Shown piece by piece: positions 1 to 64,000 of a stretch of 64,000 nucleotides of DNA. Made by a program: the position numbers and the translations under genes. The stretch spans positions 744,001 through 808,000 of the forward strand of contig NZ_JAROCG010000001.1 of NCBI RefSeq assembly GCF_030433645.1, read 5' to 3'. The first letter of the stretch is position 1, and every line of letters begins with the position of its first letter. This DNA is from Arthrobacter burdickii. Lineage in GTDB: Bacteria > Actinomycetota > Actinomycetes > Actinomycetales > Micrococcaceae. The notes beneath the pieces are model-generated. The model worked only from the letters and a program-made list of their open reading frames with translations. It had not been told where the DNA came from and did not search any database.

Positions 1-992
1 CTCGCGGGATCGGCGAGGTCGACGCCGGCCCGCGCCGCTGCAGCCCGTGCCGCCGGGCTCTTCAGGTCCGGCGCCACGAATTTCTTCGGTGTGATCCTCG
101 CGTCCTCCGCCGCATAGCCCTGCTGCTGCTGTGTGAACGCAGGGGCCGACAGCTCTGCGGACTGCACGGTCGCCTGCGTGACACCGACACGGACTCCGGT
201 GAGGGAAGCGCTGAGCAGCGGCACGTATCCCGAGGCATGCCCTGTCCTGTTCGGGTGGTAGGACTCCGACGTCGGACTCGAGAGCCCGTTGAGCCATTCG
301 ACGTTGTCGCATACCGCGTGGCCCACGAAGGGGACGGTGGGGTTGCCGAAGGTGAAGCCGGCCGCGGCTGCCGCCGTCGCCGTCGTGCGATTGAGCAGGT
401 CCGCGGTGGCGTTCAGCCGCGCTTCCTCGGTGGGCGAGAACCAGGTGCCCGCATTGCAGTCCTCCCCGTTGAAGAGCCGCGGGTACCCGGCGATCGTCAC
501 GGAGGCCTGCGGCGCGCGCGCGCGGATCTGCGCGTACAGCGACGAGAGGCTGGCCGGCAGCTGGTTGACGATGAAGGCCTGGGCGCGGTCGATGGCGGCG
601 TTGCAGTTGCTCATCCAGGCCGGCTTCGCGCACTCCGTGAGGACGGGGACGAAGGAGGCGTCATTCCCGCCGACGCTCAGCGAGACGTAGGACGTCGTGG
701 GGGTCAGGGCACCGAGCTGCGTCGCGACGACGTCGGGGACCGTCGCCCCCGAGCAGGCACGGAAGTTGAGGGCGTAGCCCCTGGCGCTGGCGATGAGCGA
801 GGGATACGCGTAGACCGAGCGCTGGCAGGAGGTCCCGTCCGCAAGGTACGAGCGAGTGCCCGTCCCCGAGGAGTAGGAGTCGCCGAGGGCGACGTAGGAC
901 GCACCCGCCGCGCTTGCAGGCGGCGCTGGCACCATGACGGCGGCTACCAGCGCCAGGGCGGCGGCGGCCGAGCGGAGGCGGGGAATCGGCAT
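1..992 (-). CDS. Secreted SGNH/GDSL-family lipase/esterase, 3' end beyond the window
   Basis: The reading frame opens with ATG at 992 and runs off the left edge without a stop, so about 330 residues are visible. Residues 1 to about 28 form a signal peptide (short basic start, Ala/Leu/Val-rich core, Ala-Ser-Ala cleavage site). The SGNH blocks follow in order: ALGDSYSSG with the catalytic Ser at residue 39, an RACSGAT block, SVGGND supplying the oxyanion Asn, and SYHPNRTGH near residue 250 with the catalytic His. The family hydrolyses ester bonds of lipids or acylated polymers outside the cell. The pattern resembles the Streptomyces lipase/SEST-like branch. The substrate cannot be read from the sequence. 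It is divergent from the riboswitch-controlled gcv operon. Confidence 0.9.
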   Translation of the reverse strand, partial: MPIPRLRSAAAALALVAAVMVPAPPASAAGASYVALGDSYSSGTGTRSYLADGTSCQRSVYAYPSLIASARGYALNFRACSGATVPDVVATQLGALTPTTSYVSLSVGGNDASFVPVLTECAKPAWMSNCNAAIDRAQAFIVNQLPASLSSLYAQIRARAPQASVTIAGYPRLFNGEDCNAGTWFSPTEEARLNATADLLNRTTATAAAAAGFTFGNPTVPFVGHAVCDNVEWLNGLSSPTSESYHPNRTGHASGYVPLLSASLTGVRVGVTQATVQSAELSAPAFTQQQQGYAAEDARITPKKFVAPDLKSPAARAAAARAGVDLADPA

Positions 993-1212
993 TGAGACTC
1001 CAGATGCTCGAGAAGCGTGTAGATCCACGGTAGTCCGGCTGTCCCGCCCGCGACAGGACCTCGGAGGGAGGGTTCCGCAACCCTTCCCGGGTGCCGGTGC
1101 AGGGGCTATTGTTCAGCCGCAGACTGGGCTATCTTTGCCTCCGATCCGCCCGGCGCGGTAAGCTGTGTGGCGGCTCACACGCCGCACATCCCAACTGAAT
1201 ATGCCACTGATC

Positions 1213-1432
1213 TGCAGCGGGAGAGTCCTCCCGTCGACACAAAACCGGTAGGCGCCGTAGGAGCAAATCCTCCCCAGGAATCTCTCAGGCCCAGTACCGC
1301 TGCGGATAGGCAACTCTGGAAAGCAGCATCGGGCACGCCCGACGCTCACCGACGGTGCAAGCAGGCGCGGAGCCCTGCGGAAACTCTCAGGTCCCACACA
1401 GAGCGGGGAGGAACCCGACCAGGCACGCGCTA
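1213..1432 (+). promoter_or_regulatory. Tandem glycine riboswitch upstream of gcvP
   Basis: Two glycine aptamers lie head to tail. The first (about 1216-1320) has the conserved gcgggagag start, a gcgccgtaggagcaa segment, aatctctcaggc and the terminal aactctgga. Its basal helix can pair agcgg at 1216 with ccgct at 1297. The second (about 1321-1425) has gacggtgcaagc, aaactctcaggt and cacagagcgggga. This is the classic cooperative architecture known upstream of gcv genes in Bacillus and actinobacteria. Glycine binding would switch on the glycine-degradation operon starting 31 bases downstream. I see no clear intrinsic terminator in the linker, so control of translation or Rho-dependent termination is possible. 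Confidence 0.93.
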
Positions 1433-1463
1433 CCGCGCTCCCTTCTGACGTACGGAGTTCCCC

Positions 1464-4358
<2,895 letters not shown>

Positions 4359-4367
4359 GAACCCCAC

Positions 4368-5501
4368 GTGAGCGAGCAGAGCAAGCACACCGCCCTGTAC
4401 ACCCAGCACCAGGCGCACGGCGCGTCCTTCACGGACTTCGGCGGCTGGCAGATGCCCCTGAAGTACCGCAGCGAGCTGGAGGAACACCACACCGTCCGGA
4501 ACGCCGCGGGCCTCTTCGATCTGTCCCACATGGGCGAGGTCCTCGTGAGCGGACCGCAGGCAGCACAGTTCCTGAACTACGCCCTGGTCAGCAACCTCGC
4601 GGTTCTCGCCGTGGGCAAGGCCAAGTACTCGCTGATCTGCAACGCCGAGGGCGGCGTGATCGATGACCTCATCACGTACCGCCTCGCCGAGGACTCCTTC
4701 CTCGTGGTGCCCAACGCCTCCAACGCGCCCGTCGTCGCCGAGGAACTGCGCCTCCGCGCCAAGGGCTTCGACGTCGCCGTGGAGGACCAGTCCGAGGCCA
4801 CCGCCCTCATCGCCGTGCAGGGACCGACGGCCGAAGCCGTCCTCCTCGACCTCGCGCGCCCGGAGGACGCCGGCATCATCCGCGAGTTGAAGTACTACGC
4901 CGCGGTCGAGCTCGAGCTCGCTGGTGTTCCCGTGCTCCTCGCCCGGACGGGCTACACCGGTGAGGACGGCTTCGAGATCTTCATCGGCAGCAATCTGGCA
5001 GTGCGCCTCTGGGATGCCGCACTGCAGGCCGGAGGCCCGCACGGGCTGCTGCCCTGTGGTCTCGCAGCGCGCGACTCGCTGCGCCTCGAGGCCGGGATGC
5101 CCCTGTACGGGCATGAGCTCGGCCTCGACACCAGCCCCTTCGAGGCCGGCCTCGGGCCCGTGGTCAGCACCAAGAAGGCCGAGGACTTCGTGGGACGCTC
5201 CGTGCTCGAACCGCTGAAGGCCGTCGAGCCGGTACGGCGCCTGGTCGGTCTCCGGGCCGTCGGACGACGGTCCGCACGGGCCGGGTACGACATCGTCGCC
5301 GACGGCAGGACCGTCGGCACCGTAACGTCCGGCCTGCCGAGCCCCACCCTGGGCTACCCGGTGGCACTCGCCTACGTCGAGTCGGCGTACGCCGCCGTCG
5401 GCACCGAGGTCCAGGTGGACCTCCGCGGACGGCCCGAACCGTTCACGGTGATCGCCACGCCGTTCTACAAGCGCGCGAAGCCCACCGGGGCATCCCAGTG
5501 A
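4368..5501 (+). CDS. gcvT: Aminomethyltransferase, glycine cleavage T-protein
   Basis: This 377-residue protein has GcvT-family features: [15 protein letters not shown] near the start, FDLSHMGEV, and [13 protein letters not shown] in the folate-binding region, followed by the C-terminal barrel. It transfers the methylene group from aminomethyl-lipoyl H-protein to tetrahydrofolate, releasing ammonia and 5,10-methylene-THF. The start is GTG at 4368, 9 bases after gcvP. Its stop overlaps the sdaA start by four bases, so the genes are translationally coupled. Length and motifs are normal. Confidence 0.96.
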
Positions 5502-6871
5502 CGATCAGCGCCTTCGACCTGTTCAAGATCGGCATCGGGCCCTCGAGTTCGCACACGGGTGGACCGATGACGGCGGCCTACCTCTTCACGGAAGTACTGC
5601 GCACCGGGAACCTGCTGGCCGACGTGCAGCGCGTGCAGGTGGACCTCTTCGGATCGCTCGGATCCACCGGCCACGGGCACGGCACGGTCAAGGCCGTGCT
5701 GCTCGGGCTCGAGGGAGAGCGGCCGCACCTGGTGGATCCGACGTCCGCGGACGCCCGCATCACACGCATCGGCGAGGTCGGATCGCTGAACCTCGCGGGT
5801 GGGCATCCGATTCCGTTCCAGCCCGAGACGGACGTCATCCTGCACCGCCGCAAGCGCCTCGACTACCACACCAACGGCATGCGCTTCTCGGCATATTCCG
5901 CCGCAGGGGATGTTATTCAGACGAGGGAATACTTCTCGGTGGGTGGGGGATTCGTTCTCGACGAGGACCAGATCGGCTCGGAGACGGCGGCCCTCAAGCC
6001 CGTTCCGGTGTCGCACCCCTTCGGCACGGCCGACCAGTTGCTGGAGATCTGCCGGACCACCGGGTGGTCCTTCTCCGACGTCGTCCTGGCCAATGAACTG
6101 GCCTGGCGTACCGAGGACGAGGTGCGCGCGGGGCTGCTCGAGATCTGGGACGTCATGCAGGACACCATCCGGCGCGGGACGACGACGGGTGGGATCCTGC
6201 CCGGCGGACTGAAGGTCCGGCGCCGGGCGGAACGGCAGCGGCAGCTGCTGGAGAAGGCCGACGACCCGAACGACCGCCTCGGCACCATGGAGTGGGTCAC
6301 CCTCTTCGCCCTAGCCGTCAACGAGGAGAACGCAGCGGGCGGGCGCGTGGTGACGGCGCCGACCAACGGGGCTGCGGGCATCATCCCCGCGGTCCTGAAG
6401 TACTACGTGGACTTCGTCCCGGGCGCCGACGACGACGGCGTCGTCCGGTTCCTGCTCGCCGCCACGGCGATCGGCTCGCTCTTCAAGAAGAACGCGTCGA
6501 TCTCCGGGGCCGAGGTGGGCTGCCAGGGTGAGGTGGGCTCCGCCTGCGCCATGGCCGCCGGAGCGCTGGCCGAGGTCCTGGGCGGGACCCCGGAGCAGGT
6601 CGAGAACGCCGCGGAGATCGGGATCGAGCACAACCTTGGCCTGACCTGCGACCCCGTGGGTGGCCTCGTCCAGATCCCCTGCATCGAGCGGAACGCCGTC
6701 GGCGCGATGAAGGCCATCACCGCGGCGCGCATGGCCGTGCGCGGCGACGGTCAGCACCACGTCTCGCTCGACGTCGCCATCAAGACCATGCGGGACACCG
6801 GCGCGGACATGATGGACAAGTACAAGGAGACCGCGCGCGGTGGGCTCGCCCTGAACGTGGTGGAGTGCTGA
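5498..6871 (+). CDS. sdaA: L-serine ammonia-lyase, iron-sulfur dependent
   Basis: The 457-residue single-chain enzyme matches SdaA: the N-terminal motif [12 protein letters not shown], then a catalytic domain with [18 protein letters not shown] and [16 protein letters not shown], whose cysteines would ligate the 4Fe-4S cluster. It deaminates L-serine to pyruvate. Its place between gcvT and a MetF-like gene makes sense because glycine-derived methylene-THF plus glycine gives serine through GlyA, which SdaA then drains to pyruvate. The GTG start overlaps the gcvT stop (GTGA). It is presumably under glycine-riboswitch control as part of the operon. Confidence 0.96.
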
Positions 6872-6877
6872 CAGCGC

Positions 6878-7687
6878 GTGGCTGACCTGCCGGTCCGGAT
6901 AGAAGTGATTCCGGGGGATGACCTGGTGGAGCGGCTGCGGGCGCACGTGCCCGCGCCCGCCGTCGTGACCGTCACCTGCCTTCCGCACCACGGGCCGCGC
7001 CAGGCCGTGGGTGTGGCGGTGGACCTGGCCCGCGCCGGGTACACGGCCGTTCCGCACCTGGCAGCCCGGTCGGTGACCGGCCGGGCGGAGCTGGCCGGCT
7101 ACGTGGCGCAGTGCACCGATGCGGGTATTACGGACGTGTTCGTGGTGGGCGGCGACGCAGCGGACGCGGCGGGACCCTACGCGTGGAGTGGCGCGCTCAT
7201 GGAGGACGTCGCGGACCTGTCCGGGGGAGTGCTCCGCATGGGCATCGCCGTGTACCCGGAGGGGCACCCGGGGACCGCGGAGGAGGAACTGGCGAGGACG
7301 CTGGCGGCCAAGCAGGAGCTGGCCTCCTGGTGCGTCACCCAGCTCTGCTTCTCCCCGGACATCCTCCGGGCCTTCCCCTCGAAGCTGCGGCTCGACGGCA
7401 TCACCCTGCCCGTCTGGGCGGGGATCCCGGGCCCCGTGAGGATCTACCGGCTGCTCCGCCTCGCCGGCCGGATCGGCGTGGGCCAGTCCCTCGGCTTCCT
7501 GAAGCGCTCTGCCGGCGGTGCAGACACCGGATCCGTGGTGAGGCAGTTGCTCTCGTCGGCCTCCTACGATCCGGCACCGCTGGTGGATGCGCTGCACGGC
7601 GCCGGATACGAGGGATTGCACCTGTACAGCTTCAACGACCTCGCCGAGTTGGCCGCATCGGACCTGGCCGGGGCCATCAGGTCCTGA
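6878..7687 (+). CDS. Methylenetetrahydrofolate reductase-like (MetF-type) protein
   Basis: The 269-residue product belongs to the MetF TIM-barrel superfamily. The fold signature appears as VVTVTCLPHHG, then VGVAVDLARAGYTAVPHLAARS, GITDVFVVGGDA, and a C-terminal GLHLYSFND segment. It is shorter than E. coli MetF (296 residues), and the FEFFPP start is altered to IEVIPGDD, keeping the glutamate (residue 9) aligned with the catalytic Glu of MetF. Short MetF homologues working without bound flavin have been described in mycobacteria, and this may be one; that is inference. The GTG start is six bases after sdaA, so it is the last gene of the glycine operon and may reduce methylene-THF made by glycine cleavage. 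Confidence 0.8.
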   Translation: MADLPVRIEVIPGDDLVERLRAHVPAPAVVTVTCLPHHGPRQAVGVAVDLARAGYTAVPHLAARSVTGRAELAGYVAQCTDAGITDVFVVGGDAADAAGPYAWSGALMEDVADLSGGVLRMGIAVYPEGHPGTAEEELARTLAAKQELASWCVTQLCFSPDILRAFPSKLRLDGITLPVWAGIPGPVRIYRLLRLAGRIGVGQSLGFLKRSAGGADTGSVVRQLLSSASYDPAPLVDALHGAGYEGLHLYSFNDLAELAASDLAGAIRS

Positions 7688-7724
7688 CCGTTATGCGCGG
7701 GAACTGCACGCGGGGCCCGTCCTC

Positions 7725-8456
7725 CTAGTTCGAGAAGTGCGTCTCGGCCGGCGCGGTGGTGATCCCGCTGACGATGCGCTGCGCGATCTCGCGGACCTTC
7801 ACGTTCTGGGCGTTCGAGGCCCGGCTCAGCATCGTGTACGCCTCGGCCTGCGTGCAGCGGTTCTGCCCCATGATGATCCCGATCGCGATGTCGATGGTGG
7901 TCCTCGACTCCATCGCGGCCCGGAGGTTTGACGAGGTGTTGGCGTGCTGCGATACACGGAGGACCATCTGCAGCGCCTTCGCCGCCTGCGTGGCGAAGCC
8001 CTCCGCGAGGGCCTGCGCGCTGCTCGTGAAGGTACTGGGGCTCGCGCCGTAGAAGTTCAGCGCAGCGCCGCCCTCGGGTCCGAGCACGAGGGGGACGCCC
8101 ATCATGGCGAAGTACTCGTGGCCGGCGACGGCCTCGAAGTACTCGGGCCACCGGCCGTCCGTCCGGACGTCGTCGACGATCACGGTGGAGCCCGTGCTGA
8201 TCGCGTGCAGGCACGGCCCGTCGCCGAAGCCGTACTGGATCTCGTCCAGGATTCTCGCCTCGTCGCTGCTGCACGCGACAGTGGTCGCGAGGCTCCGGTG
8301 GCGGTACGTGACGCCGCACTGCACCTCCACGGATTCACCGAGGATGCGTGCGGAAAGGCCTGCCAGGTCCTCCAGGAACTGGTCGACGTTCTCGTTGGTG
8401 AGCATGAGGTCCTGCAGTTCGGCCACAGCTGCAGCGTTCTGTTGTTCGGCGTTCAC
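7725..8456 (-). CDS. GAF-ANTAR domain RNA-binding antiterminator
   Basis: The 243-residue cytoplasmic protein has an N-terminal GAF sensor domain (about residues 25-165, including FGDGPCLHAI and YFAMMGVPLVL) and a C-terminal ANTAR domain (about 175-235). The ANTAR domain shows IDIAIGIIMGQNRCTQAEAY followed by a three-helix bundle. ANTAR proteins bind paired hairpins in nascent RNA and prevent termination; the GAF domain probably senses a small ligand. The start is GTG at 8456. It converges on the MetF-like gene and lies downstream of a MarR gene on the same strand, 112 bases away. The targets are not visible here. Confidence 0.92.
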   Translation of the reverse strand: MNAEQQNAAAVAELQDLMLTNENVDQFLEDLAGLSARILGESVEVQCGVTYRHRSLATTVACSSDEARILDEIQYGFGDGPCLHAISTGSTVIVDDVRTDGRWPEYFEAVAGHEYFAMMGVPLVLGPEGGAALNFYGASPSTFTSSAQALAEGFATQAAKALQMVLRVSQHANTSSNLRAAMESRTTIDIAIGIIMGQNRCTQAEAYTMLSRASNAQNVKVREIAQRIVSGITTAPAETHFSN

Positions 8457-8568
8457 CCGGACATCTTACGATGCATAGTTAGATTGTCTAGCAATCGCGG
8501 CAGGTGTCGTGTAGGGGTGCCTGCACAGGAAGAGCGGCCGCTCTTGAGAATCATGGGAACCCGGGGGT

Positions 8569-9012
8569 TCAGACGATCGCGGCTGTGGGCCTCTGGCGCT
8601 GGGGGGCGAGCTCCCCGACGATGCCGCGGAGCAGGCTGCGCAGCTCGAAGGATTCCAGGCCTTCTCCCACCATCAGCGTGCGCTCGATGTCCTCCGCCTT
8701 GGCGAGCGCTTCGACGCCGGCCGGGGTGATCGTGATGCGCTGGCTGCGGCGGTCGATGCTGTCGCGGATGCGGGAGATGAACCCCTGCCGCTCGAGCTTC
8801 TCGATGGTCTTGCCGATCGTCTGCGCCTGCACGTGGACTGCGAGGGCCAGCTTGGCTCCCGTCATGGTGCCCTGGCGGGAGAGCACGCCGAGGGTGGTGT
8901 AGCCGGCATGGGTGATCCCGATGTCGAGCAGCCTTTCGTTCCACGCGTGGTCCACGAGACGGGCGGCGGTGGTGAGCAGGCGGCTGGTCGACCACTCTTC
9001 CAAATCAGGCAT
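8569..9012 (-). CDS. MarR-family transcriptional regulator (paralogue 1)
   Basis: The 147-residue winged-helix protein has the MarR DRRSQRITIT wing followed by a long dimerisation helix. Its recognition helix lies around VHVQAQTIGKTIEKLERQG. It is about 60 percent identical by eye to the MarR gene at 31176-31598, with a near-identical N-terminal block beginning WSTSRLLTTAARLV. The protein probably represses nearby genes and responds to a small molecule. The neighbours are a GAF-ANTAR gene downstream and an alpha/beta hydrolase gene upstream on the same strand, 129 bases away. Confidence 0.93.
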   Translation of the reverse strand: MPDLEEWSTSRLLTTAARLVDHAWNERLLDIGITHAGYTTLGVLSRQGTMTGAKLALAVHVQAQTIGKTIEKLERQGFISRIRDSIDRRSQRITITPAGVEALAKAEDIERTLMVGEGLESFELRSLLRGIVGELAPQRQRPTAAIV

Positions 9013-9141
9013 GCGATGTTCCTTCAGAGGTTTGGAACACCCGGCCGGTGCTGCTTGCAGCGCCGGCCGGGTGTCGTGTCTTTGCGGTCGGTCGCAACTA
9101 CAGGGGGGACGGGACCAACCGCAATATGTCTACTATGCGCT

Positions 9142-9960
9142 TCAATCTTCAAGTTTTCCCGTCGCCCAAGCTGAAGCTTCGGACAAGGAAGGCACGCCGG
9201 CGGGAACGGGGAACCTCCGGAACGCGGTGATTCCATCCGCGACGGCGCGGGCCGCCGAGTGCTGCACGACGTGCGGCTGGCCCTCGATCTCGAGAAGGGA
9301 ACCGAACGGTGCCCGCTCCGCCAGCTCCCTGCACCAGCGGCGCCGTGCCACCGGATCCCGACCTCCTCGCACCACCAGGACGGGGCACTGGACCCGCTCG
9401 ACGGCGCGCTCCAGGGGGTACTCCATCATGTGCAGCAGTTGGCGCAGGTACCAGCGCATGCCCGTGCGGAGGTAGTCGGTGTAGACCGTGAAATTCGCCG
9501 ACGGGCTTTCGCGGAACGTGTCGTGCCCGAGGGAGAGAGCCTGCTGCAGGACGGTCCGGCGGCGCCTGTCCACGACAGGTCCGATGAGGACGATCCGTTC
9601 GGCGAGTGCCGGGAACTGCAGGGCGACTGCTGTGACGAACTGCACGCCCATGGAATGGCCCACGAGCGTGCAGGAGGAGATGCCCAGTGCTGCGAGTGCC
9701 TCGGCGATGAGTGCGGCGTGGTCCTCGACGCCGAGCTCCCTCCGGGGCTGCGGGTCCGGCCCGTACCCGGGCAGGTCGATCGAGTGCACGACGGCGTCCG
9801 CGGCGAGTTCGGCACGGAGGCGATCGAGGTAGCGATGCGTCATGCCCAGTCCGTGGACGAGGACGTACGGGCTCCGGGCGGAGGAGTCGGGTCCCGGCGT
9901 CGTGAGCACGCGGACGGTCAGGCCGTCGACCTGCACGGTGCTGAGGGTGGTCGGTAGCAT
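9142..9960 (-). CDS. Alpha/beta hydrolase fold protein
   Basis: The 272-residue protein shows YVLVHGLGM near residue 35 (oxyanion region), the nucleophile elbow GHSMG with Ser103, an acidic residue in VVRGGRDPVARR and a histidine in IEGQPHVVQHS. These make a complete catalytic triad. There is no signal peptide, so it acts in the cytoplasm. The reaction (esterase, lipase or C-C hydrolase) cannot be decided. It lies upstream of the MarR gene on the same strand and is divergent from the response-regulator gene, sharing a 102-base promoter region with it. Confidence 0.88.
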   Translation of the reverse strand: MLPTTLSTVQVDGLTVRVLTTPGPDSSARSPYVLVHGLGMTHRYLDRLRAELAADAVVHSIDLPGYGPDPQPRRELGVEDHAALIAEALAALGISSCTLVGHSMGVQFVTAVALQFPALAERIVLIGPVVDRRRRTVLQQALSLGHDTFRESPSANFTVYTDYLRTGMRWYLRQLLHMMEYPLERAVERVQCPVLVVRGGRDPVARRRWCRELAERAPFGSLLEIEGQPHVVQHSAARAVADGITAFRRFPVPAGVPSLSEASAWATGKLED

Positions 9961-10046
9961 CCGGGCAGTCTACGGGGGCGAGGGGGGCGTTTCTCAAGAT
10001 TTGTTCAAGACAACTCCGTGCCCGGGGCGCCAACGGACACCGATGT

Positions 10047-10064
10047 ATGAAACCCTTGTTTCAT
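10047..10064. promoter_or_regulatory. ATGAAAC/GTTTCAT inverted repeat at the response-regulator start
   Basis: A perfect seven-base inverted repeat, ATGAAAC-CCTT-GTTTCAT, ends inside the ATG (10063-10065) of the OmpR-type regulator gene. The same heptamer ATGAAAC recurs at 10840-10846, ten bases before the GTG of the ABC-F gene. Location and symmetry suggest an operator, perhaps for the regulator itself. No experimental support is visible. Confidence 0.5.
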
Positions 10065-10809
10065 GTCCGCTCCTCCGTCCCAACGCACGGCGCTGATAGT
10101 CGAGGACGATCCGGACATCCGCGAACTGCTCGCCACGACGCTGCGCATGAACGGTTTCACGATCGTCGAGGCCTCGTCGGGGCTCGAGGGCCTGGCGGCA
10201 CTGAAGGAACACCGGCCCGACCTGGTCACCCTCGACCTCAACCTGCCCGATCTCGACGGCGTCGAGGTGTGCCGGCAGTGCCGAGCCGTCAGCGACGCGT
10301 ACATCGTGATGGTGACGGCACGGCAGGACGAGATCGACCGTCTGATCGGCCTCGAGATCGGCGCGGACGATTTCATCGGCAAGCCCTTCAGCCCCAGGGA
10401 GCTCTCCGCGCGCGTGTCGGCGATGTTCCGCCGTCCCCGCACCGGTCCCGGTGCCGGCACCGGCGCTGTCCAGCCGCCGGAACCCGGCGGCAACGAGCTG
10501 CTGCGCCATAACGGTCTGGTCATGGACGTCGAGGGTCGCGTCGTCACGCTCGCCGGTCAGGAGCTCGCACTGACCCGCATCGAGTTCGACCTGCTGGAGA
10601 CGCTCCTGACGGGGGCACATCGGGTGTGGACGCGCGAGGCGCTGCTGAACCGGGTATGGGGGGACGGGTGGAGCCAGGACCACCACCTCGTCGAGGTGCA
10701 CATCCGCAACCTCCGCAAGAAGCTCGGCGAGGACATCAGCAACCCCCGTTTCATCCGGACCGTGCGCGGCGTGGGGTACCGCATGATGCCGGGCGACCAG
10801 CAGGACTGA
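10063..10809 (+). CDS. OmpR/PhoB-family response regulator, orphan
   Basis: The 248-residue protein has a receiver domain (about 10-120) with the acidic pocket VEDD, the phosphoacceptor Asp58 in VTLDLNLPDLDG and the conserved Lys in GKPFSP. It also has a C-terminal winged-helix DNA-binding domain (about 150-243) ending in RFIRTVRGVGYRM. A Gly/Pro-rich linker joins them. No histidine kinase is adjacent, so it is an orphan in this window. The next gene on the same strand is an ABC-F protein 46 bases downstream. Control of itself and of the ABC-F gene is a reasonable inference from the shared ATGAAAC elements. Confidence 0.94.
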   Translation: MSAPPSQRTALIVEDDPDIRELLATTLRMNGFTIVEASSGLEGLAALKEHRPDLVTLDLNLPDLDGVEVCRQCRAVSDAYIVMVTARQDEIDRLIGLEIGADDFIGKPFSPRELSARVSAMFRRPRTGPGAGTGAVQPPEPGGNELLRHNGLVMDVEGRVVTLAGQELALTRIEFDLLETLLTGAHRVWTREALLNRVWGDGWSQDHHLVEVHIRNLRKKLGEDISNPRFIRTVRGVGYRMMPGDQQD

Positions 10810-10855
10810 CGGCGGCGGGTCCCGCGGGTTTGTCAGTGGATGAAACACTGGATAT

Positions 10856-12538
10856 GTGGCTCATCTTGACGTATCCGGCATCGATTACTTCCTCTCCGAC
10901 GGCAGGCAACTGCTCAACGGCGTTGCGTTCAAGGTCGGCGACGGCCACAAGACGGCACTGATCGGACCCAACGGCACGGGGAAGACCACCCTCCTGCGCA
11001 TCATCGCCGGTGACCTCACGCCCGATGAAGGGGCGGTGAGCCGCTCGGGGACCATGGGGATCATGCGGCAGTTTGTCGGCCAGGTGCGCGACGACACGAC
11101 CGTCCGCGACCTGCTCGTCTCGGCCGCGCCACCGGTGCTGGCCGCCGCGGCCAAGAGGATCGACGACGCCGAACTCGCCATGATGGAGGCCGACGACGAG
11201 CCCACGCAGATGCGCTACGCGCAGGCGATCGCGGACTGGGGCGATGCCGGCGGCTACGAGCTGGAGACCACGTGGGACGAGGTCACGATGGCTGCCCTCG
11301 GCGTCCCGTTCGACCGGGCCCAGTACCGGGCGGCGTCGTCGCTCTCGGGCGGCGAGCAGAAGCGGCTGGTACTCGAAGCGCTGTTCTCCGGTCCTGACGA
11401 GTTCCTGCTCCTCGATGAGCCGGACAACTACCTCGACGTCCCGGGCAAGCGCTGGCTCGAGGCGAAGCTCCGCGAGTCGAAGAAATCCGTGCTGTTCGTC
11501 AGCCACGACCGTGAGTTGCTCGCCAACGCCGCAACGCGCATCGTGACGCTCGAGCCGGGCGCCCTGGGGGCGTCGTCGTGGACGCACGGCGGCGGATTCG
11601 AGACCTATTTAAAGGCGCGAGAGGACCGGAACGCGCGGTTCGAGGAGCTGCGCAAGCGCTGGGACGAGGAGCACATCAAGCTCAAGGAACTCGTCAACAT
11701 GTACAAGAACAAGGCGGCGTTCCGCTCGGACATGGCCAACCGGTACCACGCTGCACAGACCCGCCTCGCGAAGTTCCTGGAGGCGGGGCCGCCGGAAGCG
11801 ATCCCGCTGGAGCAGAACGTGTCCATGCGGCTGCAGGGCGGACGGACCGCCAAGCGCGCCGTCGTGGCCCAGAAGCTCGAACTGACGGGCCTCATGAAGC
11901 CTTTCAGCACCGAGATCTGGTTCGGCGACCGTGTGGGAGTGCTGGGGTCCAACGGCTCCGGCAAGTCGCACTTCCTGCGGCTGCTCGCCGGTGGGGGGTC
12001 GGACCCGGACAAGGAGCACCTGCCCGTGTCCGACGTCGATATAGCGCCGGTTCCCCACGAGGGCTCCGTGAAGCTGGGCGCGCGCATCCGGCCGGGGTTC
12101 TTCGCCCAGACGCACTCGCGCCCCGACCTCCTCGGGCGCACGCTCGTCGACATCCTCCACCGGGGCGACGAGCACCGGTCCGGCCTGGGCCGCGAAGCAG
12201 CGTCAGCCGTCCTCGACCGCTACGGGCTGGCGGCACAGGCCGAGCAGCCCTACGACTCCCTGTCGGGCGGCCAGCAGGCCCGCCTGCAGATCCTCCTGCT
12301 GGAGCTGTCCGGTGCGACCCTGCTGCTGCTCGACGAGCCGACGGACAACCTCGACCTGCATTCGGCGGAGGCGCTCGAGCGTGCCATCGACGCCTTCGAG
12401 GGCACGGTCATGGCCGTGACGCACGACCGCTGGTTCGCACGGAGTTTCGACCGGTTCCTCGTCTTCGGCTCCGACGGCAAGGTGTACGAGACCAAGGAAC
12501 CCGTGTGGGACGAGAGCCGGGTCGTCCGGGTCCGCTGA
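10856..12538 (+). CDS. ABC-F family ATP-binding protein
   Basis: The 560-residue protein has two ABC ATPase domains and no membrane segment. The first has GPNGTGKTTLLR and LSGGEQKRL; the second has GSNGSGKSHFLRLLAG and LSGGQQARLQ. Between them is a charged linker (about residues 240-330) of the kind that reaches the ribosomal P-site tRNA in ABC-F factors. Members act as translation factors (Uup, EttA) or give ribosome-protection antibiotic resistance. Nothing here decides which. The start is GTG at 10856. Expression may be tied to the preceding response regulator. Confidence 0.9.
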   Translation: MAHLDVSGIDYFLSDGRQLLNGVAFKVGDGHKTALIGPNGTGKTTLLRIIAGDLTPDEGAVSRSGTMGIMRQFVGQVRDDTTVRDLLVSAAPPVLAAAAKRIDDAELAMMEADDEPTQMRYAQAIADWGDAGGYELETTWDEVTMAALGVPFDRAQYRAASSLSGGEQKRLVLEALFSGPDEFLLLDEPDNYLDVPGKRWLEAKLRESKKSVLFVSHDRELLANAATRIVTLEPGALGASSWTHGGGFETYLKAREDRNARFEELRKRWDEEHIKLKELVNMYKNKAAFRSDMANRYHAAQTRLAKFLEAGPPEAIPLEQNVSMRLQGGRTAKRAVVAQKLELTGLMKPFSTEIWFGDRVGVLGSNGSGKSHFLRLLAGGGSDPDKEHLPVSDVDIAPVPHEGSVKLGARIRPGFFAQTHSRPDLLGRTLVDILHRGDEHRSGLGREAASAVLDRYGLAAQAEQPYDSLSGGQQARLQILLLELSGATLLLLDEPTDNLDLHSAEALERAIDAFEGTVMAVTHDRWFARSFDRFLVFGSDGKVYETKEPVWDESRVVRVR

Positions 12539-12569
12539 AAAGGCCTTCGTCCACAGGTCCTCCACAGGG

Positions 12570-12589
12570 TTATCCACAATCGTGGATAA
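12570..12589. promoter_or_regulatory. Two inverted DnaA-box 9-mers
   Basis: TTATCCACA (12570-12578, plus strand) is a perfect classical DnaA box. The minus strand across 12581-12589 reads TTATCCACG, one base off. Together they form the palindrome gttatccac-N4-gtggataac. Two weaker ccacagg elements precede them within 25 bases. The cluster lies in the 151-base gap between the ABC-F gene and the membrane-anchored protein gene. It could titrate DnaA or let DnaA control the downstream gene. Confidence 0.55.
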
Positions 12590-12689
12590 CCGGGCCTGCA
12601 GCCGGGGCACCACCGGTCGCAGACGCACCCTCGGTAGGGTGGACGACGACGACTGCGGGCGATACCGCATCGCCGCACATGGGGGAATC

Positions 12690-13751
12690 ATGGGGACTGG
12701 AACGGGTTGGGGCGCGAGGGGAAGGGCGATCTGGGCAGGCGTCGTCGTCGCGGTGGTACTGATTGCAGCCATCGTGACGATCAAGCTGGTCGACCAGTCG
12801 GTCTTCGGACCCGACAAGCCGGTCGAGGCTTACCTCGACGCCCTCGTCGCAGGTGACGCCGAGGCGTCCCGGAGCCTACTCGGAAGAACCCCCGGTGACG
12901 GGCAGGACGCCCTCCTGTCGAACGCCGTGTACGGCACGGCCGATCAGCGCATCACGGGTTACGAGCTCCGCGACATCTCGGTGAACGACGACACGGCCAC
13001 GGTGACGGCTCAGCTGATGCAGGACGGAAGCACCAGCACCCTCGAGTTCACCCTGACCCGGACCGGATACACCGGCGTGTTCTTCGGCGAATGGCGCCTG
13101 GACGGGCCGGAACCCGTCACCGCCATCAGCATGGTGATCCCCGAGGACCTGCAAACCCTCACCGTCAACGGAGCCGGCGTGGCATTGCCCCCAGGAGAGG
13201 CCACTCCGTACCCGGGCCTGCGTTCCGTGGTCCTCCCGGCGCTTCCCGGGGAGTACGTCGTCTCGCCGCCGGCGCCCTCCCGGTACCTGTCCTACGGGGC
13301 CCAGCAGGCGGTCACGGTCACGGCGGACGGGGTGGCATCACGCGGAGTGCTGGTGAAGCCGGTCGTGACCCCTTCGGTCATGACTGACGCCGTCGCCGAG
13401 GTCACCGCGGTCCTCGACCGGTGCATCGCGTCTACGGAGGCGGCTCCGAGCGGCTGCCCGAACAGGTCCTACCTGTTCGGGGATCCCGAGGATGTCCGCG
13501 ATCCCCGCTGGGCACTGGTCGGGGAGCCGACCTTCACGCTCGAGCAGTCCTACCAGCCCGGGGTGTACCGGCTCTGGTCCGACGACGCCGAAACCACCTT
13601 CTCGTACGAACGCAACGCCGAGTTCGACGGCGGAAAGCTCCCGCGCTGGACGCGCCAGGAGGACACCCGGAGGCTCTCGCTGGGTGCGATCGTGACCGTG
13701 ACGGCCGAGCAGATCGAGGTGGACCTGGACCAGGCGGTTCCGGGGCGGTAG
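12690..13751 (+). CDS. Membrane-anchored protein of unknown function with large extracytoplasmic domain
   Basis: The frame is open from 12582, but the ATG at 12690 (after ggggga) is the likely start because it places a single membrane anchor right after a short Gly/Arg tail. That gives 353 residues: one transmembrane helix at about residues 10-32 (WAGVVVAVVLIAAIVTI), then about 320 residues outside. The outside part starts with an NTF2-like region (PVEAYLDALVAGDAEASRSLL) and includes LTVNGAGVALPPGEATPYPG, resembling the extracytoplasmic part of TcaA-type proteins. Two cysteines (RCIAS and SGCPN) may form a disulfide. I do not recognise a function. Confidence 0.8.
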   Translation: MGTGTGWGARGRAIWAGVVVAVVLIAAIVTIKLVDQSVFGPDKPVEAYLDALVAGDAEASRSLLGRTPGDGQDALLSNAVYGTADQRITGYELRDISVNDDTATVTAQLMQDGSTSTLEFTLTRTGYTGVFFGEWRLDGPEPVTAISMVIPEDLQTLTVNGAGVALPPGEATPYPGLRSVVLPALPGEYVVSPPAPSRYLSYGAQQAVTVTADGVASRGVLVKPVVTPSVMTDAVAEVTAVLDRCIASTEAAPSGCPNRSYLFGDPEDVRDPRWALVGEPTFTLEQSYQPGVYRLWSDDAETTFSYERNAEFDGGKLPRWTRQEDTRRLSLGAIVTVTAEQIEVDLDQAVPGR

Positions 13752-13769
13752 CCGTTCAACTGCGCACGG

Positions 13770-14027
13770 TCACACTGCCCTGCCCATGCTTCTTGAATGC
13801 AGCGTCCCGGTCCGTGTCGGTGCCGCGAACAGCACCGTGACAGGGATTCCCAGCCCGTCCGCCAGTCGCCGCAGTGTCGTCAAGGAACAGGACGTGCTGG
13901 CCGTCTCGATCTTCGACACCACGGCCTTCGACATGCCGGTGAGCAGGGCGAGTTCCGAGGCAGAGATCCCCTGGGCCAGCCTGTACCCTGCGGACTTGGC
14001 CGGCGTTGGCCCTTTCCATCTTCCCGG
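13770..14027 (-). pseudogene. Remnant of an XRE-family HTH regulator
   Basis: One minus-strand frame is open for 86 codons between stops at 14028-14030 and 13770-13772. It encodes a clear XRE helix-turn-helix: GISASELALLTGMSKAVVSK, then IETAS and TLRRLADGLGIPVTVLF. This is the N-terminal pattern of XRE regulators that normally continue into a cupin domain. No ATG, GTG or TTG lies before the HTH in frame, and the frame ends about 20 codons after it. I call it a truncated relic; a non-standard start (CTG) would make it a tiny regulator instead. It lies directly downstream of the flavoenzyme gene. Confidence 0.6.
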
Positions 14028-14056
14028 TCACGGAGGAATCGAACGCGCATGTCGGC

Positions 14057-15193
14057 TCAGCGTCCGTTGAACCGGCTGGTGGCCTGTCGGAATCGCGGGG
14101 GAAGATCCGCCGAGCCGGTTGCGAGATCGGCCGCCCAGTGGCCGATCAGGGGTGCGAATTTCGCGCCGTGGCCGGAGCAGGGGGAGATGACCGTCAGTCC
14201 GTCCGCCCGGTCGAGGAAGAACTCCTCGTCGGGGGTGTTCGTGAAGAGGCAGGTCGTCTCCGCGTAGGGCTCGGGGTCGAGGCCCGGCAGGTACCGCCGC
14301 ACATAATCGGCCACCCGGCGGCGGTTGGCAGGATCGATGACGCCGTCCTGCCGTGCCGCGGACGGGAGAGCCTTGCCCCCGTTGAATTCGGCGACCTTCT
14401 GGCCCGAGAAGTCCGCGTCGCGGCCACCGGGCAACCCGTACACCTGCATGTCCGCGGCCTTGTGGATGAACGTGGGCCAGGGGCCGTCGTCGCGGTACCG
14501 GAAATGGAAGGCCTGCTCCTGCCGCACGGTGATCTCCGGGACGCCCGCGAGGAACCCTTCCGGCAGCGGGAGCCTCCCCAGCAGGTCTGGAAGCCAGCCG
14601 CCGGCAGCGACGACGACGTTCCCGGCGACGACAGAGGCGCCGGTGTCGGACAGGAGGCGGTAGGCAGCGCCCTCCCGTTCCACTCCGGTGACGGTCCAGC
14701 CGATCCGCAGTTCCGCGCCGAGTCCGACGGCCAGGTCCACCATCGCCCGGACCGAGGTCTCGGCGTCGATCACCCCTGCTCCGGGGTGCCACAACACGGG
14801 GGTGTCGAAGGCGATGGAGGGCCAGCGGGACCTCGCCTCGTCCGCGCCGAGGATTTCGTGGTCGACGCCGGCTCCCGCGAGGATCCCTGCCAGCAGCTCG
14901 GGCTGCCGACCGGCGCCGTAGTCGACGGCGCCGGTCTGAGTGATGAGCTGCTGCGCGCTGCTGCGCTCGAGCTCGTCCCACAGGGTCTTCGACTCCACGA
15001 CGGCCCGCGTGTAGAAGGTGTCCGGGTAGGCGTAGCGGAAGATGCGCGCCGAGCCGTGCGAGCTGCCACTGGAGGTTGCCGGAACATCGCGTTCCAGGAT
15101 GGTCACGGAGTGGCCGCGCGCGGCGAGCTGCCAGGCGGTGGCGGCACCGGCCAGCCCCGCACCGACCACGACGAAGTCGGAAGAATCGGTCAT
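14057..15193 (-). CDS. FAD-dependent amine oxidase, monomeric sarcosine oxidase type
   Basis: The 378-residue protein belongs to the DAO family. It begins with the dinucleotide fold DFVVVGAGLAGAATA, followed by SSHGSARIFRYAY, which matches the flavin-contacting SSHG-R-R segment of sarcosine and N-methyltryptophan oxidases. Near the C-terminus are TTCLFTNTPDEEF and CSGHGAKFAP. The Cys in the first of these is residue 315, the same number and context as the cysteine that binds FAD covalently in Bacillus monomeric sarcosine oxidase. It probably oxidises a secondary amino acid, giving an amino acid, formaldehyde and peroxide. Sarcosine would yield glycine, but the substrate is not proven. Confidence 0.88.
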   Translation of the reverse strand: MTDSSDFVVVGAGLAGAATAWQLAARGHSVTILERDVPATSSGSSHGSARIFRYAYPDTFYTRAVVESKTLWDELERSSAQQLITQTGAVDYGAGRQPELLAGILAGAGVDHEILGADEARSRWPSIAFDTPVLWHPGAGVIDAETSVRAMVDLAVGLGAELRIGWTVTGVEREGAAYRLLSDTGASVVAGNVVVAAGGWLPDLLGRLPLPEGFLAGVPEITVRQEQAFHFRYRDDGPWPTFIHKAADMQVYGLPGGRDADFSGQKVAEFNGGKALPSAARQDGVIDPANRRRVADYVRRYLPGLDPEPYAETTCLFTNTPDEEFFLDRADGLTVISPCSGHGAKFAPLIGHWAADLATGSADLPPRFRQATSRFNGR

Positions 15194-15202
15194 GGAGGAA
15201 CC

Positions 15203-15364
15203 CTAGCCCGCACCGGGAACCCAGCTGGTGCCTGACAGGGGAACCCGTGCCATGGCCGAGGCCTCGATCGTGAGGGCCACGAAGTCCTCTGGTTCGAGGT
15301 TGTGCAGGTGCAATTTCCCGCAGGCCCGGGCGATGGTCTGGGCTCCATCGCGGTCATCCGCCAT
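15203..15364 (-). CDS. Possible small protein (53 residues) upstream of the flavoenzyme
   Basis: A short ATG-started frame ends nine bases before the flavoenzyme start and reads in the same direction. Its product (MADDRDGAQTIARACGKLHL, then HNLEPEDFVALTIEASAMA) looks like a normal soluble alpha-helical peptide, with G/C third positions. I recognise no family. The alternative is that the 185-base gap is only a divergent promoter for the hutD-like gene. Confidence 0.35.
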   Translation of the reverse strand: MADDRDGAQTIARACGKLHLHNLEPEDFVALTIEASAMARVPLSGTSWVPGAG

Positions 15365-15378
15365 GCAATGCTGGGTCG

Positions 15379-15978
15379 ATGCATGGCACCCCGCAGCGCA
15401 AAGTCAGCCCGCACGCCCGGATCATCGACCCTCTCCTGCTCGAGGGCAGCCCGTGGGCGAACGGGGGCGGCGTCACGCACGAAGTCCTCAAGGCGCCGCC
15501 GGGCGCCGGCTACTCCGACTTCGACTGGCGCCTCAGCATCGCCGACATCGTGCACGACGGAGCGTTCTCCTCCCTGCCGGGAGTCGACCGCACCTTCGTC
15601 ATGGGCTCCGAAGGACTGCTGAGGATGGCCGTCGACGGGGAAAGCCGCGACCTGGAGCTGGGCGCGCTCGCAGCGTTCCCGGGTGAGGCCGATGTGCGCG
15701 TCGAGGTACTGGAGGGACCCACCCGCAACCTCAACCTGATGACCCGGCGCACGGTGTGCGAGGGATCCATCGACGTGCAGCGCGTCAGCGGCCCACTGCG
15801 CCTCGGCGGCACCCACAGCCCCGCCGCCGTGGTCGTGCTCTCGGGGACTGTGCGGCTGGGTGGGGACGGAGCGCTGCAGCCGTTGCAGGTGCTCGTCCCC
15901 GGTTCCGACGAGGAGGAAGTCTCCTGCGAGGACGCGCTGCTCGCGGCCGTCCACGTCCGGATCCGCCCGCAGACCTGA
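15379..15978 (+). CDS. HutD/Ves family cupin-like protein
   Basis: The 199-residue protein has the HutD/Ves signature: SPWANGGGVTHEVL, DFDWRLSIADIVHDG, FSSLPGVDRTFVMG and a C-terminal repeat of the same barrel. The family forms bicupin-like proteins, often near histidine-utilisation genes or cold-inducible (Ves), with no defined activity. No hut gene is present in this window. The gene stands alone, divergent from the flavoenzyme and 81 bases before an MFS transporter gene on the same strand. Confidence 0.82.
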   Translation: MHGTPQRKVSPHARIIDPLLLEGSPWANGGGVTHEVLKAPPGAGYSDFDWRLSIADIVHDGAFSSLPGVDRTFVMGSEGLLRMAVDGESRDLELGALAAFPGEADVRVEVLEGPTRNLNLMTRRTVCEGSIDVQRVSGPLRLGGTHSPAAVVVLSGTVRLGGDGALQPLQVLVPGSDEEEVSCEDALLAAVHVRIRPQT

Positions 15979-16059
15979 CCCTCCGGCAGGGTTCGGCGGA
16001 GCCCCCCGCCCGGCCGCGCCCGTTTGTGGCGCACGGCGACCTCCGCCTACGGTTGCAGA

Positions 16060-17274
16060 GTGAAACCCACCGTCCGAGCCGCCATGTTCGCCGCCTATGC
16101 CATCTTCGCGCTCAACGGCCTCGTCTTCGCCAGCTGGGCGGCCCGTATCCCCGCCGCGGCAGCCACCCTGGGGCTGGGCTCGGGCCAGATGGGGACCCTC
16201 CTGCTCGTGGGCGCCATCGGATCGATGCTGTCCCTTCCTCTCGCAGGCATCGTCGCCGCCCGCTTCGGCACCGCCAACACGGTCCGTCTGGGCGGGACTG
16301 CCGCCGCGTTGGCCGCGAGCGCCGTCGCACTGGGTCTGGTGAACGGTTCGGTGCCCGTGGTCGCCGTCGGACTGTTCCTCTTCGGGTGCGGGATCGCCCT
16401 GTGGGATGTGGCGCAGAACATCGAGGGGGCCCACGTCGAACACCGGGTGGGGCGGACGATCATGCCGCGCTTCCACGCCGCGTTCAGCGGAGGGGCCTTC
16501 GTGGGCGCGCTCGTCGGGGCGGGACTGTCGGCGATGGACGTGGGCCTGCCGGTCCACCTGGTCGCCGTCGCAGTGCTCAGCCTCGTCGTTTCGCTGTGGA
16601 TACCGCGCTACTTCCTCCCACGGGCAGAGGAGCACCTGGTCGGGGCGCAGACGGGCGGAACCCGCACCAAGGGCATCGGTGCATGGGGTGAGCCCCGCAC
16701 CCTGCTGATCGGACTCGTGGTGCTCGGCGCAGCCCTGACCGAGGGCGCAGCGAACGACTGGGTGGCGAAGGCCAGCGTCGACGGCCTCGGCACCACGGAG
16801 AGTACCGGGGCAGTCATGTTCGCGGTCTTCGTCGCCGCGATGACGGCGCTGCGCTTCGTGGGTGGCAGCCTCATCGACCGGTTCGGCCGCGTCCGCGTCC
16901 TGCAGGCCAGCCTCGGGTCCTCGCTCGTGGGGCTCGTGGTCTTCGTCGTGGCGCCCAATGTGCCGCTCGCCGCCGTCGGCGCGATCCTCTGGGGCGCCGG
17001 CGCGGCCCTCGGATTCCCCATGGGGATGTCCGCCGCCGCGGACGAGCCCGATCGTGCCGCCGCCCGCGTCTCGGTCGTCTCCACCATCGGGTACACCGCC
17101 TTCCTCGCTGGTCCGCCCCTCATCGGTTTCCTCGGCGACCTCGTGGGTATCCGGACAGCGCTGCTCGCTGTCGGAGTCGCCGTCCTCGCCTCCTTCCTGG
17201 TCGCTCCCGCCGCCCGCGAACGCCCGAAGGAGACCCCGGAACCATTGCGGACAGGTTTTGACCGAACCGCCTAG
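16060..17274 (+). CDS. MFS transporter
   Basis: The frame extends upstream to a TTG at 16024, but GTG at 16060 gives a natural start (MKPTVRAAMFAAYAIFALNG) directly at the first membrane helix and a 404-residue protein. About 12 hydrophobic segments are visible, with the MFS motif DRFGRVRV after helix 8. The overall type resembles the fucose-permease/YbjJ-like branch. The substrate is unknown. It is 32 bases before a DrrA-type ATPase gene and may be co-transcribed with it. Confidence 0.9.
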   Translation: MKPTVRAAMFAAYAIFALNGLVFASWAARIPAAAATLGLGSGQMGTLLLVGAIGSMLSLPLAGIVAARFGTANTVRLGGTAAALAASAVALGLVNGSVPVVAVGLFLFGCGIALWDVAQNIEGAHVEHRVGRTIMPRFHAAFSGGAFVGALVGAGLSAMDVGLPVHLVAVAVLSLVVSLWIPRYFLPRAEEHLVGAQTGGTRTKGIGAWGEPRTLLIGLVVLGAALTEGAANDWVAKASVDGLGTTESTGAVMFAVFVAAMTALRFVGGSLIDRFGRVRVLQASLGSSLVGLVVFVVAPNVPLAAVGAILWGAGAALGFPMGMSAAADEPDRAAARVSVVSTIGYTAFLAGPPLIGFLGDLVGIRTALLAVGVAVLASFLVAPAARERPKETPEPLRTGFDRTA

Positions 17275-17306
17275 GAGACCCGGACCGGCGGTCCTACCCT
17301 TTCTGC

Positions 17307-18293
17307 ATGGCGATCATCGAGGCAGAAGGTCTGAAGAAGACCTATTCGTCGAAGAGCGGGCCCGTCCACGCCCTCGACGGCATGAATCTCTCCGTTCCCC
17401 AGGGAACAGTCAAGGCCCTGCTGGGCCCGAATGGTGCAGGCAAGACCACCGTGGTGAAGATCCTGACCACCCTCATCCAGCCGACGGCGGGTACCGCGCA
17501 CATCGACGGCATCGACGTCCTGAGGAACCCCAAGGCAGCCCGGCGCATCATCGGCGTCTCCGGGCAGTACGCGGCTGTTGATGAAGGTCTCACCGGCCTC
17601 GAGAACCTCGAGATGGTGGGGAGGCTCTACCACCTGGGCGCCCGGGAGTCGAAGCGCCGGGCGCAGGAGCTCATCGACCAGTTCGAACTGACGGAGGCAG
17701 GCAACCGCCCCGTCAAGGGGTTCTCCGGTGGTATGCGGCGCCGCATCGACCTCGCCGGGGCGCTGGTGATCAATCCCAAGATCCTGTTCCTGGACGAGCC
17801 GACCACGGGCCTGGACCCCCGGAGCCGCCTCGCCCTGTGGGGCATCATCAAGGACCTGGTCGACGCCGGCACCACGCTGCTCCTGACCACGCAGTACCTC
17901 GAGGAAGCGGACCAGCTCTCCGACGACATCGCGGTGATCGACGGCGGCAGGACAATCGCCGAGGGAACAGCGGACCAGCTGAAGGCGCAGATCGGCGGAC
18001 ACCGCGTGGTGGTGTCGCTCGTCGACGCCGCCGACGCCCCTGCCGCCCGTGAGATCCTCGGGCGGCACGGCGACGGCGAGCCGGGGATCGGCGACGACGG
18101 ACGCACCCTGGAGGTAGCGGTCACGGACGGGCCGCGCGCCCTCCAGTACATCCTGTCGGAGCTCGGCGAGCGCAGCATTGCACTGCACGACGCCGGCATG
18201 CGGCGCCCGAGTCTCGACGACGTCTTCCTCACGCTCACGGGCCGACACGCCGAGGAGACCGAGGACAAAGCCACGAAGGAGGTCGCAGCATGA
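17307..18293 (+). CDS. ABC transporter ATP-binding protein, DrrA-type (drug/lipid export)
   Basis: The 328-residue ATPase has Walker A GPNGAGKTTVVK, signature GFSGGMRRRIDLAGAL, Walker B ILFLDEPTTGLDP and a C-terminal extension typical of daunorubicin-resistance DrrA proteins. It powers the DrrB-type permease encoded next, whose start overlaps its stop by four bases (ATGA). The pair forms an ABC-2 exporter for a hydrophobic compound or lipid. The substrate cannot be read from sequence. Confidence 0.95.
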   Translation: MAIIEAEGLKKTYSSKSGPVHALDGMNLSVPQGTVKALLGPNGAGKTTVVKILTTLIQPTAGTAHIDGIDVLRNPKAARRIIGVSGQYAAVDEGLTGLENLEMVGRLYHLGARESKRRAQELIDQFELTEAGNRPVKGFSGGMRRRIDLAGALVINPKILFLDEPTTGLDPRSRLALWGIIKDLVDAGTTLLLTTQYLEEADQLSDDIAVIDGGRTIAEGTADQLKAQIGGHRVVVSLVDAADAPAAREILGRHGDGEPGIGDDGRTLEVAVTDGPRALQYILSELGERSIALHDAGMRRPSLDDVFLTLTGRHAEETEDKATKEVAA

Positions 18294-19168
18294 GCATCCT
18301 GGCGCCGGAAGGCACGCAGCCGGAGAACCAGCGGTCCGGGCCCGAGGACGATGCCCGCTCCGCACCCCCGTCGGAGTTCGCCATGTGGTTCTCCGACGGC
18401 TGGACCGTGACCAAGCGGAACCTGACCAAGCTCAAGCGCTCGCCGGACATGCTGGTCTTCGCCGTGCTGCAGCCCGTCATGTTCGTGCTGCTGTTCAGCC
18501 AGATCTACGGTGGCTCCATCCAGGTGGCGGGAACCGACTACACCCAGTACCTCATGGCGGGCATCTTCGCGCAGACGGTCATCTTCGGGTCCACCTTCTC
18601 GGGCTCCGCGATGGCACAGGACCTGAAGGACGGCATCATCGACCGTTTTCGCACCCTGCCCATGAGTTCCTCGGCCGTGCTGATTGGCCGCACCAACAGC
18701 GACCTCGTGCTCAACGCGCTGTCGGTGGTCATCATGATGGCAACCGGCTTTCTGGTGGGCTGGCGCGTCAACGCTTCGATGAGCAGTTTCTTCGCCGGCG
18801 TCGGGCTCCTGCTGCTGTTCTCCTACGCGTTCAGCTGGGTCATGGCACTGCTGGGCATGTCGGTGAAGTCCCCCGAGGTGATCAACAACGCGTCCTTCAT
18901 GATCCTGTTCCCGTTCACGTTCATCTCCAACGCCTTCGTGCAGTCGCAGACCCTGCCCAGTGCGCTCGAGACCTTCGCGAACTGGAATCCGGTGTCCGCG
19001 CTCGTCCAGGCGGCCCGCGAACTGTTCGGCAACGTGGGGTCGGAGCCACTCCCGGACGCCTGGCCCATGCAGAACGCGGTCCCGATGGTGCTGATCGGGG
19101 CGGTCCTGATGCTGGTGGTCTTCGTTCCGCTGTGCATCCGGAAGTTCGCATCGATCAGTTCACGCTAG
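18290..19168 (+). CDS. ABC-2 type permease, DrrB-type
   Basis: The 292-residue membrane protein has a hydrophilic N-terminal tail of about 45 residues and six hydrophobic segments. The ABC-2 core shows KRSPDMLVFAVLQPVMFVLL in the first helix and FPFTFISNAFVQSQTLPSAL near the fifth, both typical of DrrB/ABC-2 transporters. It pairs with the upstream ATPase through a 4-base overlap. Paired hairpins follow at 19221-19283, separating it from the next ABC operon. Confidence 0.94.
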   Translation: MSILAPEGTQPENQRSGPEDDARSAPPSEFAMWFSDGWTVTKRNLTKLKRSPDMLVFAVLQPVMFVLLFSQIYGGSIQVAGTDYTQYLMAGIFAQTVIFGSTFSGSAMAQDLKDGIIDRFRTLPMSSSAVLIGRTNSDLVLNALSVVIMMATGFLVGWRVNASMSSFFAGVGLLLLFSYAFSWVMALLGMSVKSPEVINNASFMILFPFTFISNAFVQSQTLPSALETFANWNPVSALVQAARELFGNVGSEPLPDAWPMQNAVPMVLIGAVLMLVVFVPLCIRKFASISSR

Positions 19169-19220
19169 CGCTGCGTCGTCGTCCGAAAGACGTACTGGGT
19201 CCCAGTCGGCGATCATCCCT

Positions 19221-19283
19221 GGGGCCGGTGACCTCCACCGGCCCCGGGCCTAGTGTTGGTGACGGGCCCGCGACTGCGGGCCC
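19221..19283 (+). terminator. Two GC hairpins between ABC operons
   Basis: A 10-bp stem (19221-19230 with 19236-19245) and an 8-bp stem (19264-19271 with 19276-19283) lie in the 143-base gap after the DrrB-type gene. Neither has a clear T-run. The first may terminate the upstream operon. The second is 28 bases before the next start and may instead lie in its leader. Confidence 0.45.
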
Positions 19284-19311
19284 CATGTCATCGACAGCTG
19301 AAGGATGCACC

Positions 19312-20259
19312 ATGATCGAGGCCCAGGCCCTCTCGAAGAGGTACGGTGCGAAAGCCGCCGTCGACGCCGTCTCATTCACTGTGCAGCCCGGCAAGGTCAC
19401 GGGCTTCCTGGGTCCGAACGGCGCAGGCAAGTCCACCACCATGCGCATGATCATGGGCCTCGACAATCCGACATCGGGGCACGTGACCGTCAACGGCCGG
19501 CCCTACGCCCAGCATCGGGCGCCGCTGCGCGAGGTGGGTGCACTCCTGGATGCCAAAGCAGTCCACCCCAAGCGCTCCGCCTACAACCACCTTCGCGCGA
19601 TGGCGGCGACCCATGGCATCCCCAACGGTCGGGTCAGGGACGTCATCGAACTGACGGGCCTCGGACCAGTGGCGAGGAAGCGGGTCGGCGGTTTCTCGCT
19701 CGGCATGGGCCAGCGGCTCGGGATCGCCGCAGCCCTCCTCGGGGATCCCCACACGGTCATCCTGGACGAGCCGGTCAACGGCCTGGATCCCGAGGGCGTC
19801 CAGTGGGTGCGTCATCTGGCCAAGGGCCTCGCCGCCGAGGGCCGCACCGTCTTCCTGTCCTCGCACCTGATGTCGGAGATGGCGCTGACGGCCGACCACC
19901 TCATCGTCATCGGACGCGGACGCATCATCGCGGATGCCCCGATCCAGTCCATCATCGACGGTCAGGGCAGGGCGCGGGTCCGCGTCCGCGCCGACCGGCC
20001 CCACGACCTCCTCGGGAGCCTCGCCGGGAACGGCGTCACCTCGCAGATCCTTGAACCGGAGCTGATCGAGATCACGGGAGTGGAACCGCGACGGATCGCC
20101 GAGGTGGCCCTGCGTGAGCGCGTCCTCGTGTACGAGCTGACGCCGCTCCAGGTGTCCCTCGAGGACGCCTACATGGAACTGACCCAGACCGAAGTCGAGT
20201 ACCAGTCGCACAGCCTGCCCAGCGGCAACCAGGGCGCTGCACCAGTGGAAGGACGCTGA
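19312..20259 (+). CDS. ABC transporter ATP-binding protein
   Basis: The frame is open well upstream inside the previous gene, but ATG at 19312, after a ctgaaggatg region, starts the real protein (315 residues). It has Walker A GPNGAGKSTTMR, signature FSLGMGQRLGIAAAL and Walker B VILDEPVNGLDP. The SLGMGQR form is typical of Bcr/NatA-like ATPases. It is two bases before its permease gene and in one operon with a sensor kinase and LuxR-type regulator. Such sets usually respond to cell-envelope stress or antimicrobial peptides; this is inference from context. Confidence 0.94.
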   Translation: MIEAQALSKRYGAKAAVDAVSFTVQPGKVTGFLGPNGAGKSTTMRMIMGLDNPTSGHVTVNGRPYAQHRAPLREVGALLDAKAVHPKRSAYNHLRAMAATHGIPNGRVRDVIELTGLGPVARKRVGGFSLGMGQRLGIAAALLGDPHTVILDEPVNGLDPEGVQWVRHLAKGLAAEGRTVFLSSHLMSEMALTADHLIVIGRGRIIADAPIQSIIDGQGRARVRVRADRPHDLLGSLAGNGVTSQILEPELIEITGVEPRRIAEVALRERVLVYELTPLQVSLEDAYMELTQTEVEYQSHSLPSGNQGAAPVEGR

Positions 20260-20261
20260 CC

Positions 20262-21179
20262 ATGGCACCGTCATCATCAACACCGACGTCAACACCTGCA
20301 CCGGCCCTGTCGGCGCCCGTTCGGCTACGGCCGCGGCAGGATCGGGGCGCGGGACCCGGCGTCACCTTCGGCCGGGTCCTGAAGTCCGAGTGGATCAAGA
20401 TCACCACGGTCCCCTCGACCGTCATCCTGATCGCCTGCACCGTGGTCGTGATGGTGGGTCTCGCGGCGCTCTTCGCCTGGTCGCTGACGGTCATGGCCCA
20501 GTCCGTCGGTGACGCTAACGCCCCGTCGGGTTTCCAGCCTCCGCCGGATGGTCCGGAAAGTGTGGCAGGGCAGGTGCTCACCGTGCCGTCGTCGGGCCTG
20601 GCCTTCGGGCAGCTGCTGATCGCGTCGCTCGCGGTGGTCCTGATCGCCAGCGAGTGGACCACCGGCATGATCCGCTCCACCATGATCGCCGTGCCCAAGC
20701 GCATCCCGGCCCTCCTGGCGAAGGCGGTCATCATCGCCGGAGTCGCCTTCCTCGTCGGGTTCGGCAGCGCCCTGGTGTCCTACCTCGTCGCCCAGCCCAT
20801 CCTCGCGGGTGAGGACCTCGGCTTCGCGCTCAGCGACGACGGCGTCCTGGCCAGCATCATCAACACCGGCACCTTCCTCGCGCTCGTCGCCGTGATCTCC
20901 ATGGCCGTCGGGATCCTGCTGCGCAACACCGCCGGTGGCGTGGTCACCGCGGTCGGCATCTTCTTCGTGCTGCCGATCATCGTCCAGCTGATCTCGGGCC
21001 TGGCCGACTGGATCCCCAAGGCCGCACGCTTCCTGCCGGCAGACGCCGGGAACCAGATGGTCGCGATCACGACCGCCGACGACGCCCTGACCCAGTGGGA
21101 AGGCGGCCTCGTGATGGGAGCCTGGGCACTCGTGCTCCTCGTCCTGGCACTGGTCGCCGTGAAGAAGCGGGACGTCTAG
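20262..21179 (+). CDS. ABC-2 type permease
   Basis: The 305-residue protein has a Pro/Ser-rich tail of about 40 residues, then FGRVLKSEWIKITTVPST leading into the first helix, and six hydrophobic segments in total. The EWIK...T motif before helix 1 is common in permeases of the YdbJ/ABC-2 type. The gene is tightly packed behind its ATPase gene and 25 bases before the histidine kinase gene, so all four genes probably form one transcript. Confidence 0.93.
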   Translation: MAPSSSTPTSTPAPALSAPVRLRPRQDRGAGPGVTFGRVLKSEWIKITTVPSTVILIACTVVVMVGLAALFAWSLTVMAQSVGDANAPSGFQPPPDGPESVAGQVLTVPSSGLAFGQLLIASLAVVLIASEWTTGMIRSTMIAVPKRIPALLAKAVIIAGVAFLVGFGSALVSYLVAQPILAGEDLGFALSDDGVLASIINTGTFLALVAVISMAVGILLRNTAGGVVTAVGIFFVLPIIVQLISGLADWIPKAARFLPADAGNQMVAITTADDALTQWEGGLVMGAWALVLLVLALVAVKKRDV

Positions 21180-21204
21180 GACACCATGGCAACCGCCACC
21201 GGCG

Positions 21205-22533
21205 ATGAGTGACGAACCCCTGGTGAGGGAGACCGCGGAACGGACGGCCGCGGTCTCCTTCAGCGAACTCAATGCACGCCGCCTGGGTCCCATCCGGCGG
21301 TTCTTCCGCAGGTATCCGCGGGCCATGGACGCCGTCGTCATCCTCGCGTTCCTCATCGCAGTCTTCCCCAACGCGCTGTTGATGATCATCGGAAGCGGCA
21401 AATGGCTGGCCCTGCCCGCCGTGGCCCTGGCTGCCGGGGCACTGGTGTTCCGTCGTGACCGGCCACTACTCGTCCTGGCCTTTCTCGCACTCCTGGATCC
21501 ACCGGCCAGCTTCCTCACAGAGGGTGCGGGCAGCGTCGGGGTGGGGACGATGATCGCCCTGTACACGGTTGCAGCGACCTACCCGCTGAAGAAGACCCTG
21601 ATAGCAGCCGCCGCAGCCATTGTGTTGTCCGTCGGAGCGCTTTTCCTCATCCCGCCCGCGATGTTCGCCGAAGCGCCCGGTGTGGTCTGGCTCCTCAGCG
21701 GCTTCGTCGTCATGTTCCTCGCCGTGGCGGTGGGCGTCGGGGTCACGGTGCGGCGCGACCGCGAACACGAGAGCGAGTTGCGTGAGTGGGCGGCGCGGAA
21801 CGCCGAGCTCGCATCGGCGGGGGAGCGGAACCGCATCGCACGCGAGATGCACGACGTCGTCGCACACTCGCTCACGGTGATGGTTGCCCTCTCGGACGGC
21901 GCCGCCGTCGTGATGAAGCGGGACCCGGACCGCGCCGTCGCTGTGCTCCGTGAACTGTCGGGCGCCGGACGCACCGCCATCGCCGACATGCGGCGCGTCC
22001 TCGGGGTACTTCGCGCGGAAGCCGGCACGGACTCGCTCGAACCCCTGCCGGCGTCGAGTTCGCTGGCGCAGCTCCTCGACGGCTTCCGCGCCGCGGGCCT
22101 ACCGCTGCGGGTGACCACCAGTGGGCCTAGGCTGCCCGACGATCCAGCTTTCCAGCTCACCGTGTACCGGATTCTGCAGGAGTCACTGACGAACGTCCTG
22201 CGGTACGGCAAGGGGGTTACGCTGGTCGACATCTCGATCGTCAGGACGGGCGACTGCGTGTCCCTGCGCGTCGCCGACGACGGCCGGGGCGCCATGGGTC
22301 CGGTGGTGTCACTCGGATCGGGGCAGGGCATCGCGGGCATGCGGGAGCGCGCCGCCATCTACGCGGGCTCGGTCGAATGCGGCAACCGTCCCTCGGGCGG
22401 CTGGACCGTCGACGTGCAACTGACCGTGCCCGACGCCCACGGCGAAGCGGGCAACCAACGGGGGAAGGACAAGGATGACCACGCACAGCATGTCTGGCAC
22501 GCCGGGCACGCCCATCAGGGTCCTGCTCGCTGA
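21205..22533 (+). CDS. Sensor histidine kinase, NarL/DesK type
   Basis: The 442-residue protein has about five or six transmembrane helices in residues 40-182 with no large outer loop, so it probably senses signals in the membrane. The HisKA_3 dimerisation box is ERNRIAREMHDVVAHSLTVM, with the phosphorylated histidine at residue 216. The ATPase domain ends with DDGRGAMG and GQGIAGMRERAAIYAG. It would phosphorylate the LuxR-type regulator whose gene overlaps its 3' end by 59 bases. It is the third gene of the ABC operon. Confidence 0.95.
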   Translation: MSDEPLVRETAERTAAVSFSELNARRLGPIRRFFRRYPRAMDAVVILAFLIAVFPNALLMIIGSGKWLALPAVALAAGALVFRRDRPLLVLAFLALLDPPASFLTEGAGSVGVGTMIALYTVAATYPLKKTLIAAAAAIVLSVGALFLIPPAMFAEAPGVVWLLSGFVVMFLAVAVGVGVTVRRDREHESELREWAARNAELASAGERNRIAREMHDVVAHSLTVMVALSDGAAVVMKRDPDRAVAVLRELSGAGRTAIADMRRVLGVLRAEAGTDSLEPLPASSSLAQLLDGFRAAGLPLRVTTSGPRLPDDPAFQLTVYRILQESLTNVLRYGKGVTLVDISIVRTGDCVSLRVADDGRGAMGPVVSLGSGQGIAGMRERAAIYAGSVECGNRPSGGWTVDVQLTVPDAHGEAGNQRGKDKDDHAQHVWHAGHAHQGPAR

Positions 22534-23182
22534 CGATCAACCACTGCTGCGGATGGGCTTCCGGCTCATCCTCGAGGGCGAGCCGGACCTGGTGATCGCC
22601 GGGGAGGCATCGACGGGCAGTGAGGCAATCCGGCTTGCCACGGAACTGTCACCCGACGTCGTGCTGATGGATGTGCGGATGCCGCAGGGCGACGGGATCG
22701 AGGCCACACGTCGGATCACAGCGTCGGGTTCACATGCGCGCATCATCATCCTGACCACCTTCGACCTCGACGAATACGCGTTCTCAGGGCTGCAGGCGGG
22801 CGCCTCGGCGTTCCTGCTGAAGGACGTGGCGCCCGAGGACCTGGTGCACGCGGTGCGGGTGGTCGCCAGCGGCGATGCCGTCGTCGCCCCGCGCGTCACC
22901 CAGCGGCTGCTGGAGACCTACGTCCGGTCGCTGCCGCCCGCGCACGCGGCGATGGTGCCGGACCGGCGGCTGGACGGGCTGACCCCGAGGGAACGCGAAG
23001 TCCTCGAAGCCATCGCCGAGGGTCTCTCGAATGCCGAACTCGCCGCTCGGTTTTTCCTCTCGGAAGCGACCATCAAGACGCACGTCCGGCGGATCCTCAC
23101 CAAGCTGGACCTGCGCGACCGCGTGCAGGCCGTGGTGTACGCCTACGAGAACGGGATCGTGGTGCCGGGGCCGGCGCACTGA
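22475..23182 (+). CDS. LuxR/NarL-family response regulator
   Basis: The 235-residue protein has a receiver domain with the acidic pair LADDQ, the phosphoacceptor Asp66 in VLMDVRMPQGDG and the conserved Lys in FLLKDVAPEDL. The C-terminal LuxR HTH reads LTPREREVLEAIAEGLSNAE with SEATIKTHVRRILTKL. Two ATG codons (22475 and 22490) are possible starts. The first overlaps the kinase gene by 59 bases, the second by 44. It is the last gene of the ABC/two-component operon, ended by the strong hairpin at 23309. Confidence 0.95.
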   Translation: MTTHSMSGTPGTPIRVLLADDQPLLRMGFRLILEGEPDLVIAGEASTGSEAIRLATELSPDVVLMDVRMPQGDGIEATRRITASGSHARIIILTTFDLDEYAFSGLQAGASAFLLKDVAPEDLVHAVRVVASGDAVVAPRVTQRLLETYVRSLPPAHAAMVPDRRLDGLTPREREVLEAIAEGLSNAELAARFFLSEATIKTHVRRILTKLDLRDRVQAVVYAYENGIVVPGPAH

Positions 23183-23308
23183 CGCCCCTTCAGGACCTGC
23201 GAACCGCGCCGGTAGGGGAACCGGTCCCCGGGCGTACCCTCGGAGCCGCGGAATGTGCCTCCCGTCCGGCTCAGGGACGAGCCCTGGGCGGACCATGTTC
23301 AACGGACT

Positions 23309-23351
23309 GGGGCCCGGGTGGACACCTGTGCAAGGCGTCCACCCGGGCCCC
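23309..23351. terminator. Bidirectional terminator hairpin
   Basis: A perfect 15-bp stem (23309-23323 with 23337-23351) around a 13-base loop is followed by gggtttgttt. It lies between the convergent LuxR-type regulator gene and the coiled-coil protein gene and can end both transcripts. Confidence 0.85.
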
Positions 23352-23381
23352 GGGTTTGTTTCTGCTGTCGGAGACGGGCGA

Positions 23382-25715
23382 TCAGGCTACGCAACCGCCC
23401 AGGGCGATCTGTCCGTCGATGGCCTTGATCTGGTTCTGGACGGCACCGAGCTTGTCTTCCAGCACGATGACCGATGCAGTCTGGGCGGCGATGGCTTCCT
23501 TGTTCGTCTTCTTCTGCGCTTTGAGGGTGCGCAGAACCGCCTGCGCGTCCGTGACCTGCTTGTCGAGGGCGGTGAGTTGGGCCTGCAGGGTCTTGAGCGC
23601 GGCTTCCGTCGCACTGATGTCCGCATTCACTTTGGTCAGCTGGTCAAGCAGCGGGGCCACCTGGTTCTGAACGGACAGGATCTCGGCCTCCTTGGCGGTG
23701 ATCTGGCCGTTGAGCCCCGTAAGCGACGCCACGAGCTTGTCGATGTCGGCATTGAGCTTCGTGATGTCGGCCTGCTTGGTGGTGACAGCAGAGGCGGCAT
23801 TGTCAGCTGCGGCCTGCAGCAGGGGCAGCCGCTCCGTCAGGCCCGTGAGCTCGGCCTTCTTCGCGTCGACGGCCTTCGATGCATCAGCAGACGCGACTTG
23901 GGCTTTGACCAGGTCTCCCCGCAGTCCTTCGAGAAGCACCTTCTGTGCCTCGATGGCTTTCTCGGCTTCGGCGACACCCTCTGTCAGATTCGGAAGGTCG
24001 GCCACAAGGCCGGCAACTACCTTCTCCTGCGCGGTCACTTCAGCGGCGGCGGCAGTTGCGGTGTTCTGGAGCGCCGGAAGCTGGCCCTGCAGGGTGGTCA
24101 GTTCGCCCTGCTTCGCAGACACCGCTGCGTTAGCATTGCTCAGTGCCGTTGTCAGGGCGGGAAGCTGGCCCTGGAGGGTCTTGATCTCGGCGTCCTTGGT
24201 GGCAACCGACGCGTTCGCGGCAGTCAGCGCATCCTGCAGCGGGGCTGCCTGCTTCTGGAGGGCGCTGCTCTCACCCTGCTTGGCGAGCAGCTGGGCATTG
24301 AGATCTGTGACCCGATTCTGGAGGGGGGCGAGTTCGCCCTGCAGCGCGAAGATTGCAGCCTTCTTGTCGGTGATCTGCCCGTTGATCGTGGTGAGCTCAG
24401 TCTGCTTTGCATCACGCTTGGCTATCAGATCCCGCTTCAACTGGGAGTTGCCGTTGATGGCGTTGATCTGAGTGTTAAGGGCGGCAATTTCGTCGAGCAG
24501 CGTTGTCCTTCGGGCTTGGAGCGCATCGAGCTCGTCCTGTGCCTTCTTCACTTCGGCCTGCTTTGCCGAGACCGCAGCCTTTGCGGCGGTGATGTCCTTC
24601 TGCAGCTGGGTGATTGCCGCGTTCACCGAGGTGATGGCTGCGGTGTTCGCTGCGACGGCATCTGCTGCCTTCTTGGCGTCACCCTGGAGCCTGACGAGTT
24701 CAGTCTTCGCTGTCTCGATCGCCGTGTTCTTGGCGGTCACCGCGTCAGCAGCCGTCTTCGCGACACCCTGGAGCCTGACGAGCTCGGTCTTAGCTGTCTC
24801 GATCGCCGTGTTCTTGGCGGTCACCGCGTCAGCAGCCGTCTTCGCCACACCTTGGAGCGTGACGAGCTCGGTCTTCGCTGTCTCGATCGCCGTGTTCTGC
24901 GCGTCGAGGACATCCTGGGCCGCGGTGCCGGAGTTAACCAGTCGCTCGAGTTCGGCCTCGGCGTCGGTGACTGCCTGCGTTCCGGCAGCTACTGCGTCGG
25001 CCGCCTTCTGTGCGGTTGCTGCAAGTGAGGTGAGTTCACCCTCGGCTGTGGCGATTGCTGCGTTCTGGCCGGCGAGTTCGCCGGCGGCCTGCGCGGCGAC
25101 GGACTTGAGTTCAGCGAGCTCCTTGTCCGCAGTGGCCAGTGCTTCCTGGTTGGTTGTCAGATCGGCGGCCACGGCTGCGGCCTGATCCTGGAGGGCCGTC
25201 GAGGCGTTCTGCGCGGCGGTGAGCTGCTCCTGGAGGGGAGCCAGTTCGGCCGTCTTGGCTTCCTGCTGAGTTACGAGATCCGCCAGGGCCGTTTTCGCCG
25301 TGGCGATCGCAGTTGTGGTGCTTGCCTGCTGTGCGGTGACGGTCGCGAGGTCCGCGGCGGCAGTCTTTATCTCGCCATTGAGTAGGACATTCTTGGCCTC
25401 GAGGTCGGCGATTGCCTTGTCCGCCGCAGCGATCTCCGACGTGAGAGTGGCGGCCCTCGCCTCAAGGGTTGCACGTTCGGCCTGCAGCTTGGTGATGACT
25501 TCGGCGTTCTTGCGGGCGGCGGCCTTGAGGAGGTTCTCCTGGACGGTTCCACGGTGCGCGAGCTGGTTCGTTACACCGTTGCAGATGCCCGACACAGGGG
25601 CGGTCTCGGCCGACGCCTGCGGGGCGAGGACCAGCATGCTGGTCAGGACTCCCGGCAGGATGACTGCGCTTGCAACGCGACGGATAAGGACGGATTTCGC
25701 GTTGTTGACGCGCAC
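23382..25715 (-). CDS. Secreted giant coiled-coil protein with two terminal cysteines
   Basis: The 777-residue protein starts with a signal peptide (basic start, VASAVILPGVL core, cleavage near Ala-Ser-Ala at about 34-36). Nearly all of the rest (about 60-765) is heptad-rich helix made of Ala, Thr, Leu, Lys, Glu and Gln, without Trp or Tyr and with one Phe. I find only two cysteines: Cys45 (GICNGV) and Cys775 (LGGCVA), at opposite ends of the helical region. Three near-identical 28-residue repeats (AIETAKTELVRLQG type) lie at about 270-345. No sortase signal or membrane anchor is present. The family is not recognised. A structural role at the cell surface is likely but unproven. Confidence 0.85.
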   Translation of the reverse strand: MRVNNAKSVLIRRVASAVILPGVLTSMLVLAPQASAETAPVSGICNGVTNQLAHRGTVQENLLKAAARKNAEVITKLQAERATLEARAATLTSEIAAADKAIADLEAKNVLLNGEIKTAAADLATVTAQQASTTTAIATAKTALADLVTQQEAKTAELAPLQEQLTAAQNASTALQDQAAAVAADLTTNQEALATADKELAELKSVAAQAAGELAGQNAAIATAEGELTSLAATAQKAADAVAAGTQAVTDAEAELERLVNSGTAAQDVLDAQNTAIETAKTELVTLQGVAKTAADAVTAKNTAIETAKTELVRLQGVAKTAADAVTAKNTAIETAKTELVRLQGDAKKAADAVAANTAAITSVNAAITQLQKDITAAKAAVSAKQAEVKKAQDELDALQARRTTLLDEIAALNTQINAINGNSQLKRDLIAKRDAKQTELTTINGQITDKKAAIFALQGELAPLQNRVTDLNAQLLAKQGESSALQKQAAPLQDALTAANASVATKDAEIKTLQGQLPALTTALSNANAAVSAKQGELTTLQGQLPALQNTATAAAAEVTAQEKVVAGLVADLPNLTEGVAEAEKAIEAQKVLLEGLRGDLVKAQVASADASKAVDAKKAELTGLTERLPLLQAAADNAASAVTTKQADITKLNADIDKLVASLTGLNGQITAKEAEILSVQNQVAPLLDQLTKVNADISATEAALKTLQAQLTALDKQVTDAQAVLRTLKAQKKTNKEAIAAQTASVIVLEDKLGAVQNQIKAIDGQIALGGCVA
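24693..24900 (-). repeat. 84-bp tandem repeats inside the coiled-coil gene
   Basis: Units begin with gacgag at 24693, 24777 and 24861. The first two are 84 bp each and the third is broken off after about 40 bp. Copies differ at only a few bases. They encode the 28-residue (four-heptad) repeat, so gain or loss of a unit would keep both frame and heptad phase. Confidence 0.85.
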
Positions 25716-25955
25716 GGCTACTCCTGGAGACCTAAGGGGAATGTCGAGGTGACGTCCAGAAATCTACGGGGATTAGTTGCGCGGAGACACAGTATCCGTT
25801 ACTCGACCTTCCTATCTGATACTTGTTTTCCATACCGTTTCCTACGTGGTCCCGCATGATCCCTGCAGTAAGGGGTATGGGTGGACAGGCCGCAGGCATG
25901 GAACGGCACGGTGATCCGCCGGGGTGCCGTAACGCGGGTCTGGTTGAATCAGGGG

Positions 25956-27233
25956 ATGAGCACTCCAGCGCACATCCAGGACCTCGGCGCCTACGTAGCG
26001 GCGTCCCCGTCGAGCTTCCACGCCGTGGCAGACGCTGGGCGGCGGCTCGCCGCCGCGGGATTCCGCGAGTTGGCGGAGCAGGACGCCTGGGAGGGCGGTG
26101 CGGGTCGCTTCTACGTCATCCGTGACGGCGCGCTGATCGCGTGGTCCGTTCCCGACAATGCCGGCCCCACGACGGCGTTCCACATCCTCGGCGCCCACAC
26201 CGATTCGCCGTCGTTCAAGCTCAAACCCAAACCCACCACCGGCAAGTACGGCTGGCTGCAGGCCGGCGTCGAGGTCTACGGGGGGCCGCTGCTGAATTCC
26301 TGGCTCGACCGGGAACTCGCGCTCGCAGGCCGCCTGACGCTGCACGATGGCAGCGAACACCTGGTGTCCACCGGGCCGCTGCTGCGTTTCCCGCAGCTCG
26401 CCATCCACCTGGACCGCGCGGTGAACGACGGCCTGGCACTGGACAAGCAGCGCCACATGAACCCGGTCTGGGGCCTCGGCAACCCCGCGGACGCGGACCT
26501 CCTCGGACTGCTCGCCGCCAGTGCCGGTGTGAATCCGGGCGAGATCGGCGGGTTCGACGTCGTCGTCGCCGACACCCAGGAACCGCGCGTCTTCGGCGCA
26601 CAGGACGAGTTCTTCGCTTCCGGGCGGCTCGACAACCTCTCGTCCGTGCATGCCGGGCTCACGGCGCTGATCGACGCTGCCGGCGGTCCTGCCGACGGGC
26701 CGATCGCGGTCCTCGCGGCTTTCGACCACGAGGAGGTGGGCAGCGGATCCCGCTCCGGTGCCAGCGGACCCTTCCTCGAGGACATGCTGCTGCGCATCTC
26801 GCTCGGCCTCGGGGCCGGGACGGAGGAGCGCCTGCGAGCCCTGTCGTCGTCGTTCTGCGTATCGGCCGATGCCGGCCACGCCGTCCACCCCAACTATGCG
26901 GAGCGGCACGATCCGGTGAACCTGCCGGTGCTCAACGGCGGACCGCTACTCAAGATCAACGCCAACCAGCGCTACACCACCGACGCGCCGGGTGCCGCCT
27001 TCTGGGCTGCACTGTGCCGCAGCAGCGGCGTGCCCTACCAGGAGTTCGTCTCCAACAACGGGATGCCGTGCGGTTCCACCATCGGTCCGCTGACGGCCAC
27101 GCGCCTCGGCATCCGCACGGTCGACGTCGGGACTCCGCTGCTGTCGATGCACTCGGCGCGTGAACTATGCGGCGTCGAGGACCCAGGGCACCTCGCGACG
27201 GCCACCACCGCGTTCTTCCGCGGCGGGCGGTAG
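25956..27233 (+). CDS. apeB: M18 family aminopeptidase
   Basis: The frame is open from 25881, but ATG at 25956 after caggggatg gives the normal M18 start (425 residues). Zinc-site motifs are visible: GAHTDSPSFKLKP (His, Asp), FDHEEVGSGS (catalytic Glu and zinc Glu), ADAGHAVHPNY and the C-terminal STIGPLTATRLGI with LLSMHSARE. M18 enzymes are cytoplasmic dodecameric aminopeptidases preferring acidic or neutral N-terminal residues. The gene stands alone between the coiled-coil gene (divergent) and the rpsF operon. Confidence 0.95.
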   Translation: MSTPAHIQDLGAYVAASPSSFHAVADAGRRLAAAGFRELAEQDAWEGGAGRFYVIRDGALIAWSVPDNAGPTTAFHILGAHTDSPSFKLKPKPTTGKYGWLQAGVEVYGGPLLNSWLDRELALAGRLTLHDGSEHLVSTGPLLRFPQLAIHLDRAVNDGLALDKQRHMNPVWGLGNPADADLLGLLAASAGVNPGEIGGFDVVVADTQEPRVFGAQDEFFASGRLDNLSSVHAGLTALIDAAGGPADGPIAVLAAFDHEEVGSGSRSGASGPFLEDMLLRISLGLGAGTEERLRALSSSFCVSADAGHAVHPNYAERHDPVNLPVLNGGPLLKINANQRYTTDAPGAAFWAALCRSSGVPYQEFVSNNGMPCGSTIGPLTATRLGIRTVDVGTPLLSMHSARELCGVEDPGHLATATTAFFRGGR

Positions 27234-27310
27234 GCCCAGACCGGCACGGTCCACACGAGTTCGTCGACGGTCAATCGTCCGGTAACATTGATACGTCTGT
27301 GCCAGAGCCG

Positions 27311-27332
27311 GTCTGCGGTAAATACCGCGGAC
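27311..27332 (+). promoter_or_regulatory. Leader hairpin of the rpsF operon
   Basis: A 10-pair stem (27311-27320 with 27323-27332, one T-G wobble) lies 79 bases before rpsF in a leader that also contains ggccggaccaacg. The S6-S18 protein complex is known to bind a structured element in rpsF leaders of many bacteria. This hairpin may be part of such an autoregulatory site, but I cannot confirm the conserved loop. Confidence 0.35.
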
Positions 27333-27410
27333 GGCGGCCGGACCAACGCTAAAGAACCTCCTGTTGCGGAAAGACCGCGACCGTTCAGCCCAGAGGAGGT
27401 GGGTTCACAC

Positions 27411-27716
27411 ATGCGTGCATATGAATTGATGGTAATCATCGACCCCGACGTCGAGGAACGCTCCATCGACCCAACACTTGAGAAGTTCCTGAATGTCGTC
27501 CGCAATGGCGGCGGCACCGTGGACAAGGTGGATATCTGGGGACGTCGGCGCCTTGCGTACGAGATCCAGAAGAAGACCGAGGGCATCTACGCCGTCGTCA
27601 ACTTCACCGCGACCCCGGCCGTGGCTTCCGAGCTCGACCGCCAGCTGAGCCTCAACGAGACGATCATGCGCACCAAGATCATCCGCCCCGAGGAGCAGAA
27701 GGTTTCCGCCGAATAA
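27411..27716 (+). CDS. rpsF: Ribosomal protein bS6
   Basis: The 101-residue protein starts [17 protein letters not shown] and continues with the [16 protein letters not shown] block, both diagnostic of S6. The frame is open upstream to 27288, but the gaggaggt ribosome-binding site eight bases before the ATG at 27411 fixes the start. It binds 16S rRNA with S18, encoded two genes downstream. It is the first gene of rpsF-ssb-rpsR-rplI. Confidence 0.97.
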
Positions 27717-27776
27717 TTTCGGCAGATCCCTCATCCATCCACCCCGCTCCCGCGGGTAGGAACTCAAGGAGGCACC

Positions 27777-28334
27777 ATGGCAGGCGAAACAGTCATCACG
27801 GTGATCGGCAACCTCACCAACGACCCCGAATTGCGGTTCACGCCGTCGGGATCGGCGGTTGCCAACTTCACCATCGCGTCCACTCCTCGCACCTTCGATC
27901 GCCAGACCAATGACTGGAAGGACGGCGAAACGCTGTTCCTCCGTGCGTCGGTGTGGCGTGAGGCTGCGGAGAACGTTGCCGAGACCCTGACCAAGGGAAC
28001 CCGCGTGGTTGCCCAGGGCCGTCTCAAGTCGCGTTCGTACGACACCAAAGAGGGCGAGAAGCGCACCGTCATGGAGCTCGAGGTGGACGAGATCGGTCCA
28101 TCCCTGCGCTATGCGTCGGCGAAGGTCACGCGTACCCAGCGCTCAGGCGGCGGGAACGGCGGCGGCTTCGGCGGCAACTCGGGTGGAAACTCCGGTGGCA
28201 ATAGTTCGAACTCCGGTTCGGGCTGGGGCGGCGGACAGCCGGCCCAGCAGCCTGCGGAAGACCCCTGGGGTGCTCCCTCGGGTGGCAACTCGCAGGGCTG
28301 GGGCAACGGCCCCGACTCCGAGCCTCCCTTCTAG
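27777..28334 (+). CDS. ssb: Single-stranded DNA-binding protein
   Basis: The 185-residue protein has an OB-fold N-terminal domain (about 1-110; [20 protein letters not shown] and [10 protein letters not shown]), a Gly/Ser/Asn-rich flexible linker (about 120-170) and the acidic-hydrophobic tip DSEPPF that recruits partner proteins. The ATG follows an aaggaggc site. It lies between rpsF and rpsR as in other actinobacteria, so it is co-expressed with ribosomal proteins. Confidence 0.97.
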
Positions 28335-28440
28335 GTAGCAGGTTCCGTTCCCGGAACCCCTGCCGCAGTTCCGCAAGGAACTGGTACTTCCCATCCCGCA
28401 GAATCGTTCTGCGGGCTCCAACAGAAAAAGGAGCACCACG

Positions 28441-28680
28441 ATGGCTAAGGCTGAACTCCGTAAGCCCAAACCAAAGTCCAACCCCTTGAAGGCCGCTGAC
28501 GTCACCGTCATCGACTACAAGGACGTAGCCCTGCTGCGTAAGTTCATTTCCGATCGCGGAAAGATCCGTGCCCGTCGCGTCACCGGTGTGACCGTGCAGG
28601 AGCAGCGCAAGATCGCCCAGGCAATCAAGAACGCCCGCGAAGTTGCACTCCTGCCGTACTCCGGCGCTGGCCGCGGCTAG
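28441..28680 (+). CDS. rpsR: Ribosomal protein bS18
   Basis: The 79-residue basic protein contains [18 protein letters not shown] and [20 protein letters not shown], the bS18 signature. It lacks the zinc-binding cysteines of C-plus S18 copies, so it is a C-minus type. It pairs with bS6 in the small subunit platform. The gene is 17 bases before rplI. Confidence 0.97.
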
Positions 28681-28697
28681 GGAAAGGGACACACACC

Positions 28698-29147
28698 ATG
28701 TCGAAGCTCATTCTGACCCAGGAAGTCACCGGACTCGGTGCCGCAGGCGACGTCGTCGAGGTGAAGAACGGTTACGCACGTAACTACCTTCTGCCCCGCG
28801 GTTTCGCCCTGATGTGGAGCAAGGGTGGCGAGAAGCAGGTCGATTCGATCAAGGCTGCCCGCTCCGCCCGCGAGCACGCATCGCTCGAGGACGCCCAGCG
28901 CCAGGCCGCCGCACTGTCGGCGAAGCCCGTCACCCTGACTGTCAAGGCGGGTGGCTCCGGCCGCCTGTTCGGCACCGTCAAGGCCGACGACGTCGCGAAG
29001 GCCGTCGAGGCCGCAGGCCTCGGCAAGATCGACAAGCGCAAGGTCGAACTGCCGGCTCACATCAAGTCGGTCGGTTCGTACCAGGCCAACGTCCGTCTGC
29101 ACGAGGACGTAGCAGCAGTCATCGATCTGGACGTCGTCGCCAGCTGA
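28698..29147 (+). CDS. rplI: Ribosomal protein bL9
   Basis: The 149-residue protein has the L9 N-terminal domain ([20 protein letters not shown] and [13 protein letters not shown]), a long connecting helix and the C-terminal domain ([20 protein letters not shown]). It binds 23S rRNA at the base of the L1 stalk. It is the last gene of the rpsF operon; a terminator hairpin follows 27 bases after the stop. Confidence 0.97.
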
Positions 29148-29174
29148 CAAGCCGGCAGCGAGACCAGGTTCACC

Positions 29175-29204
29175 AGGAAGCCTCCGCGGAAGCGGGGGCT
29201 TCCT
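29175..29204 (+). terminator. Terminator of the rpsF-rplI operon
   Basis: A 13-pair stem (29175-29187 with 29192-29204, one G-T wobble) with a GGAA tetraloop is followed by gtgttt. It lies just after rplI, so dnaB has its own promoter. Confidence 0.8.
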
Positions 29205-29452
29205 GTGTTTAACGCGTCACCGTCCCTCCCGGGCTCGTCAACGCAAACCTTTCCCTGAAAGTACGCACGGGAAGTCCGCCGGCAGGTACATGTCCCGCAG
29301 CGACTTCTTTCGGCATCTCCGGGAGGTCCTGGGTACCGGGAACTGCATATCGCCTAGTCCTGCCCCTACGCCCGTGGCACGCCGGGCTGGAACCGTATGG
29401 AGGGGTGGGGATATGTGCCCCCCGAGGGCACATGGAAGCGCCTTTTCGCTGG
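29205..29452. other. Intergenic stretch without a convincing gene
   Basis: No frame in these 248 bases looks coding: codon bias is poor and no family is recognisable. An 8-bp inverted repeat (atgtgccc, 29413-29420, with gggcacat, 29426-29433) lies in it. A structured RNA or regulatory leader is possible but not shown. It is part of a roughly 600-base gap between rplI and dnaB. Confidence 0.6.
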
Positions 29453-29635
29453 TTGTCAACAGAGCACCTGTGGACGGAGGGGCGTGGAAATTAGTTTGAG
29501 TCCACAGCCGGGGGATAACGTTTCCGCAGGTCAGAGCCCTGTTGGGGCCAGAACAATTTCTTTGTCCACAGGGTTGTCCCCATCCTGTGCACAAGAGATG
29601 GCACGTAATCCACAGCTTATTTCCACTTACCCACA
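29453..29635. promoter_or_regulatory. Cluster of DnaA-box-like 9-mers upstream of dnaB
   Basis: A perfect actinobacterial DnaA box, TTGTCCACA, lies at 29562-29570 and TTGTGCACA lies on the minus strand of 29586-29594. One-mismatch relatives are TTGTCAACA (29453-29461), TTGTCCCCA (29574-29582), TAATCCACA (29606-29614) and TTACCCACA (29627-29635). Further tccacag cores lie at 29468-29475 (minus strand) and 29501-29507. This density in about 180 non-coding bases is far above background. DnaA control of dnaB, or DnaA titration, is the likely meaning. Confidence 0.6.
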
Positions 29636-29802
29636 CCCCCTGTTGGCACAGCGCTTGGTGCCCTCCGGGAAGAGGTCTAGCGTTGCTGGAGATTCCCAAT
29701 AGTGAGGGTGGAGAGTGATAGGCCTGACCTGTCAGACCCGTCCCGGGTTTCCGGCGGACGCCTCGGCGACTGCCGCTTCGACAGCAGGAGAAAGGCCCTA
29801 CA

Positions 29803-31179
29803 GTGTCCCTGGCACATGCAGATTCATCACCGGACACTCGTACCCCGGAATTCTCACGTACGCCTCCCCAGGACCTCGTCGCCGAGCAGTCCGTCCTGGG
29901 CGGGATGATGCTTTCCAAGGATGCAATCGCCGACTGCGTGGAGGTGCTTCGCGGCATCGACTTCTACCGGCCCGCGCATGAGAGCATCTACGAGGCCATC
30001 ATCGACCTCTACGGCCGCGGGGAGCCGGCCGACGCCGTCACCGTCTCGGACGAGCTGACCAAGCGGGGAGAGATTTCCCGCATCGGCGGGCCTGCGTACC
30101 TCCACACGCTGATCCAGTCCGTTCCCACCGCGGCGAATGCCGGCTTCTACGCCGAGATCGTGCGTGAACGGGCCGTCCTTCGCCGGCTCGTCGACGCGGG
30201 CACGAAGATCGTCCAGCTCGGCTACTCCAACGACGGCGAGGTGGACGATCTCGTCAACGCCGCACAGGCCGAGGTGTACGCGGTCGCCGAGCGCCGCACG
30301 GCTGAGGACTACGTCGCGCTCAAGGACATCATCGAGGGCACCGTCGACGAGATCGAGTCGGCCGGCCATCGCGGCGAGGGCATGACCGGCGTCCCCACAG
30401 GATTCTACGAACTCGACGAGCTGACCCAGGGGCTGCATGGTGGCCAGATGATCGTCGTCGCAGCTCGTCCCGCCATGGGTAAGTCGACCTTCGCCCTGGA
30501 CTGGGCGCGCTCGGCGGCCATCAAGCACAACATGACCACCGTCTTCTTCTCGCTCGAGATGGGCCGCAACGAGATTGCGATGCGCCTGCTGTCCGCCGAG
30601 GCCACCATCGGCCTGCAGGACCTGCGCAAGGGCACCATCAAGGACGAGCAGTGGGGCAAGATCGCCACGACGATGGGCCGCATGAACGACGCGCCCCTGT
30701 TCATCGACGACAGCCCGAACATGTCCCTCATGGAGATCCGAGCCAAGTGCCGGCGGCTCAAGCAGCGGCACGACCTCAAGCTCGTAGTGCTGGACTACCT
30801 CCAGCTGATGTCATCGGGCAAGCGCGTCGAGTCCCGCCAGCAGGAAGTCTCCGAGTTCTCGCGAGCACTGAAGCTGCTGGCCAAGGAACTCAACGTGCCG
30901 GTCGTCGCGCTCTCACAGCTGAACCGTGGCTCCGAGCAGCGGACGGACAAGCGCCCGCAGGTCTCCGATCTCCGCGAGTCCGGCTCGATCGAGCAGGACG
31001 CCGATATGGTCATCCTGCTCCACCGCGACGACGTGTACGACAAGGAATCGGCCCGTGCCGGCGAGGCCGATGTGATCGTGGCCAAGCACCGTAACGGGCC
31101 CACCAAGACCCTCGTGGTCGGTTTCCAGGGCCACTACTCACGGTTCAACAACATGGCCGCGGACGGCGGGGGCTACTAG
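29803..31179 (+). CDS. dnaB: Replicative DNA helicase
   Basis: The 458-residue protein has the DnaB N-terminal domain (VAEQSVLGGMMLS at about 27) and the RecA-like helicase domain with Walker A ARPAMGKSTFALDWARS near residue 221, Walker B LVVLDYLQLM and QVSDLRESGSIEQDAD. It unwinds DNA at the replication fork as a hexamer. The GTG start follows agcaggagaaagg. The length is normal, so there is no intein, unlike some actinobacterial dnaB genes. The stop overlaps the convergent MarR gene by four bases. Confidence 0.97.
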   Translation: MSLAHADSSPDTRTPEFSRTPPQDLVAEQSVLGGMMLSKDAIADCVEVLRGIDFYRPAHESIYEAIIDLYGRGEPADAVTVSDELTKRGEISRIGGPAYLHTLIQSVPTAANAGFYAEIVRERAVLRRLVDAGTKIVQLGYSNDGEVDDLVNAAQAEVYAVAERRTAEDYVALKDIIEGTVDEIESAGHRGEGMTGVPTGFYELDELTQGLHGGQMIVVAARPAMGKSTFALDWARSAAIKHNMTTVFFSLEMGRNEIAMRLLSAEATIGLQDLRKGTIKDEQWGKIATTMGRMNDAPLFIDDSPNMSLMEIRAKCRRLKQRHDLKLVVLDYLQLMSSGKRVESRQQEVSEFSRALKLLAKELNVPVVALSQLNRGSEQRTDKRPQVSDLRESGSIEQDADMVILLHRDDVYDKESARAGEADVIVAKHRNGPTKTLVVGFQGHYSRFNNMAADGGGY

Positions 31180-31598
31180 TCCTTTTTCGGCCCGAGTTCG
31201 TTGATGACCGTCTTCAGGCGGTCGCGCAGGTCTTCGGAGGCAAGGCCGTCCTCGGACATCAGCTCGTGCTCGATGTTCTTCGCCCGTTCAAGCGCCTTCA
31301 GCCCCGCAGAGGTGATGGTGATGCGCTGGCTGCGGCGATCTGCTGTGTTGCGCAGCCGAGTCACGAGCCCGCGCTTCTCGAGGCGGTCCAGGGTCCGTCC
31401 AACGGTCTGTGCCTGGACGTGGACCAGTTGCGCCAGGCGCACGCCTGTCAGGGTGCCCTCGCGTTCGAGAACGCCGAGGGTCGTCAGGCCGGCGTGCGTG
31501 ATGCCGATGCTCAGGAGCTTCTCGTTCCATGAGTGCTCGACGAGGCGGGCCGCGGTCGTGAGCAGGCGGCTGGTCGACCAATCGTTTAACTCCGGCAC
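31176..31598 (-). CDS. MarR-family transcriptional regulator (paralogue 2)
   Basis: The 140-residue winged-helix protein is about 60 percent identical by eye to the MarR protein encoded at 8569-9012. The shared blocks are WSTSRLLTTAARLV, IGITHAG with TTLGVL, VHVQAQT and DRRSQRITIT. It converges on dnaB. It is the only dedicated DNA-binding regulator recognised at the edge of the stress island that follows, so it is a candidate regulator of that island. That link is inference. Confidence 0.93.
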   Translation of the reverse strand: MPELNDWSTSRLLTTAARLVEHSWNEKLLSIGITHAGLTTLGVLEREGTLTGVRLAQLVHVQAQTVGRTLDRLEKRGLVTRLRNTADRRSQRITITSAGLKALERAKNIEHELMSEDGLASEDLRDRLKTVINELGPKKD

Positions 31599-31781
31599 GA
31601 TGGCGTGTCCTTCCTCGGTTGTACGCGGTGGATGCGCTTGTTCCTACTACTTACTCTAGACAATTTCGCCCGAAATAGACAGCAGGCTTATTATCGTGTG
31701 AATTGGGGGGCGATGGCATTCTCTGCCATTTCCTGGGCGCGACGGCGGGGCCGGAGCGGGTGCCGGCCGACCGAGGACGAC

Positions 31782-31812
31782 GAAGGGCCCGGAGCCATGC
31801 CCCGGGCCCTTC
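31782..31812 (-). terminator. Terminator after the PRC-barrel gene
   Basis: An 11-bp perfect stem (31782-31792 with 31802-31812) lies 16 bases beyond the stop of the PRC-barrel/DUF2382 gene, reading on the minus strand. The rest of the 230-base gap before the MarR gene start contains an AT-rich promoter-like stretch (about 31645-31695) probably serving that MarR gene. Confidence 0.75.
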
Positions 31813-31828
31813 ATCGTTCACATTGTGC

Positions 31829-32803
31829 TTAGAGGTTGTTGCCTCGGCGGGTGTCGTCCCCGAGGTCGTTGCCTCGGCGGGTGTCATCTGCGCCGTCGAC
31901 CTCGATCTCTTCCTTGCGGACCTCACCGTTGACCGTCTCGTTCGTGGTCACGGTCTCCTTGTCGAGGCGTACGCGCTCGACCGGGACAGTTTCCTTCTCG
32001 ACGACGGGGCGCTCGGCGTGGAGGGTCACTTCGTGCTCTTCCTCGCTGATGTCCGGGCCGGCGTAGGCCTCGCCGCGGTTGGCCTCCGTGATGGGCTCGC
32101 GCTCGATGCGGACTTCCTCGTGGCTGACGGGAACGGTCTGGGTGACGTTCTCGGTGACCACGTACTTGCGCAGGCGGGCGCGGCCGACTTCACGGCGTTC
32201 CGTTCCGACGTGCAGCTGCTCTTCGGAGCGCGTCATTGCTTCGTCGGTGGTCGGGCCGGACGTGTCGTGGCCGACGGCGCCGCGCCCGGTGGTGCCGGTC
32301 GTGGCCGTGTCGGTGTCCGTCAGGCCTGAGTGGCGGCCGGAGGTGGTGTCGATGTCGACATCGCGGTCACCCTGTCCGGCGAAGCCGGTAGTGCCCGTGG
32401 TGCCGGTCGTCGTCGTGTCGGAGTAGGTGCCCGTGTTGGTGCCCGTGTTGGTGCCCGTGTTGGTGCCCGTGTTGGTGTCGGTGCCGCCGCCGATTTCGTA
32501 GTGGCGGTAGAGGCGATCCTCTTCCTCCGGGCTCAGGTTGCCGTCGGTCTCGATCCGGGGGGCATCCTTCACCTGGTGCTTGGTGTAGGGCACGCGGACG
32601 TCATGGCCTGCGACGTCAGCGCCCTGAAGGGGAATGAAGGACTCGGACGTGCCGAACAGGCCCGTCTTCGCCGTGACCCAGCTGGGCTCACCGGTCTGAT
32701 CGTCGAGGTAGACCTGGCCGATGGAGCCGATCTTCTCTCCGTCAGAACCGAGGACATTGCCGCCGTTGCCGAGCAGGGTATCGATGTGTTCCTGGGTAAT
32801 CAT
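31829..32803 (-). CDS. PRC-barrel and DUF2382 (YsnF/AvaK-type) stress protein
   Basis: The 324-residue protein has an N-terminal PRC-barrel (about 1-85: GSDGEKIGSIGQVYLDDQTG and WVTAKTGLFGTSESFIPL) and a C-terminal DUF2382 domain (about 195-310: LRKYVVTENVTQTVPVSHEE and ERPVVEKETVPVERVRLDKE). A Thr/Gly-rich spacer with a fourfold TNTG repeat joins them. At the C-terminus a DDTRRGN unit is repeated twice. DUF2382 proteins such as B. subtilis YsnF are general-stress proteins. No signal peptide is seen. The start codon is followed upstream by the dyad sites at 32904-32938. Confidence 0.9.
   Translation of the reverse strand: MITQEHIDTLLGNGGNVLGSDGEKIGSIGQVYLDDQTGEPSWVTAKTGLFGTSESFIPLQGADVAGHDVRVPYTKHQVKDAPRIETDGNLSPEEEDRLYRHYEIGGGTDTNTGTNTGTNTGTNTGTYSDTTTTGTTGTTGFAGQGDRDVDIDTTSGRHSGLTDTDTATTGTTGRGAVGHDTSGPTTDEAMTRSEEQLHVGTERREVGRARLRKYVVTENVTQTVPVSHEEVRIEREPITEANRGEAYAGPDISEEEHEVTLHAERPVVEKETVPVERVRLDKETVTTNETVNGEVRKEEIEVDGADDTRRGNDLGDDTRRGNNL
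32427..32474 (-). repeat. Four tandem 12-bp repeats in the linker of the PRC/DUF2382 gene
   Basis: Four identical gtgcccgtgttg units run without interruption from 32427 to 32474, encoding TNTG repeats on the minus strand. Slippage here would change linker length without shifting the frame. Confidence 0.9.
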
Positions 32804-32903
32804 TTCCTTCTCCTTCTGAGTAATCTCACTGCGAGGGGTATGGAATTCTCGGCTGTAGGTTCCGCCGGGACCGGAGTCCCTGGCGAACCACCGGCCTCTA
32901 GAG

Positions 32904-32938
32904 TAAGCACACTTAGTAGTTAATTGGAAGCAGGCTTA
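32904..32938. promoter_or_regulatory. Two (T/G)AAG-N4-CTTA dyads in a divergent promoter region
   Basis: TAAGCACACTTA (32904-32915) and GAAGCAGGCTTA (32927-32938) lie 23 bases apart, start to start, in the 335-base gap between the PRC-barrel gene (leftward) and the small gene at 33139 (rightward). The same pattern recurs upstream of the DUF3618 operon, Mn-catalase and redox-enzyme genes. The rest of this gap shows nothing else I recognise. Confidence 0.6.
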
Positions 32939-33138
32939 GCGTTTCTCTTGAAATCCACAGCCGTAATCCCGCGTTTCCAAGCACCGGACGAGCGCCCGCA
33001 CAGGGCGGCTTTGCCGGCCTCGAGAGCTTCCGTACAATGGCCGGAAGGTCCAGCCACCGGCCGAACATCCTGCTGGATGACGCGATATGCCCGCTTGGGC
33101 ATGTGTCGCGCGTCGCTCACGTCACCGGAAGGCGCCCC

Positions 33139-33522
33139 ATGGCAGCCGCACGTCCCCCTCATATCAATCAGGTCATGATCGCCGCCGCGGATCTCGAGAA
33201 CGCCGAATTCGAGCGTGACCGGCTCGCGATGGTGTGCGGCGCGGCCATCCGGCTGGCCCTCGCCGACGGACATACCATCGCCCAGATCGCCCAAGCGGCG
33301 ACCATGACCGAGAACGACGTGCGACGCCTGGCGGAGGCGTTGCCGGACGCCCTGGCCCAGCCAGCGGACCTTGTCGTCCTGCCAGGGCTCGCAGGGGGCC
33401 ACGATGCCGCCCTGATCGGCCTTTACCCGTCCATGCTGGACATCGTGCCCTTCGAAGCGGACGCCGCGGCCCGCGAGGAGCTTGTCAGGGATGCCCCCCG
33501 GGAGCCGGATGCCGCGCTCTGA
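33139..33522 (+). CDS. Small protein with possible helix-turn-helix
   Basis: The frame is open from 33037, but ATG at 33139 with ggaagg eight bases before it is the better start, giving 127 residues. A helix-turn-helix-like segment (GHTIAQIAQAATMTENDVRR, about residues 46-65) is visible; the remainder is an Ala/Leu-rich helical and turn region. It has no recognised family. It overlaps the next gene by 14 bases, so the two are probably translated together. A regulator role is possible from the HTH alone. Confidence 0.6.
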   Translation: MAAARPPHINQVMIAAADLENAEFERDRLAMVCGAAIRLALADGHTIAQIAQAATMTENDVRRLAEALPDALAQPADLVVLPGLAGGHDAALIGLYPSMLDIVPFEADAAAREELVRDAPREPDAAL

Positions 33523-34096
33523 CGCTTCAGCCGGGTCGGAGAGGGGCAGGGTGGCGCTGCTCATCATCGACATGCAGAACGCCTTCTTCGAGGACGAGGT
33601 CCTCGCCGGCGCCCAGGAAGCCCTGGTGGGCGCCTGCAACGCCCTGATCGACGCCGCACAGCGAGGGAGGGCGCCGGTGCTGGTGGCCCGCACCGAACAC
33701 CTCCCGGACCGCTCGACGTGGACGGTCTCCATGCTCGATGACGACCAGGGGTTCATCTTCCGGGGGACGCACCAGGCGGACGCCGTCGAGGGCCTCCGCG
33801 TCGGAGGGCTCGAGACCGTGACGAAGACCCGCGACAGTGCCTTCTTCGGCACGGACCTCGCGGAGCGCCTCCGGGGCTACGGCGTGGAGCGGCTCGTCCT
33901 CGCCGGCGTCTCCACCCACAACTGCGTGGCGCACACGGGCGCCGATGCTTTCGCGCACGACTTCCGTGTCAGCTACGTACTCGACGCCATCGGCAGCACC
34001 AACGCGCAGTACGCGGCTGCGATGCTCGAGATCCTGTCCGTGGAGTACCGGCAGGCGGTCATCAGCCGGTCGGAAGCGGAGGCGCTCCTCACCTGA
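33509..34096 (+). CDS. Cysteine hydrolase, isochorismatase family
   Basis: The 195-residue protein has the family triad: Asp in LLIIDMQNAFF, Lys in TKTRDSAFFGTDL and Cys in GVSTHNCVAHTG. Starts at 33482 (TTG), 33491 and 33509 (ATG) are possible; 33509 sits five bases after gggag and just inside the preceding gene. Family members hydrolyse isochorismate, nicotinamide or related amides; the substrate is not readable. A strong terminator follows at 34168. Confidence 0.9.
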   Translation: MPRSDASAGSERGRVALLIIDMQNAFFEDEVLAGAQEALVGACNALIDAAQRGRAPVLVARTEHLPDRSTWTVSMLDDDQGFIFRGTHQADAVEGLRVGGLETVTKTRDSAFFGTDLAERLRGYGVERLVLAGVSTHNCVAHTGADAFAHDFRVSYVLDAIGSTNAQYAAAMLEILSVEYRQAVISRSEAEALLT

Positions 34097-34167
34097 TAGG
34101 TGACGCCTCGCCGCTCGCCCTGACGGACGCGGGAACTGGCGGAACCGGGAACTGGCGGAACCGCTAA

Positions 34168-34207
34168 CGACGGAAGCCACCGGAACGAATCCCGGTGGCT
34201 TCCGTCG
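34168..34207. terminator. Bidirectional terminator with preceding 16-bp direct repeat
   Basis: A perfect 16-bp stem (34168-34183 with 34192-34207) with an 8-base loop separates the convergent cysteine-hydrolase and DUF3618 genes. Just before it (about 34131-34162) the unit gggaactggcggaacc occurs twice in tandem. Confidence 0.85.
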
Positions 34208-34222
34208 TCTGTACCTCGTAGG

Positions 34223-34918
34223 TCAGCTCTGCTTGACGTTCGACGTGGCGTCCTGGGCGCGGCCCTTGACGTGGCCGGCGGCCTGCTGACCCTCGTCCTT
34301 CACGGTCTGCACCGAATCGGTGGCCGACTCCTTCACGGACTGGACGGCGTCCTGCACCGGCTCCTTCACGTCCTCCACGATCTGCTTGGCGGCCTCTGTG
34401 ACCTTCTCCTTCAGGGGCGCCGCCTGCTCCTTGAGCTGGGATGCCGCCTCCTGCTCCTTCTGGCTGGCCGGAATGAGGGACGCAACGAGCAGGCCGGCGC
34501 CGAAGGCGATCAGGCCGGCTGCGAGCGGGTTACCTGCAGCCTTGCTGGTGAGCTGGTGCGGAGCATTCTGGACGGCGTGTCCCGCGTGGGCGGCCTTGTC
34601 CTTGGCGGTGCCGGCGGCCGACTGGGCGGTACCCTTCCCGCTGCCGGCCGTGCTCCTGACGCTGTCCTTGACGTCGCCAGCCCTGCCGGTCACGGAGTCC
34701 TTGACATCTTCCGCCTTGCCCATAACGGAGTCCTTGACGTCCTCGGCCTTGCCCATGACGGTCTCCTTCACGTTGCTGAAGCTGGTCTTGACCTTCTCGG
34801 TCTGGCGGTGCGCGATATTTGCGGGATTCACCTTGTCTGCCACGGCGTCGACGTTGGTGCCCAGTTCCTCGCGGGTGCGTTCGATATCTGCGCGGATCTC
34901 TTCTGGTGTCTGGCTCAT
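34223..34918 (-). CDS. DUF3618 domain protein with LEA-like 11-residue repeats
   Basis: The 231-residue protein starts with the DUF3618 motif PEEIRADIERTREELGTNVD. Next come three MGKAEDVKDSV-type 11-residue repeats (about 55-90), resembling late-embryogenesis-abundant amphipathic repeats. A hydrophobic helix follows (NPLAAGLIAFGAGLLVASL, about 130-150), then a long Lys/Glu/Gln helical tail. It is probably a membrane-associated envelope-stress protein. It is the last gene of a three-gene operon; its start overlaps the stop of the holin-like gene by four bases. Confidence 0.88.
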   Translation of the reverse strand: MSQTPEEIRADIERTREELGTNVDAVADKVNPANIAHRQTEKVKTSFSNVKETVMGKAEDVKDSVMGKAEDVKDSVTGRAGDVKDSVRSTAGSGKGTAQSAAGTAKDKAAHAGHAVQNAPHQLTSKAAGNPLAAGLIAFGAGLLVASLIPASQKEQEAASQLKEQAAPLKEKVTEAAKQIVEDVKEPVQDAVQSVKESATDSVQTVKDEGQQAAGHVKGRAQDATSNVKQS

Positions 34919-35367
34919 CGTGTCTGCTCACCTGGTTTCAGTGTCGGCGGGATCTCTTTGACGGTCTCCGCTGTCTGGGGGAGACCCTTGACCTGCTGCA
35001 TTTCCTTCTTGCCCCTGGATGCCAGCACCGCGGCGATGATGCCCCAGATGACGGCGACGATGACGGCGGCCCAGCCGAGGGGCATGAGTGCGCCGAGGCC
35101 CCACATCAGGGCAAGGGACAGGAACAGGAGGACGAAGTGACCTCCGACCGCTGCGCCGGCGTACATGCCGGCACCTTTTCCGGCCTTCTTCGCCGATTCC
35201 GTGGCTTCGGCTTTCGCCAGAGCCACTTCCTGGCGCATGAGCTTGGAGAGGTCCTTCGTCACCTCCCCGAGGAGTTCGCCCACCGAGGCGTTGGCGGAGC
35301 GCTGCTCGGCCTCCGTCGGCAGGGGTGCGGCGGCCTGGTGGGCGCCGCCGGTGTATGCCTCAGCCAT
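34915..35367 (-). CDS. Phage-holin-superfamily (DUF1469) membrane protein
   Basis: The 150-residue protein has an amphipathic N-terminal helix (SVGELLGEVTKDLSKLMRQE), the conserved VALAKAEATESAKKAGKGAG stretch and two transmembrane helices (about 75-95 and 99-118). It is the Actinobacteria_Holin-X/DUF1469 type. Despite the name these are chromosomal envelope proteins, commonly next to DUF3618 genes as here; no phage genes are nearby. It overlaps both neighbours by a few bases, so the three are translationally coupled. Confidence 0.9.
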   Translation of the reverse strand: MAEAYTGGAHQAAAPLPTEAEQRSANASVGELLGEVTKDLSKLMRQEVALAKAEATESAKKAGKGAGMYAGAAVGGHFVLLFLSLALMWGLGALMPLGWAAVIVAVIWGIIAAVLASRGKKEMQQVKGLPQTAETVKEIPPTLKPGEQTR

Positions 35368-36203
35368 CAGCGCAGGCTCCCGTCATTCGGCAGGGTGCCC
35401 ACGGGAGGGGTTCCCGGCGGGATGGTGGGGTAGTCGTCCGTGGGGTCGACGAACGCGGGGTTGGAACCTGCGACGTGCTGGCCGTGGGTCGCCTCACCGA
35501 AGCCGGCAGTAGCGGGGGTGCCGGTGTAGAGATCGGTTCCCGTCTCCGTGTAACCGGGGTAGGTTCCGGTCGTGGCGGTGTCGGTCGATGCGAAGTTCCG
35601 GGCGGAACCGGAGGTGGTCCCGGACTCCCGGTTGCCGGTGAACCCGCGGGTCAGGCGGCCGACGACGAGTCCCGATCCGGCCGCGATGGCGAGGAATGCT
35701 CCGGGCTTGCGGCGTGCGAAGGCCTTGACGTCCTCAAGGATGTCGGCGGCGTCGCGGCCCTCGAGCCAGCTCGCTGCCGAGTCGGTGCGCTGAGAGGCCT
35801 GCTGGACGACGCTGGATACCACGTGGTTGTCCGACTTCTCGGCGATGGACTTCAGCTCATCGGAGATGCTGCGGATGCCCTGGGTGATCTTCTGCTGCTG
35901 CGTGCCGGCCTGGTTCTTGACCTCGGAGGTCACCGTGCCCAACAGGTTCTTGGCCTGCGAGCCGGCCTCTGCAGCGACGCTCTTCGCCTCGGAGGCGGCG
36001 GTGCCGGCTACGTTCTTGGCTGCTTCCTTGCCTTCCTGGCCCACCTGCTGGGCCTGGTGCTTGGCAGCGGAAGTCTTCGATCCGGAGCTACCGCCGGCTG
36101 ATCCGGTGGTGCCGAGCTCGTGGGCGCCAAGGTCCGAAGTGGACGATTCGCTGCCTGTGGTGGAGGGAACCAGGGGATCCTGCGGCCAATTCTGCGTAGT
36201 CAT
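35367..36203 (-). CDS. Envelope-associated helical protein of the DUF3618 operon
   Basis: The frame extends to 36293, but ATG at 36203 after aggaag gives 278 residues. An N-terminal Ser/Thr/Gly-rich tail (1-65) is followed by an amphipathic helical stretch (about 65-165). Next is FARRKPGAFLAIAAGSGLVV with GRLTRG, a membrane-associated segment (about 175-200) common in proteins beside DUF3618 genes. A Thr/Gly/Pro-rich C-terminal tail completes it. It is the first gene of the operon. A TAAGCATGCTTA palindrome lies 97 bases before the start. Confidence 0.8.
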   Translation of the reverse strand: MTTQNWPQDPLVPSTTGSESSTSDLGAHELGTTGSAGGSSGSKTSAAKHQAQQVGQEGKEAAKNVAGTAASEAKSVAAEAGSQAKNLLGTVTSEVKNQAGTQQQKITQGIRSISDELKSIAEKSDNHVVSSVVQQASQRTDSAASWLEGRDAADILEDVKAFARRKPGAFLAIAAGSGLVVGRLTRGFTGNRESGTTSGSARNFASTDTATTGTYPGYTETGTDLYTGTPATAGFGEATHGQHVAGSNPAFVDPTDDYPTIPPGTPPVGTLPNDGSLR

Positions 36204-36299
36204 GGTTCTTCCTAACGTTGATATTGCCGTTAACGCGGACGCTCCATCGTGTTCTCGATGCGATGGTCCGGCATCTCGTGCTGGACTTATCACTGAAGC

Positions 36300-36311
36300 T
36301 AAGCATGCTTA
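36300..36311. promoter_or_regulatory. TAAG-N4-CTTA palindrome upstream of the DUF3618 operon
   Basis: TAAGCATGCTTA is a perfect 12-base palindrome in the 280-base gap between the divergent DUF3618 operon and Mn-catalase gene. It matches the dyads at 32904, 36357 and (one base off) 32927 and 38037. Confidence 0.6.
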
Positions 36312-36356
36312 CCTTAACTTTTGCAAGCTCTTTCGCAAGATCCCGCAACATCTAAA

Positions 36357-36368
36357 TAAGTAGACTTA
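36357..36368. promoter_or_regulatory. TAAG-N4-CTTA dyad upstream of Mn-catalase
   Basis: TAAGTAGACTTA lies 116 bases before the Mn-catalase GTG and 45 bases from the palindrome at 36312. A lone CTTAGCG half-site follows at 36395. TAGACT inside the dyad resembles a -10 element, which would let a bound repressor block the promoter. Confidence 0.55.
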
Positions 36369-36483
36369 GTATCTTCCAAAAATCCTAGTGGCGCGCTTAG
36401 CGTCGAATCAAGAGGACCTTCGCAACCGCTTCCAGAAGGAGCGGGTCCAAGTCGGCGAGGACCCTACGTGGGAGGTAGCAACC

Positions 36484-37365
36484 GTGTTTTTCCACAAGCA
36501 AGAGCTGCAGTACAAGGCCAGCCCGGACAAGCCCGACGCGGTCTACGCGCGCAAGCTGCAGGAAGTCCTCGGCGGCCAGTACGGCGAGATCACCGTGGCA
36601 CTGCAGTACAGCTTCCAGGCCTGGAACGCCCATATCCCTGGCAAATACCGTGACCTGCTCTTCGGGATCGGCGCCGAGGAGATGGGGCATGTCGAGATGC
36701 TGGCGACGATGATCGCGCAGCTCCTCGAGAAAGCGCCGCTCGGCATCACCGAGGATGCCGTACAGTCCGATCCCGCCATCGCCGCAGTAGTCGGTGGCAC
36801 CGACCTCCAGCACGCCATCGTGGCCGGAGCCGGTGCCCGACCCGTGGACAGTATGGGCAACCCCTGGCAGGGCAGCTACGTGACAGCGAGCGGCAACCTG
36901 CTCGCGGACTTCACCGCGAATGCGAACGCGGAGATGCAGGGCCGGCTGCAGGTGGCCCGCCTCTACCACATGACGGATGACCACGGCGTTCGGGACATGC
37001 TGTCCTTCCTCCTGGCACGGGACACCATGCACCAGAACCAGTGGGTGGCGGCCGCCAGGGAGCTGCAGGAATCGAAGCTCGAGGAGATGCCCGTGCCGAG
37101 CAACTTCCCGATCAAGAAGGAAGCCCGGGAGGTCTCCTACCAGTACCTCAACTTCTCGGACGGCAAGGCAGCGGCCGAGGGTCGCTGGGCCTCCGGACCG
37201 AGTCCGGACGGGAAGGGTGAGTTCACCTACCACGAGGGCCCCACCACGAGTGCGCCCATGCCGCCGGCCACCCACCCGGACTCCCGTTTCTATGGCACCA
37301 CGGAGATCCCGAACACCGTCGAGAAGATGGCCGGCACCGTGCAGGACAAGCTGAACCGCGAATAA
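36484..37365 (+). CDS. Manganese catalase
   Basis: The frame is open from 36388, but the family starts MFFHKQELQYKA. GTG at 36484 encodes exactly that and follows a strong gggaggt site by seven bases, so the protein has 293 residues. The ferritin-like helices with dimanganese ligands are visible: YGEITVALQYSFQAW (Glu), IGAEEMGHVEM (Glu, His) and MTDDHGVRDMLSFLLARDTM (His). The C-terminal half carries VSYQYLNFSDG. It disproportionates hydrogen peroxide in the cytoplasm. It faces the DUF3618 operon across a shared regulatory region and precedes a DUF4383 gene by 32 bases. Confidence 0.95.
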   Translation: MFFHKQELQYKASPDKPDAVYARKLQEVLGGQYGEITVALQYSFQAWNAHIPGKYRDLLFGIGAEEMGHVEMLATMIAQLLEKAPLGITEDAVQSDPAIAAVVGGTDLQHAIVAGAGARPVDSMGNPWQGSYVTASGNLLADFTANANAEMQGRLQVARLYHMTDDHGVRDMLSFLLARDTMHQNQWVAAARELQESKLEEMPVPSNFPIKKEAREVSYQYLNFSDGKAAAEGRWASGPSPDGKGEFTYHEGPTTSAPMPPATHPDSRFYGTTEIPNTVEKMAGTVQDKLNRE

Positions 37366-37397
37366 CCCATCGCACAACCGAGGAGAAGGAGACTGTC

Positions 37398-37859
37398 ATG
37401 ACAAATACGAATAACCGCACGGTGGAGAGTGGCCGCACCACCCTGCAGCGCGCTGCCCAAGCAGTGGGCATCGTCTTCCTGCTGGTCGGCATCCTGGGGT
37501 TCATTCCCGGAATCACCTCGAACTACAACACGATGATGTTCGCCGGACACCAGTCGGAGGCGATGCTGCTCGGGATCTTCCAGGTCTCGATCCTCCACAA
37601 CATCGTCCACCTGCTGTTCGGCATCGCCGGCGTGGCCATGTCGAGGACGGAGTCGGGGGCGCGCTCGTACCTCCTCGGTGGCGGAATCATCTACGCCATC
37701 CTGTGGCTCTACGGACTCGTGATCGGCCAGGAGTCGTCGGCCAATTTCGTCCCGGTGAACACCGCGGACGACTGGCTGCACTTCCTGCTGGCTGTCGGCA
37801 TGATCGGCCTGGCCCTCGCGCTCGGTCGCCGCGACCGCTCCGCCACGCGCCGCGCCTGA
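37398..37859 (+). CDS. DUF4383 integral membrane protein
   Basis: The 153-residue protein has four transmembrane helices, with the DUF4383 motifs LVGILGFIPGIT and LGIFQVSILHNIVHLLFGIAG and a C-terminal TADDWLHFLLAVGMIGLAL. The function is unknown; such genes often lie among stress genes of actinobacteria. It is 32 bases after the Mn-catalase gene behind an aaggag site, so the two are probably one transcript. Confidence 0.9.
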   Translation: MTNTNNRTVESGRTTLQRAAQAVGIVFLLVGILGFIPGITSNYNTMMFAGHQSEAMLLGIFQVSILHNIVHLLFGIAGVAMSRTESGARSYLLGGGIIYAILWLYGLVIGQESSANFVPVNTADDWLHFLLAVGMIGLALALGRRDRSATRRA

Positions 37860-37937
37860 CCCGGACATCCGCCCCGTGGGCGGGAGTCCGGTGTGCGGCA
37901 CCTTGAATCCGCACGTGGAGTACGGCACATCGAGTAC

Positions 37938-37998
37938 CGCACGACGACGCCGGATCGTGGGCACCTTCGGGTGTTCATCGGTCCGGCGTCGTCGTGCG
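37938..37998. repeat. Long inverted repeat in an intergenic gap
   Basis: A 17-bp perfect stem (37938-37954 with 37982-37998) around a 27-base loop lies between the DUF4383 and redox-enzyme genes. No T-run follows. It could be a terminator acting with Rho, an mRNA stabiliser or a protein site. Confidence 0.75.
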
Positions 37999-38036
37999 CG
38001 GCAGTCCCGGCGGCGGGCACCACGACGCACGAAAGC

Positions 38037-38048
38037 GAAGTACGCTTA
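38037..38048. promoter_or_regulatory. GAAG-N4-CTTA dyad upstream of the redox-enzyme operon
   Basis: GAAGTACGCTTA lies 52 bases before the ATG of the haem-oxygenase-fold gene. It matches the island motif with one base changed in the left half, like the site at 32927. An attgac sequence follows three bases after it. Confidence 0.5.
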
Positions 38049-38099
38049 GCATTGACGCCCCGGCTCCATGGGGTAGCCCTGTCGACAGAGAGGTCCTTG

Positions 38100-39134
38100 A
38101 TGAAGCAGCCCTCCCCGCGCGGAGAAGTCAGCGCCCTAGTCCTGACCATCATTGCCGGAACAACCGAGTCGCAGCAGGACGCGCTCGAGCGGCTCGGCGC
38201 GCTCGTCGAGGCCGCGCTCTCCGAGACGGCGGACATCCTGCACGACGACGACCTCCAGCTCGCGCTCTTCTGCCTGTACGAGCTGCACTACAGCGGAATC
38301 GACGGCGCGGGCGACGACTGGGAATGGAATCCCGACCTCCTTCGCGTGCGGCAGCAGCTCGAGGCGGCGTTCGAGCGCAGGGTCCGGGACGAAGTCGTCC
38401 TCGGGGACCTGCCGGAGGCGACGAGCGAAGCAGTGTGCGCCGAGCTGTTCCGGATGACCGGCGAGGATTCCGGCCCGAGCATGTCCCGTTACGTGGCGAA
38501 GTCCGCGACGAACGAGCAGCTCCACGAGTTCCTCGTGCACAAGTCCATCTACCAGCTCAAGGAAGCCGACCCGCACACGTGGGCGATCCCGCGCCTGGCC
38601 GGCCGATCCAAGGCAGCCCTCGTGGAGATCCAGGCCGACGAGTACGGGAACGGCCTGCCCGCGCGGATGCACTCCGCACTCTTCGCCCGCACCATGCGTG
38701 AGCTCGGCATGGACGACGCGTATGGCGCCTATCTCGATGCCACTCCCGCCATCACCCTGGCGGTGAACAACCTCATGTCACTGTTCGGCCTCAACCGCCG
38801 GCTTCGAGGGGCGATCGTCGGACATCTGGCCGCCTACGAGATGACGTCATCGCAGCCGAACCGCCTGTACTCGCGCGGCTTCAAGCGCCTCGGGTACGGC
38901 GAGGACGCGCTCGAGTACTTCGACGAACACGTCGAGGCCGATGCCGTCCATGAGCAGATCGCCGGGCGGGACATGGCCGGCGGACTCGTCGAATCCGATC
39001 CGCGACTGCTGCAGGACGTCCTGTTCGGAGCGGCCGCCGGACTCGCCGTCGACACCCTCATGACCGTCCACATCATGGATGCCTGGGAGGCGGGCCGCTC
39101 CTCGCTGCGGGCCTCGGAATCGATGGCTTCGTGA
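38100..39134 (+). CDS. Iron-containing redox enzyme family protein (haem-oxygenase-like fold)
   Basis: The frame is open from 37893, but ATG at 38100 after agagaggt is the likely start (344 residues). The all-helical protein carries motifs of the Haem_oxygenase_2/iron-containing redox family: LALFCLYELHYSGI, VHKSIYQLKEADPH, AALVEIQADEYG and YFDEHVEADAVHEQIAG. The acidic and His residues in the last three could hold a di-iron site. The reaction is unknown. It overlaps a CDGSH iron-sulfur gene by four bases, suggesting the iron-sulfur protein is its electron partner or is made in fixed ratio with it. Confidence 0.85.
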   Translation: MKQPSPRGEVSALVLTIIAGTTESQQDALERLGALVEAALSETADILHDDDLQLALFCLYELHYSGIDGAGDDWEWNPDLLRVRQQLEAAFERRVRDEVVLGDLPEATSEAVCAELFRMTGEDSGPSMSRYVAKSATNEQLHEFLVHKSIYQLKEADPHTWAIPRLAGRSKAALVEIQADEYGNGLPARMHSALFARTMRELGMDDAYGAYLDATPAITLAVNNLMSLFGLNRRLRGAIVGHLAAYEMTSSQPNRLYSRGFKRLGYGEDALEYFDEHVEADAVHEQIAGRDMAGGLVESDPRLLQDVLFGAAAGLAVDTLMTVHIMDAWEAGRSSLRASESMAS

Positions 39135-39382
39135 GCGGGGCGCCCGACCTGTCCGGGCCGGCACCGGAGCGCCCGCTCAACTCCGGCAGTACCCCGGTGT
39201 CCATCGTCGCTTGTCCTAACGGCCCGCTCCTCATCCGTGGCGACTTCGAACTCGTCGGTGCGGACGGCAAGGAACTGCCGCGCACCCGGCGGACGGTAGC
39301 ACTCTGCCGGTGCGGCGCGTCCGTGCTCAAGCCCTACTGCGACGGCTCGCACAAGCTCACCGGGTTCAAGTCGGAGCCCTGA
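39131..39382 (+). CDS. CDGSH-type iron-sulfur domain protein
   Basis: The 83-residue protein ends with the CDGSH signature LCRCGASVLKPYCDGSHKL: three Cys and one His that bind a redox-active 2Fe-2S cluster, as in mitoNEET. The N-terminal half adds a small beta domain. The GTG start lies in the stop of the redox-enzyme gene. It is a likely electron-transfer or cluster-sensing partner of that protein. Confidence 0.93.
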   Translation: MSGAPDLSGPAPERPLNSGSTPVSIVACPNGPLLIRGDFELVGADGKELPRTRRTVALCRCGASVLKPYCDGSHKLTGFKSEP

Positions 39383-39465
39383 CGGCCGGCCGGCGTCCAC
39401 ACTGAAGGGCGTCCACCGGGCATGCTGGACGGGAATGCGAGGCGGGAAGCCCGAACGGAGGCCAC

Positions 39466-40224
39466 ATGGCGGCAATGGATCTGAACAGCGATGTCGGAGA
39501 ATCGTTCGGCAACTGGACCTTCGGGGACGACGCCCGCATCATCGAGTCGGTCTCCAGCGTCAATGTGGCCTGCGGGTTCCACGCCGGAGACCCGACCGGG
39601 ATCCGGGCCACGTGTGCGGCGGCCGCTTCGGCCGGAGTCACCGTCGGTGCGCACCCCGGCTATCGGGACCTGGCGGGCTTCGGCCGGCGGTTCATGGACG
39701 TCGACCCCTCCCAGCTGACCGACGACGTGGTCTACCAGATCGGGGCACTTCAGGCCCTCGCTCGTGCGGCAGGCACGGCGGTGAAGTACGTGAAGCCGCA
39801 CGGCGCGCTGTACAACACGATCGCCGTGCACGAGGGCCAGGCCCGCGCCGTGGTGCGGTCGGTCCGCGAGGTGGATGACACGCTGCCGCTCCTGGTGCTG
39901 CCGAATTCCGTCATCGAGGCGGAGGCGCGCTCGGCCGGGCTCCGCACCGTCGTCGAGGCCTTCGCGGACAGGGCCTACCTGCCCGATGGCTCGCTCGTCT
40001 CCCGGCGGGAGCGCGGGGCCGTGCTCAGGGACGAGTCCGACGTCGTCGAGCACGTGCTGCGCATCGCGGCGGAGCGGGAGGTGGTGGCGATCGACGGTTC
40101 CCGCGTCCGCGTCAACGCCGAGAGCATCTGCGTCCATGGGGATACGCCGGGCGCCGTCGCGATGGCCGCAGCAGTGCGCCGTGCACTCGCGTCCGCGGGC
40201 GTGACGGTCGGTGCCTTCGCCTGA
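39466..40224 (+). CDS. pxpA: 5-oxoprolinase subunit A (LamB/YcsF family)
   Basis: The 252-residue protein shows [44 protein letters not shown] and [11 protein letters not shown], the standard PxpA pattern. With PxpB and PxpC it opens 5-oxoproline to glutamate using ATP. The start at 39466 follows ggagg; a second ATG at 39475 matches the usual family start and is also possible. It overlaps the pxpBC fusion gene by 14 bases. Confidence 0.94.
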
Positions 40225-41776
40225 CACGGCCGGCCCGCGGCAGGCCGGCAGGACCCTGCGGCCCGTCGGGGACTGCGGACTGCTCATCGAACTGCCCGGC
40301 CTGCCGGAGGTGCTGAGCGTGCAGGCGCAGCTCCAGGAACATCCGGTCGAGGGCCAGGTGGACGTGGTGGCGGCGGCCTGCACGGTCCTGGTCACGGTGC
40401 GGGAAACCCGTCAGGTGGGGGCCCTCGCGGACCGCCTTCGTGCGATGGATCCGTCCCTGCCCGCCGAGCAGGACGACACGCTCGTCACCATCGACGTGCA
40501 GTACGTCGGCGCCGACCTCACCGAGGTGGCCCGGCTGACGGGCCTGAGCGAGGACGCTGTCATCACGGCCCACACGACGACGCCGTGGGTGGCGGCCTTC
40601 GGTGGTTTCGCCCCCGGGTTCGCCTACCTCACGGGCGGGGACCCCCGCCGGGAGGTCCCACGGAGGGACTCGCCCCGCACGGCGGTTCCGGCAGGATCCG
40701 TGGCGCTCGCCGGCACCTTCTCGGCGGTGTACCCGCGCGAGTCGCCCGGCGGCTGGCAGCTCATCGGCCGTACTGCCGCCGTTCTGTGGGACGCCCGCCG
40801 CGCGCAACCTGCCCTCATCCGGCCCGGCAACCGGGTCCGGTTCGCTGCGGTCCGCGAACTGGTCGAGGTGGCCGCGGTGCCGGCCGCGGTGGCTCCTGCC
40901 CCTCCACACGGACAGGGAGGCCTCATCGTCGTCGACCCCGGCCTCTACAGCACGCTGCAGGACCTCGGCAGGCCCGGCCGCATGGCACTCGGCGTCGCCG
41001 GGGCAGGGGCGCTGGACCGTGCCGCGTTCCGACAGGCGAACAGGCTCGTGGGAAATGCTGCCGGCTCGGCGGTCATCGAGAGCCTCAACGGGGGACTTGC
41101 CCTCCGGGCCGTGGAGGACCAGGTCCTCGCGGTCACCGGTGCCCACGTGGATCTGGCCATCGCCCTGCCCGACGGCGGTGAGCGCGAGGCGTCCCTCTGC
41201 ACGCCCTTCCTGCTGCGCGACGGCGAGGTGCTGCGGCAGTCCCCTCCGGTGTCGGGCCTACGTGCCTACACGGCCGTGCGGGGTGGATTCGCCGGAGAGG
41301 AGGTGCTGGGCAGCCGGTCGACGGATTCGATGTCGGGACTCGGTCCTCCCGCATTGGCGAGGGGGATGAGCCTGCCGGTGGGGCCGCCGGGGCGGTCGGC
41401 GGTGGGTTCCGCGGAAGTCCTGTGGCCGCCCGGGGGGCCGGAAGTCCTGCGGGTGGTCCCGGGTCCCCGGGACGACTGGTTCGACGACGACGCGCTCGCC
41501 CGCCTATGCGGAACGGACTGGACGGTCACGGCGCAGTCCAACCGGATCGGCCTGCGGCTCGACGGCCCGTCCCTGAGGCGGACGCGCGAGGGAGAACTGC
41601 CGAGCGAAGGGACGGTGCGTGGAGCCCTGCAGGTACCACCGTCGGGCCTGCCGATACTGTTCCTGGCCGACCATCCGGTCACGGGAGGCTATCCGGTGAT
41701 CGCCGTCGTCGCCTCCGCGGACCTGGACCGTGCGGCGCAACTGCCGCCGGGCGCCGTGGTCCGGTTCCGGACCTGA
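40211..41776 (+). CDS. pxpBC: 5-oxoprolinase subunits B and C fused (KipI-KipA type)
   Basis: One 521-residue chain contains PxpB (about 15-225; [13 protein letters not shown] and [20 protein letters not shown]) followed by PxpC (about 235-521; [40 protein letters not shown], then [13 protein letters not shown] and [16 protein letters not shown]). In E. coli and Bacillus these are separate proteins. The fusion fixes the B:C ratio. The GTG start overlaps pxpA. Together they recycle 5-oxoproline from glutathione-like or pyroglutamyl peptide turnover. Confidence 0.92.
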
Positions 41777-41873
41777 CCTCCCGCGGTGGCCAGCCCACCG
41801 GCTGCCGGTGAGCCAGACAGAGCCGGGACGACGGCGGCGGGCGACGGGCGTCGGCGTCCGTCAGTCGTTGGTG

Positions 41874-43202
41874 TCAGTCGTCAGCCGGGACGAGGGCCTT
41901 GGTGACCGCGTCCCGCCGTGGGGCGGCCTCCGTGTCCCGGCGGACCAGGACGGTGAGCAGCACCGCCACGACGCAAAGGACGGCTGCCCCGAACCAGGCG
42001 ATCGTGTACTCGCCCGTCGTGTCCCGGATGAGTCCCGCTCCCACGGCTGCGGCGGCCGCACCGAGCTGGTGCGCGGCGAACACCCAGCCGAACACGAGGG
42101 GCCCGTCGGCGCCGAACGCACTCCGGCAGAGGGCGACCGTCGGAGGCACCGTCGCCACCCAGTCCAGCCCGTAGATGACGATGAAGATCACCATCGGCGG
42201 CCGGACCGTCGCGGCCAGCAGCGCGGGCAGCACGAAGAGGCTGACGCCGCGGAAGAGGTAGTAGGCGGCGAGGAGCACCTTGGGGTTGTAGCGGTCGGTC
42301 AACCAGCCGGAGGCGATGGTCCCTACGATGTCGAAGATCCCGACGACGGCGAGGAGCCCCGCGGCCGTCGTCGTCGGCATGCCGTGGTCATGAGCGGACG
42401 GGATGAAGTGTGTGCCGATGAGGCCGTTCGTCGTCGCTCCACAGATGGCGAAGCCGAGGGCCAGCGCCCAGAACGTGCGGTGGTGGGATGCCGCGCGGAG
42501 CGCACGCAGTGCCCGCACCGCGGCGTTGGTCGAGTCGGCCGCTCGCGGCGCGGCGGGTTCCTCCGTCCCTTCAGCGCCTGAAGGCGCTCCGTAGGGGCGG
42601 ACGCCGATGTCCGCGGGGGAGTCGTGCACCCAGAGGAGCACGAGGGGTATCACCACGAGTGCGCCCGCCGCGATGACGAGCGATGCCGTCCGCCAGTTCG
42701 CCGCCTCGACCAGCACGGCCATCACCGGGAGGAACACGAGTTGCCCGGCCGCACTGCCCGCGGTCAGGATCCCGACTACGAGCCCGCGACGGCGGACGAA
42801 CCAGGTGGAGGCGATGGTCGCCGCGAAGACGAGGGCGATGCTTCCGGTTCCGATGCCGATCAGGACGCCCCACGTGAGGAGGATCTGCCAGGGTTCCCGG
42901 ACGAAGACGGTCAGGGCGCTTCCGGCGCCGATGACCAGGAGGGCGAAGGAGGTGACCCGGCGGACGCCGAACCTCTCCATGAGGGCGGCGGCGAAGGGTG
43001 CAGTGAGCCCGAAGAGGACGAGGTTGATGCTGACGGCCAGGGACAGGATGCCGCGGGACCACCCGAACTCCTGCTCGAGGGGGACCATCAGCACGGACGG
43101 AGCGGCACGGAATCCTGCGGCTCCGACGAGGGTCAGGAAGGCCACGGCGGCCACGATCCATGCCGGGTGGATACCCCGGCGCCCCCGGGTGGCGTGGCTC
43201 AT
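41874..43202 (-). CDS. MFS transporter (oxalate/formate antiporter-like)
   Basis: The frame is open to 43295, but ATG at 43202 gives a 442-residue protein starting just before helix 1 and overlapping the HxlR stop by four bases. Twelve hydrophobic segments are visible. Motifs include VPLEQEFGWSRGILSLAVS in the N-half and SGWLTDRYNPK between helices 8 and 9, typical of monocarboxylate-porter or OFA-like MFS proteins. The substrate is unknown. Control by the upstream HxlR regulator is likely. Confidence 0.9.
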   Translation of the reverse strand: MSHATRGRRGIHPAWIVAAVAFLTLVGAAGFRAAPSVLMVPLEQEFGWSRGILSLAVSINLVLFGLTAPFAAALMERFGVRRVTSFALLVIGAGSALTVFVREPWQILLTWGVLIGIGTGSIALVFAATIASTWFVRRRGLVVGILTAGSAAGQLVFLPVMAVLVEAANWRTASLVIAAGALVVIPLVLLWVHDSPADIGVRPYGAPSGAEGTEEPAAPRAADSTNAAVRALRALRAASHHRTFWALALGFAICGATTNGLIGTHFIPSAHDHGMPTTTAAGLLAVVGIFDIVGTIASGWLTDRYNPKVLLAAYYLFRGVSLFVLPALLAATVRPPMVIFIVIYGLDWVATVPPTVALCRSAFGADGPLVFGWVFAAHQLGAAAAAVGAGLIRDTTGEYTIAWFGAAVLCVVAVLLTVLVRRDTEAAPRRDAVTKALVPADD

Positions 43203-43690
43203 TGCGAACCCGCGAGCTGGACGGGTCCCTCCGCGCGGGCGAAGCTCACCCACGTCGTCGTGTCGGCGGTGAGTTCCTCGTGGCAGGCGTCGCACCTGTC
43301 CGCGCTGGTGGTCCTGCGTCCGCAGGAAGAGTGGATGATCTGCATGTGCGCGGACTCCGAGGGTGCGCCGAGGTGCTGCTCGGCGAAATGGATCATGGCA
43401 TTGAGGACCGGCAGCGTGCCTTCGCCCTTCGGCGTCAGCACGTACTCGTGGCGTGTCCTGCCGGATTCGTCGTCGTACGGCCTTCGGGCGAGCAGGTCAT
43501 GCGCGGTGAGGGCGGAGAGCCGCTTGCTGAGGACGCTGTCTGCGATGCCGGTGGAGGCCTTGATGTCCTCGAACCGAGCCTTGCCGAAGAAGACCTCGCG
43601 CAGGACGAGCAGGCTCCACGGATCGCCCAGGACCTCGAGCCCCCGGGCAAGGGGGCACTGGCTGTCGGACCAATCGGATCTCAGGGGCAT
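43199..43690 (-). CDS. HxlR-family winged-helix regulator
   Basis: The 163-residue protein starts with the HxlR pattern CPLARGLEVLGDPWSLLVLR, followed by FEDIKASTGIADSVLSKRLS and YVLTPKGEGTLPVL. A C-terminal extension with CGRRTTSADRCDACHEEL (CX9CX2C) could bind a metal or act as a redox switch. It forms an operon with the MFS gene, overlapping it by four bases, and probably regulates it. Confidence 0.92.
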   Translation of the reverse strand: MPLRSDWSDSQCPLARGLEVLGDPWSLLVLREVFFGKARFEDIKASTGIADSVLSKRLSALTAHDLLARRPYDDESGRTRHEYVLTPKGEGTLPVLNAMIHFAEQHLGAPSESAHMQIIHSSCGRRTTSADRCDACHEELTADTTTWVSFARAEGPVQLAGSQ

Positions 43691-43871
43691 GCCGGCGATC
43701 GTAGGCTACTTTCTTCAGGAAAGCCAGAGGCTGACAGGGGCTGCCCCGCCAGGAGCCCCGGCGGCCCCCGGTGCATGTGGGAAGACGTGCACATGGAGTT
43801 TCGCGGACGGAAACGCGGCCGAAACCGCCGCTCCGTAGCGTGGAAGCACAACACTTCCACAGGAGGCGGCA

Positions 43872-44246
43872 ATGCAGACGCTGAGGGTTCGACAGGTCCC
43901 CTGGGCCAATCCCGTGGCCACAGGGCTGCGGGAAGCGCTGCGCGCCGAGAACGAGCGGGGACGGGGGCCGAGTGCCCTTCCCGTGCGGGAAGACGACGGG
44001 AACGATATCGCCGTCTTCCTCATCGCCTACGAACTCGCCACGGGGCAGCCGGTCGGTTGTGGCGGCCTGCGGCTCCTCGGTCCCACGCACGCCGACATCG
44101 ACTCCATCTACGTCCTGCCCTACGCCCGCTGGTCTGGAGTGTCCCAGGCCATCACCGAGGAGCTCACGTCCTGGGCGCGAGTGCACGGCATTACCGCCGT
44201 GGGCCCGGACGAAACTCTCGCGCAGCTCAACGCCCTGCGGCTTTAG
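43872..44246 (+). CDS. GNAT-like acetyltransferase, short form
   Basis: The 124-residue protein shows a reduced GNAT core: GQPVGCGGLRLLGPTHADID, SIYVLPYARWSGVSQAITEE and LTSWARVHGITAV. The canonical Q/RxxGxG/A acetyl-CoA loop is altered (ARWSGVS), so activity is uncertain. The ATG follows aggaggcggca. It stands alone between the divergent HxlR gene and the convergent ammonium transporter gene. Confidence 0.7.
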   Translation: MQTLRVRQVPWANPVATGLREALRAENERGRGPSALPVREDDGNDIAVFLIAYELATGQPVGCGGLRLLGPTHADIDSIYVLPYARWSGVSQAITEELTSWARVHGITAVGPDETLAQLNALRL

Positions 44247-44437
44247 GGTGCATCAGTCCGCCGGACGGTCCCCCCGCCCCGGCGAACGGTCCGCCCGCCA
44301 CGCAGGCGTGCCGCCTGCCGTTGTGGCCTGAGCGCCTCGAGTCGCAGCGTCGCTGCCGTCTCGCGCTGTGGTGCGGACTGCCGATCGAAGATGGCCGCAC
44401 GCATATAACGGATGCGGAATGAACAGCACCACGAACA

Positions 44438-44479
44438 CGGAGAAGCAGTGCATCCCCTTCGGAAGGCACTGCTTCTCCG
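44438..44479. terminator. Terminator after the ammonium transporter gene
   Basis: A 14-bp perfect stem (44438-44451 with 44466-44479) with a 14-base loop lies 43 bases beyond the amt stop on the minus strand. No pII (glnK) gene lies between them. The stretch back to the GNAT gene (44247-44437) holds nothing recognisable. Confidence 0.75.
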
Positions 44480-44522
44480 CCGTCGTGCCCAGGCCGTTCG
44501 ACGACCCGGACACGGCCTGACG

Positions 44523-45809
44523 TTACTTGCGCGGCGCTCCGAGGTCCACGGGATCCTCGTCGGTCAGGTAGGCGAACTCGGAGTGGGCGGCGATGTCGAT
44601 GCCGCGCAGCTCGTCCTCCTGTTCGATGCGGAGGCCGACGGTGCGCTGGATGACCTGTGCGATCACCCAGGTGACCACGAAGGAGTAGACCAGGACGGCC
44701 ACGGTCGCGACGGTCTGGACGCCCAGCAGGCCGGCGCCGCCGCCGTAGAACAGCCCGGCGACGCCGTTGGGGGCATCCTCGGTGGCGAAGAACCCGATGA
44801 GCAGGGTTCCCAGGATGCCGCCGATGAGGTGTACGCCGACGACGTCGAGCGAGTCGTCGAAGCCCAGCCGGAACTTCAGCTCGATCGCGAGTGAGCAGAC
44901 GGCTCCGGCGATCGCGCCGATGGCCAGGGCTCCCATGGGGCTGACGGCCCCACAGGCGGGGGTGATGGCGACGAGCGCGGAGATCAGGCCCGAGGCGGCT
45001 CCCATGCTGGTGGCGGCCCCGTTGCGGATGCGTTCCACGAGGGCCCACGCGAGAAGGCCCGCGGAAGCGGCGATGGCGGTATTGAGGAAGACCACCGAGG
45101 CGGCGTGTCCTGCGGAGAGGGCGGAGCCTGCGTTGAAGCCGAACCAGCCGACCCACAGGAGCCCGGCGCCCACGAGGACGAGGGGCCGGCTGTGCGGCTT
45201 GGCGTGGTCCACCTTCGGCCAGCCGTGGCTGCGTCCGAGTACGAGGGACAGGGCGAGCGCGGCGACACCGGCATTCATGTGCACTGCGAGGCCACCGGCG
45301 AAGTCGATGGCACCGAGGTTGTTCGCGATCCAGCCGCCGACCACCGAGCCGTCCTCCGAACTGAAGGCGAACACCCAGTGGGCGATCGGGAAGTAGACCA
45401 GGGTCGCCCAGACACCGGCGAAGATCATCCACGCGCCGAACTTCATGCGGCCCGCTGCAGCGCCGGCAACCAGCGCCGTGGTGACGCAGGCGAAGAAGAG
45501 CTGGAAGGCTGCGAACAGGATGGGTGGGATGGATGCATCCGGGTCCTCGGCCAGCAGCTGGCCCAGGCCGGCGTACTCGGCGACATCACCGATCAGTCCG
45601 AGGCCGCCTACCGAGTTGCCGAAGGCCATCGAGTACCCGAAGAGCGCCCACAGCACAGCGACGAGGCTCGCGCCGCCGAAGCACATCATCATCATGTTGA
45701 GGATGCGGCGGGAGCCCACCATTCCTCCGTAGAACAGGGCCAGTGCCGGGATCATCAGACAGACGAGCGCGGCGCTGGCGAGAATCCAAGCGACGTTTCC
45801 AGAATCCAT
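44523..45809 (-). CDS. amt: Ammonium transporter, Amt family
   Basis: The frame is open to 45914, but ATG at 45809 gives the usual Amt start, MDSGNVAWILASAALVCLMI, and 428 residues with 11 membrane helices. Pore motifs are present: ALALFYGGMVGSRRILNMMM, FAGGLAVHMNAGVAALALSL (first pore His) and DVVGVHLIGGILGTLLIGF (second pore His). The C-terminal tail for PII contact is present (GLRIEQEDELRGIDIAAHSE). Unlike many actinobacterial loci it has no glnK or glnD downstream. Confidence 0.95.
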   Translation of the reverse strand: MDSGNVAWILASAALVCLMIPALALFYGGMVGSRRILNMMMMCFGGASLVAVLWALFGYSMAFGNSVGGLGLIGDVAEYAGLGQLLAEDPDASIPPILFAAFQLFFACVTTALVAGAAAGRMKFGAWMIFAGVWATLVYFPIAHWVFAFSSEDGSVVGGWIANNLGAIDFAGGLAVHMNAGVAALALSLVLGRSHGWPKVDHAKPHSRPLVLVGAGLLWVGWFGFNAGSALSAGHAASVVFLNTAIAASAGLLAWALVERIRNGAATSMGAASGLISALVAITPACGAVSPMGALAIGAIAGAVCSLAIELKFRLGFDDSLDVVGVHLIGGILGTLLIGFFATEDAPNGVAGLFYGGGAGLLGVQTVATVAVLVYSFVVTWVIAQVIQRTVGLRIEQEDELRGIDIAAHSEFAYLTDEDPVDLGAPRK

Positions 45810-45982
45810 GGGAAGTCCATTTCCGTGACAGCGCTTTCGTGTGCCCGAGGGGACAGAGCCCGGAGTCGCACTGGGGGTGGGTGCGGAACCGGGATGGCAC
45901 ACCGCGCTGAGCAATGGTAGACAGCGGCACGTTTCGGTCCGCCGCGGGCGCGGTTAACTTTGTGTTACGCCCCGTCCCGGCC

Positions 45983-46270
45983 CTAGCCGCCCGCGACCGA
46001 CTGGATGATCATGACGGTCGCGCCTGTTGGAACCGGGGTTCCCAGCCCGTCCATCCGGCGCACGTCCTCGCCGTCGATGTAGATGTTCACGTAGCGCCTC
46101 AGTGCGCCGGTCTCCTCGCGGATGCGCTGGTCGAGCAGGGGGCGCCCGGCGCCGAGGTCGTCCAGCAGTGACGACACGTTCCCGTCGTCGGGCACGTTCA
46201 TGCTGATCTCGCTGCGTCCGTCGACGTAGGGGCGGAGGAGCGTGGGGATCAGGACGGTCACGGAGGCCAT
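45983..46270 (-). CDS. MoaD/ThiS family ubiquitin-like protein
   Basis: ATG at 46270 is preferred over 46279 because the aggag site is one base from the latter and ten from the former. The 95-residue protein begins MASVTVLIPTLLRPYVDG and ends with VAGG, the diglycine tail that is adenylated and thiocarboxylated in ThiS/MoaD sulfur carriers. The middle YVNIYIDGEDVRRMDGLGTP is the beta-grasp core. It is 17 bases downstream of a beta-propeller gene. No E1-like (ThiF/MoeB) gene is in the window. Its role is unknown. Confidence 0.87.
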   Translation of the reverse strand: MASVTVLIPTLLRPYVDGRSEISMNVPDDGNVSSLLDDLGAGRPLLDQRIREETGALRRYVNIYIDGEDVRRMDGLGTPVPTGATVMIIQSVAGG

Positions 46271-46287
46271 GGTGGGCATGCTCCTGG

Positions 46288-47382
46288 TCAGGCGGGAACG
46301 ACGGCGGCGCGCACCGAGAGCACGTCCGGCAGGTGGCTCGCCACTTCCCGGAAGGTGCGGCCCTCGTCGGCGCTCGCGTAGACGGTTCCCCCGCGTGTCC
46401 CGAAGTAGACGCCCGGGACCTCCGCCGTATCGACGCAGGCCGCGTCACGCAGCACGGCGTTGTAGTCGGCCCGCGGCAGTCCGGCGTCGCTGGCCTGCCA
46501 GGTTGCACCGGCGTCGTCCGTCCTGTGCACCATGAGGTGGCCGTCGGGTGGGATCCGCTCACCGTCGGCCTTCAGCGGGATGACCCAGGCGGTATTGCTA
46601 CGGTGCGGGTGGGTGAGCATCACGAAGCCGAAGTCGGCCGGCAAGCCCTCCGCGATGGACTGCCAGGAGTCGCCGCGGTCGTGGCTCGTGTACACGCCGT
46701 GGTGGTTCTGCGCGAACAGGCGGTCGGGGTCGACGGCGTCGCGGGCCACCTTGTGCACGCACTGGCCGAACTCCGGTGCAGGGTCCGGCATGAAATAGGC
46801 ACTGATGCCGTGGTTGCGGGGCTGCCAGGAACCCCCGCCGTCGTCGGACCGGTAGACGCCGCCCGTACTCATGGCGACGTGGACGGTGTCATCCGCGGGA
46901 CTCGGCAGGACAGTGTGTGCGGCTGCTCCGCCGAAACCGGCGCCCCACTCGCTGCGGTGCGGGTGGTCCCAGAGGCCGCGGTTCAGTTCGAACGTCTCCC
47001 CGTGGTCCGTGGACTTCCAGACGGAGATCGGCTGGCATCCCGCCCAGACCACTCCGGGCCGGTTCTCCGCATCGGGCTGGATCTGCCAGATCCGCTCGAG
47101 CGCGGCCCCGTCGTCCGCTCCGAAGCGGATGCTGCCCTCCTGAGGTTCCGCCCAGGTCTCCCCGAGGTCGTCCGAATGCGCGATGCAGGGACCGAAGTGC
47201 CAGGACATACGCCCGGCGAAGAGGCGGGTCCTGCCGCCGCGGGTGTCGATGCCGACGCTGGGAATCTCCTCCATGAGGAACTTCGGCTCCGACACCGTCC
47301 AGGTCTCCCGGTCGGTACTCGAAGCGAGCCACAGGCCCTTCTTCGTACCGATGGCGAGAAGGGTGGTTCCTGCTGCTGACAT
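46288..47382 (-). CDS. BNR/sortilin-type beta-propeller protein
   Basis: The 364-residue protein starts TTLLAIGTKKGLWLASSTDR and contains Asp-box repeats of the S-x-D-x-G-x-T/S-W type: HSDDLGETW, KSTDHGETF, RSDDGGGSW, TSHDRGDSW, RTDDAGATW and ASADEGRTF. These build a six- or seven-bladed propeller as in sialidases and sortilins. No signal peptide is present, so it is cytoplasmic. Sialidase catalytic residues are not evident. It pairs with the ThiS-like gene 17 bases downstream. Confidence 0.88.
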   Translation of the reverse strand: MSAAGTTLLAIGTKKGLWLASSTDRETWTVSEPKFLMEEIPSVGIDTRGGRTRLFAGRMSWHFGPCIAHSDDLGETWAEPQEGSIRFGADDGAALERIWQIQPDAENRPGVVWAGCQPISVWKSTDHGETFELNRGLWDHPHRSEWGAGFGGAAAHTVLPSPADDTVHVAMSTGGVYRSDDGGGSWQPRNHGISAYFMPDPAPEFGQCVHKVARDAVDPDRLFAQNHHGVYTSHDRGDSWQSIAEGLPADFGFVMLTHPHRSNTAWVIPLKADGERIPPDGHLMVHRTDDAGATWQASDAGLPRADYNAVLRDAACVDTAEVPGVYFGTRGGTVYASADEGRTFREVASHLPDVLSVRAAVVPA

Positions 47383-47580
47383 GGCTGCCCCCGTTGGCGT
47401 GTTCCGGTTTCCACCCCGGCCCGATGATGCAAATCACTTGGGACGATGCCACGCACCACCCGTTTTGTACAGGTGCCGCTACCCGCTTCTGTCCGCATCC
47501 ATGAAATCACCAGCGGAGCCTGCCACAGTTGGCGTATTCGATCGCTGGGGAGCGGATCATCCGTTCACCTGGAGGCACCG

Positions 47581-48015
47581 TTGCATCAGATCTTCCTAGG
47601 GAACGCCGCGCCCGCGCGGCCCTGTCCCGGTCCCGGCCACACCCCCGGCACCCGCCGGCACTGCGCCGGCAAGCATTGCGTCGAAGTCCGCTCCGGGCTG
47701 CTCGTGCTCTGGTGGGCTCCCGGCTCGCTGCTCACCGTCACCGACATCCTCGAGTCGTACGAGGGTATCCGCGAGCTGTCCGACGGCTACCTTTTGCCCC
47801 TGGTGATCCACCTGCAGGGCATGGTCGGGATCACGGCGAACGCCCGCACCGCGATGCTGGAGTGCGACCTCACCTCACGCGTGGCCTTCGTCGGCACGGG
47901 TCCCGTGGACCAGGTCATCGCCGCCTTCGTGGAGCAGTCCCTCTCGGAATCCCGCTATTTCGAAAGTCCCGCCAAGGCCGCGGCATGGGCACGCGAGGCC
48001 CGGAACGGGGACTAG
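47581..48015 (+). CDS. Small conserved-type protein, SpoIIAA/STAS-like size, unknown
   Basis: The frame is open from 47446, but TTG at 47581 has a ggagg site six bases before it and gives 144 residues. The protein has an alternating strand-helix pattern (VEVRSGLLVLWWAPGSLLT, LLPLVIHLQGMVGIT, RVAFVGTGPVDQVIAAFVEQ), with a C-terminal FESPAKAAAWARE. The last two parts resemble STAS-like proteins found in Arthrobacter relatives. I cannot name a function. A terminator hairpin follows at 48050. Confidence 0.65.
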   Translation: MHQIFLGNAAPARPCPGPGHTPGTRRHCAGKHCVEVRSGLLVLWWAPGSLLTVTDILESYEGIRELSDGYLLPLVIHLQGMVGITANARTAMLECDLTSRVAFVGTGPVDQVIAAFVEQSLSESRYFESPAKAAAWAREARNGD

Positions 48016-48049
48016 CGGGAAGGTTTCGTTCTTCTTCGGTCCAGATCGA

Positions 48050-48085
48050 AAGGAGGCGGGCCCCATTCCTGGTTCCCGCCTCCTT
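48050..48085. terminator. Terminator hairpin
   Basis: An 11-bp stem (48050-48060 with 48075-48085) around 14 bases lies 35 bases after the STAS-like gene. The remaining 210 bases up to the convergent lsr2 gene contain nothing I recognise. Confidence 0.7.
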
Positions 48086-48297
48086 CCCACTGAATTCCCC
48101 GTGTGGTGAATCGACTGCCTGCGTGGATCGACCGCCGTATTCCTCGACGTCGCACAATGTGCTGCGTCCGCCTGTGTCCCGGTCGATGTCCCGTTCGATT
48201 CCGGGACGCAGGCGGCGGCCATGGCTCCTATGCCGGGACCATTACCGGACATATCGTCCTAAAGGTCCGTCTGATAGGCCCGGAGGGGCCGCCGCGC

Positions 48298-48630
48298 TTA
48301 GCGGCTCTCGTTGTAGGCGTCGATGATCGACTGCGTGATGCGGCCGCGTGAACTCGGATTGAAGCCGTTCTCCTGGGCCCACTGGCGGATCTGCTGCGTG
48401 TCCTCGCGCTTCGACCGGGAGGAGGCTTTCGGGCTCGCTGCCGACTGTCGGCCGGAGCCCGCCTTGCGGCCCTTGTCCACATAGGCGGAGAGGGCGGAAC
48501 GCAGGGAATTTGCATTGTCCTGGGTGAGGTCGATTTCATAGTTCGTGCCGTCGAGTGCGAACCGCACTGTTTCCTGTGCCTCTTCACCACTGAGGTCGTC
48601 GACCAATTGCACCTGTACGCGCTGTGCCAT
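48298..48630 (-). CDS. lsr2: Lsr2-family nucleoid-associated protein
   Basis: The 110-residue protein has the N-terminal dimerisation domain (AQRVQVQLVDDLSGEEA and VRFALDGTNYEIDLTQDNA) and the C-terminal DNA-binding domain with WAQENGFNPSSRGRITQSI, whose RGR loop enters the minor groove. Lsr2 bridges DNA and silences AT-rich, often acquired, genes. ATG at 48630 is chosen over the GTG just before it because of an aggaga site at suitable spacing. It is a single-gene unit. Confidence 0.96.
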   Translation of the reverse strand: MAQRVQVQLVDDLSGEEAQETVRFALDGTNYEIDLTQDNANSLRSALSAYVDKGRKAGSGRQSAASPKASSRSKREDTQQIRQWAQENGFNPSSRGRITQSIIDAYNESR

Positions 48631-48813
48631 CACATTCTCCTGTGTCGTGCGAATGAATTCATCAGCCCCCGGTTCCCGACCTTATCCTGCAATCCCCGAA
48701 AAGTATCGGGATTTTCGTGAATGGGGACGACAAGGGTATTCCTGACGCCGCTCCGCCTGGAAATTCTCCGTGTTGTGACCTGCTGTCGCTGCCGCCGTCG
48801 TGCAGGCGTGACG

Positions 48814-49845
48814 CTAGTCCTCGAGGACCGTCTCGCGTTCGTCGATCACCAGTGGCAGTCCGAATGCCTCGAACATCTCCGGGTACAGGAAGTTGTGGTG
48901 GCCCACGATGCGCTCGCCATCCGTTTCGATGACCTGGATCGCGAACGGCTCCCACAGGCCGGGTTCGACGAGGTGGTAATTGGCGAAACCACCCGATCCG
49001 TTGATGGCCAGGGGGATGAGCCGCCCACCCTCGCAGACGCTGCCTTCGCCGAGGAACCAGGCACGCACATCGGCCGGACCACGGAGCCAGAGGTTGAAGG
49101 GCGGCATAGAGAGGACGACGTCGTCCCGCAGGAGCGAGACGAGTACCTCCATGTCGTAGGACTCGAAAGCACGCAGGTATTTGGCGAGCAGGTCCTTGTG
49201 CGCCGGGTCCTCGAGGGGCATGGGCGCGGTGGGCTCGTGGTGTGCCATCGTTTTGCGCGCACGCTGGAGTGCGCTGTTGATCGAGGCCGTGGTGACCTCG
49301 AGCAGGGCGGCGACCTCCGCCGCCGACCAGCGCAGCACCTCGCACAGGATCAGCGCGCTGCGCTGGAGTGGGGGCAGGTGCTGCAGGGCGGCGATGAAGG
49401 CCAGGCGGATGGTGTCGCGGGCCTCGGCGACGGCCGCCGGATCGCCCGACGGGTCGATGACGCGCTCGTCGGGGATCGGCTGCACGAACACGCCTTCGGT
49501 GAGGGGCGCCCCGAGCACGGCATCCGCGGTGCGGGTGGACGGACCGAGGTCCATCGGGCGCGCGCGGCGCTGCGGGCTGCGGAGCATGTCCACGCAGACG
49601 TTGTGCGCGATCCGGAAGAGCCAGGTGCGCAGGGAGGATTCGCCGGCGAACGAGTCGCGCCGTGACCAGGCCTTGATCATGGTCTCCTGCACGGCATCCT
49701 CGGCCTCGGACGCTTCACCGAGCATCCTGTAGCAGTACCCGGTCAACTCACGTCGGGAAGCTTCCAGGAGCCGTTCGAAGGGCTCCGTCTCCGCTTCCGT
49801 TCCGGGCAGGGTTCTTCGGGGCGGAGTGGCGGTCACGGGCTGCAT
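48814..49845 (-). CDS. ECF-type sigma factor with C-terminal SnoaL-like domain (SigX5/SigJ type)
   Basis: The 343-residue protein has sigma region 2 (LTGYCYRMLGEASEAEDAVQ and TWLFRIAHNVCVDML) and region 4 (HLPPLQRSALILCEVLRWSA and AEVAALLEVTTASINSALQR). An NTF2/SnoaL-like domain of about 120 residues follows (LRAFESYDMEVLVSLLRDDV). No anti-sigma gene is adjacent; in this family the fused domain takes over control. It is divergent from a RibD-C-like reductase gene across 131 bases, which may be a target. A weak hairpin (48691-48713) lies beyond its stop. Confidence 0.93.
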   Translation of the reverse strand: MQPVTATPPRRTLPGTEAETEPFERLLEASRRELTGYCYRMLGEASEAEDAVQETMIKAWSRRDSFAGESSLRTWLFRIAHNVCVDMLRSPQRRARPMDLGPSTRTADAVLGAPLTEGVFVQPIPDERVIDPSGDPAAVAEARDTIRLAFIAALQHLPPLQRSALILCEVLRWSAAEVAALLEVTTASINSALQRARKTMAHHEPTAPMPLEDPAHKDLLAKYLRAFESYDMEVLVSLLRDDVVLSMPPFNLWLRGPADVRAWFLGEGSVCEGGRLIPLAINGSGGFANYHLVEPGLWEPFAIQVIETDGERIVGHHNFLYPEMFEAFGLPLVIDERETVLED

Positions 49846-49976
49846 GCATCGAGCGTAGCGATGGCCGTCCCGGGGCGGGAGGAGGCGGCCCGAAAATTTC
49901 TTCCTCCGCCGATGATTGAACCGACCCCGCTCCGTCTATTGTGTGGAAAGCCGCCAACCGATACCGGGAGCACCCC

Positions 49977-50534
49977 ATGCGCAAACTCACAGCAGGCCTC
50001 TTCTCCTCCGTCGACGGAGTCGTCGAATCACCACACCTCTGGCAGTTCGACAGCTTCGACCCGGAACTCGGCGCAGGAATGGGGGCGATGATCAGCCGGG
50101 TGGATACCGTTCTGCTGGGCCGCCACGGGTACGAGGAGTGGTCCGGCTACTGGCCCTCCGCCGAGTCCGCCGACCCCTTCGGCAGCTTCATCAACCCGGT
50201 ACGGAAGTTCGTGGCCTCGCGTACGCTCAGCGGGGATCTGGGCTGGACCAACGCGTCCCTCATGGACGCACCGCTCGAGGAGTTCGTCCGAACACTGAAG
50301 CAGACCGACGGCGGGGACATCGCGATCTGTGCCAGCATCTCGCTGGTGCGCCAGCTCCTGTTCGCCGGGCTGCTGGACTCACTCCTCCTGATGATCCACC
50401 CGGTGGTCGCGGGTTCGGGACGCCACCTCTTCGCGCCCACGGATCCGGTGACACGGCTGGAACTGCAGGAGACGACCATCACGAGCAAGGGCAACGTCCT
50501 GGCGTCCTACGGACTCCGCGCCGAAGAGGGCTGA
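49977..50534 (+). CDS. Dihydrofolate reductase-family protein (RibD C-terminal type)
   Basis: The 185-residue protein begins MRKLTAGLFSSVDGVVESP and shows VDTVLLGRHGYEEWSGYWPS, GGDIAICASISLVRQLLFAG and LLMIHPVVAGSGRHLF. These are typical of the RibD_C (YyaP/YwjB) proteins, which have a DHFR-like NADPH fold. The true substrate is unknown; they are not folate enzymes in known cases. ATG at 49977 follows gggagcacccc. It is divergent from the SigX5-like gene and 17 bases before the DUF4031-HD gene. Confidence 0.9.
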   Translation: MRKLTAGLFSSVDGVVESPHLWQFDSFDPELGAGMGAMISRVDTVLLGRHGYEEWSGYWPSAESADPFGSFINPVRKFVASRTLSGDLGWTNASLMDAPLEEFVRTLKQTDGGDIAICASISLVRQLLFAGLLDSLLLMIHPVVAGSGRHLFAPTDPVTRLELQETTITSKGNVLASYGLRAEEG

Positions 50535-50551
50535 ACCCTAGACTGCCGGTT

Positions 50552-51439
50552 ATGGCTGTCCTCATCGATCCGCCGTCCTGGCCGGCACACGGAACCGTGT
50601 TCTCCCACCTGGTGTCGACGTCGTCACTCGAGGAGCTCCACGCCTTCGCGGCGGCTGCGGGGATCCCGCACAGGGCCTTCGACGAGGACCATTACGACGT
50701 GCCGGCCCGGCGGTACCGGGAACTGGTGGAGCAGGGCGCCCTCGAGGTGAGCGGGACCGAGCTGGTACGGGCCCTGATCGCCAGCGGCCTCCGGGTCCCT
50801 GCCCGACGCCGGGGACCGAAACTCCGGGCGGCCCTCCTGTCGCGGTGGGCGTCGATCCTGCCCACGGATCCCGACCTGGCCGGAGAGCTGCTGGACCGGT
50901 GGAGCGAGCCCCACCGGAGGTACCACACCCCGGTGCACCTGCTTGCCGTCCTGGAAGCCCTGGACCAGCTCTTCGAGCCCACGGACGAGCCGCAGCGGAT
51001 GCCCGTCCTCCTCTCCGCCTGGTTCCACGACGCCGTCTACGAGGGTGCGGCCGGGAAGGACGAACAGGCCTCCGCGGCGCTCGCCGTCGAGCGATTGACG
51101 GGCCGCGTGGACGGCGCCGTGGTGCGGGAGGTCGAGCGCCTGGTGCTCCTCACGGTGGGCCACGATCCTCGGGCGGAGGACAGGGCGGGGCAGCTCCTGT
51201 GCGACGCCGACCTCTCGGTTCTCGGCGGATCGCCCGAGGACTACGCGCGCTACGCGGCAGTGGTGCGGGCGGAATATTCGCATATTCCAGATGAAGCATT
51301 CATCGCCGGCCGGCGAAGTGTCCTGCAGCGGCTGCTCGCGCTCGACCCGCTGTACCGCACGGGGCGGGGGCAGTCACTCTGGGCGGAGCGGGCCGGCACC
51401 AACATGGCGCGGGAACTCGCCTCGCTCGCCCGGCCCTGA
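50552..51439 (+). CDS. DUF4031 and HD-domain fusion protein
   Basis: The frame is open far upstream, but ATG at 50552 starts the DUF4031 motif AVLIDPPSWPAHGTVFSHLV. The 295-residue protein has DUF4031 (about 1-90, ending SGLRVPARRRG) and an HD-type metal-dependent phosphohydrolase-like domain (about 95-295). The latter shows the metal motifs RRYHTPVHLLAVLEAL, LSAWFHDAVYEG (His-Asp pair) and LLCDADLSVLGG. The HD part is the kind annotated as predicted phosphohydrolase. DUF4031 is usually a separate small protein. The function of either part is unknown. Confidence 0.85.
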   Translation: MAVLIDPPSWPAHGTVFSHLVSTSSLEELHAFAAAAGIPHRAFDEDHYDVPARRYRELVEQGALEVSGTELVRALIASGLRVPARRRGPKLRAALLSRWASILPTDPDLAGELLDRWSEPHRRYHTPVHLLAVLEALDQLFEPTDEPQRMPVLLSAWFHDAVYEGAAGKDEQASAALAVERLTGRVDGAVVREVERLVLLTVGHDPRAEDRAGQLLCDADLSVLGGSPEDYARYAAVVRAEYSHIPDEAFIAGRRSVLQRLLALDPLYRTGRGQSLWAERAGTNMARELASLARP

Positions 51440-51450
51440 CCTGGAGGGTC

Positions 51451-51524
51451 GGTGTGGCAGGCTTCCAACGTCGTACCTGCCACACCCGTCCGGGTCCTAC
51501 CGTCCCACGGTAGGACCCGGACGG
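51451..51524. terminator. Two tandem hairpins between convergent genes
   Basis: An 11-bp stem (51451-51461 with 51476-51486) abuts an 18-bp stem with a 3-base loop (51486-51503 with 51507-51524). The second ends directly at the stop codon of the minus-strand dehydratase gene. Together they end both convergent transcripts. Confidence 0.88.
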
Positions 51525-52706
51525 TCACTTCCGGCCGAACTCCACGGAGTCCGTCACCCAGGCGTGGGCCTGGTCGGAGAGGGTGAATCCCAGGCCGGGC
51601 CGGTTGGGGACGATCATCCGTCCCTGGCGGGTCTCGAGGCGTTCGTTGAACAGGGGATTGAGCCACTCGAAGTGCTCGACCCAGGGTTCCCTCGGATAGG
51701 CGGCCGCCAGGTGCAGGTGGATCTCCATGGCGAAGTGGGGAGCAAGCTGCAGTCCCGCCTGGTCGGCCAGTGCGGCCAGGCGCAGGAAGGGGGTGATGCC
51801 TCCGATCCGCGGTGCGTCGGGCTGGATGATGTCGACGGACCGATGGGTGATGAGGTCGATGTGTTCGCTGACGCTCGACAGCATCTCGCCCGTCGCGATG
51901 GAGGTGTCCAGCGCCTGCGCGAGCTGGGCGTGCCCTTCGGCGTCGTAGGCATCGAGGGGTTCCTCGATCCATACGAGGTCGAACTGCTCCAGCGTGCGGC
52001 CCATCCGCATGGCCGTGGGCCGGTCCCATTGCTGGTTGGCGTCCACCATGAAGGGGACGCCCTCGCCCAGGTGCTCCCGGACAGCGGCGACCCGCGCCAG
52101 GTCGACGCGGGAATCGGGATGGCCCACCTTGATCTTGATGCCGCCGATTCCGTCGGCGAGCGACCGGGTGGCGCGGTCCTTCACTTCCTCGATGGACGCC
52201 TGGAGGAACCCACCGGACGTGTTGTAGGTCTGCACGGAATCGCGGTACGAGCCCAGCAACTTCGCCAGGGGAAGGCCCGCCCGCTTGGCCTTCAGGTCGT
52301 AAAGGGCGATATCCAGCGCTGCGATGGCCTGCGTCGCCACCCCACTGCGTCCCACCGACGCGCCGGCCCACAGCAGCTTCTGGTACACGCGCCCGATGTC
52401 ATTGGGGTCCTCGCCCAGCAGGTTGTCGGCGATCTCCCGTGCGTGCGCATACTGCGCCGGCCCGCCCGCGCGCTTCGAGTAACTGAACCCGATCCCGGAG
52501 TGGCCGTCGTCCGTGGTGATCTCCGCGAAGAGGAAGACGATCTCGGTCATCGGCCGCTGCCTGCCGGTCAGCACCTTCGCGTCACTGATGGGCGTGGCCA
52601 GCGGAAGCGTCAGGGTCGACAGCTTGACGTGGCGGATCCGATCGATCGCCGCGTCGATGCCGGTCGACGTGGCCACCGGGCTGGTCAGGGTGGTACTGGA
52701 ATTCAT
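51525..52706 (-). CDS. Enolase-superfamily sugar-acid dehydratase (mandelate racemase group, galactarate/talarate type)
   Basis: The frame runs far upstream, but ATG at 52706 (after ggatctccc) gives 393 residues. Motifs are the mandelate-racemase type: GGIKIKVGHPDSRVD (Lys-x-Lys acid/base pair), MVDANQQWD, VWIEEPLDAYD, IATGEM and the His base in LAPHFAMEIHLHLAA. The TSGGFL loop and that last motif resemble L-talarate/galactarate dehydratase. It probably dehydrates a second aldarate to the same product as GudD. It is the last gene of the aldarate operon, 38 bases after gudD. Confidence 0.85.
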   Translation of the reverse strand: MNSSTTLTSPVATSTGIDAAIDRIRHVKLSTLTLPLATPISDAKVLTGRQRPMTEIVFLFAEITTDDGHSGIGFSYSKRAGGPAQYAHAREIADNLLGEDPNDIGRVYQKLLWAGASVGRSGVATQAIAALDIALYDLKAKRAGLPLAKLLGSYRDSVQTYNTSGGFLQASIEEVKDRATRSLADGIGGIKIKVGHPDSRVDLARVAAVREHLGEGVPFMVDANQQWDRPTAMRMGRTLEQFDLVWIEEPLDAYDAEGHAQLAQALDTSIATGEMLSSVSEHIDLITHRSVDIIQPDAPRIGGITPFLRLAALADQAGLQLAPHFAMEIHLHLAAAYPREPWVEHFEWLNPLFNERLETRQGRMIVPNRPGLGFTLSDQAHAWVTDSVEFGRK

Positions 52707-52744
52707 GGGAGATCCTTCGTCTGGGGTCGGGAGGTCAGGGTCGG

Positions 52745-54076
52745 TCACCGGACGAGGCAGGGCCTCTTCGGGTCGAAGGTCCAGTCCGGCACGAGGTACT
52801 GCATGGCCGCAGCGTCGTCGCGGGAACCGAGGCCGTGTTCCAGGTACAGCTCGTGTGCCGCCTGGAGCGCGTCGCGATCCAGGTCGATGCCGAGGCCCGG
52901 ACGCTGCGGGACTGTGATGAACCCGCCCTCGATCGGAAGGGGTTCCCGTGTGAGGGGTTGCCCGTCCTGCCAGATCCAGTGCGTATCCAGTGCCGTGATG
53001 TTCCCCGGCGCAGCCGCTCCCACATGCGTGAACATGGCAAGGGAGATGTCGAAGTGGTTGTTGGAGTGGGACCCCCAGGTGAGGCCGAAGTCGTTGCAGA
53101 GCTGCGCCACGCGGACAGAGCCCTGCATCGTCCAGAAGTGCGGGTCGGCGAGGGGGATGTCCACCGCGTTGGAGCGGATGGCGTGTGCCATCTGGCGCCA
53201 GTCGGTGGCGACCATGTTGGTCGCTGTGGGGAGCCCCGTGGCGCGCCTGAACTCGGCCATGGTCTCCCTGCCCGAAAATCCTCCTTCCGCGCCGCAGGGA
53301 TCCTCGGCGTAGGCGAGGACACCGTGGAGTCCCGAGCACAGCTCGATGGCGTCCTTGAGGAGCCAGCCACCATTCGGGTCGAGCGTGATCCGGGCTTCCG
53401 GGAAGCGGGCAGCCAGGGCCTTGACGGCCTCTACCTCTTCCGCGCCCGGGAGCACCCCGCCCTTGAGCTTGAAGTCCTGGAACCCGTACCTCTCCTGGGC
53501 GGCTTCCGCGAGGGCGACGATGGCCTCCGGGGTCATGGCTTCGTCCCGGCGGAGGCGTCCCCAGGCGTCCGACGTGTCATCGCCGCTGAGGTAGGGCAGA
53601 TCCGTGCTGGTGCGGTCGCCGACATAGAAGAGGTAGCCGAGCATCTGGACACGATCGCGCTGCTGCCCTTCGCCCAGGAGCTCCGCGACGGGGACCTCGA
53701 GGTGCTGGCCCATCAGGTCCAGGAGCGCCGATTCGATGGCGGTCACCGCGTGGATCGTCGTACGGAGGTCGAACGTCTGGGCGCCCCGGCCGCCGGCGTC
53801 GCGATCGGCGAAGCGCTCGGACACCTGCCGCAGCAGCTGGCGGTAGAGCGCGATGGGCCGGCCGACCAGCAGGTCACCGGCTTCCTCGATCGTCGAGCGG
53901 ATGGCTTCGCCCCCGGGGACCTCGCCCAGGCCGGTGCGGCCCGCCGAGTCGGTGATGATGGCGATGTTGCGGGTGAAGTAGGGCCCGTGGGCTCCACTGA
54001 GGTTCAGCAGCATGCTGTCGTGCCCGGCGACAGGGACGACTTCGACGGAGGCGACGGTCGGGGTTGCTGAGGTCAT
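52745..54076 (-). CDS. gudD: Glucarate dehydratase
   Basis: ATG at 54076 overlaps the semialdehyde dehydrogenase stop by four bases; the frame extends further upstream only by chance. The 443-residue protein matches Gud[37 protein letters not shown] (Lys-x-Lys), [34 protein letters not shown] and [15 protein letters not shown] with the catalytic His. It dehydrates D-glucarate (or L-idarate) to 5-dehydro-4-deoxyglucarate, the KdgD substrate made in the same operon. Confidence 0.95.
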
Positions 54077-55683
54077 CGTCCGGTCTCCGCATTCACGACG
54101 GTTCCATTCACACGGCGGTTGAGCTTCCACGGATTGGCGTCCTGCAGCGGCGCCGGGAGCAGCTCGTCGGGGATGTTCTGGTAGCTGACCGGTCGCTGGA
54201 ACCGCAGGATGGCCAGTGATCCCACAGAGGTGGAGCGGGAGTCCGAGGTGGCAGGGTAGGGGCCGCCGTGGACCATGGCGTGGCCGACTTCTACGCCGGT
54301 CGGCCAGCTGTTGAACAGGATCCGCCCGACCCGTCGCTCCAGGACCGGCAGCAGGGGAGCGATGTCCGCAGTATCCGCCGAGGTCGCGTGGATGGTCGCT
54401 GTGAGCTGACCCTCCAGGGCCTCGGCGGCGGCGAGGAGTTCGTCCTCGCCGGTGTAGCGGATGAAGACCCCCGCAGCTCCGAAGACTTCTTCCTGAAGGC
54501 CGGCGTTGTCCCGGAAGGTGTCCGTGGTGGTGGTGAAGAGCACGGCGCCGGGGGCGTTCTTCGTGGGGCCGGGCCGGCCTTCCGCGACGACGTCGACGTC
54601 GGATTCGCCGCGCAGCTTCGCCACTCCCGCCGCGCATGCCTCGGCGATGCCACGGGTGAGCATGGTGGAGCCCTGAGTCTCCCGGAGCGCGTCGGAGGCA
54701 GCCGCGACGAACCGGTCTCCCTGGCCGCCGGCGGGCACGAAGACCAGTCCGGGGTTGGTGCAGAACTGTCCTGCGCCCATCGTCAGTGATCCGACGAGGC
54801 CGGAGGCGAGGGCGTCGACGTCGTCGCTGATGGCCCCCGGGAAGACGAAGACCGGGTTGATCGAGGACATCTCCGCGTACACGGGGATCGGTTCCGGCCG
54901 GGCCGCGGCGGTTGCCATGATGGCGGTGCCGCCGCTGCGGGAGCCCGTGAATCCCACGGCCTTGATGTGCGGGTCGGCCACGAGGGCCTGTCCGATGGAC
55001 GTGCCGGCGCCGAACACCAGGGAGAAGACCCCGGCCGGCAGCCCGGATTCCTCGACTGCCCGCGTGATGGCGTGGCCGACGAGTTCGGCGGTGCCGGGGT
55101 GCGCGTTGTGGGCCTTGACGATGACGGGGCAGCCGGCAGCGAGGGCCGACGCCGTATCGCCTCCGCCGGTGGAGAACGCGAGGGGGAAGTTGCTGGCGCC
55201 GAAGACCGCGACAGGGCCGAGGGCGATGTGGCGCTGGCGGATGTCCAGGCGGGGCAGGGGAGCGCGGTCGGGGAGTGCGGGGTCGATGCGGGCCTGCACG
55301 TGATCACCCTGGCGGACGACGTCGGCGAAGAGGCGCATCTGCCCCACGGTGCGGGCGCGTTCGCCGTCGATGCGTGCGGCGGGCAGGCCGGTCTCGCGGA
55401 CGGCCCGCTCAGTCAGTTCGGCACCGAGGGCGTCGATGTTGTCGGCGATGCGCTCGAGGAAAGCGGCACGTTCGGCGGGTGTCGTGGCCCGGTACGTGTC
55501 GAAGGCAGCCGCTGCTGCGGCGGTGGCCTCGGCGAGCTGGACGCCGTCGATCAGGGTGACGACCGGTTCGATCTTCTCGTTCGTGGCCGGGTCGATGGCG
55601 TACGCGGTGCCGGCGGATCCTTCGACGGCGCGGCCGGCGATGAGTGACCGGCCGGTGATGGTCGTGCTGAAAGTGGTGGTCAT
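54073..55683 (-). CDS. 2,5-dioxovalerate (2-oxoglutarate semialdehyde) dehydrogenase
   Basis: The 536-residue aldehyde dehydrogenase has [50 protein letters not shown], the general base Glu in [12 protein letters not shown] and the catalytic Cys308 in [11 protein letters not shown]. This form is typical of 2-oxoglutarate semialdehyde dehydrogenases of aldarate and pentose pathways. It oxidises the KdgD product to 2-oxoglutarate with NAD(P)+. It lies between kdgD (10 bases upstream) and gudD (overlap of four bases). Confidence 0.93.
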
Positions 55684-55693
55684 ATCGGGACTC

Positions 55694-56608
55694 CTAGCTG
55701 ATCTTCTTGATCAGGGTGGACAGTTCGAACTGGTCGGCATCGGTGAGGTTCTGCAGGGGCGGACGCACGCGCCCGCCGTCGCGGCCCACCGCGTCGAGCC
55801 CGCCCTTGATGATGCTGACGCCGTATCCCTTCACGCGGTCACGGATGTCCAGGTAGGGGATGACGAAGTCGTTCAGCTTCTCGTAGACCGCCGTGCGGTC
55901 CTGGGCGATGACATCGCGGTAGAAGGCGAGGGCGAACTCGGGGACGAAGTTGAACATCGCAGACGAGTACGTGCTCACGCCCAGCTGGAGGAGGGGCAGG
56001 GCGAAGGTCTCCGCCGTCGGCAGGCCGCCGATGTAGGTGAGGCGCTCCCCCACCCGGGCGTAGATCCGGGTCATCTGCTCGATGTTCCCGATGCCGTCCT
56101 TGAACCCGATGAGGTTCGGGTTGCGGTCGGCGAGGATCGCGACGGAGCGGTCGGTCAGGACGGCGTTCGCGCGGCTGTAGACGATGACGCCCAGGCTCGT
56201 CGCTGCACACACGGCACTGACGTGCTCGATCAGGCCCTCCTGATCGGCCTCCGTCAGGTAGGGCGGCATGAGCAGGATCCCGTCCGCGCCGGCCTCCTCG
56301 GCCGCGCGCACGTGCCCGATGGCCGAGAACGTGCCTCCCGTTGCCGGAGCGATGACCGGCACCTTGCCGCCGATCTCGTCGACGGCGACGCGGACGACCC
56401 GGTCCATCTCGGCGGTCGTAAGGGAGAAGCCCTCGCCCGTGCCGCCGGCAGCGAACAGTCCCGCCACGTCGAAGTCGGACTGCCAGGCCAGGTGCTCGCG
56501 GTACCGGCCCTCGTCGAACTGCAACTCCTGGTCGAAGTGCGTGACGGGGAAGGAGAGCAGGCCCGACTTGATGCGTTGCGCCAGCTCGGAGGGATTCAGG
56601 TGAGCCAC
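55694..56608 (-). CDS. kdgD: 5-dehydro-4-deoxyglucarate dehydratase
   Basis: GTG at 56608 gives a 304-residue protein of normal KdgD length; the frame extends to 56653. It is a DapA-type barrel with [40 protein letters not shown] (Tyr) and the Schiff-base Lys170 in [15 protein letters not shown]. It removes water and CO2 from 5-dehydro-4-deoxyglucarate to give 2-oxoglutarate semialdehyde. It is the first gene of the operon, downstream of lysR on the same strand, with two dyads between them. Confidence 0.94.
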
Positions 56609-56696
56609 GGGGAGACCCTTCGGTAGAGGTGGCGCGACCGTCGGGGGCGCCACAGAGGTTCGATACCCCTCAGCGTATGAAGCGCGGCGATACGTG

Positions 56697-56738
56697 TCTA
56701 AGACTGTTTTAGAATGGATCGATACCTTCCAGGTATCG
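56697..56738. promoter_or_regulatory. LysR-type box and palindrome upstream of kdgD
   Basis: TCTAA-N7-TTAGA (56697-56713) is a dyad of the T-N11-A class bound by LysR regulators. Seven bases on lies CGATACCT-TCC-AGGTATCG (56720-56738), a perfect 8-bp inverted repeat. Both lie in the 136-base gap between the lysR stop and kdgD, where the kdgD promoter must be if it has its own. Confidence 0.55.
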
Positions 56739-56744
56739 TCCGTC

Positions 56745-57629
56745 CTACCCGTGGCGTTCGGTGATGGCGTCGAGGACCCGGTGCAGGGCGGGGTTCTTCG
56801 ACTCCTTGAGCCAGATGGCGAAGAGTTCGACGGGATCCGAACCGAAGCCGTCCAGGTCGCAGTACTGCACGCCGTCGATGCCGAGGACCGTCGTCGAATG
56901 GGGCACCAGGGCGATGCCGCGGTGGGCTGCGACGAGGGACACCATCGTGAGGATCTGGGCCACCGTATGGACGTAGTTCAGCTGCCCGGCCGGGGCCAGG
57001 CGGACGATGAGGTCGTAGAAATACTTCGCCTGGGTGGGGGAGTGCATGATGAGTGCTTCGCCCCTCAGGTCCTCGATGGTCACGGGCCTGCCCAGGGTGG
57101 CGAGACGGTGGCCGTCCGGGACCGCTGCGACGAGGGGTTCCCGGTACAGCAACCGGGATCCGAAGACCTGTTCATCGAAGGGGGGACGGGCGAGCCCGAG
57201 ATCGATGTCCCCGTCCCGGAGGGCATCGATCTGCTCACGCGTGACCATTTCCCGCAGCTCGATGTCGACTTCGGGCAGCTCGCTGGAGATCTCGTTGAGC
57301 AGGGCACCCAGGATGCCGAAGGTCGACGCCGCGGTGAAACCGAGCCGGATCGACCCGGCCGACCCCCTCGAGATACGACGGGCCAGATCCGGGGCGCTCT
57401 CAGCCAATGCCAGGAGTCGCTGTGCCTCCCCGAGGAACGCGGTGCCGGCGGCCGTGAGGGTGACGCCACGGCTGTCCCGCTCGAACAGCTGGACGGCGAT
57501 CGCCTTCTCCAGCTTCTGGATCTGCCGACTCAACGGTGGCTGTGTCATGCGCAGACGTTCGGCGGCCCTGCCGAAGTGCAGTTCTTCGGCTACGGCAACG
57601 AATCCGCGTAACTGATCAAGGGAGTACAT
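56745..57629 (-). CDS. LysR-family regulator of the aldarate genes
   Basis: The 294-residue protein has the LysR winged helix ([20 protein letters not shown] and [15 protein letters not shown]) and a two-lobed effector domain (about 90-294; [20 protein letters not shown]). It lies between the catabolic operon (same strand, downstream) and the divergent transporter operon. This position strongly suggests that it controls one or both, with an aldarate as inducer. The effector is inferred, not visible. Confidence 0.93.
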
Positions 57630-57664
57630 GATGCACAGAGGGTATCAGCTCATACTTTATTGGG

Positions 57665-57693
57665 CTTAGACATGCATGACGAGGATTTCTAAG
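57665..57693. promoter_or_regulatory. CTTAGA/TCTAAG dyad between lysR and the transporter operon
   Basis: CTTAGA (57665-57670) and TCTAAG (57688-57693) form a 6-bp inverted repeat with a 17-base spacer in the 135-base divergent region. The same TCTAA/TTAGA halves occur upstream of kdgD with closer spacing. This is a candidate LysR site for autoregulation and transporter control. Confidence 0.5.
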
Positions 57694-57764
57694 CTTTCTG
57701 TACAGGCTCAGGGTGAGCGTCATCACAGACGGTCACTCCTAGACCTCCATCAAAGGAGATTCTC

Positions 57765-58781
57765 ATGTTTCACTCGAAGTTCGCCCGTCGCTCAGCGTCG
57801 ACCATGGGTGTAGCAGCTGTCCTGGCACTGACCCTCTCCGCCTGCGGTGGCAATGTCGCCACATCCGGCGGAAGCGACGACGGAAGCGACTTCCCCTCCG
57901 GTCCGGTGACACTGACCATCGGACAGGATCCCGGTGGCAGCACCGACCTCATCGGTCGGGCCATTGCCGAGAACGCCTCGGACGCCCTCGGCGTACCGAT
58001 TCCGGTGGTCAACAAGCCCGGCGCGAATGGCGCACTGGCCACGCAGGAAGTCGCCAACGCGAAGCCGGACGGGCAGACCCTGATCCTTCTCAACGCCTCT
58101 CTGATCGCCATCACGCCCCTGGCCGTCAGCGAGGACGAAGCCGTGAAACTGGAGGACCTCGAGGTGATCTCCGGCATCTCGCAGGACGACTACGTCCTGG
58201 TGGCCAACGCCGAGTCCGAGTACAAGACCGTCGAGGACATCGTGGCCGCGGACAAGTCGTTCAACTTCGCCACCACGGGCGTCGGCACGGGTAGCCAGCT
58301 GGCGCAGGCGCTGCTCTTCAAGCAGGCAGGCGTCGACGGAACTGATGTTCCCTTCGACGGCGGCTCTCCCGCCATGACGGCGATCCTCGGGAACCAGGTG
58401 GACTTCGCCACCATCCAGTTGGGCGAGGCGATGCCGCAGATCGACGCCGGCACCCTGAGGCCGATCGTGACATTCTCCGAGGAGCGCAACCAGTACCTTC
58501 CGGACGTGCCCACCGCCCTCGAGGAGGGCTACGACGTCCCCGTGTCGCAGTACCGTGCCATCGCGGCGCCCAAGGGTACCCCGGAGCCGGCAGTGGAGAA
58601 GCTCCGCGAAGCCGTCTCGGCCGCGTTCGAGAGCGAGGAGTACAAGGAGTTCAACGAGGAGAACCTCTTCACCCCGCACGAGATCGATGGTGAGCAGGTC
58701 ACCGAGGAGTGGACGGCCAACGCCGCCAAGTACAAGGAGCTCGTGGAGAAGTACGAGATCGACCTCGGCGGCGAGAAGTGA
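57765..58781 (+). CDS. tctC: Tripartite tricarboxylate-type transporter, solute-binding lipoprotein
   Basis: The 338-residue protein is a lipoprotein: basic start, hydrophobic core and lipobox LTLSACGG with Cys27. The mature part is of the TctC/Bug family, with VTLTIGQDPGGSTDLIGRAI, VVNKPGANGALATQEVANAK and FDGGSPAMTAILGNQVDFA. It binds a carboxylate outside the membrane for TctAB. The genomic setting suggests glucarate/galactarate. The ATG follows aaaggag. The TGA overlaps the GTG of tctB. Confidence 0.93.
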   Translation: MFHSKFARRSASTMGVAAVLALTLSACGGNVATSGGSDDGSDFPSGPVTLTIGQDPGGSTDLIGRAIAENASDALGVPIPVVNKPGANGALATQEVANAKPDGQTLILLNASLIAITPLAVSEDEAVKLEDLEVISGISQDDYVLVANAESEYKTVEDIVAADKSFNFATTGVGTGSQLAQALLFKQAGVDGTDVPFDGGSPAMTAILGNQVDFATIQLGEAMPQIDAGTLRPIVTFSEERNQYLPDVPTALEEGYDVPVSQYRAIAAPKGTPEPAVEKLREAVSAAFESEEYKEFNEENLFTPHEIDGEQVTEEWTANAAKYKELVEKYEIDLGGEK

Positions 58782-59371
58782 CATCGTCGCCTCACGCGGA
58801 CCGCCGGGCGACCGGCGGTTCGCACGCCCTCCACGGGGAGCCCGAACACCAGGCTCCCGACCATGGGCACCATCTCGTCGACGACCTGACGCCGGAGGAC
58901 CTCGCCGCGCAGTGGGAGCAGGAGAAACCCCCCGCCGCCGGGCCGGGCGCGAACGTCGCCTCCGCGCTCGTCGTGACCGCCATCGGGGTCGCCGGCACCC
59001 TCGGCTCGCTGGGAATGGGGCTGGGGTCCCCTGCCGACCCGGAACCGGGCCTGTGGCCCTTTCTCATCAGCGTCCTGCTGATGGTCCTCGGCATAGCCCT
59101 CGCCCTGTTCGGACGGAATGTCCTGGACGCGGAGAAGTTCTCCCGCTCCAGCCTCCAGGTCGCGGCCGGCCTCGTCAGCCTCATCGTCTTCACCCTCCTG
59201 ATCGGACGCATCGGCTTCGAGATCCCGGCACTGCTCCTGTGCGTGGTCTGGCTCCGCTTCCTGGGCCGGGAGACCTGGCGGATGACGGCCCTGCTCAGCG
59301 TGGGAATCACCGCCGCGTTCTACCTGCTGTTCGTCTTCGCTCTCAACGTGCCCATCCCGCATCTGTTCTAG
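58778..59371 (+). CDS. tctB: Tripartite tricarboxylate-type transporter, small membrane subunit
   Basis: GTG at 58778 overlaps the tctC stop. The 197-residue protein has a hydrophilic N-terminal tail of about 60 residues, then four transmembrane helices of the TctB type (ASALVVTAIGVAGTLGSLGM, PGLWPFLISVLLMVLGIALA). The conserved Pro-Gly before the second helix is typical. It works with TctA and TctC in sodium- or proton-driven uptake. Confidence 0.9.
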   Translation: MTSSPHADRRATGGSHALHGEPEHQAPDHGHHLVDDLTPEDLAAQWEQEKPPAAGPGANVASALVVTAIGVAGTLGSLGMGLGSPADPEPGLWPFLISVLLMVLGIALALFGRNVLDAEKFSRSSLQVAAGLVSLIVFTLLIGRIGFEIPALLLCVVWLRFLGRETWRMTALLSVGITAAFYLLFVFALNVPIPHLF

Positions 59372-59380
59372 GGAACCCCC

Positions 59381-60907
59381 ATGGAATTTTTTGAACCGGT
59401 ACTGAACGGTTTCGGCGTCGTCCTCGAGCCGACGAACCTCCTGTACTGCCTGCTCGGCGTCGTCATCGGCATGCTGATCGGCGTCCTGCCCGGCCTCGGC
59501 CCGGCGGCGACCATCGCGATCCTGCTGCCCCTGACCTACGGCATCGAACCCGTCACTGCGATCATCATGCTTTCCGGCATCTTCTACGGCGCCCAGTACG
59601 GCGGGACCATCACCTCCGTCCTGCTCCGGCTGCCGGGTGAAGCATCTTCCGTGGTCACCGTCTTCGATGGCTACGCGCTGACGAAGCAGGGCCGGGCAGG
59701 GACGGCGCTCGGTGTGGCAGCCATCGGATCCTTCGTCGGCGGCACGGTGGCCATCGTCGGACTGACGTTCCTGGCTCCCCTCGTCGCCGGCTTCGCCCTC
59801 GACTTCGGCCCGCCCGAATACACGGCCCTGGCCCTGCTCGGCATCCTCCTGGTCGCCACCGTCAGCAACGGTGGCAGGCTCAAATCCCTGATCGCCGCCG
59901 CCGTCGGACTCCTGCTGGCGACCGTGGGCCGTGACGGCTTCACCGGTGAGTCCCGCTTCACCCTGGGAAGCCTGGAACTCGCCGACGGACTCGACTTCGT
60001 TCCGATCGCGATGGGCATCTTCGGGCTCGGTGAGATCCTTTACAACCTCGAGGAACGCCACAACAAGGTCTCCGCCCCCGCGAAGGTGGCCAACGTCTGG
60101 CCCTCCCGCAAGGACCTGAAGCAGGCCTCCGGGGCCATCGGCCGCGGGTCCGTGCTCGGATTCTTCCTGGGCATCCTCCCCGGTGGGGGCGCCACCCTCT
60201 CATCCCTGGCGGCCTACGCGATGGAGAAGAAGCGGGCCAAGGACCCGTCACGCTTCGGGAAGGGCGCCATCGAAGGCGTCGCCGGACCCGAGACCGCGAA
60301 CAACGCGGCAGCGACGTCGTCCTTCATCCCCCTGCTCACGCTGGGTATCCCCGCGAACGCGACCATGGCCATCATCTTCGGTGCCCTGCTCATCCAGGGC
60401 GTCACGCCGGGCCCGCAACTCGTGCAGAACGACCCGGAGCTGTTCTGGGGCGTCGTCAACTCCATGTACATCGGCAACATCCTGCTGCTGATCATGAGCA
60501 TCCCCCTCGTCGGCGTCTTCGTGCGGATCCTCCGTGTCCGCCCCGCGATCCTAGCCCCGGTCACCGTGCTCATCACCCTCATCGGGGTGTACACGATCAA
60601 CAACAGCATCTTCGATATCTGGCTGGTCATCTTCTTCGGTGTGATCGGGTACCTGATGAAGAAGTTCGGATTCGAACCCGGACCGCTCGTCCTGGCGTTC
60701 GTCCTCGGGGCACTGCTCGAGGAGAGCCTTCGTCGGTCGCTCCTCCTCTTCGGTGGCGACGCGACCCAGTTCGCCGGTCGTCCCATCACGGCCGTCCTCC
60801 TCCTCGTCTTCGTCGTCGTCATTCTCCTTCCGGTCCTCCAGAAGGCTCGAAAGAACCGGGCGGCCAAGACCACGACCATCCCCACCAAGCGCAAGGAATC
60901 GGTATGA
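59381..60907 (+). CDS. tctA: Tripartite tricarboxylate-type transporter, large membrane subunit
   Basis: The 508-residue protein has 11-12 hydrophobic segments and the two TctA signature loops: GVLPGLGPAATIAILLPLTY in the N-half and GFFLGILPGGGATLSSLAAY in the C-half, plus GVAGPETANNAAATSSFIPL. These conserved Gly/Pro loops form the transport core. It is nine bases after tctB and overlaps the stress-protein gene by four bases. Confidence 0.95.
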   Translation: MEFFEPVLNGFGVVLEPTNLLYCLLGVVIGMLIGVLPGLGPAATIAILLPLTYGIEPVTAIIMLSGIFYGAQYGGTITSVLLRLPGEASSVVTVFDGYALTKQGRAGTALGVAAIGSFVGGTVAIVGLTFLAPLVAGFALDFGPPEYTALALLGILLVATVSNGGRLKSLIAAAVGLLLATVGRDGFTGESRFTLGSLELADGLDFVPIAMGIFGLGEILYNLEERHNKVSAPAKVANVWPSRKDLKQASGAIGRGSVLGFFLGILPGGGATLSSLAAYAMEKKRAKDPSRFGKGAIEGVAGPETANNAAATSSFIPLLTLGIPANATMAIIFGALLIQGVTPGPQLVQNDPELFWGVVNSMYIGNILLLIMSIPLVGVFVRILRVRPAILAPVTVLITLIGVYTINNSIFDIWLVIFFGVIGYLMKKFGFEPGPLVLAFVLGALLEESLRRSLLLFGGDATQFAGRPITAVLLLVFVVVILLPVLQKARKNRAAKTTTIPTKRKESV

Positions 60908-61311
60908 GCATCCTCATCGGCTATGTCCCCACTCCCGAAGGAGAGGCTGCCCTCGAAGCCGGACTGAAGGAGGCGCAGCTCAGGGACACCAACGCGGTCA
61001 TCCTCAACTCGCCCCGCAAGGGAGCCCCCGTGGATCCCGTCCTCGTACCGGAGGACAAGGTCGCCGAACTGGTCCGGCGGGCCAGGGCCGCCGGCGTGGA
61101 GGCGGTCGTCCGGCAGCCCGGGCACACGGACGACCTCACCGACGAGTTCATCGGACTCGCTGAAGAGATCGACGCCTCCCTCATCGTCATCGGGTTGCGG
61201 AAGCGGAGCCAGGTCGGGAAATTCATCATGGGCAGCCATGCCCAGCGGATCCTGCTCCAGGTCGACCGACCCGTCCTCGCCGTCAAGGCGACGAGCGATT
61301 CCACACGCTGA
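60904..61311 (+). CDS. Universal stress protein, UspA family
   Basis: The 135-residue protein has the USP fold (SILIGYVPTPEGEAALEAG, VEAVVRQPGHTDD, ASLIVIGLRKRSQVGKFIMG). The last of these, with SHAQRILLQVDRPVLAVK, is the ATP-binding G-x9-G-(S/T) region. It overlaps tctA by four bases. Stress proteins of this type are often the last gene of TTT or TRAP transporter operons, where they are thought to tune uptake to the energy state. Confidence 0.92.
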   Translation: MSILIGYVPTPEGEAALEAGLKEAQLRDTNAVILNSPRKGAPVDPVLVPEDKVAELVRRARAAGVEAVVRQPGHTDDLTDEFIGLAEEIDASLIVIGLRKRSQVGKFIMGSHAQRILLQVDRPVLAVKATSDSTR

Positions 61312-61345
61312 CGGTACCTGCCGGCACGAACCGGCACCATGAACT

Positions 61346-61389
61346 CCGGGGCCATCCTGAAAACCGATAGCGCGGCAGGATGGCCCCGG
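61346..61389. terminator. Terminator of the transporter operon
   Basis: A perfect 14-bp stem (61346-61359 with 61376-61389) around 16 bases, followed by ttcttt, lies 34 bases after the stress-protein gene. Confidence 0.85.
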
Positions 61390-61427
61390 TTCTTTCCCCG
61401 GATCCAACAGGGGTCTAGCATCGGCGC

Positions 61428-61775
61428 ATGGGATCGGTCGACGACACCATCGGCGAATTGCGGGAATCCGATCGGGCCTACCTCCAGCACGTCGTCGACG
61501 TGGTCCGTGCGGCCCGGACCGACACGGAGGACGGCTGGAGCTACGGTCTCCCGGCGCTCCTGCTCGAGGGGAAACCGCTCGTCGCCGTCGCCGCCGCAGC
61601 GAAGCATCTCTCGCTCTATCCGTTCTCCTCCGCGGTGATCGACGCCGTCGCGCTGTCGCTCGGCGGTTTCTCCCTGTCGAGGGGGACCATCCGGTTCTCG
61701 GCGGCGAACCCGCTGCCCGACGCCGTCGTGCGGGAGATCGTGCGCCTGAGAAGCCTCGAGATCACGGGGGAGTAG
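61428..61775 (+). CDS. DUF1801/YdhG-like protein
   Basis: The 115-residue protein fits the DUF1801 (YdhG/frataxin-like) pattern: YLQHVVDVVRAAR, TEDGWSYGLPALLLEGKPLV, AAKHLSLYPFSSAVID and RGTIRFSAANPLPDAVVREI. The fold has been linked to iron handling in Bacillus YdhG, but function is not settled. The gene is monocistronic, convergent with the HAAS-permease gene, with 20 bases between stops. Confidence 0.82.
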   Translation: MGSVDDTIGELRESDRAYLQHVVDVVRAARTDTEDGWSYGLPALLLEGKPLVAVAAAAKHLSLYPFSSAVIDAVALSLGGFSLSRGTIRFSAANPLPDAVVREIVRLRSLEITGE

Positions 61776-61795
61776 GCTCCAGCGGGCAGCGCGGG

Positions 61796-63142
61796 TCAGC
61801 TGAAGCCGAAGAGGGGCGGGAAGGCCAGGACGACGACGGCGGCCCACAGCGCGTAGACCGGCAGGTATCGGGTCTGCCACCTTTCGAGGGCCGCGAAGGC
61901 ACGCCGCCCCCGCAGGAATCCGACGGCCAGCCAGGCCGCGCGGACCAGGTGGACCAGCAGCAGCACGTTGAGGCCCAGCGCCGCAAGCCTGTTGGGGCTC
62001 GCGCCGAACTCGGCGAGGCGGGTCAGCATCGCCGTCAGCATCACGGCGTCGACCGCCAGGGCCAGCGTGACCAGTGCCACCTGCAGGGCATCGAACAGCC
62101 CCGGCGGTGTGAGGGGATCCCGGGCGGAGACCGAGTACAGCACCAAGCCGAGGACCAGCACGAGGATGGCGTCCATCAGGATGAGCAGGTCCCGGTCGAT
62201 GCTGTTCAGGTCACCCGCTCCCACCAGCACGGACAGGAGGACGAGGAGCATGACCACCGTCAGCGGTGTGAAGACCTTGGTCAGCACCGGGGCGATGTTC
62301 TCCACGACCTGCTGCTTCGCTTCGACCAGCCACGCGGCCACCACCAGGGCGCCGGGGACCGCGAAGGGCAGGATCCAGTCCTCGAGGACCGGCTCGAAGT
62401 CCACGCCGATCAGCGAGAGGGTTCCGAGCGTGAGCCCGACCAGCACTGCCCCACCCAGCGCCAGCAGGGCGAGATAGATCACCAGTTCGCCCGTGAAGCG
62501 GACGAAGTCCATGCGCCGCCGGTCCGAACGCCAGCGGCCCCCGACATACGCGAGCCCCAGCAGCAGCCAGAGCACGACAGGTGCGTGCAGTGCGGCAAGG
62601 ACCTCGGTGGAGCCGGAGGCGGTGAAGGGGTACAGGTTGAGGACAGCAGCCAGGGCCGCGAAGGACACGACGATCGTTGCCAGTACGGGCCGGGCGAGGT
62701 GCCTCTTCCAGGCGAAGTACGCGGTCGCGAAGGGCATGACCAGGAGGCCGAGATTTCGTACGAGCGCCGAATCGGTGCCGATTCCGGCGATCCCGGCCTT
62801 CACGGTGGCGCCTGCGCCGAGGGCCAGGCAGAGCACGACGACGAGTTCCCGCCACGCGGGCGTGCTCCCGCCCGTATCGGCCGGAACGAGGACGAGCTGC
62901 TTCCACAGTCGCTCGGAGTGCTCCCGGGCGAATTCGCGGGATATCTGGTCCAGGTTGCCGAGGCGCTTGATCGCGACAAGGAAGGCCTCCTCGTCGTCGA
63001 GTCCCGTGGCGCGGCGGTCGGCGATCTGCTCCCGGAGGTGGTCCTCGAGTTCGTCGACGTCCGCGGCGGAGATCGCCTGGTGGCGGAGGACGTAGCCGCG
63101 CCAGCGATCGATCTGGCCTTCCAGCCCTGCGTGGGTGTCCAT
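61796..63142 (-). CDS. HAAS-domain integral membrane protein
   Basis: ATG at 63142 overlaps the PadR stop (TGATG); the frame extends further only by chance. The 448-residue protein starts with a HAAS-type helical domain (about 5-75: VDELEDHLREQIADRRATGL and EEAFLVAIKRLGN), followed by about eleven transmembrane helices. HAAS domains occur in proteins coupled to PadR regulators and are thought to relay membrane signals. No transport motif is recognised. Confidence 0.85.
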   Translation of the reverse strand: MDTHAGLEGQIDRWRGYVLRHQAISAADVDELEDHLREQIADRRATGLDDEEAFLVAIKRLGNLDQISREFAREHSERLWKQLVLVPADTGGSTPAWRELVVVLCLALGAGATVKAGIAGIGTDSALVRNLGLLVMPFATAYFAWKRHLARPVLATIVVSFAALAAVLNLYPFTASGSTEVLAALHAPVVLWLLLGLAYVGGRWRSDRRRMDFVRFTGELVIYLALLALGGAVLVGLTLGTLSLIGVDFEPVLEDWILPFAVPGALVVAAWLVEAKQQVVENIAPVLTKVFTPLTVVMLLVLLSVLVGAGDLNSIDRDLLILMDAILVLVLGLVLYSVSARDPLTPPGLFDALQVALVTLALAVDAVMLTAMLTRLAEFGASPNRLAALGLNVLLLVHLVRAAWLAVGFLRGRRAFAALERWQTRYLPVYALWAAVVVLAFPPLFGFS

Positions 63143-63498
63143 CACGCCCACGCCTCTGTTGCGGTCGGCGGCAAGTCCTGCCAGACCTGTCGCAGTGTGT
63201 CGGCGACGACGGTCCACTGCTGCTGCCGTTCGGTGAGCGCCTCGAGCCCCGAGGGCGTGATGGCGTAGTGCTTGCGCCTGCGGCCGATCTCGGAGGACCC
63301 CCAGGACGACGAGACGTAGCCGAGCCGCTCGAGTCTGTGCAGGAGGGGATAGAGCATGCCGTCGGTCCATTGCATGCCTCCGCCGGACAACTCGCCCACC
63401 CGTTTCAGGATGGCGTAGCCGTGCAGATCGCTTCCCGCCAGGATGCCCAGCACCAGTGGCGTCGCCGAGGCGGCGACCAGATCCTTATCGATGCGCAC
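63142..63498 (-). CDS. PadR-family transcriptional regulator
   Basis: The 118-residue protein has the PadR winged helix (LVLGILAGSDLHGYAILKRV, WTDGMLYPLLHRLERLGYVS and RRRKHYAITPSGLEALTERQ) and a short C-terminal dimerisation helix. It forms a two-gene operon with the HAAS membrane protein. An inverted repeat 10 bases upstream of its start is a likely autoregulatory operator. Confidence 0.94.
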   Translation of the reverse strand: MRIDKDLVAASATPLVLGILAGSDLHGYAILKRVGELSGGGMQWTDGMLYPLLHRLERLGYVSSSWGSSEIGRRRKHYAITPSGLEALTERQQQWTVVADTLRQVWQDLPPTATEAWA

Positions 63499-63507
63499 GA
63501 TGCCTCC

Positions 63508-63528
63508 ATACCTAGATGTATCAGGTAT
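63508..63528. promoter_or_regulatory. Likely PadR operator
   Basis: ATACCT-N9-AGGTAT is a perfect 6-bp inverted repeat immediately upstream of the padR start, where it would overlap the promoter. The half-site with two more bases, AGGTATCG, also occurs in the palindrome upstream of kdgD. Confidence 0.55.
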
Positions 63529-63650
63529 CGAAGCATAGCGGTGCTATGTATGGCAAGACCCGGGCGGAGTCCGTCTCCTCCGAGTCACGGTTCAGCGCCG
63601 ATTCCGGCAGCGGCCCCGCCCTGGTGCCGCGAGGGGTAGATCATGGGTGC

Positions 63651-64000
63651 ATGACATGGCCGGCTCGACCGGGCCTTGCAGCCCTTGCAGCAGTCGTCCT
63701 CGCTGCGTGTGCGACACCGGGAAACCCCGGTGTCGAGCCCGTCCCCGCGCCCGGTCCCGACCCGTCCGCCGTGGAGCCTGCGTCCGCCTCGGCACCTGCA
63801 GCACGGGCCGCCGAGGGCGAACTGATCGGACAGGGCACCGTGCTGCAGGTCGGGGACGCCCTGCCGCGGTTCTGCCTCGGAGGTGTGATGGAGTCCTATC
63901 CGCCCCAGTGCAGCGGGCCCGGGATTGCCGGCTGGGACTGGTCACTCGCGGAGCAGTCCGAGACCGCTTCCGGCGTCACCTGGGGCGCCTACGCGGTGAC
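63651..64000 (+). CDS. Lipoprotein of unknown function, 3' end beyond the window
   Basis: ATG at 63651 opens a frame that reaches the right edge without a stop (116 codons). It begins with a lipoprotein signal: basic start, ALAAVVLAAC with the lipobox Cys at residue 20, then a Pro/Ala/Ser-rich linker. The mature part shows LIGQGTVLQVGDALPRFCLG and ESYPPQCSGP, with two cysteines that may pair. An extracytoplasmic anchored protein is expected. No family is recognised. Confidence 0.8.
   Translation, partial: MTWPARPGLAALAAVVLAACATPGNPGVEPVPAPGPDPSAVEPASASAPAARAAEGELIGQGTVLQVGDALPRFCLGGVMESYPPQCSGPGIAGWDWSLAEQSETASGVTWGAYAV

Follow-up and report, generated by a model that had tools for sequence, protein, structure and literature searches.

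A conserved DnaA-box array at the predicted dnaB promoter of Arthrobacter burdickii and other Actinomycetes

The rplI-dnaB intergenic region

The window, a 64,000-nucleotide stretch of the genome of the soil bacterium Arthrobacter burdickii, carries rplI (28698-29147, + strand; TIGR00158), which encodes 50S ribosomal protein L9, upstream of dnaB (29803-31179, + strand), which encodes the replicative DNA helicase (TIGR00665, 550 bits) and starts with GTG. Among named relatives, this dnaB is closest to those of Arthrobacter, with 98% identity to A. echini. It is uninterrupted and contains no intein; in several relatives of the genus (six genomes), the gene is matched in separate pieces inside a single long open frame, a pattern that would fit inteins at two sites. 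A -35 hexamer TTGGTG (29655-29660, +) and a -10 hexamer TAGCGT (29678-29683, +), separated by a 17-bp spacer, are predicted for dnaB. Both are consensus calls, the former at conserved spacing and the latter in a conserved block. A genus-conserved block, AGTGAGGGTG..GGGTGATAGG (29695-29725), falls within the predicted dnaB 5' leader. An Rfam search of 28600-30200, leader block included, returned no match above chance, that is, no known RNA element.

Between the two genes, at 29453-29635, lie six 9-mers within one mismatch of TTNTCCACA, exactly the count and the span of about 180 bp reported in the initial annotation. The first, TTGTCAACA (29453-29461, +, one mismatch), is centred 198 bp upstream of the predicted -35 element, and here TGTCAACA is nearly invariant in the genus. 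It is followed by an exact TTGTCCACA (29562-29570, +; centre at 89 bp), the perfect actinobacterial consensus, and by TTGTCCCCA (29574-29582, +, one mismatch; 77 bp). A near-palindromic double box, composed of CTGTGCACA on the plus strand (29585-29593) and TTGTGCACA on the minus strand (29586-29594), has its centres 66/65 bp upstream of the -35 element and forms the most conserved block within the genus. The row ends with TAATCCACA (29606-29614; 45 bp) and TTACCCACA (29627-29635; 24 bp), both on the plus strand with one mismatch. The boxes had initially been described as lying on both strands; of the six, only the one at 29586 is on the minus strand and the other five are on the plus strand. 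Weaker boxes with two mismatches are present on the minus strand at 29469-29477 (CCGTCCACA; 182 bp) and 29510-29518 (TTATCCCCC; 141 bp), and on the plus strand at 29498-29506 (GAGTCCACA; 153 bp). The last of these resembles a box found 154 bp upstream of the -35 element in one Streptomyces locus. Conservation extends beyond 29635, up to the predicted promoter at 29655-29683. At 29641-29649, on the minus strand, a -35-proximal box that is a perfect TTATCCACA in many relatives and in Streptomyces has decayed to TGTTGGCAC in the window's own clade.

The DNA around the boxes is less GC-rich than its surroundings, so clustering of TCCACA through chance or composition in a low-GC intergenic region has to be weighed. 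From the window's own density of such 9-mers, about 0.06 would be expected in 183 bp where six are observed (Poisson P ~8e-11; ~3e-8 once corrected for ~350 windows), and none of 3000 dinucleotide shuffles of 29453-29635 contained more than four. Several TTRTCCACA-type 9-mers are therefore packed into a short region beyond chance expectation. The shuffles, together with the reversed-pattern control, conservation and phasing described below, refute a compositional origin, whose likelihood we consider negligible. The C-terminal domain of the genome's own DnaA contains GGRDHTTVIHA, and a motif of this type is the conserved box-recognition motif of DnaA.

An accessory replication site was also among the roles first suggested for the cluster, and directional box arrays do look like those of oriC. 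In E. coli oriC, directional rows of low-affinity, same-orientation boxes guide the ATP-DnaA oligomer (Rozgaja et al. 2011, via PMC4285127). The dnaB array resembles these rows in its same-orientation boxes, but ends at a promoter rather than at an unwinding element. No AT-rich unwinding region was found beside the boxes in 40-bp windows; the richest reaches 57.5% AT, compared with 70% at this genome's own dnaA-dnaN oriC, which makes an ectopic origin unlikely. Because a bona fide oriC is present at dnaA and the array is anchored to a predicted promoter, we regard an accessory or ectopic origin at this locus as very improbable.

Spacing and conservation of the array

When loci are anchored on the predicted -35 element, the box centres fall on a lattice of ~11 bp, at 24, 35, 45, 56, 66-69, 78-80 and 90 bp upstream, in fixed orientation and nearly all on the plus strand. 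Lattice positions 55 and 65-66 are also occupied on the minus strand, owing to the near-palindromic TGTGCACA. The window's centres at 24, 45, 66, 77 and 89 bp compare with 24, 45, 66, 78 and 90 bp in Streptomyces. Plus-strand boxes at positions 27-110, with loci collapsed into 25 lineages whose grouping is approximate, have an 11.0-bp period (R = 0.835), and none of 2000 random sets was as strong. Since the anchor had been chosen partly by means of a nearby box, phasing was retested from same-strand box spacings alone; the period was again 11.0 bp and was matched by none of 5000 random sets. A 10-bp stretch, approximately one helical turn, distinguishes the long form present in the window from a shorter form carried by other members.

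The box nearest to the -35 element has its centre 10 bp upstream when it lies on the minus strand (50 loci) and 12 bp upstream when it lies on the plus strand (21 loci). A box starting 13-15 nt before the -35 element is present in 58 loci, with 0.8 expected, and is often TTATCCACA abutting the hexamer; many Microbacteriaceae loci have a plus-strand box that starts 16 nt before it. The nearest box abuts the -35 element and overlaps neither it nor the -10 element in the aligned loci. Relative to the predicted promoter, the placement of the boxes is thus fixed and conserved, as would be expected at a DnaA-regulated promoter.

When 32 upstream regions from the genus are aligned, the boxes and the promoter form conserved islands amid diverged flanks. 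All 30 genus loci retain at least three boxes upstream of dnaB, so that the cluster is kept in close relatives, where its loss had been named as the outcome that would count against it. A central block, CCTGTGCACAAGACACG, occurs with up to two mismatches in 31 of 38 genus genomes, nearly always as a single copy and at the dnaB position.

For the class, we surveyed 179 Actinomycetes loci with sequence upstream of dnaB, counting as a box any 9-mer within one mismatch of TTRTCCACA in the ~600 bp upstream of the gene. At least three boxes were found in 156 of the 179, and the reversed control pattern gave 0/179. Across 80 named loci, box density departs from near zero only between 100 and 600 bp upstream of dnaB and is highest at 200-400 bp. 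Loci from other classes of the phylum (40 loci) average just 0.8 boxes, and three of them have at least three; this drop indicates that the array is a property of the class Actinomycetes. In Streptomyces, rplI lies ~2 kb from dnaB and the boxes are still beside dnaB. The array is therefore tied to dnaB, and an explanation linked to rplI was ruled out. Modestobacter retains a degenerate form of the array. The cluster is absent in four lineages, namely Nesterenkonia, Rothia, Sediminivirga and one Brachybacterium MAG. In these, dnaB lies behind another gene, and the adjacent upstream DNA differs and appears by eye to be mostly coding. These four exceptions imply that any control of dnaB by DnaA is not indispensable.

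A second element, CGCAGGTCAGA (29525-29535, +; in the window, GTCAG begins 125 bp before the -35 element), is not a DnaA box and is conserved inside the array across families. Its core is present upstream of dnaB in 110 of the 179 loci, compared with 9/179 for the adjoining 700 bp further upstream and 30 for the reverse strand. The genome contains four copies of the exact 11-mer. CGCAGGTCAGA is placed 115-117 or 125-127 bp upstream of the -35 element, and its distances to that element cluster near 118, 129, 141 and 150 bp, in steps of roughly one helical turn. This apparent phasing is suggestive only, because few independent spacing changes underlie it. The element hints at a further protein partner, and a second factor may bind there.

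Probable control of dnaB by DnaA

DnaA loads DnaB at the origin. An ordered row of boxes, spaced by about one helical turn and anchored to the predicted dnaB promoter in nearly all of the class, indicates that DnaA probably also controls the supply of the helicase that it loads. We thus consider it likely that the locus is a DnaA-controlled promoter of dnaB, at which a directional DnaA oligomer on the row of boxes regulates, and probably activates, transcription. DnaA, probably as ATP-DnaA, would nucleate on the better boxes and spread as a directional oligomer along the same-strand boxes ~11 bp apart. The oligomer would end just upstream of the dnaB -35 element and help RNA polymerase there, and helicase synthesis would in this way be coupled to the level of the initiator.

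DnaA binding upstream of dnaB is already known in two mycobacteria. According to the published study (PMC7738170), the site upstream of dnaB in M. tuberculosis (Rv0057 region) is one of only five strong DnaA sites genome-wide in vitro (IDAP-seq), and homologous sites in M. smegmatis are occupied in vivo (ChIP-seq). The same text reports that the M. tuberculosis DnaA variant I282T binds less well upstream of dnaB, and that this mutant alone under-expresses dnaB. The mycobacterial site, at which DnaA binding has been demonstrated, and the window's array lie at orthologous places, on the same side of the same gene. Box order, 11-bp phasing, promoter distance, CGCAGGTCAGA and conservation beyond mycobacteria, all seen here, do not appear in the passages of that study consulted. 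In Caulobacter crescentus, dnaB belongs to the DnaA regulon, with predicted upstream DnaA boxes and DnaA-dependent expression (Hottes et al. 2005, via PMC8203912). It shares the presence of upstream boxes with the window's dnaB, but belongs to another phylum. The initial suggestion that DnaA controls dnaB is thus supported by class-wide conservation, by helical geometry fixed to the -35 element, and by published mycobacterial binding and expression data.

The sign of control is less firmly established. A DnaA oligomer adjoining a promoter, as at dnaA promoters, could repress instead, blocking polymerase from beside the -35 element when DnaA is abundant. Autorepression by DnaA is common at dnaA promoters, and the boxes do adjoin the dnaB -35 element. 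However, the nearest box abuts the hexamers without covering either, and weaker binding in M. tuberculosis accompanies lower, not higher, dnaB expression. For these two reasons activation is favoured, and we judge repression unlikely. As a counterpoint, the -35-proximal box, which argues most strongly that polymerase is contacted directly, has decayed in the window's own clade, and the positive effect in A. burdickii is presumed.

A more elaborate version of DnaA-dependent activation, which we offer tentatively and with some doubt, would treat the dnaB promoter of Actinomycetes as a composite switch of ancient origin. A directional filament of DnaA, in phase with the helix, would grow to the -35 element, a second protein would sit at CGCAGGTCAGA on a matching helix face, and helicase synthesis would in this way respond to initiator state ahead of every replication round. 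Conservation across the class, the promoter-tied 11-bp grammar and the extra element appear to be new. They were not found in the largely open-access literature that was searched, and priority is uncertain. If DnaA does control dnaB, initiator and helicase supply would be wired together across the class, including Mycobacterium and Streptomyces. The array would also provide a simple setting in which to study how a DnaA oligomer acts on transcription, separately from replication. Because its grammar is fixed in 11-bp phase, orientation and promoter distance, the mechanism is directly testable with short insertions.

Other DnaA-box clusters and possible titration

Genome-wide box density was assessed by paired-box pattern searches, which clusters composed of weak boxes alone may escape. 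Among the matches listed, other clusters are few: oriC, the dnaA upstream region, 12547-12589 of the window, and the intergenic region between the convergent crgA and rhomboid-protease genes. The last is dense and lies outside the window at 598.4-598.5 kb of the contig, 14 kb from dnaA. Boxes are present just 3' of crgA in most of 30 class loci examined. The place matches the cryptic M. tuberculosis Rv0010c-Rv0011c DnaA site, Rv0011c being crgA. The discoverers of that site reported no obvious counterpart in other species (PMC7738170). Of the five mycobacterial DnaA sites, at least four thus appear to be represented in this genome.

Such sites bring up titration, which the initial annotation had also proposed for the dnaB cluster. 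Like datA, DARS or the Streptomyces clusters, the array might soak up DnaA or alter its nucleotide state after origin-proximal replication, its adjacency to dnaB being incidental. The boxes are dense and lie ~160 kb from dnaA/oriC, and only tens of kilobases from oriC in many relatives; moreover, the crgA-side cluster resembles a pure satellite site. Streptomyces coelicolor reportedly has DnaA-box clusters outside oriC (H24, H69 and D78), of which D78 is said to have been proposed to act by titration, and H24 may be the dnaB cluster. These resemble the window's array in being DnaA-box clusters outside oriC in an actinomycete. However, the boxes keep set positions and orientations relative to the dnaB -35 element, and the array follows dnaB instead of a particular site on the chromosome, neither of which a titration site requires. 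A site of the datA or DARS type would combine a non-promoter location with an effect on initiation; the location of the array is promoter-linked. We consider it quite unlikely that titration or a nucleotide switch is its main function, and find titration plausible as a secondary role or side effect of a strong cluster at a DnaA-controlled dnaB promoter.

The cluster at 12547-12589 contains four boxes and a perfect dyad, GTTATCCACAATCGTGGATAAC; it is flanked by an ABC-F gene and by a gene whose product weakly matches an Rv0361-like membrane protein. Of 38 genus genomes, 5 carry the dyad, and the site may be bound by DnaA or may be a terminator-like hairpin. Finally, one relative of the genus has, besides dnaA, 17 short DnaA-family matches, several of them identically scored, which are probably the AAA+ helper ATPases of repeated insertion sequences.
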